Source: a virus
DNA length: 33,934 bases
Reading direction: 5' to 3' (one strand)
Virus record (IMG/VR): IMGVR_UViG_3300026519_000042
Location: 1 to 33,934 of that record
In this document: positions 1-33,934 of the stretch, piece after piece
Layout of the letters: each line of letters opens with the position of its first letter
Position numbering within the stretch: the first letter of the stretch is position 1
The notes under the pieces: generated by a model
Seen by the model: only the letters and a program-made list of their open reading frames with translations
The model's database searches: none
What the model was told of the DNA's origin: nothing
Translations under genes and position numbers: made by a program

Positions 1-60
1 GAGGAGCTGGGTCTCGGTGAGGTGCGGCCTGGAGATGTTGATACAGCGAGGAATTACTGA
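1..60 (+). CDS. 3' end of conserved phage virion-associated protein (gene begins at 33636)
   Basis: Frame 1 is open from the first base and ends in TGA at 58-60, giving the tail EELGLGEVRPGDVDTARNY. This matches the ending I know for the phage family whose N-terminal part lies at 33636-33934 (a pattern like RA-EELGLG-V-PGDV-AR). The stop overlaps the next ATG as TGATG, the same junction style as at 33634-33638. Its function is unknown; the family is usually encoded beside virion genes. The gene is split by the window ends. Confidence 0.75.
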   Translation, partial: EELGLGEVRPGDVDTARNY

Positions 61-506
61 TGCCTACGTTACAGTGGAACGCTTATTCTGCGGCCGTCAA
101 CTACCTGACGACCGAGCTGAATAGCCTGGCCAATGGTGGATGGGCACTAAGCGGGCTGATCAACAACAGTGTGAACTTGCGGGTGTACAGCGATATCGAC
201 GTAGTGCTGTCGGCTGCTGTGACGGCTGGGAGCGGAAATCCGACGCTGGATCTGTACCTGATCCCGGCGCCCGACGGGACAAACAGCGCAAACCCTCCAG
301 GGGGGGCTGCCGGGGCTGTGCCCGTGACCTATTTCATAGGCGCGATCGCTGCGAATGCGAGCGCTAGTTTCACCCGGGGCACGCTGCGCGGGATTATCCT
401 GCCGCCCGGATACTTCAGGATCGCCCTGCAGAACAACTTGGGTGCCGCCTTGCCTGCGACCGGCAACACCGCGACGGGCTATGAGTACACGGAGCAGAGT
501 GTCTGA
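60..506 (+). CDS. conserved phage structural protein of unknown function
   Basis: 148 residues, starting at an ATG that overlaps the preceding stop (TGATG) and ending in TGATG with the next gene, so translation is probably coupled. The composition is Ala/Gly/Asn/Thr-rich and beta-like. A central stretch LDLYLIPAPDGTN and a C-terminal LRGIILPPGYFRIALQNN are typical of a widespread small phage protein that sits beside LamG-type virion proteins. There is no signal peptide and no membrane segment. A role as a virion decoration or tail-associated protein is inferred from position only. Confidence 0.7.
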   Translation: MPTLQWNAYSAAVNYLTTELNSLANGGWALSGLINNSVNLRVYSDIDVVLSAAVTAGSGNPTLDLYLIPAPDGTNSANPPGGAAGAVPVTYFIGAIAANASASFTRGTLRGIILPPGYFRIALQNNLGAALPATGNTATGYEYTEQSV

Positions 507-1813
507 TGCATCTGGCGCATAAGCACAGGCATCCAGAACACTGGAACCCGCATAACCGGCTGTGGGTCTCGCACGGCATAGAAATCGATTGGATGAATCC
601 GATCACTAGGGGACTTGTGTGTGCGGCGCCATTTACAGATCCTGGAAATTCTGTGATACACAATTTGGTTCCGGGGTATTCAGACGGAATTATCGAGTCA
701 AATGCAATCAATCCTACCTGGCAGCCAACGTCTCAAGGTGTCGGTTTCAGGGTAGACCAGAATTCAGGGCAGGCAAGAAACTACGGGATCGACTTTGGCG
801 CTAACCCAGTAACAGGAACGACGCCACGGACGGCATTTATCCTGTCATACAAGCGTGGAACTACTGCGAACAACTATATCGTTGCACTTGGTCCTGCAGT
901 ATCTGCGACAGGAGAGGACTGGCGGTTCAGGTATGATGAAGGTAACGGCAGTGTCCTGCGCGTAGAGATCACAGGATCTGCGTATGTGTCGTCTCTGACG
1001 CCCCCAGTAGGGCAGGTCAACGCGATGGCCTGCGTTTACGGTGGTGGGACTATAGGTGACCATACCCTGTGGCTGAATGGCGTCAAGGAGCAGGCAACCG
1101 GCACTGCGATACTGAACACAGGCGGAGATCTACACTTTCTCGCTGCTGATCCGTGGGGGTTTACCGCAACGCGGTCAACAGGATCAACGGATATATTTCT
1201 GCATTATCTCCTATTCAGCAGAGCTTTGACCGATAGAGAGATTTTGTCTCTAACCAATGATCCCTGGCAGATCTACCGCCCCCGCCACACTCGGGTGTGG
1301 GTGCCTGCGGCGGGCCTGAGGATATCGCCGACGGGTATCGCGTCTGCCGAAGCATTTGGTGCTCACCAAGTGGATACGGGGCCTGTCAATATCAGTCCTG
1401 GCGGGATATCGAGCGCTGAGGCGTTCGGATCTGCGACGCTGCAGGCTGTTGTGACGATCTATCCGAGCGGGATAGCCTCGACGGAGGCGTTTGGTGGTGC
1501 CCAGGTCGTGGTGGGGCCTGTGACGATCACGCCGTCTGGTATATCGAGTGCGGAGGCGTTCGGTACGGCAGATCTGACGGGTGTGTTGACGATATCGCCG
1601 TCCGGGATTGCGAGCCTGGAGGGGTTTGGCTCGGCGTTATTGACGCTGGGCCCTGTGGAGCTGCTGCCTGCGGGTATAGGCAGCGCAGAGGCGTTTGGCG
1701 TGGCAACGCTGGATGATGGCTCGGTGGTCAAGGCGAGGTGGTTTATCAGGCAGAAGGGGGAGATCATAGGCACGCTGAGCGTGATCGATACGAATCTGAG
1801 GACGAGGCACTGA
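506..1813 (+). CDS. LamG/concanavalin-like virion protein with C-terminal EAFG repeats
   Basis: 435 residues. Roughly residues 30-250 look like a LamG/concanavalin-A-like jelly roll: a 'NPITRGLVCAAPF' opening, a central AFILSYKRG strand, and 'GDHTLWLNGVKEQATG' followed by 'FLHYLLFSRALTDREI', the usual ending of phage LamG domains. Residues 271-403 are six tandem units of 22-23 residues, each carrying G-I-x-S-x-E-(A/G)-F-G. The C-terminus is a short basic strand-rich tail. Such proteins are candidate surface or carbohydrate-binding virion decorations. The start is the ATG overlapping the upstream TGA. Function is inferred from fold resemblance. Confidence 0.75.
   Translation: MHLAHKHRHPEHWNPHNRLWVSHGIEIDWMNPITRGLVCAAPFTDPGNSVIHNLVPGYSDGIIESNAINPTWQPTSQGVGFRVDQNSGQARNYGIDFGANPVTGTTPRTAFILSYKRGTTANNYIVALGPAVSATGEDWRFRYDEGNGSVLRVEITGSAYVSSLTPPVGQVNAMACVYGGGTIGDHTLWLNGVKEQATGTAILNTGGDLHFLAADPWGFTATRSTGSTDIFLHYLLFSRALTDREILSLTNDPWQIYRPRHTRVWVPAAGLRISPTGIASAEAFGAHQVDTGPVNISPGGISSAEAFGSATLQAVVTIYPSGIASTEAFGGAQVVVGPVTITPSGISSAEAFGTADLTGVLTISPSGIASLEGFGSALLTLGPVELLPAGIGSAEAFGVATLDDGSVVKARWFIRQKGEIIGTLSVIDTNLRTRH
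1318..1716 (+). repeat. six tandem 66/69-bp repeats encoding EAFG units
   Basis: The codon pair for the E of EAFG starts at 1349, 1418, 1484, 1553, 1619 and 1688. The spacings are 69, 66, 69, 66 and 69 bp, so the true period is a 135-bp (45-residue) double unit present three times. Unit consensus is roughly I-x-P-x-G-I-x-S-x-E-A-F-G-x-A-x-(L/V). DNA copies have diverged, mostly at third positions. Confidence 0.9.
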
Positions 1814-1814
1814 C

Positions 1815-2222
1815 ATGGCGAATGCACTGTATGACCTGGGACGAGAGAAGTTTTTGACGGGGTCGATATCGTGGTCTGCTGATACGATCAAGATAACGTT
1901 GTCTGATGCGGCGGACTATACGAAGAACCTGGCGACGGACCAGTGGATCTCTGACGTACCGTCTTTGGCCCGGGTGGCCACGTCTGGAGCGCTGACCAGC
2001 AAGACGACGGCTGCTGGGGTGGCGGATGCGGCCGATGTGACGTGGACAGCCGTATCGGGTGACGTGTCTGAGGAGATAATCGGCTGGAAGGACACGGGCG
2101 TTGAGACCAGTTCGCCGTTGATATTCAACATTGATACAGCGACGGGACTGCCTGTGACGCCGAATGGTGGGGATATTACGGTGGTCTGGGACAACGGGAC
2201 GAACAAGATCTTCAAGTTATGA
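1815..2222 (+). CDS. conserved phage virion-region protein
   Basis: 135 residues, one base after the preceding stop. It begins MANALYDLGREKFLTG and ends LPVTPNGGDITVVWDNG plus NKIFKL, a beginning and ending that I recognise from a common phage family found beside LamG and tail proteins. Its function is not established. The body is beta-rich with no membrane segment. The 3' end overlaps the next gene by 4 bp (ATGA). It is probably a minor structural protein, judging only from neighbourhood. Confidence 0.75.
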   Translation: MANALYDLGREKFLTGSISWSADTIKITLSDAADYTKNLATDQWISDVPSLARVATSGALTSKTTAAGVADAADVTWTAVSGDVSEEIIGWKDTGVETSSPLIFNIDTATGLPVTPNGGDITVVWDNGTNKIFKL

Positions 2223-2548
2223 ACAGGGTCAGGATACGGCGTGACGGTGCGCGGGTGCAGGTCATCCACGACGGCAGGTGTATTGACATGCCCTGGCAGG
2301 CCGCGCTGGAAGTTGCCGGCGAGCTGAAGAGGATTGCGCGTCTGGCGGAGGCTGAGGAGAAGCACGAGGTGATCATCAGGGACACTGCGATCCTGTACAG
2401 GTCTGGTGCGCCGTTCGGTCTGAGCGATGATTCCAGGGTGAAGTCAGAGGCGTGGAAGGAGGCGCAGTGGGGCCGTGATCTGAGGCGGTACATGCCGAGT
2501 GTACCGAGTCAGGAGGCGTTTGGCACGCCTGTGGTAAGGAGGAAATGA
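2219..2548 (+). CDS. hypothetical protein with one EAFG-type motif at the C-terminus
   Basis: 109 residues, start coupled to the upstream stop by ATGA. The N-terminal half is basic with helical KRIARLAEAEEKHEV. The C-terminus SVPSQEAFGTPVV matches the core of the EAFG repeat in the LamG protein 0.8 kb upstream. No enzyme motif is seen. The shared motif suggests both proteins handle the same partner or share descent of that segment; this is inference. Confidence 0.65.
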   Translation: MNRVRIRRDGARVQVIHDGRCIDMPWQAALEVAGELKRIARLAEAEEKHEVIIRDTAILYRSGAPFGLSDDSRVKSEAWKEAQWGRDLRRYMPSVPSQEAFGTPVVRRK

Positions 2549-2549
2549 G

Positions 2550-2759
2550 ATGTTCGACACGGTGAGGTTTCTGATGCTGCAGGCGCGGGTCCGGAGGATG
2601 GAGCGGCGCCTGAACAGGATCGCGATGAAGAGGGAGCACTGTCTGGCGCACCAGCTTGCCTACACGGCGAAGCTGGAGCGTGAGAAGGACAAGCTGCGCC
2701 AGTGGACGAGCTGCATGGTCAGGCCGGACGGAGTGAAGCGTGAAGCAGATACTGACTGA
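2550..2759 (+). CDS. small basic coiled-coil protein, unknown
   Basis: 69 residues, ATG preceded by AGGAGGAAATGAG, a strong ribosome site overlapping the upstream stop. It is very rich in Arg, Lys, Met and Glu with a predicted continuous helix (MLQARVRRMERRLNRIAMK). It overlaps the next gene by 20 bp. I do not recognise the family. It may bind nucleic acid or act as a small packaging accessory, but nothing in the sequence proves it. Confidence 0.6.
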   Translation: MFDTVRFLMLQARVRRMERRLNRIAMKREHCLAHQLAYTAKLEREKDKLRQWTSCMVRPDGVKREADTD

Positions 2760-3114
2760 CACGAATGCACCGCGTCGCTCGGAGGGTGCTCGGGTCAATG
2801 GCCCGAATCTGTTTGCTCTGCCTGCTCCTGACTACGTGGACGTGCGTGTTCTTGCTGCGGGGATTGAGGAGACGCATAGCGTGCCTGCTGGCGCGAACAT
2901 CGTGATCTTCAGCGCGACGGATGATTTCTGGGTGAATTACGACGCCACAGCCGTTGATCCGTCTGGTGACGTGACGGATGGGACAGGATCCGAACTGAAT
3001 CCTGTGGTCAGGGAAATAACGGGTGTATCGACCATTCATGTGGTAGCGCCGAGGACGACGAAGCTTAGCATGACGTTCTATGCCTACCCGCAATCTGATA
3101 CGAGGATTGCATGA
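2740..3114 (+). CDS. conserved phage protein upstream of terminase, unknown function
   Basis: 124 residues from a GTG start at 2740; this start begins with KQILTDTNAPRR, and no ATG lies near. The middle (SVPAGANIVIFSATDDFWVN) and the end (TKLSMTFYAYPQ) are beta-rich and resemble small phage proteins with a cupin- or decoration-like strand pattern. It overlaps terS by ATGA. Likely a minor virion protein by context. Confidence 0.65.
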   Translation: MKQILTDTNAPRRSEGARVNGPNLFALPAPDYVDVRVLAAGIEETHSVPAGANIVIFSATDDFWVNYDATAVDPSGDVTDGTGSELNPVVREITGVSTIHVVAPRTTKLSMTFYAYPQSDTRIA

Positions 3115-3566
3115 GTAAGTATGGCCCGAAATACAAGCCTGAGTTTGCCGAGCAGGCGTACAAGTATTGTCTTCTGGGTGCGACGAATGACGACCTGGCG
3201 AGGATGTTTGGTGTCGCGCCGAGCGCTCTGGACAAGTGGATAAGGAACAAGCCGGAGTTTGCCGAGAAGGTGAAGGCTGGGAGGCAGGTCGCAGACGGGC
3301 GTGTTGCCGAGTCGCTGTTCAGGCGTGCGATCGGGTATTCGCACCCTGAGGAGAAGGTCGTCAATGTCGGCGGCGAGCTGAAGAAGGTAGAGACGACGAA
3401 GCACTACCCGCCTGACACGATTGCCTGCATATTCTGGCTTAAGAACCGGCAGCGCGAGAAGTGGCGCGACAAGGTGGATCATTCAGTTGGTGGAGAGAAT
3501 GGCGGTCCCGTGAAGATCGACGTTGCCATTGAGCTGGTGGAGGGTGATGGCAAAGCCGGCGGTTGA
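3111..3566 (+). CDS. terS: terminase small subunit
   Basis: 151 residues. An N-terminal helix-turn-helix (GATNDDLARMFGVAPSALDK, about residues 22-43) would bind packaging-site DNA. The central RAIGYSHPEEKV and the HYPPDTIACIFWLKNRQREK signature are typical of phage small terminase subunits. The C-terminal tail is acidic and variable. It lies immediately before the large subunit and overlaps it. It should select phage DNA and regulate the large subunit's ATPase and nuclease during headful packaging. Confidence 0.92.
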   Translation: MSKYGPKYKPEFAEQAYKYCLLGATNDDLARMFGVAPSALDKWIRNKPEFAEKVKAGRQVADGRVAESLFRRAIGYSHPEEKVVNVGGELKKVETTKHYPPDTIACIFWLKNRQREKWRDKVDHSVGGENGGPVKIDVAIELVEGDGKAGG

Positions 3567-4956
3567 GATGAAGGTCGGTGTCAGGATCCCGAAGAAGCTG
3601 GCGCCGATCATGCAGCCGCACCGGTACAAGATACTGTACGGTGGCCGTGGCGGCGCGAAGAGCCGCAGTGTCGCCCAGGCGCTGTTGGTCAAGGGGATGA
3701 TGGAGAAGCGTCTCATTCTCTGCACGAGGGAGCTGCAGAAGTCAATCAAGGATTCTGTGCATCGTGTGCTTGCGACGCAGATCGACGAGCTTGGCCTGCA
3801 GGGATTCTACGAGGTCCAGAAGCAGACGATTCTCGGGATAAACGGGACCGAGTTCATTTTTACGGGCCTGCGGAACAACACGGCTGAGATCAAGTCGTTG
3901 GAGGGCGTGGACGACTGCTGGTGCGAGGAGGCGGAGAATATCAGTGACGAGTCCTGGGACATCCTGATCCCGACAATAAGGAAGGACGGGTCTGAGATAT
4001 GGGTGACGTTCAACCCGGACGACGAGATGGGCGCGACGTGGCAGCGGTTTGTCGTCAATCCCCCGGATGATGCGCTGGTGATCGAGATAAACTACTGGGA
4101 CAACCCGTTTTTCCCTGAAACGCTGCGCAGGCAGATGGAGGAGATGAAGGAGGTCGATTACCAGAAGTATCTCCACATCTGGGAAGGCAAGCCGAATGTC
4201 GATTATGAAGACAGCCTGATTCGTCCTGAGTGGTTTGATGCGGCTGTTGGAGCGCACGAGAAGCTGGGATTCGATCCAGAGGGTATCAGGGTGGTGTCGT
4301 TTGATCCTGCTGATGACGGTTCGGACGAAAAGTCGCTCGTTTTTCGCCATGGTGTCGTTGTCAAGGACGTGAAGGCCTGGCTGGACGGTGATATAACGAC
4401 TGCGATACCGAGGGCGTTTGATTACGCGGAGGATGTGAAAGCCGATTGCCTGGTGTACGATTCGATCGGTATTGGCGCGTCTGTGAAGGTGGCCTTGATG
4501 GCACGCGATCCTGTCGGAAGGCGCAGGTACATGGGTTTTTCTGGTTCTGACCGGGTTGAATATCCTGATCAGCTCTACAACGAGGAGAAGCCCAACAAGG
4601 AGATGTTCAGGAATCGCCGTGCACAGTATTACTGGCACCTGAGGGACCGGTTCGAAAAGACGTACCTGGCTGTCGAGAAGGGAAGATATATCGATCCTCA
4701 GGAGCTGATCAGCATCGACAAGGAAGTCGAATACCTGTCTGTCCTGAAGTCTGAACTGTGCAGGATAAAGCGGAAGAGGAGCATCGGTTCATCTCTTTTG
4801 CAGGTAGAATCGAAAGAAGACATGAAACGTGATGGGAGGAAGTCGCCGAACCGGGCAGACGCCTTGATGATGTCGTTCTACGCACGTCCTGAGACATCCA
4901 GTGTGCAGAGGATAGACATAGATAGCATCATGCCTGACAGAGGAATAGGAATTTGA
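3547..4956 (+). CDS. terL: terminase large subunit (packaging ATPase/nuclease)
   Basis: 469 residues from ATG 3547; a TTG at 3523 and an ATG at 3568 are possible alternatives. The ATPase domain has Walker A GGRGGAKS (32-39), Walker B VDDCWCEEAE (121-130) and a coupling motif IWVTFNPDD (151-159). The RNase H-like nuclease has D253 (VSFDPADDG), D305 (VYDSIGIG) and D438 (NRADALMM). Architecture and length fit the terminase_3/P22-PBSX type. It translocates DNA into the prohead and cuts headfuls. The start overlaps terS and the stop overlaps the portal start. Confidence 0.95.
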   Translation: MAKPAVEMKVGVRIPKKLAPIMQPHRYKILYGGRGGAKSRSVAQALLVKGMMEKRLILCTRELQKSIKDSVHRVLATQIDELGLQGFYEVQKQTILGINGTEFIFTGLRNNTAEIKSLEGVDDCWCEEAENISDESWDILIPTIRKDGSEIWVTFNPDDEMGATWQRFVVNPPDDALVIEINYWDNPFFPETLRRQMEEMKEVDYQKYLHIWEGKPNVDYEDSLIRPEWFDAAVGAHEKLGFDPEGIRVVSFDPADDGSDEKSLVFRHGVVVKDVKAWLDGDITTAIPRAFDYAEDVKADCLVYDSIGIGASVKVALMARDPVGRRRYMGFSGSDRVEYPDQLYNEEKPNKEMFRNRRAQYYWHLRDRFEKTYLAVEKGRYIDPQELISIDKEVEYLSVLKSELCRIKRKRSIGSSLLQVESKEDMKRDGRKSPNRADALMMSFYARPETSSVQRIDIDSIMPDRGIGI

Positions 4957-6941
4957 AGGACGAAGAGAAGGTGCTCCAGGAAGCCCGTGAGAGGCGCCGT
5001 GCGTCGAACGATGCCTGGCGTAACAACCACAAGCTTGCCCAGGAGGACATCGATTTCAGGGATGGGCAGCAGTGGGACGATGAGGTATCCAGGCAGAGGC
5101 GCCAGGAAAAGCGTCCCATGCTGACGTTCAACCGGATGGAGACGTTCATCGACCAGGTTGTTGGTGATTACCGTCAGAACCGGATAAACATCACGGTTTC
5201 GCCGGCAGAGATGGGAACTGTAGAGGAGAAGATACCGAACATTGCCGGGGACAACGATTACGAGATAGCCAAGGTCTATGAGGGTCTGATCAGGCAGATA
5301 GAATACGAATCGAAGGCCAGGAATGCCTATGATACAGCCCTTGATCATGCGGTGGGCAACGGATTCGGGTTTTTCCGGATCGTGACGCAGTATTCGGATG
5401 ATTCGACATTCAACCAGGACATCCGGATAAAGCGCATCAGGAACCCGTTTTCTGTCGGGATGGATCCCGGTATACAGACGGTTACTGGCGAAGATATGAG
5501 GTACTGCTTCATCGGCACCTGGATGCCGGGTGAGGAGTTCAGGAGGGTTTACGGAGAGCCTGTTGGCAGTGACGATTTCGAGGTTCTTGGAGAGAACCGG
5601 GAGCTTTGGTGGGATGGTGAGAGGGTCAGGGTAGAGGAGTATTTCAGGAAGACTTCGGAGAGAAGGAAGATTGTCCTTCTGGAGTCTGGAGAGACGCTTG
5701 ATATCGGAGTTCCATCTGAATGGCAGGCGTCCTATCGTGCGATTGAGGCCAATGGTGGCGTCATTGTCCGTGAGAGGGTTGTCGAGACGCACAAGGTAGA
5801 GTGGTTCAAGATCAACGGCATGAAGATTCTCGAAGGGCCAGTCGAGTTTCCATCGAGGTATATCCCTGTCGTGATGGTTCCTGGGAAAGAGATCGTGAAG
5901 CGTGGAGAGACGATCTACCGGAGCCTGATCAGGTATGCCAAGGACGCACAGAAGAACTACAACTACTGGAGGACGGCGGCGACGGAGCTTGTTGCCCTGG
6001 CGCCCAAGGCGCCATATGTAGGCCCGCTGAGCGCGTTCAAGGGGCTTGAGAATATCTGGAAGAATGCCAATGTTGCAAACATGCCATATTTGCCCTACAA
6101 CGACGATGCTTCTGCACCGCCTCGCAGGGAGGTGCCTGGTACGATACCAACAGGGGCACTGGAGGAAGCCCAGAGCGCTGACTATGACATAAAGGCGACC
6201 ATTGGCATATTCGAGGCCGGGCTCGGAGACCAGGGTAACGAGAAGTCTGGCAGGGCGATTATTGCCCGTCAGAGGCAGTCGGATACCGGGACGTTTGTCT
6301 TCATAGACAATCTGGCAAAGGCCATCGAGCATTGCGGCAGGATATTGGTGGACATGATCCCGAGGGTATACGATACGGAAAGAGTTGTCAGAATCCGAAA
6401 CGAGGATGGTACGGGTGACTTCATCCGTATCAACATCCCTGCAGGAGACGGCAAGCTGTATGATTTGTCCACAGGCAAGTATGACGTTCAGGTGAGGACA
6501 GGGCCAGCGTTCAGCACGCAGCGCCAGGAGGCGGCAGAAACCATGATGAACATGGTCTCTGCGATGCCGGACCTGATGAAGATTATCGGCGACAAGATTG
6601 CGGCGAACATGGACTGGCCTGGCGCGGATGAGATTGCGCGACGTCTGAGGGCGATCGTTCCTGAGGAGGTCATCCGTGCTGAAAATGGTGATGAAGACGG
6701 CGACCAGCCAGACATCACGCCTGAACAGGTCCAGATGATGATCGCAGAGGCTGTCGAGAAGGCGAAGCAGGACATGGAACTGCAGATCAGGCAGTTCGAG
6801 GCAGAGACGAAGCGGATAAAGGCCGTTGGTGACATTCAGAACGACCAGATGGAGAATGTCATCAAGGCAGGCAATATGGATGAGGAGAGGGTGAAAGAAC
6901 TCGTTGCTGAGGCGATAGCAGAGTTCATTGCGTCTCAGTGA
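4953..6941 (+). CDS. portal protein, P22 type
   Basis: 662 residues, starting at TTG 4953 with AGGA at 4941-4944 and overlapping the terL stop by 4 bp. The N-terminal NNHKLAQEDIDFRDGQQWDD plus RPMLTFNRMETFIDQVVGD, and the mid-protein QSADYDIKATIGIFEAGLG, are hallmarks of P22-like portals. The C-terminal ~90 residues form a long charged helix (VEKAKQDMELQIRQFEAET), matching the barrel seen in P22. As a dodecamer it forms the DNA channel at one capsid vertex and docks terminase and then the tail. Confidence 0.93.
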   Translation: MKDEEKVLQEARERRRASNDAWRNNHKLAQEDIDFRDGQQWDDEVSRQRRQEKRPMLTFNRMETFIDQVVGDYRQNRINITVSPAEMGTVEEKIPNIAGDNDYEIAKVYEGLIRQIEYESKARNAYDTALDHAVGNGFGFFRIVTQYSDDSTFNQDIRIKRIRNPFSVGMDPGIQTVTGEDMRYCFIGTWMPGEEFRRVYGEPVGSDDFEVLGENRELWWDGERVRVEEYFRKTSERRKIVLLESGETLDIGVPSEWQASYRAIEANGGVIVRERVVETHKVEWFKINGMKILEGPVEFPSRYIPVVMVPGKEIVKRGETIYRSLIRYAKDAQKNYNYWRTAATELVALAPKAPYVGPLSAFKGLENIWKNANVANMPYLPYNDDASAPPRREVPGTIPTGALEEAQSADYDIKATIGIFEAGLGDQGNEKSGRAIIARQRQSDTGTFVFIDNLAKAIEHCGRILVDMIPRVYDTERVVRIRNEDGTGDFIRINIPAGDGKLYDLSTGKYDVQVRTGPAFSTQRQEAAETMMNMVSAMPDLMKIIGDKIAANMDWPGADEIARRLRAIVPEEVIRAENGDEDGDQPDITPEQVQMMIAEAVEKAKQDMELQIRQFEAETKRIKAVGDIQNDQMENVIKAGNMDEERVKELVAEAIAEFIASQ

Positions 6942-6948
6942 GTCCCTA

Positions 6949-6966
6949 CACGTGGGGTATCACGTG
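6949..6966 (+). other. 6-bp hairpin from paired CACGTG boxes in the portal-scaffold gap
   Basis: CACGTG at 6949-6954 and 6961-6966, separated by GGGTAT, can form a small mRNA hairpin. No U tract follows, so it is not a terminator. The scaffold ribosome site (AGGAG 6981-6985) lies downstream and is left free. It may tune portal-to-scaffold expression; this is weak inference. Confidence 0.3.
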
Positions 6967-6992
6967 GAAAATACGATCAGAGGAGATCGAAG

Positions 6993-7781
6993 ATGGCAGA
7001 AGAGCATGACAGCAATCCTGAAGAGGGTGCCGTGCAGAACAATTCCGGGGAATCTCGGGAGGATTCTGCGAAACCTGCCGGCGAGTCGGCGAAGCCGGAA
7101 GAGAAAGACGGTGGTGATGAGACCGAGAAACCGCGAAAGAGCGGCTTTCAGAAACGCATCAACAAGCTCACGAGGGAGAAATATGAAGCCCTGAAGGCGG
7201 CAGAAGAGGCCCGGCGCAGAGCCGAGGAGCTTGAGGCCAGGTTATCCAGCAGTGAACCGGAGCCGAAGCCGGAGGACTTCGAGGAGTACGGCGATTTTCT
7301 CAAGGCGCACGCTGAATGGGTCAAGCAGGACGTAAAGCGTGAGATTGAGAAGATCAAGCAGTCTCAGAGCGAAGGTGTCGCGCCCGAAGAGGTCATACTC
7401 GCGGACAGCATCAACAACATCATGTTGAACGCGCAGGAGAAATACGATGACTTCGATCAGGTGGTTGCGAGCAATCCCGATCTTCCGATATCGAAGGAGA
7501 TGATCGAGGCGGTCGTCGATTCCGAGTATGCTGCTGACGTTCTCTACTTCCTGGGCAAGAACCCGCAGATTGCGGAGAGTCTCTACAATCTGTCGGGTCA
7601 TGCGCTCGCTCGTGAGATAGGCAGGCTGGAAGCAACACTTTCCAGTCAGCCTCAGAAACAGGTGACCAAGGCGCCTGATCCTGTGAAGCCGATTGATGAA
7701 GGCAGTTCGCCCAATGTGGACGAGGACAACCTCTCCATCGAGGAATGGATTGCCAGGCGGAACAAGCAGGTCTTTGGTTGA
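6993..7781 (+). CDS. head scaffolding protein
   Basis: 262 residues, ATG with AGGAG seven bases upstream. It is acidic with a disordered Glu/Ser/Gly-rich N-terminus, then a coiled coil (TREKYEALKAAEEARRRAEE, about residues 52-82), a helical core (EEVILADSINNIMLNAQEKY), and a charged C-terminal part. Position between portal and coat, size and composition match P22-type scaffolds, which direct coat assembly and then leave the prohead. No protease motif is seen. Sequence identity is low in this family, so the call leans on context. Confidence 0.85.
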   Translation: MAEEHDSNPEEGAVQNNSGESREDSAKPAGESAKPEEKDGGDETEKPRKSGFQKRINKLTREKYEALKAAEEARRRAEELEARLSSSEPEPKPEDFEEYGDFLKAHAEWVKQDVKREIEKIKQSQSEGVAPEEVILADSINNIMLNAQEKYDDFDQVVASNPDLPISKEMIEAVVDSEYAADVLYFLGKNPQIAESLYNLSGHALAREIGRLEATLSSQPQKQVTKAPDPVKPIDEGSSPNVDEDNLSIEEWIARRNKQVFG

Positions 7782-7812
7782 TGGAGTAGTTTTCTCCACT
7801 GTCGTGAGACAG
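7782..7812 (+). promoter_or_regulatory. two tandem hairpins in the coat gene leader
   Basis: TGGAG 7782-7786 pairs with CTCCA 7794-7798. It is followed directly by CTGTC-GTGA-GACAG (7799-7812), a 5-bp stem capped by a GNRA tetraloop. Both lie in the 58-base gap before the coat gene, ahead of AAGGAGG. They could stabilise or mark the processing point of coat mRNA. Confidence 0.45.
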
Positions 7813-7839
7813 AGGATTTTCCCTTGAAGGAGGCTGAAA

Positions 7840-9036
7840 ATGCCGAATACCATTCTCACAGCGGACATGATTACCCGGGAGGCCCTCCGCATCCTCCACA
7901 ACAAGTTGTCGTTCGTCGGCAAGGTGATGCGTCAATATGACGATGCATTTGCCAAGACGGGCGCAAAGATCGGCGACACGCTGAGAATCCGTCTGCCGAA
8001 CCAGTATACTGTCAGAACGGGCGCTGCCCTGTCTGCGCAGGATACGACCGAGCAGAACACGTCCCTGGCTGTCGCCACGCAGAAGGGCGTCGATACGTCG
8101 TTCACCACGCGGGAGCTGACCATGAGCCTGGATGACTTTTCCGAAAGGATCCTGGAGCCTGCCATGGCGGTCCTCGCTGCGAACATCGAATCGGACGCCT
8201 TCAGCATGACCAAGGAGGTCTACAACCTTGTCGGTACGCCAGGCACCACGCCGGCAACCCTGAAGGTCTTCTTGGATGCCAGGGCGAAGCTGAACCAGTT
8301 CCTGGCGCCGAAGGACAACAATCGCTGTATCCAGATGAACTCTGAGACCAGCGCTTCTGTTGTCGATGCGCTGAAGGGACTGTTCCAGGACAGCCAGGCC
8401 ATCAAGAAGCAGTACAAGGAAGGCATGATGGGCCGGACTGCCGGGTTCGAGTGGTTCGAGAACGAACTGATCTACAATCACACCAATGGCACGCAGGGTG
8501 GTACGCCGCTTGTCAACGGTGCGAACCAGACCGGCACTTCTTTGGTCACTGACGGATGGTCGGCTAACGCCACGATCAAGGCGGGCACGGTGTTTACCAT
8601 TGCCGGCGTGAACGCGGTTCACCAGGAGACCAAGGTGGATTACGGTTTTCTGAAGCAGTTTGTGGTGACTGCTGACGCGACTGCCGATGGTCTTGGTGCG
8701 GCCACGCTGTCGATCAGTCCTTCCATCACGACGACTGGCGCGTACCAGAACGTCTCTGCTGGCCCGGCTGACAATGCCGCTCTGACGCTGGTGGGTAGTG
8801 CGAGCACGACCTATCCGCAGAACCTGGCATTTCACAAGGACGCTTTCGCATTTGCGACTGCTGATCTTGAAATGCCGGAGGGCGTGCATTTTGCAAGCCG
8901 CCAGGTGTACGACGGCATCAGCATGCGGATCGTCCGTCAGTATGACATCAATACGGACAAGATCCCGTGCCGTATCGATGTCCTGTACGGGTACAAGGCA
9001 GTTCGCCCTGAGCTGGCCTGCCGCATCACTGGCTGA
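7840..9036 (+). CDS. major capsid (coat) protein, P22 gp5-like
   Basis: 398 residues with a strong AAGGAGG ribosome site. The N-terminus (TILTADMITREALRILHNKL), GAKIGDTLRIRLPNQYTV, ALSAQDTTE, QKGVDTSFT, and LSLDDFSERILEPAMA-like text (MSLDDFSERILEPAMAVLAA) are diagnostic of P22-type coats with the HK97 fold. A Gly/Ala/Thr-rich insertion follows around residues 210-320, and a conserved end reads IDVLYGYKAVRPELACRI. It forms the icosahedral shell with the upstream scaffold. The strong leader and immediate terminator fit its high expression. Confidence 0.95.
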   Translation: MPNTILTADMITREALRILHNKLSFVGKVMRQYDDAFAKTGAKIGDTLRIRLPNQYTVRTGAALSAQDTTEQNTSLAVATQKGVDTSFTTRELTMSLDDFSERILEPAMAVLAANIESDAFSMTKEVYNLVGTPGTTPATLKVFLDARAKLNQFLAPKDNNRCIQMNSETSASVVDALKGLFQDSQAIKKQYKEGMMGRTAGFEWFENELIYNHTNGTQGGTPLVNGANQTGTSLVTDGWSANATIKAGTVFTIAGVNAVHQETKVDYGFLKQFVVTADATADGLGAATLSISPSITTTGAYQNVSAGPADNAALTLVGSASTTYPQNLAFHKDAFAFATADLEMPEGVHFASRQVYDGISMRIVRQYDINTDKIPCRIDVLYGYKAVRPELACRITG

Positions 9037-9041
9037 TAACA

Positions 9042-9070
9042 GGGGGGGGTTCGCCCCCCCCCTCTTTTTT
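9042..9070 (+). terminator. strong intrinsic terminator after the coat gene
   Basis: Eight G (9042-9049), a TTCG loop, then a run of C (9054-9062) followed by TCTTTTTT. This is an 8-bp all-GC stem with a U tract, six bases after the coat stop. It should lower expression of tail genes relative to the coat gene; some readthrough or antitermination must occur because no obvious promoter precedes 9084. Confidence 0.92.
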
Positions 9071-9083
9071 ACAGGAGGCACGC

Positions 9084-9263
9084 ATGGATACATGGCTTTA
9101 TCACAGGGAACATGGCGGAAAGATATTCTCCCTGTCTGACGATGACGTAAAGCGCTCTGAGGAAATGGAGGAACTCTACGCCCAGGGCTGGCAGGATACT
9201 CCTGTCGTGAAGAAGAGGGGACGCCCGAGAAAGATCGATGGCGACGTATCAGAACCTCGTTGA
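9084..9263 (+). CDS. 59-residue acidic/basic protein with an AT-hook-like tail
   Basis: ATG 9084 is preceded by ACAGGAGGCACGC, one of the best ribosome sites here. It encodes MDTWLYHREHGGKIFSLSDD and ends with PVVKKRGRPRKIDGDVSEPR. The N-terminal YH-x-x-x-G-K-I-F and 'GWQDTPVVKK' resemble small proteins found right after coat genes in many phages. KRGRPRK is a textbook AT-hook core (GRP flanked by basics), suggesting minor-groove DNA contact. The last 26 bp overlap the next gene. Function is unknown; possibly a head-completion or DNA-binding accessory. Confidence 0.75.
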   Translation: MDTWLYHREHGGKIFSLSDDDVKRSEEMEELYAQGWQDTPVVKKRGRPRKIDGDVSEPR

Positions 9264-9927
9264 CGGGGCCTTGCGCCTCATCGGCGCGATTGAGAGCGGC
9301 GAGGCACCATCGTCTGATGAGAGTAATGACGCCATAGAGGCCCTGAACCAGATGCTTTCCAGCTGGTACGAGGAAGGCATCTATATCCCGTCAAGAACAA
9401 GGGAAAGCTTCACGCTGACATCATCCAAGGAGTCGTACAGCATCGGATCAGGCGGCGATCTGAGTACGTCATGGCCGATGACGATAGAGTCGGCTTATTG
9501 GCGCAAGGACAATGTCGATTACCCTATGCACTTCATGGACGAGCGGGAATATTCCGTTATTGCCAACAAGCTGACTTCATCCAGGCCGACGAGGCTCTAT
9601 TACGAGCCTTCCTATCCTTTGGGAGATATCAGATTTGACTATCTCCCTGATATCACGTACCAGCTCAACCTTGTTTCGCTGAAGCCGTTGTCAGACGTAT
9701 CCCTGACAGACAACGTTGATTTGCCTGGCTCGTTCAGGCGTGCGCTGAAGTTCAACCTTGCCATAGATATCGCGCCTGAATATGGACGGCCTGTTCCTGC
9801 CGAAGTCGCTGCAGGGGCAATCGAGTCAAAGAGGGCGATAGAGCGCAGGATGGCGATATCCAGGACGCCAGAACTGATGACCGAGTTCGGTTCCCGTGGA
9901 CGTTACGACATCTATTCAGACACATGA
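9238..9927 (+). CDS. head-completion / tail accessory factor, P22 gp4-like
   Basis: 229 residues. The opening MATYQNLVDGALRLIGAIES, then DAIEALNQMLSSWYEEGI, 'SFTLTSSKESYSIG', and 'FRRALKFNLAIDIAPEYGRP' fit the P22 tail accessory factor family, which plugs the portal after packaging. The P22 protein also has a lytic activity, but no catalytic residues can be assigned here. It overlaps the upstream small gene and the next gene (ATGA), and is followed by the gp10-like gene as in P22-type tail modules. Confidence 0.87.
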   Translation: MATYQNLVDGALRLIGAIESGEAPSSDESNDAIEALNQMLSSWYEEGIYIPSRTRESFTLTSSKESYSIGSGGDLSTSWPMTIESAYWRKDNVDYPMHFMDEREYSVIANKLTSSRPTRLYYEPSYPLGDIRFDYLPDITYQLNLVSLKPLSDVSLTDNVDLPGSFRRALKFNLAIDIAPEYGRPVPAEVAAGAIESKRAIERRMAISRTPELMTEFGSRGRYDIYSDT

Positions 9928-11447
9928 AGATCAGGATACCGCTTGCGGTTGATCTGCACATCAACAAATTCTATGGCGCGACGATATCAGAGTATGATCG
10001 CGGCATAACGAATGGCGTCATAGAGAGGATTGGCGACAGGCTGTACGTTACGCAGAGACCTTCCATAGACATATTCGAGGACGCAAGCGCGACGGTGTCA
10101 GACAAGAGAGGCCGGGCTGTATATTATTGGGACGAAAGTGGTTCTCTCTATTTCGTCAATAACAATACTGTCTACAAGGCAACCTATTCATCTGTAATAG
10201 GTACGATATCTACAGGTACCAAGAAATGCCATTTTCTTGTTCTGAACAGCACGCTTGTATTACTCGACCAGGAGAATAATCAGGGCTGGACAATCAATCT
10301 CTCTGGCATGCTTACGGAAATAATAGATACTGATTTTCCTACGAAGCAGACTCCTGCAATAGGCCTTGCCTATGGTGGCGCAGTTCTTGATGGCTATCTT
10401 TTTGTTCTCGGAGAGAATGGGGTAATTTATAACTCTGATCTCGAAAATCCTTCATCATGGACCGGAACAAACTTCATCGACGCGGAACGCGAACCTGATG
10501 GCGGCGCTTATCTTGGCAAACATCATGATCACCTTGTTGCGTTAGGAGTCAGGACGATAGAGTTTTTCTATAATGCAGCAAACCCTGTAGGGTCTCCTCT
10601 ATCACGCCGCCAGGATGTTGCCTATAACGTGGGCTGTGTTGATGGTGCTTCCGTATGGGAAGAGGGTGACCGGATATTCTTCATAGGCAGTGCCTACAGC
10701 GGCCAGCTCAGGGCGTATGTCATCGAGAATTTCTCCGTGAGGAGAATATCATCGCCGACCGTAGAATCTTTTATTTCCCAGGCCATAGTAAAGGACGGGT
10801 ACTCTGTTTTTGGCAGTGGGTTTACAGCCCAGGGTCATACGTATTACATAATTACACTGTACAATACGCCTTCTGATGTCTCTCCTGAGATCACGCTTGT
10901 GTATGACTTGAATACTGACAAATGGCATGTCTGGGAAACATCGATAGGCGGATTGTCAAGATTCCCTCTGATCGGGTGGACGATAAGGACTGGTGTACTT
11001 CCGAGGTACGGTGAAGGAATCATGGTCAACGGTGATCTCATCACAATAAACGATGACCTGAATCCGATAGACAGTATTCTCGGAACAGTTTATGTTGATG
11101 ATGGTTACGTATCACAGGGATATGTTGCATCTTCATCTAACACAAATTTACAAATCCAATTCAATGTGAGGACTGGCCAGTACGATGGCGGGACAGACCT
11201 GGTAAAGTTCTGCTCTGAACTGAGACATATATCAGACCAGACATCAAATTCATTTGATGTTTCAATAAGGTGGGCTGATGAAAAATCAGTCTCGTTCTCT
11301 TCACCAAGGAATATGGACTCGTCAAGATACAGGAAGATACGGAGAGCAGGGAGGTTCAGGAGAAGGAACTTTCAGGTAGAGTATTCAGGATCTGATCAAA
11401 TACGTCTGGAGGCCATTGAAATGAATGTCGAGGCGGGAACGAAATGA
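9924..11447 (+). CDS. packaged-DNA stabilisation / tail hub protein, P22 gp10-like
   Basis: 507 residues, start overlapping the gp4-like stop. It begins MKIRIPLAVDLHINKFYG and shows repeated blade-like strands: VYYWDESGSLYFVNNNTVYK, LAYGGAVLDGYLFVLGENG, HHDHLVALGVRTIEFFYNAA, SVWEEGDRIFFIGSA. This pattern matches the P22 gp10 beta-propeller hub that sits below gp4 and carries the tail fibre or needle. AT content and ATA codons rise here compared with the head genes. Confidence 0.87.
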   Translation: MKIRIPLAVDLHINKFYGATISEYDRGITNGVIERIGDRLYVTQRPSIDIFEDASATVSDKRGRAVYYWDESGSLYFVNNNTVYKATYSSVIGTISTGTKKCHFLVLNSTLVLLDQENNQGWTINLSGMLTEIIDTDFPTKQTPAIGLAYGGAVLDGYLFVLGENGVIYNSDLENPSSWTGTNFIDAEREPDGGAYLGKHHDHLVALGVRTIEFFYNAANPVGSPLSRRQDVAYNVGCVDGASVWEEGDRIFFIGSAYSGQLRAYVIENFSVRRISSPTVESFISQAIVKDGYSVFGSGFTAQGHTYYIITLYNTPSDVSPEITLVYDLNTDKWHVWETSIGGLSRFPLIGWTIRTGVLPRYGEGIMVNGDLITINDDLNPIDSILGTVYVDDGYVSQGYVASSSNTNLQIQFNVRTGQYDGGTDLVKFCSELRHISDQTSNSFDVSIRWADEKSVSFSSPRNMDSSRYRKIRRAGRFRRRNFQVEYSGSDQIRLEAIEMNVEAGTK

Positions 11448-11713
11448 GCATCAATCTTGGTCCATCTCCACAAATAACAGAGTTCGGGCCTGTATGGAGG
11501 AGATGGTTATACGAACTCTATGTAAGAGTAAAGCCCGGACCGTTCATGATAAAGGCCTATGCAAAGGCGAATCTCCCGAGTGCATCATCATGGTCTGACA
11601 ATTCGACATTCTCTTCACTGGTATATGTAACGGACGATGCAGGAGGTCCTGTTGTCGCTTTCTCAGACGGGACTAACTGGAGAAGGGTGACAGACAGGGC
11701 AATTATTTCATAG
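11444..11713 (+). CDS. small conserved phage tail-region protein
   Basis: 89 residues, start overlapping the hub gene (ATGA). The C-terminal half (SLVYVTDDAGGPVVAFSDG, NWRRVTDRAIIS) is a motif common in phage virion proteins, where it forms a short beta segment. The N-terminus has WRRWLYELYVRV, possibly helical. It lies between hub and fibre, so it may be an adaptor or neck peptide. No enzymatic motif is seen. Confidence 0.75.
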   Translation: MSINLGPSPQITEFGPVWRRWLYELYVRVKPGPFMIKAYAKANLPSASSWSDNSTFSSLVYVTDDAGGPVVAFSDGTNWRRVTDRAIIS

Positions 11714-11724
11714 CAGGTGACGAC

Positions 11725-13857
11725 ATGCCGACAATCACACTCAGATCAGTCAAAGGCGCAGAACTGACGTATAACGAACTCGATACGAATTTCAAGCGTA
11801 TCGTTGTAGCGAAAACTGCAAACTACACTACTGCCCTATCCGACAACAGGAATATCATATCATGCAATGGCACATTCACCGTGACGTTGCTTGCTGCATC
11901 GACTGCAGGAACTGCGCATACAGGCGATTACCGTGTCACGATAAAGAACATAGGAACTGGTACTGTTACTGTTGCGCCATCTGGAACCGATACGATTGAT
12001 GGTGCGAATTCGAGTATATCGCTTGCTCAAAATGACTGCGTCACTGTTGTACTGAACAGCGCTGGAAACGGATATGACATAGTTAACAGGACCGACAAGA
12101 AAGTACAGCTCCAGGAGACGGCTGTTGACCTGAACGGAAACTTTCTGACACTCGACGCAGACGGCGACACTGGTATTGATGCATCGACTGATGACAATAT
12201 CCTGTTCAAGATAGGTAACGTCAACAGGCATGTCTTCGGCGGGCCGCATGTTGGATTCGGTGTAACAGCGCTTGATGGCTGGGGTGGTGGTACGGCGTTG
12301 CAGGTAGGCACTAACATGGCGTTATGGGATGATGCGGGTGGTTCTGCAGACTATATCAACAACGCTTATTACAATTTGGGGTGGAAGTATGCATCAAACG
12401 GATATGCTTCCAAGGTCCAATTAGCTAATAATGGTGCTATTAACTTTAGTGTCGCTCCCTCCGGCATAGCAGGAAACGCGATTAGTTGGACGACTGCGCT
12501 GACTATCAATAATGATGGATCCGCTGTTTTTGGGAAAAATGTAACCCTTAATGGAGGCTTATTGGTTAGATCCCCAGATACACACCTAAATTTGTACGAT
12601 ACAGATGCTGCAGATCCAAATGACAGGATTATCATTCAGAAGCAGGATCAATTCCTGGAGTGGCTTTTTACTGATGCTTCTGCAAGTACTACCACGCGGC
12701 TATTCCGTCAAAAAAATGATGGCACAGCAGTTTTTGAAGGATTTACGTCTATAAGCAATATAGATGTATTTAACCTTTTGCCTACAGATTTCGGTGCTGG
12801 GAAGCCCAAGTTCCGTATCAATAAGAGCACCAAAGCGGCTGACTGGATTCTGGGGCTGATTGATACAACTACAAGCAACGTCGGTAACCTGATATTCGAA
12901 GCCGGTGGCTTTGAGTTCCGGAACAACGGTGTCTGGATTGGCAATCCCTCAGGATTGAACAAAGGCCCTGGGTCGTTGAATGCGGAGAAGTTGTTTGTTA
13001 GTGGAGAGGAGTTGAAGGTCATCGGCACATATACCGCGATGGGTGCAAGTGCCCTGCCTGCACCAACGAACGGATCTACCGCGTTTGGCGTTTTTGCACT
13101 CGGAAATGGGTCAATGAGTGGTACTGATAACACGGCTATAGGGTACTATGCAGGTAGGTTTTTACAGACGTCTCTAAGGAATACCGCAGTAGGAGCTTAT
13201 GCGCTTTATTCAGAAACCGGCGGCGTAGGTTATAACGTAGCTATAGGGTATAACGCATGCTATACCCAAGACGGAAGTACCGAAAATGTAGCTATAGGAG
13301 CATACTCTTCTTTGACATTAACCACCGGATTCGCGAATACGACAGTAGGATTTAGGAGCGGGAGCTACATAACAACCGGAAGTTTTAACACTTTCATAGG
13401 CCGACACGCTGGATATGCTGGAACGGTCAACGTGACTGGGAACACAAATGTCTGCATAGGAAACTTTTCTTCTTTATCTTCAGGGTCTGTGTCCAACGAG
13501 GTGAACATATATAACGGCTCCGTTACTGCCCGCTTCCAGGGCGCCGCGTCCGGATGGAGCTTCGTATCGGACGCGAGGGATAAGGAAGATGTGAGGGATC
13601 TCAACCTAGGCTTGGACTTCCTATTGCGCCTTTCGCCGAGGCGCTTTCGTTGGAATATTAGGGACTCGGAGGTGGATAGGGGGCGAGAAGCTGTCGGCTT
13701 TATCGCGCAAGAGGTCCTTGCGATATGTGAAGAGATGGAGGCTGATTGCGCCAACCTCATCGATACGAATGATCCAGAGCGTTATCAGATGACCATCACG
13801 AACCTTATTCCGATTATCGTCAAATCGATACAGGAGATTGTGAGAAAACTGCAATGA
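11725..13857 (+). CDS. tail fibre with S74 intramolecular chaperone domain
   Basis: 710 residues. The N-terminal MPTITLRSVKGAELTYNELD is a virion-anchoring motif of phage fibres. Residues about 467-595 carry repeats such as NTAIGYYAG, NTAVGAYAL, NVAIGYNAC and NTTVGFRSG, resembling trimeric YadA-like head repeats. The C-terminal ~96 residues are an S74 auto-chaperone: S615-D-x-R-x-K620, then GFIAQEV and LIPIIVKSIQEI. The S/K dyad is expected to release the chaperone by self-cleavage before S615 after trimer folding. Codon use shifts from about 12.4 kb onward (more TTA, CTA, TTG, AGT), suggesting an exchanged receptor-binding region. Confidence 0.92.
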   Translation: MPTITLRSVKGAELTYNELDTNFKRIVVAKTANYTTALSDNRNIISCNGTFTVTLLAASTAGTAHTGDYRVTIKNIGTGTVTVAPSGTDTIDGANSSISLAQNDCVTVVLNSAGNGYDIVNRTDKKVQLQETAVDLNGNFLTLDADGDTGIDASTDDNILFKIGNVNRHVFGGPHVGFGVTALDGWGGGTALQVGTNMALWDDAGGSADYINNAYYNLGWKYASNGYASKVQLANNGAINFSVAPSGIAGNAISWTTALTINNDGSAVFGKNVTLNGGLLVRSPDTHLNLYDTDAADPNDRIIIQKQDQFLEWLFTDASASTTTRLFRQKNDGTAVFEGFTSISNIDVFNLLPTDFGAGKPKFRINKSTKAADWILGLIDTTTSNVGNLIFEAGGFEFRNNGVWIGNPSGLNKGPGSLNAEKLFVSGEELKVIGTYTAMGASALPAPTNGSTAFGVFALGNGSMSGTDNTAIGYYAGRFLQTSLRNTAVGAYALYSETGGVGYNVAIGYNACYTQDGSTENVAIGAYSSLTLTTGFANTTVGFRSGSYITTGSFNTFIGRHAGYAGTVNVTGNTNVCIGNFSSLSSGSVSNEVNIYNGSVTARFQGAASGWSFVSDARDKEDVRDLNLGLDFLLRLSPRRFRWNIRDSEVDRGREAVGFIAQEVLAICEEMEADCANLIDTNDPERYQMTITNLIPIIVKSIQEIVRKLQ

Positions 13858-14228
13858 AGATAAAAGACATAATGGAAGCATATATTCCTTTGAAGATGCT
13901 GTGCAAGAACAGGATGCCTTTTGACGTAGCTTTGAAGCTTGCAAGACTTGTAAGAGAGATGGATTCATTCGTCTCGGACTATGAGGAGTCTGTCAGGAAT
14001 TTCGCAGACTCGCTGGGTGCAAAGTATGACAGAGTAAACGGCCTACTCACTCTTGACAGCGACTCTGACAGGGAGAAACTCGATGAGTATATCGAGGGAC
14101 TGAAGGACCAGGAAGTTAACCTCGCGAGCGAGATTCCCCTGCTGGACATTGATGAATTGATAAAAATGGGCATAAGTGTCGAGCCGAACGCGCTTGTAAA
14201 TCTGATAGGCTTCGTGATTCGAGAATAA
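13854..14228 (+). CDS. conserved phage protein, DUF1617-like
   Basis: 124 residues, ATGA overlap with the fibre gene. It is helical with charged residues: MKIKDIMEAYIPLKMLCKNR, 'PFDVALKLARLVREMD', and a C-terminal LDIDELIKMGISVEPNAL. This layout, an N-terminal KIKDI helix and an IDxxDL-type end, resembles the DUF1617 family, whose role is unknown. It lies between fibre and ejection genes. Family placement is from memory and moderate. Confidence 0.65.
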   Translation: MKIKDIMEAYIPLKMLCKNRMPFDVALKLARLVREMDSFVSDYEESVRNFADSLGAKYDRVNGLLTLDSDSDREKLDEYIEGLKDQEVNLASEIPLLDIDELIKMGISVEPNALVNLIGFVIRE

Positions 14229-14229
14229 A

Positions 14230-14249
14230 TGCAGGGAATGTTCCCTGCA
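14230..14249 (+). other. 9-bp perfect palindrome in an intergenic gap
   Basis: TGCAGGGAA (14230-14238) and TTCCCTGCA (14241-14249) are exact inverted repeats around TG. The RNA would form a stable hairpin. No U tract follows, and AGGAG for the next gene comes just after it, so a processing or stability element fits better than a terminator. Confidence 0.55.
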
Positions 14250-14262
14250 CAGGAGATTCGAG

Positions 14263-15363
14263 ATGATACACAAGAAGATAAAGAAAGGGTTCAAAAAACT
14301 CGGCAACTGGGTTGATGACACCTTTCTTGGCGGAGAAGAGAGGAAAGCTGGAAAGGAGATATCCAGAGGGTACGGAGAGGCTGCCAAAAGGACCGGAGAA
14401 TTAAGGAATCGACTTCTCGGATATTACAAGCCATATTACGAGCAAGGTGCCAGGTCATTCAAGGAGTTCAGCCGTGACGCATCGCAGAGGCCGTCAAACT
14501 TTATCTATAGGTACCGCCCACCGTCTTTCTCGTACAATCGTAACATGCCAGAGTTCCAGGAAAGGTCCAGGATAGCGCCACAGGAGTTTGCGTATGAAGA
14601 AACTCTTCCGGAATTCCAGGAACGCGGGAGATTCTCATTTTCTCCAGACCAGATAGAAAGTAACCCTTCGTACCAGTTCAGGCTCCAGCAGGGACTGAAG
14701 GCGCTCGACAGAGCCAATGCAGCGAGAGGATTTCGGGGGTCTGGGAACAGGCTTATCGATCTCGTCAATTACGCCCAGGGACTTGCATCGACTGAATATG
14801 AAAACGAGTTCAGGAGACAGCTCGCGGCAGATGCTGAGAACTATGCTCGCGGAGCGCGTGAATACGAGTATGATTATGGTCGTGAGCAGGATCTCTACAG
14901 ACGTGCGCTTGGCGAAGACGAGCTGAACTATGCGAGGTCTTTGCAGGCGAACATGGAGAATTACGCCAGGGGCGCGAGGGAATATGAATACGATTACGGG
15001 CGTGAGCAGGATATCTACAGGCGTGCGCTCGGAGAATACGGACTGGATTACCAGAGAGAGGGTGACATCTACTCACGCGCCCTGCAACAGGATATCCTGA
15101 ATTACGAGCGAGGCCAGAACTACCTGAACAGGCTGCTACAGGTTGCAGGTCTTGGCATGAAGGGTGTGGATGCATACGCCAATGCAGATGCCATGACGAC
15201 CGAGACGATCAACAATGCACTTATCATGGGGCGTGGCGCGAAGGTGTCCGGGAGGATCGCAAGGACAAACGTACTGAGGAATACGATAGAGGATGTCGCC
15301 TCTGCAATCGGTGAGCGAGCCGAAAAACTTGATCTTTCCAAGATACTTTTAGGTATTGTCTGA
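14263..15363 (+). CDS. internal virion / DNA-ejection protein with internal duplication
   Basis: 366 residues with ribosome site AGGAG. A basic N-terminus (MIHKKIKKGFKKLGNWVDD) is followed by LLGYYKPYYEQGARSF and by SNPSYQFRLQQGLKALDRAN, ARGFRGSGN and YAQGLASTEYENEF, the signature of phage DNA-transfer/ejection proteins (P22 gp7/gp20-type function). Residues 192-214 are repeated at 232-254 (core ENYARGAREYEYDYGREQD), and a third weaker unit follows. The C-terminus has a Gly/Ala helix. Likely packed in the capsid and ejected with the genome. Confidence 0.82.
   Translation: MIHKKIKKGFKKLGNWVDDTFLGGEERKAGKEISRGYGEAAKRTGELRNRLLGYYKPYYEQGARSFKEFSRDASQRPSNFIYRYRPPSFSYNRNMPEFQERSRIAPQEFAYEETLPEFQERGRFSFSPDQIESNPSYQFRLQQGLKALDRANAARGFRGSGNRLIDLVNYAQGLASTEYENEFRRQLAADAENYARGAREYEYDYGREQDLYRRALGEDELNYARSLQANMENYARGAREYEYDYGREQDIYRRALGEYGLDYQREGDIYSRALQQDILNYERGQNYLNRLLQVAGLGMKGVDAYANADAMTTETINNALIMGRGAKVSGRIARTNVLRNTIEDVASAIGERAEKLDLSKILLGIV
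14836..15025 (+). repeat. 120-bp-period tandem duplication in the ejection protein gene
   Basis: Two copies starting at 14836 and 14956 encode nearly identical peptides (ENYARGAREYEYDYGREQD), but their DNA differs at many third positions (for example TATGCTCGC against TACGCCAGG). The protein repeat is thus conserved while the DNA has drifted. Confidence 0.85.
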
Positions 15364-16247
15364 TGAGTGTTCACACAATCCCCTTCCAGGGAAGACCTAT
15401 CAATGTCCTGAGCAGGTTTGCCCAGGGAAGGCGTAGAGCGCAGGCAGACAAGGCGAATCAGCTCATGCTGATGAGGGAAGGCATGGGCATACGCGAGACT
15501 GGGAGGAAGTCTCTGTATGATGTCGTAGCGAATGCCAGGTCTGTCCAGGATCCTGAAACGGCTAGGCGTATCCTGTCAGAGGGAGTCAACATCATTCCTA
15601 TCGACAGAAAGAACCGGGAAGTCCTGGAAAGGCTCGTGTCTTCTGATGATGCAACCCTGATGAGGGGGATCGATGCGATTTACAATGCGGTCAGAAAACC
15701 GTCTGTATACGGTGCCCCACAGACGCTTTCGAGAGGCGGAAGGAATGTTCTTGTCCAGTTCGACCAGTATGGGCATCCGCGTGATGTAGATGGCTATGCA
15801 CCGCCAGTTGCTCAGAAGAAACGTCAACCTGTCAAGCCTGTTATCGTTCCTGACAAGGATTCATCGACAGGGTACCGGTATGTCAGCCCGGATGGTGCAA
15901 TCGGGAGAGAGGCACCGCCGCCGAGAAGCACAGAGAAGCCGTTTCAGGTCGATGTCAAGCACGAGAGGCTCATCGGCCAGGCAGTCGCAGAACTGTTCGA
16001 TGGCGTCTACGATATTTCAACCGGGACGTTCAAGTTGAGGGACGACAAGGACAGGCGCCTTGCACTGGCAATCAAGAATCTCGCTGGCAGGATGCTGAAG
16101 GACAGCGGAGGGAAGATGCTTGTCACTGAAGCAGTTGCCAAGGCCGCTCTCAGGTTCGGGATAGAAATCCCGTCAGCCCCATTGGCGAGCCCACCTGAAC
16201 CTGCCGGAGGGATTCCAGAAGGCATAGAGTTCATCGGGTTCGAGTGA
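15363..16247 (+). CDS. putative second ejection/internal virion protein
   Basis: 294 residues, start overlapping the previous stop (TGATG). It is helical and basic at the N-terminus (LSRFAQGRRRAQADKANQLM), with SRGGRNVLVQFDQYGHPRDV in the middle, a Pro-rich linker (about residues 145-200), and a helical end with a short PLASPPEPAGGIPEG tail. It sits between two ejection-type genes, and its end overlaps the large polyvalent gene. I do not recognise a defined family; the role is inferred from position. Confidence 0.65.
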   Translation: MSVHTIPFQGRPINVLSRFAQGRRRAQADKANQLMLMREGMGIRETGRKSLYDVVANARSVQDPETARRILSEGVNIIPIDRKNREVLERLVSSDDATLMRGIDAIYNAVRKPSVYGAPQTLSRGGRNVLVQFDQYGHPRDVDGYAPPVAQKKRQPVKPVIVPDKDSSTGYRYVSPDGAIGREAPPPRSTEKPFQVDVKHERLIGQAVAELFDGVYDISTGTFKLRDDKDRRLALAIKNLAGRMLKDSGGKMLVTEAVAKAALRFGIEIPSAPLASPPEPAGGIPEGIEFIGFE

Positions 16248-19200
16248 TGCCAGTTGCCCGAGTCAAGCTCCCTGACGGCAGGATAGCAAGACTGAAGGTG
16301 CCTGAGGGCACGACACAGGACCAGGTCGTCCAGTTCGTCGCAAATCAGATCAGGGAAGGCGGATTGTCACGCCCGGACAGCCAGCCTGCTCCCCGCGGAG
16401 AAACGCCCGGGATCTCTACGATCAGACAAGCCATATCACAGCAACGTCGTGCGCAGATGGAGCACACGCCACAGATCACGCCAAGGCAGCAGGTGCTTTC
16501 CCAGGAATATGTGAGGAGGGCGCTGCCCCTGAGTGATGTGATGTCCAGACTGAAGCCTGACATCAGGCCGGGCATGTCGGCGGCGCCGGAAAAGACGATG
16601 GCGCAGCGGGTGATGGAGAAGCTGGGATATCACCCTGGGAAAGTCACACCAGAGTCTCAGGCAAAGGCCGTCATCGGTTTCCAGGCCATGAGACAGGGAA
16701 CCACGCCGAAGCAACTTGTCGAGGACGTTGGCGCAAGAACAGGCATACTTGAAAGAGGTCTGAAGGATATCGGTGCAGGTGCGATTGGAACTGCCGGCGG
16801 GCTTCTTGGGTATGTTGCAAGGTTTGCCGGCGATGATGGACTTGTCGGGTCGCTGAAGGAAAGCGCACAGATACAGGCCTCAGAACTTCTCCCATCAGAT
16901 CCCAATTTCTGGGACCAGTTATTGTCCGCTGTCGGATCGACGGCGAGCTTTTACCTGCCTGGTTACGGGATCGTGAAGGGTGCGCAGGCAGTGTACAACG
17001 TCGCACCACGCCTTGCTCTTTGGCTTGGGGCTGGGTCGTCTGCAGGCCTAGAAGCTGCAACAGAAGCAGGCTCAGTCTATGATGACCTCATCAGACAAGG
17101 AAAGACGCCAGAGGAGGCGGCAGAAGCCGCCGACAAGGCATTCTTTGCCAACCAGATCCTGGTAGCCTATACCAACAGGCTTGGCCTTTTCGGTGACAAG
17201 GGCACGCAGATCTTGCGGCGAACATACGGTGCGGCCACGGAGGGCTCACAGGAGATGGGACAGCAGGTCATATCGAACGTCCTGACAGGACGGCCTGCGT
17301 CTGAGGGTGTTGCAGAATCCGGGCTCATTGGGGCCCTCATCGGTGCTGGGTTCGCCGGCAATATCAAGACGCCAGTCGAAGAGCTTGCCAGCGAATACCA
17401 GCGTAACATCAAGGAGAAGGACTTCGATGCGGAACAGGCCGCATTGAGGTCGTTACAACCAGAGGAGAGAAGAGATGGCTTGCAAGACAGGGCACAAAGG
17501 AAAGAGTTCGAGGAAGAGTTACCACAAAGGGAAGAGCGGGCACAAGCGGAAGAGGAAGAAGTAGATGCCGGCCAAGTCGGAGAAACAGAGGCGGTTCATG
17601 AGGATGTGCCTCAAGAAGAAAGCCAGGAAGCGGTGTCCCCCGAAGAAAGTCGCCAGGAAGTACGCCAGGTAAAGCCTCGCATCGCGGAAAGTCCGGGTGA
17701 ATTATACGAGGAAATACAAAGGCTTACAGATTCCGGCGTTCCTACCAAAAGGGGTATCCTGTATCCTGTCGTTCAGATACCCGGAGATGGGACACGTTTC
17801 CGCATATCGTCCAAAGGTGTCGAGGTGATAGAGCAGGGCGGATCGACGGTCCGCCCTGCCGAAGACAGTGAAGTATCAGCGGTTGAAGATGCGATTCGTA
17901 CAGATACCGCCCAAGTAGTGCTCATGACGAGATGGGGGGGAAGCGGAAGGGATACAGCCTCAAAGCCGTATGCTGTTCTTCATTCACCTTCGGGGAGGTC
18001 GTTTGCTCCACGTGGAACCACTCCTGAAGAAACTTTGGACAAGGCGAAGATGTCCGTGTCTTCAGGCCCTGGTGAGAATTACAAGGGAATGATCCAGCAC
18101 GATGATATCGTGCCGCCCAAGGGGAAGGGGAAGGTGTACAAGAACCCGAAGAGGCGGCAGGACATCATCAGGGAATTCATCAAGGACATCGACCAGCGTG
18201 TCTTCTATGGTCGCGTGAAAGGAAAGAAAACGCTTGGTTATTACAGGCCGAAGAAAGCCACGGTCCGCTTGAAGAAAGCAAACGATCTGGAAGTTCTCTC
18301 TCATGAGATCGCTCATTATGTGGATGATATTGCCTGGAAAGGTTTTTCTGGCGGAAGGCGCCCGTGGACGAGCGGAAAAGGGGCCAGGCGATATGCAAAT
18401 GAACTGAAGGGCCTGTCATACGATCAGGGTAAGGTGTATGAAGGGTTCGCAGAATTTGTCCGCCACTGGATGACGAATCCAGAATATGCCAGAGAGAAGG
18501 CACCCGAGTTCTACAAATACTGGGAAAACTTCGTATCGACAGACAAACGCTTCGGCCCAGCGCTGAAGAAGGCTCAGGCGAAGACGTTGTCATGGTATCA
18601 GCAGGGTTCTCTGGAGCGCGCTTTCTCCAAGATCGGAGGAGATCCCGCAAGATCTGTTAACAAGTCGCTCGATTCGATATGGGGCAGGGCGAGGCAGAGC
18701 ATATTCGATGATCTCCATGGAGTCCTGCTGTACGAGCTGAGGGGGACAGGAAAGAAGTCTCCTGTTTCCCTTGGTCCCTATGAGACAGCCAGGCTTGCCC
18801 GGGCAGCATATTCCATCGTCGATGGCGCATTCAGGTTCGGTGCGCCTGTCAAGAGGGGGACTCGATGGACCTACGTTGATATGAACGGCGAGCCTGTCAC
18901 GCTCATACGGCATGGGAATGTCATAAACAATCCGAAATACAAGCCATGGGGTTTGGCGAATATCCTCGCCCAGGTCGAGAACGAATTGAATGAGTGGATA
19001 GGATATGCCGTGGGTCTCTCTGCAAGGGAGCTGAAGGAACAGGGAAGGGAGAATCTTTTCGAGAAAGATGAGATTGATGCCCTGATTGCCCTTGGAGATG
19101 GGAAACCCCACTTCAGAAAGGCGTTCGACGAGTATCAGATATGGAACAGGCAGGTGCTGGACTTCGCCGAGTCAACCGGGATCCTCAGTGGTGATGCAAG

Positions 19201-21349
19201 GAAAAACTTCAGGAGAAATATGTACCTGCCTTTCTACAGGGTGGGAACAGACGAATCAGTCAAGCGGAAAGGCGGCGTAGAGGGCAACCTGAAAGTCATA
19301 CACAGGCTGACTGGTGGCACGGAAAACCTCAATGACGTGCTCGAGAACATCATCAACAACGCAACGACTCTCATTGTCGAGGGCATCAAGAACGACGCCA
19401 GACTGGCGATAGTCGATTTCGCAGACAAGCATCCCGGGCTTGGCAGATTCATTGAGAAAATACCTCCGGACACGAAGAGGGTTTCTGTTACGAAAGAACA
19501 GGTGATAGATGAGGTATTGAAGTCACTCGGCGTCGAAAGACCGGCGGCCTACAGGTCGAAATGGATGAAGGGCGAAGAGCAGGACCCGGTCATCGACAAG
19601 ATCCTTGAGCGATATGAGGATGTAGACGACTTCATGCAGTTCTACATCTTCGGTCAATCTCCTAGAGGAGACAACATCATCGCTGTACTCAGGGAAGGCA
19701 AGGTCGAGTATTACGAGATATCCGACACACTTCTGTATCGATCTATCGCATCGTTCAACAGGAAAGGCCCAAAGACGGTTATCGGGAAGTTCATGAATGC
19801 CGTCAGGCGTGTCGGGCAGACAACGGTTACCCTGACGCTCGATTTCATGACGGCCAATCTCTGGCGAGACACGCTACATGCCTGGGCGTTCTCCAGGCAT
19901 GGGTTCATGCCGGTCATCGATACAGTAAAAGGGATCAAGTCTCGGGCCCTTTCAGATCCGGCATACGCGGAGTTCATTGCCAACGGCGGCGGATTGTCGA
20001 GCTATCTGCTCGATCAGAAGGAAATGGAGTCACACCTGAGGTATCTCTATACGAGAAAAAAGGTGGACATCCGGTGGGTGATGCATCTTCCGCACAAGGC
20101 ATTCATGGGGATGACAATCCTTGCAGATGCCGCGGAGATGGCGACCAGAATCGGTGAGTTCAAGAAGGCCATTGCGAGAGGGGAATCTCCCAGGGAGGCG
20201 GCCTATTCGGCACGCGAAGTCAGCGTGGATTTCGCCATGCGCGGTGACAGCGAAATCGTCAACATGGCGTACAACCAGATACTGTTCCTCAAGGCGGCCA
20301 TGAACGGCATGGACAGGTTCTATCGTGGGTTTGTCAAGGACGACAACAAGAAGGCCATCTGGGTGAAGTCCGGGCTGATAGCCCTGGCATCAGTCGCGCT
20401 GTACCTGATCAACAGGAACAACAAGTGCTACCAGGACATTGAGGACTGGGAGAGGGATACGCACTGGCATGTATTCATCCCGAAGGTAGATAACCCAGCA
20501 GACTGCAGCAAAGATTACTTCGTCATGAAGTTTCCAAAGATCTGGGAGATAGGCGCCATATCATCTGCTGCGGAAAGGACGATGGAGTTCTACCTGAAGG
20601 GCGTAGAGGAAAATCATGGTAAGGAATATGCTGACAGGATGGCTAATATATTTCTGGACCTGTTCAAGGTCGAATATCTCCCGCAATGGGCGGCGCCTCT
20701 TGTGGAGGTCTATTGGCTGAACAAGAACAGGTTCACGGAACGGCCTATAGTTCCGATGAGCCTGAAAGATGCGAAGCCTTTCGCGCAAGCAACGCCTTAT
20801 ACGAGTACCACGCTTGTTAATATCGCTGAAAAGACTGCAAAGTTTCCAGAGGAGCTGCAATTTTCTCCTGCCAGGGCAGAGGCATTGATCCGGGGATACT
20901 TCAATACATGGGGTATGTACGGACTCATGATGACAGACTTCGCGCTTTATGGAGACGAGCTTCCTGATCTGAGGCCAGACCAGATGATGGTCCTTCGCAG
21001 GTTCACGAAGTCATATCCTCTGACAAGGACTAAATACGGCAAGGAGTTCTGGGACTTTGCCAGTGAAGTCCAGTCTGTCCACAGGACATTCAAGGCGATG
21101 GAGGGAAATCTGAACGAAGAGCTTGCGATGTTCTACGGGTCGAAGCCGGAGGCACGGCTGATTGAGTTCGTAAACAGTGTGAAGAAGCAGATAAAGTTAA
21201 TCAACGGGCAGATGATAGAGATAAAGAGACGTGAAGACCTTTCACCTGAGGAGAAAAGAGAATTGCTGAACAAGCTCCAGGACGAAAAGAACATCGTTTA
21301 TGAGCAGGCGATGCAGACGATAGACATGATGGAGCGGGAAGGTGGATGA
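16247..21349 (+). CDS. giant polyvalent ejection protein with a zinc-metalloprotease-like motif
   Basis: 1700 residues from ATG 16247 (GTG 16244 is an alternative). The N-terminal VARVKLPDGRIARLKVPEGT domain is common in phage polyvalent and internal virion proteins. Around 170-400 is a Gly/Ala-rich, membrane-active looking region. Residues about 405-480 form an acidic low-complexity linker that overlaps two small genes. H686-E-I-A-H690, with E732 or E736 in EGFAEF, forms an HExxH metallopeptidase signature. The C-terminal half (GQTTVTLTLDFMTANLWRDT, SAREVSVDFAMRG) matches LPD38-type regions. A hydrophobic helix lies near residue 1375. Probably ejected into the host to help DNA cross the envelope, with a proteolytic part. 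Confidence 0.85.
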   Translation: MPVARVKLPDGRIARLKVPEGTTQDQVVQFVANQIREGGLSRPDSQPAPRGETPGISTIRQAISQQRRAQMEHTPQITPRQQVLSQEYVRRALPLSDVMSRLKPDIRPGMSAAPEKTMAQRVMEKLGYHPGKVTPESQAKAVIGFQAMRQGTTPKQLVEDVGARTGILERGLKDIGAGAIGTAGGLLGYVARFAGDDGLVGSLKESAQIQASELLPSDPNFWDQLLSAVGSTASFYLPGYGIVKGAQAVYNVAPRLALWLGAGSSAGLEAATEAGSVYDDLIRQGKTPEEAAEAADKAFFANQILVAYTNRLGLFGDKGTQILRRTYGAATEGSQEMGQQVISNVLTGRPASEGVAESGLIGALIGAGFAGNIKTPVEELASEYQRNIKEKDFDAEQAALRSLQPEERRDGLQDRAQRKEFEEELPQREERAQAEEEEVDAGQVGETEAVHEDVPQEESQEAVSPEESRQEVRQVKPRIAESPGELYEEIQRLTDSGVPTKRGILYPVVQIPGDGTRFRISSKGVEVIEQGGSTVRPAEDSEVSAVEDAIRTDTAQVVLMTRWGGSGRDTASKPYAVLHSPSGRSFAPRGTTPEETLDKAKMSVSSGPGENYKGMIQHDDIVPPKGKGKVYKNPKRRQDIIREFIKDIDQRVFYGRVKGKKTLGYYRPKKATVRLKKANDLEVLSHEIAHYVDDIAWKGFSGGRRPWTSGKGARRYANELKGLSYDQGKVYEGFAEFVRHWMTNPEYAREKAPEFYKYWENFVSTDKRFGPALKKAQAKTLSWYQQGSLERAFSKIGGDPARSVNKSLDSIWGRARQSIFDDLHGVLLYELRGTGKKSPVSLGPYETARLARAAYSIVDGAFRFGAPVKRGTRWTYVDMNGEPVTLIRHGNVINNPKYKPWGLANILAQVENELNEWIGYAVGLSARELKEQGRENLFEKDEIDALIALGDGKPHFRKAFDEYQIWNRQVLDFAESTGILSGDARKNFRRNMYLPFYRVGTDESVKRKGGVEGNLKVIHRLTGGTENLNDVLENIINNATTLIVEGIKNDARLAIVDFADKHPGLGRFIEKIPPDTKRVSVTKEQVIDEVLKSLGVERPAAYRSKWMKGEEQDPVIDKILERYEDVDDFMQFYIFGQSPRGDNIIAVLREGKVEYYEISDTLLYRSIASFNRKGPKTVIGKFMNAVRRVGQTTVTLTLDFMTANLWRDTLHAWAFSRHGFMPVIDTVKGIKSRALSDPAYAEFIANGGGLSSYLLDQKEMESHLRYLYTRKKVDIRWVMHLPHKAFMGMTILADAAEMATRIGEFKKAIARGESPREAAYSAREVSVDFAMRGDSEIVNMAYNQILFLKAAMNGMDRFYRGFVKDDNKKAIWVKSGLIALASVALYLINRNNKCYQDIEDWERDTHWHVFIPKVDNPADCSKDYFVMKFPKIWEIGAISSAAERTMEFYLKGVEENHGKEYADRMANIFLDLFKVEYLPQWAAPLVEVYWLNKNRFTERPIVPMSLKDAKPFAQATPYTSTTLVNIAEKTAKFPEELQFSPARAEALIRGYFNTWGMYGLMMTDFALYGDELPDLRPDQMMVLRRFTKSYPLTRTKYGKEFWDFASEVQSVHRTFKAMEGNLNEELAMFYGSKPEARLIEFVNSVKKQIKLINGQMIEIKRREDLSPEEKRELLNKLQDEKNIVYEQAMQTIDMMEREGG
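17475..17564 (+). CDS. embedded 29-residue basic peptide (frame +1 of the polyvalent gene)
   Basis: ATG 17475 is preceded by AGAGGAGAGAAGAG, a good ribosome site. It encodes MACKTGHKGKSSRKSYHKGK then SGHKRKRKK and stops at TAG, directly before the next embedded ATG. It is almost entirely Lys, Arg, His, Gly and Ser. Basic peptides arise easily when Glu-rich DNA is read in +1, so it could be a shadow. The ribosome site and the recognisable partner right behind it argue for a real gene. Confidence 0.5.
   Translation: MACKTGHKGKSSRKSYHKGKSGHKRKRKK
17565..17672 (+). CDS. embedded 35-residue MPAKSEKQ-type phage protein
   Basis: ATG 17565 follows the preceding TAG with no gap, with GAAGAGGAAGAAG upstream. 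The product begins MPAKSEKQRRFMRMCLKKKA and ends RKRCPPKKVARKYAR. The opening MPAKSEKQRRFM and the later CPP-KKVA--YA- strongly match a very common small phage protein (DUF3008-like: 'MPAKSEKQ-RFMGM...', 'CPPK-VAKEF'). Here it lies wholly inside the polyvalent gene in the +1 frame. The codons (AAG, AGG, GCC) look like those of the phage. Its function is unknown; it is usually encoded among head genes. Confidence 0.75.
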   Translation: MPAKSEKQRRFMRMCLKKKARKRCPPKKVARKYAR

Positions 21350-21632
21350 GAAGAGAAGGAAGTCAGACATTGAGATAGAGCTGCTCACGCAGCAGGTAAA
21401 GCAGTTCGATGAACGCGTGACACGCGCAATCGAGCGCCTTTCAAAGACCGTGGAGCGCCACGACAAGGAAATATATGGTGATGGATCATATGAGGGAATA
21501 CGTTCGGACCTGAGTGTGCTGAAGGACTCAGAAAAAAAAAGAAACACCCGTGAGCGGGTCATGTTCGGCGGTGTTTTTGCGCTCATCATCAAGGCATTCT
21601 GGGACCTGTTCTCTGCGAAGCACGGTGGATGA
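21342..21632 (+). CDS. XhlA-like membrane-anchored coiled-coil protein (lysis module)
   Basis: 96 residues from GTG 21342, overlapping the polyvalent stop by 8 bp. The N-terminal three quarters is a charged coiled coil (LLTQQVKQFDERVTRAIERL). A single C-terminal hydrophobic helix (VMFGGVFALIIKAFWDLF, about residues 73-90) follows. This layout matches haemolysin XhlA-type phage proteins that accompany holins and endolysins. A run of nine A (21532-21540) lies between coil and helix. It is probably an accessory of lysis. Confidence 0.72.
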   Translation: MDEKRRKSDIEIELLTQQVKQFDERVTRAIERLSKTVERHDKEIYGDGSYEGIRSDLSVLKDSEKKRNTRERVMFGGVFALIIKAFWDLFSAKHGG

Positions 21633-21638
21633 AAGATC

Positions 21639-21842
21639 ATGTATCATCATGGCATTGAGCATGTGGACTGGCAGGGAACAATCAGAATTGTCGTTGATGC
21701 CTCCAGAGGAATTGAGGAAAGAGTACCTGTCGATACTTCAGAATTTCTGTCGTACATATCGGATGCGGTCATGACTGCATTCATGATTGGCGTGATAGTA
21801 GGGTTTGTAGTCGGTCTCATAACAGGGATACGGTCGAAATGA
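21639..21842 (+). CDS. small single-pass membrane protein in the lysis module
   Basis: 67 residues; ATG six bases after the previous stop, and its own stop overlaps the endolysin ATG. The N-terminal 40 residues are polar (HVDWQGTIRIVVDASRGIEE). Residues about 44-63 (AVMTAFMIGVIVGFVVGLIT) form one clear transmembrane helix with a GxxxG-like pattern, ending GIRSK. It could be a holin, antiholin or another lysis accessory; the sequence does not decide. Confidence 0.65.
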   Translation: MYHHGIEHVDWQGTIRIVVDASRGIEERVPVDTSEFLSYISDAVMTAFMIGVIVGFVVGLITGIRSK

Positions 21843-22219
21843 AATACTTCACACACAAGGAATTCGATTCCCCTGATCTTCCAGGATCAGGGAAGGAAAT
21901 GCAGTCCTCTACTCTCGCGATGCTGGATACTGCAAGAGAGATCGCAGGTATCCCGTTCAGAATATCGAGTGGGTATAGGACTTCTTCATACAACCAGGCT
22001 GTCGGTGGCGTAGAGAATTCTGCACATACGAGAGGATATGCTGCTGACATCAGGATAGACGGATTCACTGAAGCTCAGATTACAAGGATGATTGCCGCGC
22101 TGACGATTGCAGGGTTCATGAGGATCGGCAAGGCGAAAACGTTCATCCATGTGGACAATGACCCAGATAAGCCAAGTCCGGCATATTGGGATTACGGTAA
22201 GCGCAGCCATATTGCATGA
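21839..22219 (+). CDS. endolysin, M15 D-Ala-D-Ala-type peptidase
   Basis: 126 residues, a full-length single-domain enzyme. SSGYRTSSYNQAVGG precedes the zinc motif S-A-H63-T-R-G-Y-A-A-D70, and the second ligand region is FIH104VD106. These are the S-x-H-x-x-G-x-A-x-D and H-x-D signatures of peptidase M15 (VanY/L-alanoyl-D-glutamate type). It should cut the peptide of peptidoglycan for host lysis. There is no signal peptide, so it needs a holin, and candidates are encoded on both sides. ATGA overlap with the gene before. Confidence 0.9.
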   Translation: MKYFTHKEFDSPDLPGSGKEMQSSTLAMLDTAREIAGIPFRISSGYRTSSYNQAVGGVENSAHTRGYAADIRIDGFTEAQITRMIAALTIAGFMRIGKAKTFIHVDNDPDKPSPAYWDYGKRSHIA

Positions 22220-22228
22220 GGTGATTCG

Positions 22229-22630
22229 ATGGGCATACTCAGCAGATTGTTCGGCGGAAAGAAGGCTGTCGAGGAAGGGTTGAAGCTCGCTGGCGATTCC
22301 GTCAGGGGCATTGGGAAGTGGATCGACGAGCAGCAGCTCACGGACCAGGAGAGGATAGAGCTGACGCAGAAGGCGGCAGCCATGATGATGGAGATGGTAA
22401 AGGCCACTCAGGATGAGAACAGCGTTCGCAGTATCACAAGGCGTGCTCTGGCGTGGGCAATAATGGGGACGTTTCTTCTTCTGCTGGTGCTGTCTGCAGC
22501 AACATACCCTGTATCACAGGAATACTCACAGTATCTGTTCAAGCTTGCAACAGAGACGGATCTTGGGTGGCTTGCTGCCGGCGTCGGCGGGTTCTATTTC
22601 CTGGCCCATGTTGTGCGGGCCAGGAAATGA
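22229..22630 (+). CDS. holin, GTA/3TM-type
   Basis: 133 residues, ATG preceded by GAGGTGATTCG. The N-terminal half is amphipathic and charged. ENSVRSITRRALAWAIMGTF leads into a first membrane helix (about 73-93), and WLAAGVGGFYFLAHVVRARK closes with a second (about 112-128). The NSVRSITRR motif followed by a helix and a GGFYF end is typical of the gene-transfer-agent/phage '3TM' holin family. It would permeabilise the inner membrane and release the M15 endolysin. Confidence 0.8.
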   Translation: MGILSRLFGGKKAVEEGLKLAGDSVRGIGKWIDEQQLTDQERIELTQKAAAMMMEMVKATQDENSVRSITRRALAWAIMGTFLLLLVLSAATYPVSQEYSQYLFKLATETDLGWLAAGVGGFYFLAHVVRARK

Positions 22631-22815
22631 GCATTATGAATCTGGTATGCGCGCGCAATCTGCCTCCTCAACGCTGCGAATCTTCGCGGTGTGATACTGC
22701 CACCCGAGTCGGCGCGACAGTTCGGTATACAGATCTGATCGCGTGAGCCGACCATACTGTCAGAGCGGGCCCAGAGCTGCTTGTCGAATCTGCCTCCATC
22801 ATCGTGGCGATCCAT
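22594..22815 (-). CDS. possible small gene at the end of the leftward operon
   Basis: 73 residues starting 30 bases after the methyltransferase stop and overlapping the holin gene tail-to-tail by 37 bp. The reading MDRHDDGGRFDKQLWARSDS, with SRDQICIPNCRADSGGS and RRFAALRRQIARAY, has G/C-rich third positions and looks protein-like. The ribosome site is weak. An alternative 58-residue frame starts directly after the methyltransferase stop (MSAKQKFIARW). I recognise no family; only one frame, or neither, is real. Confidence 0.45.
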   Translation of the reverse strand: MDRHDDGGRFDKQLWARSDSMVGSRDQICIPNCRADSGGSITPRRFAALRRQIARAYQIHNAHFLARTTWARK

Positions 22816-22844
22816 CTCGCTATGAATTTTTGCTTGGCGCTCAT
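22631..22844. other. convergent junction between late and leftward operons
   Basis: The rightward holin gene and leftward methyltransferase gene meet here. Apart from the uncertain leftward small gene, I see one hairpin, GCGAATCTTCGC near 22676-22687, with no U tract. No convincing bidirectional terminator is visible, so the two transcripts may overlap. Confidence 0.5.
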
Positions 22845-24278
22845 TTATGCTGTCCTCAGTTGTTGCTCGTGCTGGAAGTTTTCAGAGACAATCGCGGCGG
22901 CTACTTGTGGACAGACGCTGTTGCCGCACATACGGACCTGTGAAGTCTTGCTCAGAAGTCGTCCATTCGGGCCACGGTCAATGATGTAGCTATCCGGAAA
23001 ACCCTGAATGCGGTACAGCTCACGCGGCTGCAGCATCCGCATGCCGATGTCGGTCAGGACATAGCTCTGCCAGTCAATCGTGACGGTGACGAGCTGGAGC
23101 CGGTCACGGCTGGTGACTGTCGGCGCAGGCGCGCGCAAATCCCGCCCTGTGGTGCCGGATCCGCTGCCGTAGTAGGGTGCAATGAGGGCCGCGACCAAGG
23201 CAGCGTGATTGCCGCCGGCGCAGATGTGGGGTGCGGCTGGTCCATTCCAACGCATGCGGCGGTCGCGGCCCTTGAAGTTGAGCAGGTGTGCTTTGCCCAG
23301 TGCATGGTTGTCTCGTGTTGTTACAGTGCTCATTGGCTGACGTACATCAGCACCTGGACCTTCGTAGTTGTCACCGTAGTGTTTGGCGAGGAATTCGGCG
23401 ACTTGGCTGTGGCGGGCCTTGGATGTGATCTTCGTCAGCGGCAAGTCAACGTCATAGGAGCCTTTGTTGATGCTCTGGTGGTCTATCGTCAGCAAGAACG
23501 GGTCTGGATCGTCCAGCACGAACCGCTGGATGCCATGTGCAATGCGCCGCAATGTATTCTCTGCGAGCGGTCGCTGGCGCTCGAAAATCGACGGGCAGGG
23601 GATAGACCAGTCAATACACTCTGCGGCGGCGCGCCACGGTTGCAGGAGTCCACGACGAACTGCCTCAGAATTCGGATTGCCGTGCGTTGGCGCCGGCCAG
23701 CGGATCGTCTGCCCGTCGCGCCGTGCGATCATGAACAGGCGGCGGCGGATGGTGGGGGCTCCGTAGTTGCAGGCGCGAAGCAGCCGCCATTCCACCTGGT
23801 ATCCGATACGCTCCAACTGCCGGATGAATTCCTGGAACTGCTGCCCCTTGCGCAGCGGGCAGGGGCGCCCATCTTTCGTCATAGGACCCCAGTCCTCGAA
23901 TTCTTCGACGTTCTCCAGCATGATCAAGCGCGGACGCAGGCGCCTGGCCCATTTAACAACAACCCAGGCCATCCCCCTGATCTTCTTGCTGACCGGCTTG
24001 CCCCCCTTGGCCTTGCTGTGATGGGTACAGTCCGGGGAGGCCCAGAGCAGGCCGACCTGCCTGTGGCCGGCGACATCGAGCGGGTTCACGCGGAACACGC
24101 TCTCGCAAAAATGGCGCGTGCGTGGATGGTTGGCTTGGTGCATTGCAACAGCCTCCGGGTCATGGTTGACCGCAATATCCACGCGGCCCATTGCCCATTC
24201 GATTCCGAGTGAGGCTCCGCCACCGCCGGCAAAAAGGTCAATGACAAGCTCGTGTTCCAGGCTGATGTTCAGTTGCAT
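22845..24278 (-). CDS. DNA (cytosine-5) methyltransferase
   Basis: 477 residues. Motif I is DLFAGGGGASLG (14-25), binding S-adenosylmethionine. The catalytic loop is WASPDC84THHSKAKGGKPV, in which Pro-Cys is replaced by Asp-Cys as in a phage subset. Motif VI is LENVEEF (121-127), motif VIII is IRRRLFMIARRDG, and motifs IX/X are QPRELYRIQGFPDSY and RMCGNSVCPQVAAAI. A target-recognition region lies between, so the recognition site cannot be read. It methylates cytosine, probably protecting phage DNA from host restriction. It has its own promoter candidate at 24299-24326. Confidence 0.93.
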   Translation of the reverse strand: MQLNISLEHELVIDLFAGGGGASLGIEWAMGRVDIAVNHDPEAVAMHQANHPRTRHFCESVFRVNPLDVAGHRQVGLLWASPDCTHHSKAKGGKPVSKKIRGMAWVVVKWARRLRPRLIMLENVEEFEDWGPMTKDGRPCPLRKGQQFQEFIRQLERIGYQVEWRLLRACNYGAPTIRRRLFMIARRDGQTIRWPAPTHGNPNSEAVRRGLLQPWRAAAECIDWSIPCPSIFERQRPLAENTLRRIAHGIQRFVLDDPDPFLLTIDHQSINKGSYDVDLPLTKITSKARHSQVAEFLAKHYGDNYEGPGADVRQPMSTVTTRDNHALGKAHLLNFKGRDRRMRWNGPAAPHICAGGNHAALVAALIAPYYGSGSGTTGRDLRAPAPTVTSRDRLQLVTVTIDWQSYVLTDIGMRMLQPRELYRIQGFPDSYIIDRGPNGRLLSKTSQVRMCGNSVCPQVAAAIVSENFQHEQQLRTA

Positions 24279-24298
24279 TCAAGCACTTACCTTAAATA

Positions 24299-24326
24299 AA
24301 TATAACCTTAGGGGACAAGATGTCTA
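24299..24326 (-). promoter_or_regulatory. leftward promoter candidate for the methyltransferase
   Basis: On the minus strand, TAGACA (24326-24321), a 16-base spacer, then TATATT (24304-24299), each matching five of six consensus bases. It lies in an AT-rich 63-base gap, and an AAGGTAAG ribosome site precedes the methyltransferase ATG. It would let methylation be expressed apart from recombination genes. Confidence 0.55.
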
Positions 24327-24341
24327 TACTATCAGATGCGC

Positions 24342-24962
24342 TCAGCATACCACTGTCATCATATTGGCCAGCTTATCAACTTTTTGGTCAACTTCTGTTA
24401 GAAACTCTATAACATCTTTTTCGAGACATCCTATCATATCTGAATTCCTGAATACCCTGACAACTTTTGCCTGAAGTTCCGTAGGCATCCGTGGGTCGTA
24501 TGAAACGAAATCGCACCATTCACGCCCCGTGCAGGCCATCTGCCATTGCATCTGCTTGATGTACTTGTCAGGTATTACCCCGGTCAAAAGAAAGTCGATA
24601 TGAGTCGCGCTGTTCGGGCACTTGATCTCCAGTAAACCGTGATCACATACAAGCCCGTCAGGTGACGCACCAGACATGTCTATTGACGGGTGGCGTATGA
24701 AGCCAACCTCTTCGACCTTCATGTTCGTCGTGAACTCATACCATGCTCGCGCTTGAGGTTCAGTCTCTATTCCCCAAACCATGGCTTGGTTCTGATATGT
24801 TTCTACTGGTTTTCCGGTCAACCTCTCGACGATGAGCTGCGCCATATAGTTTGCCCTGGAAGCCCCCCATCCTGACCGTGTCTTCGCGACGACATCAGCG
24901 ATTCTCGATGCGGTTACTTTCCCGCACCTCTCCAGTAACCATTCCTCTGTGCCCTGAATCAT
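24342..24962 (-). CDS. YqaJ/lambda-exonuclease-type recombination nuclease
   Basis: 206 residues. TEEWLLERCGKVTASRIADV opens the YqaJ-like fold. The catalytic set is visible as GIE66TEPQARAWYE, ASPD102GLV and LE112IKCP (the D-ExK nuclease motif with K114). It degrades one strand from dsDNA ends to create a 3' tail for the annealase encoded just upstream. Start and stop overlap by ATGA with the Erf gene, an obvious co-translated exonuclease-annealase pair. Confidence 0.92.
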   Translation of the reverse strand: MIQGTEEWLLERCGKVTASRIADVVAKTRSGWGASRANYMAQLIVERLTGKPVETYQNQAMVWGIETEPQARAWYEFTTNMKVEEVGFIRHPSIDMSGASPDGLVCDHGLLEIKCPNSATHIDFLLTGVIPDKYIKQMQWQMACTGREWCDFVSYDPRMPTELQAKVVRVFRNSDMIGCLEKDVIEFLTEVDQKVDKLANMMTVVC

Positions 24963-25678
24963 GACGACATCTTCCTTTTTCTCTCAAGCGCCTTGACTGC
25001 CATTTCGTATGCGGCTGCCTGGATGTGCTCGACACTGTCAGCCTTGAGCCATTTGAGGAATGCTTGCTCATCCGCCCCAACCTCAGATATCAGGGCTCGG
25101 ATATTGGCCGCTTGCTCTTCGTTCACCCTGGGAATTGCAGCGCTGTTTCCGTCGTCATCGTCCTCTCCAACGGCAACATTGAAGATGAGCTTCAGCAGGT
25201 AGCGCATGCCGTAACTCATTGCGCTGCCAGCAGCGTGTGTGCGTGTCATCATGGCGTTACCCTTGATTCCCTTCCCATCTGCAGGCACATCGACATGGTA
25301 TGTCCGAGTATGGCCTCCACGATGTGATACATACGCAAGGACCCTGACGCAGTCCTGCGCTGGGCTGTCAGCCGTGTCAAACGACACGGCGAACCCGTGG
25401 CTGGTATAGATCGGCCTCAGCGCCTTGTCCAGTGCGGCATAGGATGCGTATTTGCTCCTGGTCTGTGGATTAACCGCGTCAGCGGAGACGCGCCCAATCT
25501 CGGACTGTGCGGCGCTCATGGCTGCGTTGAAATCCGTCTCGGCCTGGCGGTCCAGGATACGCTCCTGCATATCCAGCATCTTCTCAAGCTTCGCCACGTC
25601 AATGTCAGGATTGGCTGCAGCAGCTTCTATCATTTTCACCACAGCCGTGGTGTCTTCCCTCTTTGTGATTTCGCCCAT
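24959..25678 (-). CDS. erf: Erf-family single-strand annealing protein
   Basis: 239 residues, ribosome site AGGAGGAGAT. The core reads DFNAAMSAAQSEIGRVSADA, SKYASYAALDKALRPIYTSH, GFAVSFDT and AGSAMSYGMRYLLKLIFNVA, the defining blocks of the Erf superfamily. The C-terminus has an acidic stretch (GEDDDDGNSA) then a helical oligomerisation-type tail. It anneals complementary strands during genome circularisation and recombination, paired with the YqaJ exonuclease downstream. Confidence 0.93.
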   Translation of the reverse strand: MGEITKREDTTAVVKMIEAAAANPDIDVAKLEKMLDMQERILDRQAETDFNAAMSAAQSEIGRVSADAVNPQTRSKYASYAALDKALRPIYTSHGFAVSFDTADSPAQDCVRVLAYVSHRGGHTRTYHVDVPADGKGIKGNAMMTRTHAAGSAMSYGMRYLLKLIFNVAVGEDDDDGNSAAIPRVNEEQAANIRALISEVGADEQAFLKWLKADSVEHIQAAAYEMAVKALERKRKMSS

Positions 25679-25687
25679 ATCTCCTCC

Positions 25688-25948
25688 TCAGAAAAAGTAA
25701 ACAATCACGCCAAGAAGAACAGGAAACATAATGAAATCATCCCACGTCGGCGGCAATGTCACATCATGCCTGTGTGTTGATTCAATCCACGTATCACGGC
25801 GCAGCGTGTAGCAATAAAATCGCTTTGCGTTCATGTAATCGCCGCGTTCCGTAAGACGACGGAAATTCTCTATGTCCCAGTTACGTGAGATATTTCTTGA
25901 ATCAATCATAAGATTCACCGGTTCATTAGTTATCAGTCTTGACCTCAT
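25688..25948 (-). CDS. small protein with C-terminal membrane helix
   Basis: 86 residues, overlapping the preceding leftward gene by 23 bp. The N-terminal 68 residues are polar (RNISRNWDIENFRRLTERGD), and the last 15 (FIMFPVLLGVIVYFF) are strongly hydrophobic, a tail anchor. No family is recognised. It belongs to the early leftward operon, so a host-takeover or accessory role is possible but unproven. Confidence 0.6.
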   Translation of the reverse strand: MRSRLITNEPVNLMIDSRNISRNWDIENFRRLTERGDYMNAKRFYCYTLRRDTWIESTHRHDVTLPPTWDDFIMFPVLLGVIVYFF

Positions 25949-26300
25949 GAATGCGCGCTAGAGACATAATCCAGTCCTTGTGCGTCTTCCAGAGTTCCAA
26001 TGCATCATCGGCCATCTGGCTGATTTGTCTGTCATCTAGCGAGTCCCATTCATCTATCGAGTGCTGTCGGCACCCGATTCTGATGTGGGTGTCAAGGATT
26101 GTGATCTGCCATTTTAGTCCAGATATCTGAATGGGTGTTTTTGTGATCTCCACACCAAAAATTTTTACACCGGACAGGATTGCGCCGGACAGGTTTGCGC
26201 GGTCTCTTATGGCCGCCTCGACTGCGAGTTTTATATTCTCGCACTCTTTCTGGAATAATACTTGTCCTGTTACATAGTGTCTGATCTCAATCATCTTCAT
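25926..26300 (-). CDS. conserved phage protein with pentapeptide-like remnant
   Basis: 124 residues. The segment RANLSGAILSGVKIFGVEI looks like one or two degenerate pentapeptide-repeat turns. It is followed by ITILDTHIRIGCRQHSIDEW and DALELWKTHKDWIMSLAR. The IGC-x-x-H-x-x-x-x-W block followed by a W-K-x-x-x-D helix is common in phage early proteins. Function is unknown. The start overlaps the gene before by 14 bp. Confidence 0.7.
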   Translation of the reverse strand: MKMIEIRHYVTGQVLFQKECENIKLAVEAAIRDRANLSGAILSGVKIFGVEITKTPIQISGLKWQITILDTHIRIGCRQHSIDEWDSLDDRQISQMADDALELWKTHKDWIMSLARIHEVKTDN

Positions 26301-26547
26301 GCTCCCATGCTAGTTCTTCTTCTATTTCGGCCAGAAACGAATCCGGCAGAATCCCGGCCAGGCCTACGTCGCGGCATCTTATCGCTACGATCTCGATCTC
26401 GTTCGGCGTGTCCGGCTCGATTGGAACACCCATGGCATCCTTTCGGCCCCGGCAGCCTTTAGTGAATCGGTAGTCCACCTCAATGGGTAAGAATGTCGAG
26501 ACACATCCGATCGTGACTTCCATCTGGAGGATTCTGGTGTTGATCAT
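26287..26547 (-). CDS. conserved small phage protein, early leftward operon
   Basis: 86 residues, ATGA overlap with the gene before. It is beta-rich and then acidic: MEVTIGCVSTFLPIEVDYRF, 'GVPIEPDTPNEIEIVAI', and a C-terminal EIEEELAWEHEDD. This resembles small phage proteins with the PxExVxYxF...G-x-P-x-E-P-D-x-P-x-E layout. No catalytic motif is present; function unknown. Confidence 0.65.
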   Translation of the reverse strand: MINTRILQMEVTIGCVSTFLPIEVDYRFTKGCRGRKDAMGVPIEPDTPNEIEIVAIRCRDVGLAGILPDSFLAEIEEELAWEHEDD

Positions 26548-26690
26548 TCCTCGTTCCTCCTCATAATCCGCTCCATGTCCTCAGCCAATTGGGGGTCAAA
26601 GTCATATGGCGGGAAAACCTCCTCGCCCTGGTGTACGCATGCGATCTTGGCGATGTCTTCGATGATCTTGTTCAGTGCGTCGTCTGTCAT
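26544..26690 (-). CDS. 48-residue acidic protein, first gene of the leftward operon
   Basis: Starts at ATG 26690 after GGGGAGAAAGAC, a good ribosome site, and ends in an ATGA overlap with the next gene. The product begins MTDDALNKIIEDIAKIACVH, continues QGEEVFPPYDFDPQLAED and ends MERIMRRNEE. Helix-strand-helix is likely. No family is recognised. The terminator-like hairpin at 26705-26732 lies just upstream, so its expression depends on readthrough or a missed promoter. Confidence 0.65.
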   Translation of the reverse strand: MTDDALNKIIEDIAKIACVHQGEEVFPPYDFDPQLAEDMERIMRRNEE

Positions 26691-26704
26691 GTCTTTCTCC
26701 CCAT

Positions 26705-26732
26705 AAAAACGCCAGCCTCAGCCAATATGGCG
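26705..26732 (-). terminator. probable leftward intrinsic terminator of the large RNA
   Basis: On the minus strand, CGCCA (26732-26728), 13 bases, then TGGCG (26714-26710), directly followed by TTTTT (26709-26705). The 5-bp stem is modest. It would end the large RNA just before the leftward genes while allowing some readthrough. Confidence 0.5.
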
Positions 26733-27230
26733 AGTCGTGCCGGCGGTGCGGTAGGCGTGAGAGGCGCTATCATGAGCATCCGGGCCGCGCCACCTCCCGG
26801 ACTCTAGGCCCACCGCCACCCACAGCGGATGAGCTCCGCACGGCTTTCTGGCGGGTCCGTGCCCCCGTCCCGAGAGCGCACCCCGGGTGTTCGGCCCTCG
26901 TGAGAGGTGCCCCCGCGCCACCAGGGGCTGCCGCGCTGCGTCGGGCTCCGCCTCTTGGCAGCGGTTCCTCAGGTACTGCCCTCGGACCGGTGTTAGCGAC
27001 CCGAGGCTTCCCTGGATCTCCGCTCCAGTCGCCACCCTGCGGCTACAGGGTGACTCGGCGGGCGTGGCGAGAGGTGATCGGACTCCGGCCACGCAGGGCG
27101 TTACCGCCCCTCTCGACAGGGCATTTCCTCCCTGCCGCCCTGGACTACTCGCCCCGAAGGGCTTCTTTGCTGCCGTTACCCCGTCCCTCCCCAGGGCGAG
27201 TTCCGGACCCCTTTCGGGGCGGCCATGATC
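26733..27230 (-). ncRNA. large G+C-rich structured RNA candidate (~500 nt)
   Basis: No believable protein is encoded in this visibly G+C-rich block. Minus-strand RNA folds into many perfect hairpins: CCCC-GAAA-GGGG (27219-27208), GCCC-TTCG-GGGC (27162-27151), GGGCG-GTAA-CGCCC (27109-27096), a 7-bp stem with one G-U pair at 27136-27115, CACCCTG/CAGGGTG (27052-27033), CCTCGG/CCGAGG (27006-26980), CTGCC/GGCAG (26980-26957) and GCCCC/GGGGC (26928-26909). Three loops are GAAA, UUCG and GUAA. GCCGC and ATCATG at 27219-27230 can pair with GCGGC and CATGAT at about 26768-26791 to close the molecule. A TTGACA promoter starts it and a terminator ends it. A family such as GOLLD, ROOL or another ornate phage RNA is possible; I cannot assign one. 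Confidence 0.65.
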
Positions 27231-27232
27231 GC

Positions 27233-27261
27233 AATCTACACCATCCGTTCATCGCTGTCAA
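27233..27261 (-). promoter_or_regulatory. leftward sigma-70 promoter for the large RNA and early-left operon
   Basis: TTGACA (27261-27256), 17-base spacer, TAGATT (27238-27233; four of six). The predicted start near 27226 falls at the first helix of the structured RNA. The -35 box is part of TGTCAACACCT, whose exact inverted copy lies at the rightward promoter, so both are probably controlled by the same repressor. Confidence 0.75.
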
Positions 27262-27341
27262 CACCTATCGGCAATTTTTTTGCCTTTAAGTGTCCGTTAT
27301 ACTGAACAACAGGTGTTGACACAGAACACTAATAGTGTCAA
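27256..27341. promoter_or_regulatory. operator region between divergent promoters
   Basis: TGTCAACACCT (27256-27266) is the exact reverse complement of AGGTGTTGACA (27311-27321). TTGACAC (27316-27322) and GTGTCAA (27335-27341) form a 7-bp inverted repeat, with ACACT-AAT-AGTGT (27326-27338) nested inside. The repeats overlap both -35 boxes and the rightward spacer, as expected for a Cro-type switch. A GGCAA-T-run-TTGCC element (27269-27284) lies between. Confidence 0.7.
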
Positions 27342-27344
27342 TAT
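27316..27344 (+). promoter_or_regulatory. rightward early promoter before the Cro-like gene
   Basis: TTGACA (27316-27321) with CAATAT at 27339-27344 after 17 bases; an AATATA register is also possible. The -10 is weak, but the -35 is perfect and the box is buried in operator repeats. It reads into the Cro-like gene. Confidence 0.6.
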
Positions 27345-27370
27345 ATGGCAAGCTTGCGATGGAGGGCTCC

Positions 27371-27586
27371 ATGAGGTTCAGAGATCTGATAGATCAGATT
27401 GGGATCAGCGCCTTGCACAAGGACGCTGAGCTCAATATCGGTTATACCGGGATACTGCGCTGGAAGCAGCGCGACAGTATCCCTCCGCATGCCTGGCGCG
27501 CAGTGCTCCGCGTCGCCAGGCAGAAAGGGATTCAGGTCACGGTCAGTGACCTGCTGGACATGGCTGAGGAAAAGAGGAAATCATGA
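27371..27586 (+). CDS. Cro-like helix-turn-helix regulator (carph-isopro type)
   Basis: 71 residues from ATG 27371 (ATG 27359 and GTG 27335 also in frame). MRFRDLIDQIGISALHKDAE, then ILRWKQRDSIPPHAWRAVLR and VTVSDLLDMAEEKRK, follow the layout of small Cro-like proteins: an HTH with W-K-x-R recognition helix, I-P-P-x-x-W, a helical hairpin and a final 'T-x-x-D-L' element. It should bind the operators just upstream and repress one or both early promoters. The ribosome site GGAGGG and the ATG lie in a palindrome (27359-27372), hinting at translational control. No divergent CI-like partner is encoded. Confidence 0.8.
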   Translation: MRFRDLIDQIGISALHKDAELNIGYTGILRWKQRDSIPPHAWRAVLRVARQKGIQVTVSDLLDMAEEKRKS

Positions 27587-27648
27587 TTTCGCCGTCGGTG
27601 GGGTTTTCCTTACTCCTCCTCCTTTCCTCATCGGCGGCTTTAGTTTAT
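27587..27648 (+). other. short spacer with pyrimidine-rich tract
   Basis: Between the Cro-like stop and the structured element: GCCGTCGG-TGGGGTTTTCC followed by a CTCCTCCTCC tract and CGGCGG. A weak hairpin can form but there is no clear terminator or gene. Confidence 0.4.
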
Positions 27649-27784
27649 GGCGATCCCTGGCTGCGGCAAAGTGTCACGTGACGACGTGGCCCAGTAGCCC
27701 TGACCTGGGCAGTTCCTAGGTAACGAGACGCTCCCGCCCCGTCCGACCAGGCGGCACGATTTCGGGGGCAGCCAGTGGATCGCC
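27649..27784 (+). ncRNA. 136-nt structured element closed by a 16-bp stem, just before the tRNA
   Basis: GGCGATCC and CTGGCTGC (27649-27664) pair exactly with GCAGCCAG and GGATCGCC (27768-27784), interrupted only by one bulged T at 27776. Inside are GTCACGT-GACG-ACGTGGC (27673-27690), GCCCAG/CTGGGC (27689-27710) and CCCCG/CGGGG (27737-27767). The tRNA begins six bases later. It contains no open frame of note. Candidates are a small RNA co-transcribed with the tRNA, a regulatory leader, or a DNA cruciform site. No known RNA family is recognised. Confidence 0.6.
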
Positions 27785-27790
27785 GCTATT

Positions 27791-27866
27791 GGGACTGTAG
27801 CTCAATGGGTAGAGCAGGGGACTCATAATCCCACGGTTCCAGGTTCGAATCCTGTCGGGCCCACCA
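27791..27866 (+). tRNA. tRNA with anticodon CAT (Met, or Ile2 reading AUA)
   Basis: 76 bases with CCA encoded. T8-A9, D stem GCTC/GAGC, anticodon loop CTCATAA, T loop TTCGAAT and discriminator A73 are all in place. Three non-pairs exist: 4-69 (A-G), 27-43 (G-A) and 49-65 (C-U). The anticodon arm GGGGA-CTCATAA-TCCCA and the C5-G68 pair look more like tRNA-Ile2, whose C34 becomes lysidine to read AUA, than like elongator tRNA-Met. The heavy use of ATA codons in phage genes supports Ile2, but Met cannot be excluded. Initiator type is unlikely because 1-72 is a normal pair. Confidence 0.88.
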
Positions 27867-27894
27867 TTGACGAGGATAGATAATGTGTTAGAAT
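27867..27894 (+). promoter_or_regulatory. strong extended -10 promoter directly after the tRNA
   Basis: TTGACG (27867-27872) starts at the base after the tRNA CCA. A 16-base spacer leads to TAGAAT (27889-27894), preceded by TGT at 27886-27888 (extended -10). Each box matches five of six bases. The start is predicted near 27901. Confidence 0.75.
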
Positions 27895-27900
27895 TTTTGT

Positions 27901-28022
27901 GTCTGCCTAGGAGTCGCGCCCGATGCAGGCAATAGACCGAGAGAGTGACAGCCCGTTCAGACGGTGGGTGTGGAGGTTATCTCGGCTCCACGCGCGACCC
28001 CACCGATCTGAGCGGGTTTTTT
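27901..28022 (+). ncRNA. ~120-nt leader/small RNA ending in an intrinsic terminator
   Basis: From the predicted start, GTCTGCCT (27901-27908) can pair with AGGC and AGAC (27926-27937) as a first hairpin. The second domain is a long stem from 27952-27967 against 28000-28016 with a GTGGAG/CTCCAC sub-hairpin, ending in TTTTTT. The replication initiator ATG lies 13 bases further. It may be a free small RNA or an attenuator deciding entry into the replication operon. Confidence 0.6.
27952..28022 (+). terminator. intrinsic terminator before the replication operon
   Basis: CCCG-TTCAGA-CGGTGGG pairs with CCCACCG-ATCTGA-GCGGG with one mismatch and a bulge, then T6 at 28017-28022. The loop holds its own GTGGAG/CTCCAC stem. 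Placed between a strong promoter and the initiator start. Confidence 0.85.
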
Positions 28023-28034
28023 AATGGGGTAAAT

Positions 28035-28898
28035 ATGCCAAGGTCGAGATCAATAAAACCTGGAATCATGTGCAACGAAGATGTTGCAGAGTGTGATTTT
28101 GCGACACGTCTCCTGTTCATCTATCTGTGGATGTTGGCGGATAGAGAAGGAAGATTGGAAGATCGGCCAAGAAGAATCAGAGTGCAATCATTCCCGTATG
28201 ACCATGATCTTGACATAGATTCAATGTTGTCATCCTTGCATGAAAAGCGGTTGATATTGAGATATCAAGTTGACGGAAACAAATATATTCAAATACTTAA
28301 CTTCAAAAAGCACCAGACTCCTCACGTAAAGGAACGGGGAAGCACAATACCTGCACCAGAAAAGGAAGTGTCGAGCACCAGTGTTGCACCCCCTGACTCT
28401 CTGACTACTGACTCTCTGACTACTGACTCTCTGAATCATGAATCTCTGACTGAGGATAAAAAACATACGGCCCATTCCGCTGCGCGAAACGGGCCACGTG
28501 CAAAATCAGATCCGCCAGAGGAATTCTTGCTGGCATGGTCGAAATACCCAACAAGGGTAGGTGGAAATCCGAGAAAGCGTGCATTAAATGCCTGGAACGC
28601 AAGAGTGCGAGAAGGGTACTCGCCAAACGAGATGCTTGATGGGCTAGAGAGGTACAGGCGATTCTGTGAAGCGACAGGGATCGTCGGCACAAGTTATGTC
28701 ATGCAGGCTGCGACATTCTTTGGCCCTGACAGGCGGTGGGAGGAGGATTGGGGGCCGCCACAAGACGTCAATCCCATGGACGCCAAGGCTAAGGCCGTCA
28801 TTGCCGCAGCCATGGGTGCAGGACCTGCAGGCGGCGTGGATACCTCCACAACGCAGGACACAGCACACAGAACTTTCGACGGGGAGATTTTGAAATGA
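28035..28898 (+). CDS. replication initiator / replisome organiser (lambda O-like role)
   Basis: 287 residues from ATG 28035; an in-frame upstream extension would run through the terminator and is rejected. The N-terminal domain RSRSIKPGIMCNEDVAECDF, LLFIYLWMLADREGRLEDRP, PYDHDLDIDSMLSSLHEKRL, QILNFKKHQTPH is the winged-helix domain of phage initiators. Residues 121-140 (DSLTTDSLTTDSLNHESLTE) are encoded by four 15-bp iterons. The C-terminal part (FLLAWSKYPTRVGGNPRKRA) would contact the next protein. It should bind the iterons within its own gene and start replication. Confidence 0.88.
   Translation: MPRSRSIKPGIMCNEDVAECDFATRLLFIYLWMLADREGRLEDRPRRIRVQSFPYDHDLDIDSMLSSLHEKRLILRYQVDGNKYIQILNFKKHQTPHVKERGSTIPAPEKEVSSTSVAPPDSLTTDSLTTDSLNHESLTEDKKHTAHSAARNGPRAKSDPPEEFLLAWSKYPTRVGGNPRKRALNAWNARVREGYSPNEMLDGLERYRRFCEATGIVGTSYVMQAATFFGPDRRWEEDWGPPQDVNPMDAKAKAVIAAAMGAGPAGGVDTSTTQDTAHRTFDGEILK
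28395..28454 (+). repeat. four 15-bp iterons, candidate replication origin
   Basis: GACTCTCTGACTACT at 28395 and 28410, GACTCTCTGAATCAT at 28425, GAATCTCTGACTGAG at 28440. An A-rich stretch GATAAAAAACATA follows at once. Direct repeats plus an AT-rich block inside the initiator gene is the layout of the lambda origin within gene O. Confidence 0.75.
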
Positions 28899-29425
28899 CA
28901 GAGAATGACAAGCAGAGATTTTTCGAGGTCTGGACTGCAGCATGGCAGACTGTAGGCAAGACGCCAGGCACTGAGGGTATGCGACTGGCGTTCAACGTTC
29001 TGGCACGGTTTGAGCTGAGGGACGTGATGGACGCCATCGCGAAACATCTGGCAGATCCTGAGCGTGGACGATACGCCATCACTCCAGCAGATATCGTCAG
29101 CAGATTAGAGGAAAAACCAGAGGACACAGCTTCCCGTGTCTGGCCCAAGGTCATCGCTGCCGTGAAGCGTTATGGTCGCTACCGCAACGTGTCGTTCGAT
29201 GACCCTGCGGTGAATGAGGCGATCCGCGATATCGGAGGCTGGCTGGCGCTGTGCAACTCAACCGAGCGTGATCTGCCCAGGCTCCAGGCAAATTTCTCGT
29301 CTGCATACGCACACCACAAGCGCGCCGGCACGGATAGTGCAGGGATGCTCGCCGGCGAGCACGGTGACGCCCCGGTACACATCGTCCGCCTGACGGACGC
29401 GAAAGCCTGCGTGAAAGCGTCGTGA
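28895..29425 (+). CDS. helicase-loader candidate (lambda P-like role)
   Basis: 176 residues, ATGA overlap with the initiator. TENDKQRFFEVWTAAWQTVG, LAFNVLARFELRDVMDAIAK and ITPADIVSRLEE form a helical N-terminal domain. ASRVWPKVIAAVKRYGRYRN, SFDDPAVNEAIRDIGGWLAL and LPRLQANFSSAYAHHKRAG follow. This two-part structure is seen in phage proteins encoded right after replication initiators (DUF6475-type C-terminal domain). It would bring the host helicase to the origin; that role is inferred from position. Confidence 0.75.
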   Translation: MTENDKQRFFEVWTAAWQTVGKTPGTEGMRLAFNVLARFELRDVMDAIAKHLADPERGRYAITPADIVSRLEEKPEDTASRVWPKVIAAVKRYGRYRNVSFDDPAVNEAIRDIGGWLALCNSTERDLPRLQANFSSAYAHHKRAGTDSAGMLAGEHGDAPVHIVRLTDAKACVKAS

Positions 29426-29850
29426 GCAGGCCCACACTGGATGACCTGCTCTCGGATATCGCAGGCATCATTATCGACACGCCAGGGCACAGGCTGCCGC
29501 CGCAGATCCAGCACGCAAGGCCCAGGGAGTCGGCTGAATGGCTGCTCAAGGTACTCACCTGCGACCGTCCTGTCCCGGGTCCGCGCAGGATTGGCAGGGG
29601 AGAGAACGCGAGGTGGGACTGGCCGGAGCGCCTGCACTATGCCACGCTGGCGATGCAGTACCTCTCGCTGGACGCCGACTTCCAGAGTCTGATCGTTGCG
29701 GCCTTCGAGGACGGGATCCAGTGGCGTGGCGACGGCAGGCGGATGTTCGACGAGATTTTGACGGAGCATGAGAGGATGCTGGAGATGGGCGTTGAGGCGT
29801 ACAGGCAGCAGGCCATTTCCCGCATGCGAAAATTCAGTATGGGAGCATGA
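29422..29850 (+). CDS. hypothetical early phage protein
   Basis: 142 residues, GTG start overlapping the previous stop (GTGA). ARPRESAEWLLKVLTCDRPV, ARWDWPERLHYATLAMQYLS and EILTEHERMLEMGVEAYRQQ suggest a compact helical domain. No motif for an enzyme or DNA binding is clear. ATGA coupling on its 3' side keeps it in the replication operon. Confidence 0.6.
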   Translation: MSRPTLDDLLSDIAGIIIDTPGHRLPPQIQHARPRESAEWLLKVLTCDRPVPGPRRIGRGENARWDWPERLHYATLAMQYLSLDADFQSLIVAAFEDGIQWRGDGRRMFDEILTEHERMLEMGVEAYRQQAISRMRKFSMGA

Positions 29851-30251
29851 CGCCCCAAGAATTGCTGCATACAATACGTCAGACGAAACCAGAAGAGCTA
29901 GAATCGACGATCTCTGAAAAAATGACAGGGTACAGGGTAGTGGAAGAAAACAGATTACAGGCGAATAGAGGAGGCGATATGCAATACCGTGACAAAGAAG
30001 ACGCAGTACGGGGGATCAAGACGTATAGCAGACGTGGGGTCGGCCAGCGTGCCTTGTTCTGGAACATGTACACGGGCGTGTATCACGTCGTATCCAAATC
30101 GGGTAAGGCGTTTGAGAATCTGGAGATCAGCGAGTCCATGATTCTGGTCGGGATATACACACATGAAGTGCCAGAGGAGTACATTCTCGAGGACATCGAA
30201 TTCGTGGAGGTGAACCATGCGACGGAACCCGGGACCGCCGTGGCACAATGA
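29847..30251 (+). CDS. hypothetical early phage protein
   Basis: 134 residues, ATGA overlap at the start. An internal ATG at 29979 has a good site (AGAGGAGGCGAT) and would give a 90-residue form (MQYRDKEDAVRGIKTYSRRG), so the first 44 residues are uncertain. The centre (ALFWNMYTGVYHVVSKSGKA) and the VPEEYILEDIEFVEVN end are beta-rich. The gene's end overlaps a small membrane-protein gene. Family not recognised. Confidence 0.6.
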   Translation: MTPQELLHTIRQTKPEELESTISEKMTGYRVVEENRLQANRGGDMQYRDKEDAVRGIKTYSRRGVGQRALFWNMYTGVYHVVSKSGKAFENLEISESMILVGIYTHEVPEEYILEDIEFVEVNHATEPGTAVAQ

Positions 30252-30333
30252 GTGCCCTAAATGCGGATTTGTGCTAATCGTATTATTCTGCGCGCTTGCG
30301 CTGAATTTTCTTATCTGGCTGATATTCGGATGA
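30217..30333 (+). CDS. 38-residue zinc-knuckle plus membrane-helix protein
   Basis: ATG 30217 follows GTGGAGGTGAACC, a near-perfect ribosome site. It encodes MRRNPGPPWHNECPKCGF, then a single hydrophobic helix VLIVLFCALALNFLIWLIFG. The N-terminus has one C-P-K-C knuckle. It overlaps the gene before by 35 bp and the ninB start by ATGA. Positive charge before the helix suggests the short N-terminus stays in the cytoplasm. Function unknown. Confidence 0.7.
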   Translation: MRRNPGPPWHNECPKCGFVLIVLFCALALNFLIWLIFG

Positions 30334-30740
30334 GGAAGTCTCGCGTCATACGGACCGATGCGGACCGCGCCAGGGCCGCGAGGGCTATAGCGTCTCTCCC
30401 AGGAGACTGCGTATGGCGCGTGACCGTAGAGAAATACAGGAAAAACAGAAGCTTGCAGCAGAATTCATATCTCTGGGGCGTTGTGTACGAGTGCATCAGG
30501 CGACATGTCCTGGAGTCCACGGGAGAGATATACAGCGCAGAGGAGATACACGAGTGGTGCAAGCAGAAATTCTTGCCGGCAAAGATCGTGGATGTCGGAG
30601 GAGAGCGTCATATGATAACACGCAGCACGGCCACGCTGACCACGGTGGAGATGCAAGAGTACATCGACCAGGTCATCATGTGGGCTGCAGACAGGCTGGA
30701 GTGCATGATCCCGATGCCAGGGCAATACGATGATGTATAG
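30330..30740 (+). CDS. ninB: NinB-like recombination protein
   Basis: 136 residues from ATG 30330, which overlaps the small gene's stop. SLPGDCVWRVTVEKYRKNRS, QQNSYLWGVVYECIRRHV, and EEIHEWCKQKFLPAKIVDVG followed by STATLTTVEMQEYIDQVIMW are the family blocks of NinB (Orf), which binds single-stranded DNA and aids recombination with host or phage annealing proteins. An upstream in-frame ATG at 30261 is less likely because it ignores the overlap-type start. Confidence 0.88.
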   Translation: MRKSRVIRTDADRARAARAIASLPGDCVWRVTVEKYRKNRSLQQNSYLWGVVYECIRRHVLESTGEIYSAEEIHEWCKQKFLPAKIVDVGGERHMITRSTATLTTVEMQEYIDQVIMWAADRLECMIPMPGQYDDV

Positions 30741-30951
30741 CCCATCTGTTTATCCACCCGAGCCGCCCAGGGGCGGGACTCTGTCAGAGACGGAACACGT
30801 AGTAAAAACAATCGCTTGTGCGAAGAAGTGGTGGCCTGACGCGGATGAGTCATCGCTGCCGTTGACAATTCACCAGGCAACGACGAGCGATGGCAGGACG
30901 AGAGTGTCCGTCTACGACAGGCAGGGCAAGTTGAGGTATTCAAGGGGATGA
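30730..30951 (+). CDS. small hypothetical protein after ninB
   Basis: 73 residues; ATG 30730 overlaps the ninB end by 11 bp. A Pro-rich start (SPSVYPPEPPRGG) precedes ETEHVVKTIACAKKWWPDAD and TSDGRTRVSVYDRQGKLRYS, which could be a small helix-sheet fold. No family is recognised. The unresolved block at 30952-31307 begins after its stop. Confidence 0.55.
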   Translation: MMYSPSVYPPEPPRGGTLSETEHVVKTIACAKKWWPDADESSLPLTIHQATTSDGRTRVSVYDRQGKLRYSRG

Positions 30952-31029
30952 TGAGATGCGCCCCAATGGACTTGCATCCGCCAGGGGCGCGTGGCATTCT
31001 TGGTCGTGGCAAAAACAAGAACGTGGTCA

Positions 31030-31057
31030 ATCTTAACACTCTCCCACTTCTTGTCAA
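31030..31057 (-). promoter_or_regulatory. leftward (antisense) promoter candidate
   Basis: TTGACA (31057-31052), a 16-base spacer ending in TGT, then TAAGAT (31035-31030), an extended -10 type. It would transcribe against the ninB-side genes, and its transcript soon meets the 7-bp GC hairpin at 30990-30958. Confidence 0.5.
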
Positions 31058-31281
31058 CTGCCCCCGGACGGGTTATCAACGGTGGCGGGTCATCCACGAT
31101 GCGATGCGGCGGCACCGCTCTAAACAGTGTCTGGTTCCAGCCCAAGAAAGGGGTCACACGGCGCACTGCCCGGCTGGCTGTAACGGAAGCCTGTATCACC
31201 AGGCCCGGAGAGGAGGGGGACCCGAGTACGTCGCGGTGGGGTGTACCGGAGACGGAAAGGGCCGCCAGTCTATCTAAAATT

Positions 31282-31296
31282 AACACCAATAGTGCT
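31282..31296. promoter_or_regulatory. operator-like copy upstream of the resolvase gene
   Basis: AACACCAATAGTGCT matches AACACTAATAGTGTC of the early switch (27325-27339) at 12 of 15 positions, including the A-A-T centre and the TAGTG arm. It lies 20 bases before the resolvase start. Confidence 0.5.
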
Positions 31297-31316
31297 GTGG
31301 GAAAGGTGTGGATATT

Positions 31317-31805
31317 ATGTTGGTGATCGGCATCGACCCGGGCCTCGACGGCGCACTGGCAACCCTGTCTGAAGGGATCCTCCTGGACGTGATGGACATC
31401 CCGACATCCGCGAAGACTCACGGAACGGGGAGAGAGATCAATCCTCACATCCTCAGAGATGTGCTCAGATCCTGCACGGCGGGATATCCCAGGATCTCTA
31501 TCGTCATCGAGAGGGTATCCGCCAGGCCGGGACAGGGCGTCACCTCAATGTTCTCATTCGGTCGTTCTCTCGGCGTCATCGAGGGTGTGTGTGCGTGGAT
31601 CACCGCCGGCACGGCCTATGTCACGCCGCAGAAGTGGAAGACGAGCCTGGGGCTCAAGGGGAAGGACAAGGACGCCGCCAGAACACTCGCGATGCAGCTC
31701 TATCCGGAGTCTGCCGGATATCTGCGGCGGAAGAAGGATGTCGGTCGGGCAGACGCGATCCTGATCGCCCACTACTGGAGGGAAAAACATGTACAGAAAC
31801 AATAA
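31317..31805 (+). CDS. RuvC-like Holliday junction resolvase
   Basis: 162 residues from ATG 31317, with AAAGGTG upstream (a GTG at 31308 is the alternative). The RNase H-fold catalytic acids are visible: GID7PGLDGALA, IVIE65RV and VGRAD146AILIAH152. ARPGQGVTSMFSFGRSLGVI and VTPQKWKTSLGL match phage RuvC-like nucleases. It resolves recombination junctions and branched DNA before packaging, alongside Erf, YqaJ and NinB. Confidence 0.9.
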   Translation: MLVIGIDPGLDGALATLSEGILLDVMDIPTSAKTHGTGREINPHILRDVLRSCTAGYPRISIVIERVSARPGQGVTSMFSFGRSLGVIEGVCAWITAGTAYVTPQKWKTSLGLKGKDKDAARTLAMQLYPESAGYLRRKKDVGRADAILIAHYWREKHVQKQ

Positions 31806-32115
31806 GATACTTGATGCTGCGAGAGGGCAGCGATGTACGCTGAGGACCATCTACTGCAACCACGACTGGAGTACGACGGTTGCGTGCCACCTGCCGAAGC
31901 ACATCGCCGGAGGCGGGATGGGCATCAAGCCGCCGGACTATGCCGTCGTGTTTGCATGCTCCAGGTGCCACGATGCCCTGGACGGCAGGATAAGCGAGGG
32001 TGGCGAACTCGCAATCGTCGATCCGGATCTGCTGCTGAGAGCCTATGTCAGGACAATCGGAATACTGATCGAGGAGGGGATATGGCAAACCAGTGGACAC
32101 ACCCAAAAACCTTGA
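31789..32115 (+). CDS. YbcO-like (DUF1364) putative nuclease
   Basis: 108 residues, overlapping the resolvase by 17 bp. ARGQRCTLRTIYCNHDWSTT, CHLPKHIAGGGMGIKPPDYA and FACSRCHDALDGRISEG carry the family's spaced Cys/His residues and the G-G-G-M-G-x-K and C-x-x-C-H-D-x-L-D-G motifs. YbcO is a ninR-region protein with an HNH-like metal site and is considered a nuclease. It fits the phage recombination block. Confidence 0.87.
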   Translation: MYRNNKILDAARGQRCTLRTIYCNHDWSTTVACHLPKHIAGGGMGIKPPDYAVVFACSRCHDALDGRISEGGELAIVDPDLLLRAYVRTIGILIEEGIWQTSGHTQKP

Positions 32116-32294
32116 CAATCGATGGTAAAACAATGACATACTATGAGTGGTCCCGGGTATCCGGAGTCCACAAGGACACGATCAGGGAGCGCGTCGAGAG
32201 ATATGGCTGGGACCCGAAGCGGGCCGTATTCGAGCCGGCCAGGATGGGGAGACCACCGAAACCGAACCACCCCTGGAAGAGGTCGTACAAGTGA
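32082..32294 (+). CDS. small HTH protein with AT-hook-like tail
   Basis: 70 residues from ATG 32082, with GAGGAGGGGAT upstream, overlapping the YbcO gene by 34 bp. TLTIDGKTMTYYEWSRVSGV and HKDTIRERVERYGWDPKRAV form an 'I-D-G-x-x-x-T-x-x-E-W-x-x-x-S-G-V' HTH, common in phages. The end ARMGRPPKPNHP carries a GRP core with basic neighbours. It probably binds DNA; target unknown. Its stop overlaps the Q-like start (GTGA). Confidence 0.75.
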   Translation: MANQWTHPKTLTIDGKTMTYYEWSRVSGVHKDTIRERVERYGWDPKRAVFEPARMGRPPKPNHPWKRSYK

Positions 32295-32824
32295 TCGATA
32301 CATCAGACGCGGAGCTCGCCCTGCAGGCCTGGGGAGAGTGGATAGACCAGAAGGTCTCCAAGGACGAGCTGGGCTATCCCTCGCAATCCTCCACCTACAG
32401 CGTCATGACCTCGGCGCCACCGGTCGAAACCCGTGCCCGCGTCTGGTACTGCACCATCTGCGACGAGCGCCACGAGAAAAAGCCGAGGCGGTGCGTGAGG
32501 TGCGGCGAGAAGAAAACCGTGTCCAAGTGGGAGAAGGTCTGCCACGGGGCAGAGAAGAGAAAAACAAAAAGGAAATCAGAGCAATACCTCAAAGACAGCC
32601 CGCTGTGCGAGGCGATCGACGGGTTGCTCGCCATGCTCCCATCTGAGATGATGGACATCGTCCGCCTGCGATATCAGCGGGGCTACACAGGCCCGCTGAT
32701 CGCCCAGGTGACGCGTACCCCGCGCAGCACGATCGATATCGTGCTCCGAGACACGCGCCACCTGGTGCTCGGCATGATGCACGAGCAAAAAAAATCCCTC
32801 CGCTGGGGAGGGAAGAGAGGGTGA
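32291..32824 (+). CDS. Q-like late gene antitermination/transcription regulator
   Basis: 177 residues from GTG 32291. The opening ALQAWGEWIDQKVSKDELGY with the LGYPSQSS motif is typical of phage Q-type proteins. A zinc knuckle C54-x-x-C57 and C68-x-x-C71 follows, then a basic linker, and residues 106-160 form a sigma-region-4-like HTH (PSEMMDIVRLRYQRGYTGPL, TPRSTIDIVLRDT). It is the last gene of the early operon, upstream of a promoter-terminator pair, just as lambda Q. It should allow RNA polymerase to pass the late terminator. Confidence 0.8.
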   Translation: MIDTSDAELALQAWGEWIDQKVSKDELGYPSQSSTYSVMTSAPPVETRARVWYCTICDERHEKKPRRCVRCGEKKTVSKWEKVCHGAEKRKTKRKSEQYLKDSPLCEAIDGLLAMLPSEMMDIVRLRYQRGYTGPLIAQVTRTPRSTIDIVLRDTRHLVLGMMHEQKKSLRWGGKRG

Positions 32825-32986
32825 GGGCGTGGGCATAAACACCGCCACACAAACGGGGATTCACCTCAAATAATCAGGGATCAAGACTCAGAGATGAACC
32901 ACCTCTCGGACACCTCGTCCTCGTACCATACCATGCAACACCTTTAGGCAAATAATTTATCCCACGATATTCAGCAGCTTACGATC

Positions 32987-33015
32987 TTGACACACACAGC
33001 AGAGTAGTGTATGCC
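32987..33015 (+). promoter_or_regulatory. late promoter candidate (PR'-like)
   Basis: TTGACA (32987-32992), a 17-base spacer and TATGCC (33010-33015; weak -10). The start would be near 33022, giving a leader of about 66 bases that ends at the terminator. A perfect -35 with poor -10 is acceptable for an activator- or Q-dependent promoter. Confidence 0.6.
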
Positions 33016-33061
33016 GTCAACATGATCCCCAGCCTCGCCCCCTCCAGGACTCTCTCCCCGT

Positions 33062-33088
33062 CCCCGCCTGGAGCGGGGCTTTTTTTTT
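33062..33088 (+). terminator. strong late terminator (tR'-like) with alternative hairpin
   Basis: CCCCGC (33062-33067), loop CTGGA, GCGGGG (33073-33078), C, then nine T. Upstream, CTCCAGG (33042-33048) is exactly complementary to CCTGGAG (33067-33073), which overlaps the loop and both stem edges, so a competing fold exists. Confidence 0.92.
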
Positions 33089-33124
33089 GGGCTATTGGAC
33101 AGGTCGGGACGATAGGAGAAGACT

Positions 33125-33391
33125 ATGACTGGACATCGCTGGTGGGTTCCGAAAAATCCTAAGAAAAACACCGTCTTAGGAGTGCTTCACGCGGTCAAGA
33201 ACATACCGGTCGAGGCGCTGCGAATGCTGCTCAACCGCCTAGGGCTCAATCGCGATCTCGGGGGGAAGGACCTGGCTCGGCGGATCGTGGACGTAGCTGT
33301 GATCCTGCTCGGTATCGCGGCGCTGATCTGGCTGATCGGGGTGATCAGTGGTGATCCTGTCGGTGGTCCGCTGCGGAGGTGGTGGGAGTGA
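33125..33391 (+). CDS. small membrane protein, first late gene
   Basis: 88 residues, ribosome site AGGAGA. A basic N-terminus (HRWWVPKNPKKNTVLGVLHA, LLNRLGLNRDLGGKDLARR) precedes one long hydrophobic helix IVDVAVILLGIAALIWLIGV (about 55-74) and a short tail ending RRWWE. It overlaps the next gene by GTGA. It could be a virion membrane-interacting or lysis-related peptide; family not recognised. Confidence 0.7.
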   Translation: MTGHRWWVPKNPKKNTVLGVLHAVKNIPVEALRMLLNRLGLNRDLGGKDLARRIVDVAVILLGIAALIWLIGVISGDPVGGPLRRWWE

Positions 33392-33636
33392 GGTGGCTGC
33401 TGGACATTCTGGTCGCGTTGGACCAGCTCGTGAATGTAGTGCTGAAGTTGCCGCTCAACTGGTTGTTCGGTGTCAAGGGATTCGGTCACCCGGACGAGAC
33501 GATCAGTTCGGTGCTTGGGAAGCACTACCAAGTCTGCCGCCTGTGCCGGGCTGTCTGCCGGCTGCTAGCGCTGTTCGATGAGCGGCACTGCCGGCGAGCG
33601 ATTGAGTGGGATAGAGGTTATAAGGAGCACGGGTGA
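33388..33636 (+). CDS. conserved small phage protein, late operon
   Basis: 82 residues from GTG 33388, overlapping the stop before it; GTG 33379 is possible. LLDILVALDQLVNVVLKLPL is followed by GHPDETISSVLGKHYQVCRL, CRLLALFDERHCRRAIEWDR. The D-E-T-(I/L)-S motif followed by a basic helix and (D/E)-x-x-H-C-R-x-A-x-E is a conserved phage pattern known near late genes. Function unknown. Its stop overlaps the next gene (TGATG). Confidence 0.72.
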   Translation: MRWLLDILVALDQLVNVVLKLPLNWLFGVKGFGHPDETISSVLGKHYQVCRLCRAVCRLLALFDERHCRRAIEWDRGYKEHG

Positions 33637-33934
33637 TGGACTATGCGAGACTGCGGGACGAGCTGATGGCTGATCCCCTGGGCCGGGGCTACGGCTCGAT
33701 GAGTCCTGACCAGGCTGCGGCCTCGTTGATGACGGAGAATCGGACTGTGATCGAGGCGACGCAGGTCGGCGCGCTGGGCATCATGCGCGAGCTGGGGCCT
33801 GCGGCAGGGGCTGCGGTGCTGGATGCGCTGGAGGCTGCGAGTGCGTCGGACAGCCGCCTGCGATGGGTGATGCGGGAGCTGAGCACCGTCGGGATCGATC
33901 TGGGTCATCCAGTCACGAGGGCGACGATCCAGGA
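33636..33934 (+). CDS. 5' part of conserved phage virion-associated protein (continues at base 1)
   Basis: 99 codons and two bases are present. MDYARLRDELMADPLGRGYG, MSPDQAAASLMTENRTVIEA, and GHPVTRATIQ match a common phage protein (MxYxxLxxEL--DPLxRGYxxM--xxAAxxLN--NR). The expected ending lies at 1-60. The two parts are out of frame by one base if simply joined; a 2-base overlap (GA) or one missing base restores the frame. Total length would be about 118 residues. Function unknown. Confidence 0.8.
   Translation, partial: MDYARLRDELMADPLGRGYGSMSPDQAAASLMTENRTVIEATQVGALGIMRELGPAAGAAVLDALEAASASDSRLRWVMRELSTVGIDLGHPVTRATIQ

Follow-up and report, generated by a model that had tools for sequence, protein, structure and literature searches.

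The large phage RNAs GOLLD and ROOL occur beside tRNA genes (PMC12286853), and the put RNA of phage HK022, ~70 nt long and composed of two stem-loops, is present in similar copies in both early transcripts (PMC9378689). GC-rich intergenic regions are an established search target that has led to real structured RNAs (PMC6429828), a precedent which, short of proof, is a reason for taking seriously the GC-rich block described here.

The window analysed comprises the 33,934 bases of IMG/VR virus record IMGVR_UViG_3300026519_000042. P22-like genes encode its terminase, portal, coat, head-closure, and ejection proteins, and the nearest portals, at 41–43% identity, are those of Vibrio phage VvAW1, Thalassomonas phage BA3, and Shewanella phage X14. 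Close relatives sought through the HTH protein, the replication protein, and the portal were either absent or ~40% identical. The early region has on its left a minus-strand operon whose genes include those for an Erf-like annealing protein, a YqaJ/RecE-type exonuclease, and a C5 DNA methylase, and on its right the genes for a probable small regulator, tRNA-Met, and a replication-initiation protein (Table 1). A 15-base tandem repeat, CTGACTCTCTGACTA, is present in 3.9 copies within the replication-initiation gene (28393–28451, plus strand).

Table 1. Coordinates of features in the early region, as positions in the window.
Feature	Position	Strand	Remarks
C5 DNA methylase	22845–24278	-	leftward operon
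YqaJ/RecE-type exonuclease	24342–24962	-	leftward operon
Erf-like annealing protein	24959–25678	-	leftward operon
Leftward operon	22845–26547	-	small ORFs, Erf-like protein, exonuclease, methylase
48-aa ORF, probable first gene of the leftward operon	26547–26690	-	sequence and translation
Intrinsic terminator/attenuator at the end of the putative leader	26705–26745	-	-18.4 kcal/mol hairpin, then TTTTT
3′ half of putative leader RNA, GC-rich, non-coding	26764–26992	-	z -0.29, no better than shuffles
5′ domain of putative leader RNA, multi-hairpin with GAAA, UUCG (alternative), and GUAA loops	26993–27227	-	z -3.32
GUAA tetraloop, 6-bp hairpin	27095–27110	-	mean pair probability 0.83
8-bp hairpin CGGCAGGG-AGGAAAUG-CCCUGUCG	27114–27137	-	mean pair probability 0.96
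Switchable arm, pairings A or B	27148–27200	-	probability 0.54 for A, about 0 for B
UUCG tetraloop hairpin (alternative)	~27151–27162	-	hairpin scan
GAAA tetraloop hairpin	27207–27220	-	hairpin scan
Sigma-70-type promoter TTGACA-17-TAGATT, PL-like, probable leftward early promoter	27233–27261	-	10/12 consensus positions
Left arm of 11-bp operator-like element, AGGTGTTGACA	27256–27266	-	overlaps/contains the -35 hexamer of the leftward promoter
Right arm of 11-bp operator-like element	27311–27321	+	divergent rightward promoter region
tRNA-Met(CAT)	27791–27866	+	encoded CCA

A GC-rich non-coding block

The block at 26700–27232 is real, well delimited, non-coding, and an orphan. A first-pass annotation had picked out a G+C-rich stretch of about 500 bases with no credible protein, and both observations stand. 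With a GC content of 0.71, the 500 bases from 26731 exceed every other 500-base window (mean 0.542, sd 0.049), and the block is free of repeats. The frames tested show no periodicity of GC with codon position, with values of 0.64–0.74 at every position, whereas real genes dip to 0.38–0.48 at position 2, and searches against Pfam and PHROG returned no match of note. Open frames do exist (204 aa on the plus strand and 124 aa on the minus strand), however open frames of such length are no surprise at 70% GC, and with neither a codon-position pattern nor a family match, a gene that codes for protein in an unusual frame, already disfavoured, is highly improbable.

Promoter and terminator

The TTGACA-17-TAGATT promoter placed upstream of the block by the first-pass annotation is present (minus strand) and ties for the best promoter match in the region, with transcription expected to start near 27226. 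The 11-mer that takes in its -35 hexamer has only two sites in the window, inverted and 100% complementary, a layout which suggests an operator common to the divergent early promoters. Because the inverted element is common to this pair, the minus-strand promoter is most likely the early leftward promoter and not a private one, and the earlier description of an RNA with a promoter of its own gives way to one half of a divergent early pair. The plus strand of the operator region and of the start of the regulator gene (27261–27495) also folds unusually strongly, with z -4.9 and 0 of 200 shuffles as good, owing partly to palindromes such as TTGACACagaacactaatAGTGTCAA.

At the other end of the block, CGCCGGC...GCUGGCG-UUUUU (26745–26705, minus strand) forms a 7+3+4-bp hairpin, the most stable minus-strand terminator hairpin of the window in the energy scan used, which was missed by a standard scan because its loop exceeds 8. 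The terminator reported ahead of the next gene is thus present between the block and the 48-aa ORF, with the RBS of this ORF, GGGGAGAAAG, directly 3′ of the terminator and the remaining operon following the ORF. A scan from the terminator to the first gene found no strong promoter, only a 9/12 site at 26690–26662 inside the first ORF. The order of promoter, structured leader, intrinsic terminator, and first gene is that of an attenuator leader, with the alternative pairings located in the 5′ domain and none established for the terminator hairpin; no pairing that would directly disrupt this hairpin was found.

In VvAW1 and X14, where the divergent gene order is similar, only ~130–140 bp separate the equivalent genes and there is no such leader. 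The leader would therefore be an addition in the P22-like phage studied here, and the element appears dispensable for an operon design of this type.

RNA structure signal

Support for RNA-like structure is limited to the minus strand. With stems of at least 4 bp that include 3 G-C pairs, and expectations from 5000 dinucleotide shuffles, the minus strand has 3 stable GNRA/UNCG hairpins where 0.39 are expected (P 0.006) and the plus strand has 1 where 0.29 are expected. The GAAA, UUCG, and GUAA loops described for the minus strand were all located, as were the two alternative 8-bp pairings said to share the arm at 27191–27201. Pairing A, CUCGCCCU/GGGGCGAG (8 bp, 27200–27193 with 27155–27148), is better by ~7 kcal/mol than pairing B, CGCCCUGG/CCAGGGCG, in which the UUCG hairpin is freed.

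Other parts of the first-pass description fared less well. It had made much of at least eight perfect or nearly perfect hairpins, a count that GC content leads one to expect, with 11 minus-strand hairpins of at least 5 bp compared with 10.0 ± 2.0 in shuffles (39% of which have as many) and a summed stem length of 77 compared with 58.6 ± 11.8 (reached by 8%). The helix proposed to join both ends of the block is weak, with a pair probability of ~0.2, and its 5′ arm straddles the probable +1 near 27226, such that a start there would remove half of the arm. Fold energy divides the block. Taken whole, its minus strand gives z -1.3, with 12 of 100 shuffles as good. The 5′ half (26993–27227), whose boundaries were picked after a sliding-window view such that the value is optimistic, gives z -3.32 on the minus strand, with 0 of 200 shuffles as good, and z -0.57 on the plus strand. 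The term ornate is hence apt for the 5′ half and not for the 3′ half (Table 1). Across the genome, 16 of 288 non-overlapping 235-nt windows (about 5%; both strands, 20 shuffles each) have z < -3, and fold energy by itself is therefore suggestive, not decisive.

Searches for homologues and known families

No homologue of the block was found in ~50,700 phage records, related viral contigs, and ~950 bacterial genomes, in a search that was broad, not exhaustive, and that reached IMG/VR through protein relatives and exact patterns. Searches with blastn gave no homologue among phages and matched only the tRNA among plasmids, and local blastn and nhmmer searches of the relatives of the Erf-like protein and of the exonuclease, together with the whole records of sets of 41, 36, and 48 related contigs, phages, and genomes, likewise gave none. 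The same holds for sampled genomes from the phylum (398) and the order (300) of a Comamonas carrier and from the class of another carrier (274), and for single-sequence covariance models, R1 and R2, run on 100 sources and 150 genomes. Two pattern scans of viral contigs produced no homologue, with matches lying in coding DNA or resembling chance. Matches of 25–30 nt in the sampled genomes (E 1e-3 to 1e-4) were taken as chance, with no extension in the two that were checked, and GC-rich blocks of non-coding appearance in five relatives proved repetitive, of low complexity, or apparently coding, and none represents this element.

Among all families of Rfam 15, none matched at the gathering threshold, and lax thresholds brought no credible match. 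Direct searches of the window with the GOLLD and ROOL models were also without a match, the ROOL search being weak alone as it was also silent in control genomes, and the analogy with these giant RNAs that had been raised at first finds no backing as family membership. Motifs resembling RNase P and group I RNAs, spotted by eye, were rejected for want of an Rfam score.

Neighbouring elements

The tRNA noted 0.5 kb from the block is confirmed as tRNA-Met(CAT). By eye, its acceptor stem contains an A-G mismatch and its T stem a C-U mismatch, and it may be degenerate or a tRNA-Ile2. Directly 5′ of it, on the plus strand, lies a 141-nt GC-rich non-coding element (27650–27790) that is closed by a bulged 15-bp stem around three internal arms, whose fold has z -2.96 on the plus strand and -2.14 on the minus strand, and for which homologue searches, covariance-model scans included, found nothing. 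A further plus-strand element occupies 27867–28026, where a promoter, TTGACG-16-TAGAAT, begins at the first base past the tRNA and would drive a ~125-nt RNA whose terminator, a very long hairpin with T6, lies just before the replication gene. The structured part (27898–28027) has a fold z of -3.29, and a homologue search for this element found none.

Further along the plus strand, the end of a Q-like ORF and the adjoining intergenic sequence (32666–32900) fold with z -5.3 (0 of 200 shuffles as good), with several long hairpins inside coding sequence. A TTGACA box followed ~90 bases on by a strong terminator, CCCCGCCTGGAGCGGGG-CT9, before the late genes (32987–33089) is a probable Q-type late antitermination site.

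Interpretation of the locus

The anatomy of the block is best read as that of a non-coding RNA, encoded on the minus strand, partly structured, and provided with a promoter and a terminator. Since the promoter is one half of the divergent early pair, the block is most likely a terminated leader, of attenuator or antiterminator type, of the leftward recombination operon. The first-pass annotation had offered such a leader as an alternative, and of its proposals this one best fits the context of divergent promoters, terminator, and gene order. In its full form, a ~520-nt terminated non-coding leader of the leftward early transcript whose 5′ domain governs read-through, we put this reading forward tentatively, with a confidence somewhat short of even.

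RNA polymerase would start near 27226, at a promoter whose operator-like element is common to the divergent rightward early region, the first ~235 nt of the leader would fold into a compact multi-hairpin domain, and polymerase would then meet the intrinsic terminator just before the RBS of the first gene. By default many transcripts would stop there, yielding a free ~520-nt RNA. With the 5′ domain in an anti-terminating form, or bound to polymerase or a factor, transcription could read through into the Erf/exonuclease/methylase operon, an action on polymerase that is modelled on the HK022 put RNA. The same design of promoter, leader, terminator, and genes recurs before the replication gene (promoter at 27867–27894, RNA with its T6 terminator to ~28023), and a strong terminator (33080) also stands ahead of the late genes, adjoining a weakly Q-like antitermination protein (32147–32824; PHROG 79, E 0.001; Pfam PF06530 below cut-off). 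Terminators so placed before operons imply that the phage needs read-through, for which the 5′ domain would be a natural candidate provider. Counting against the leader model are the lack of homologues, the 3′ half without a structure signal, the frequency of z < -3 in arbitrary windows, the lack of a terminator-disrupting pairing, and the leaderless arrangement in VvAW1 and X14.

The promoter and strong terminator also bound a discrete unit of ~520 nt, as would be expected of a large phage RNA that is independent and acts in trans, comparable to GOLLD and ROOL in role but not by family, made early in infection and ended by the terminator, with the operon served by read-through or another promoter. 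The tRNA-Met(CAT) 0.5 kb away, with two further structured non-coding elements beside it, recalls the tRNA-neighbour setting of GOLLD and ROOL (PMC12286853). However, no ROOL, GOLLD, or other Rfam family matches even at lax thresholds, the structure signal is confined to the 5′ half, the closing helix is weak, and the promoter belongs to the divergent early pair, and we regard a trans-acting RNA as possible, if rather unlikely. It would add one more class to the few known large phage RNAs. A bolder and distinctly doubtful proposal is a new large phage RNA class in which the 235-nt 5′ domain would act as an antiterminator or regulator at the leftward promoter, with two structured RNAs flanking tRNA-Met and RNA elements on both sides of the early switch.

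A hairpin count and whole-block energy within the shuffle range, 16 of 288 arbitrary windows at z < -3, and the lack of a homologue in any search, VvAW1 and X14 included, are consistent with the block having no functional RNA at all, being instead a recently acquired GC-rich non-coding segment (a spacer, a remnant, or a DNA-level element) with hairpins that follow from base composition. Against such a segment, which we consider an unlikely account, stand the tetraloop excess and the 5′-half fold, both confined to the strand that a good promoter precedes, the strong terminator that coincides with the end of the block, and the non-repetitive sequence of the block. The function assigned to the terminated leader is a reasoned guess, and as its structure is only partly above background, the block is of moderate interest.

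Comparison with known systems

The likeness of the block to GOLLD and ROOL is limited to its being large, phage-encoded, and near a tRNA, with tRNA-Met(CAT) and the P22-like virion genes lying in the same window. Like GOLLD (RF02032), the block is non-coding and close to tRNA-Met, but it has no covariance-model match and measures 520 nt, where GOLLD often exceeds 800 nt; a homo-oligomeric RNA cage is a further hallmark of GOLLD and ROOL. ROOL (RF03087) is of similar length, with a model of 574 positions, but again there is no covariance-model match, and the structure signal of the block is in its 5′ half only.

In comparison with lambda-type nut/N leaders, the putative leader occupies a similar position in the leftward early transcript, and the GAAA hairpin near its 5′ end presumably resembles boxB in shape only; in contrast to those leaders, no N protein is recognised in this phage and no boxA-boxB pair is established. 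HK022 putL and putR are RNA-only antiterminators of early phage leaders, to which the block is likened hypothetically in its working. With ~520 nt and many hairpins the leader differs from put with its ~70 nt and two stem-loops, and searches of the window, rightward transcript included, with model R2 (from the 5′ domain) and model R1 found no second copy. Like put, it is a non-coding structured RNA that lies directly downstream of what the layout suggests is the leftward early promoter, before a terminator and recombination genes. If the leader controls read-through, in a phage with no recognised early antiterminator, it would be a far larger functional counterpart of the HK022 put RNAs.
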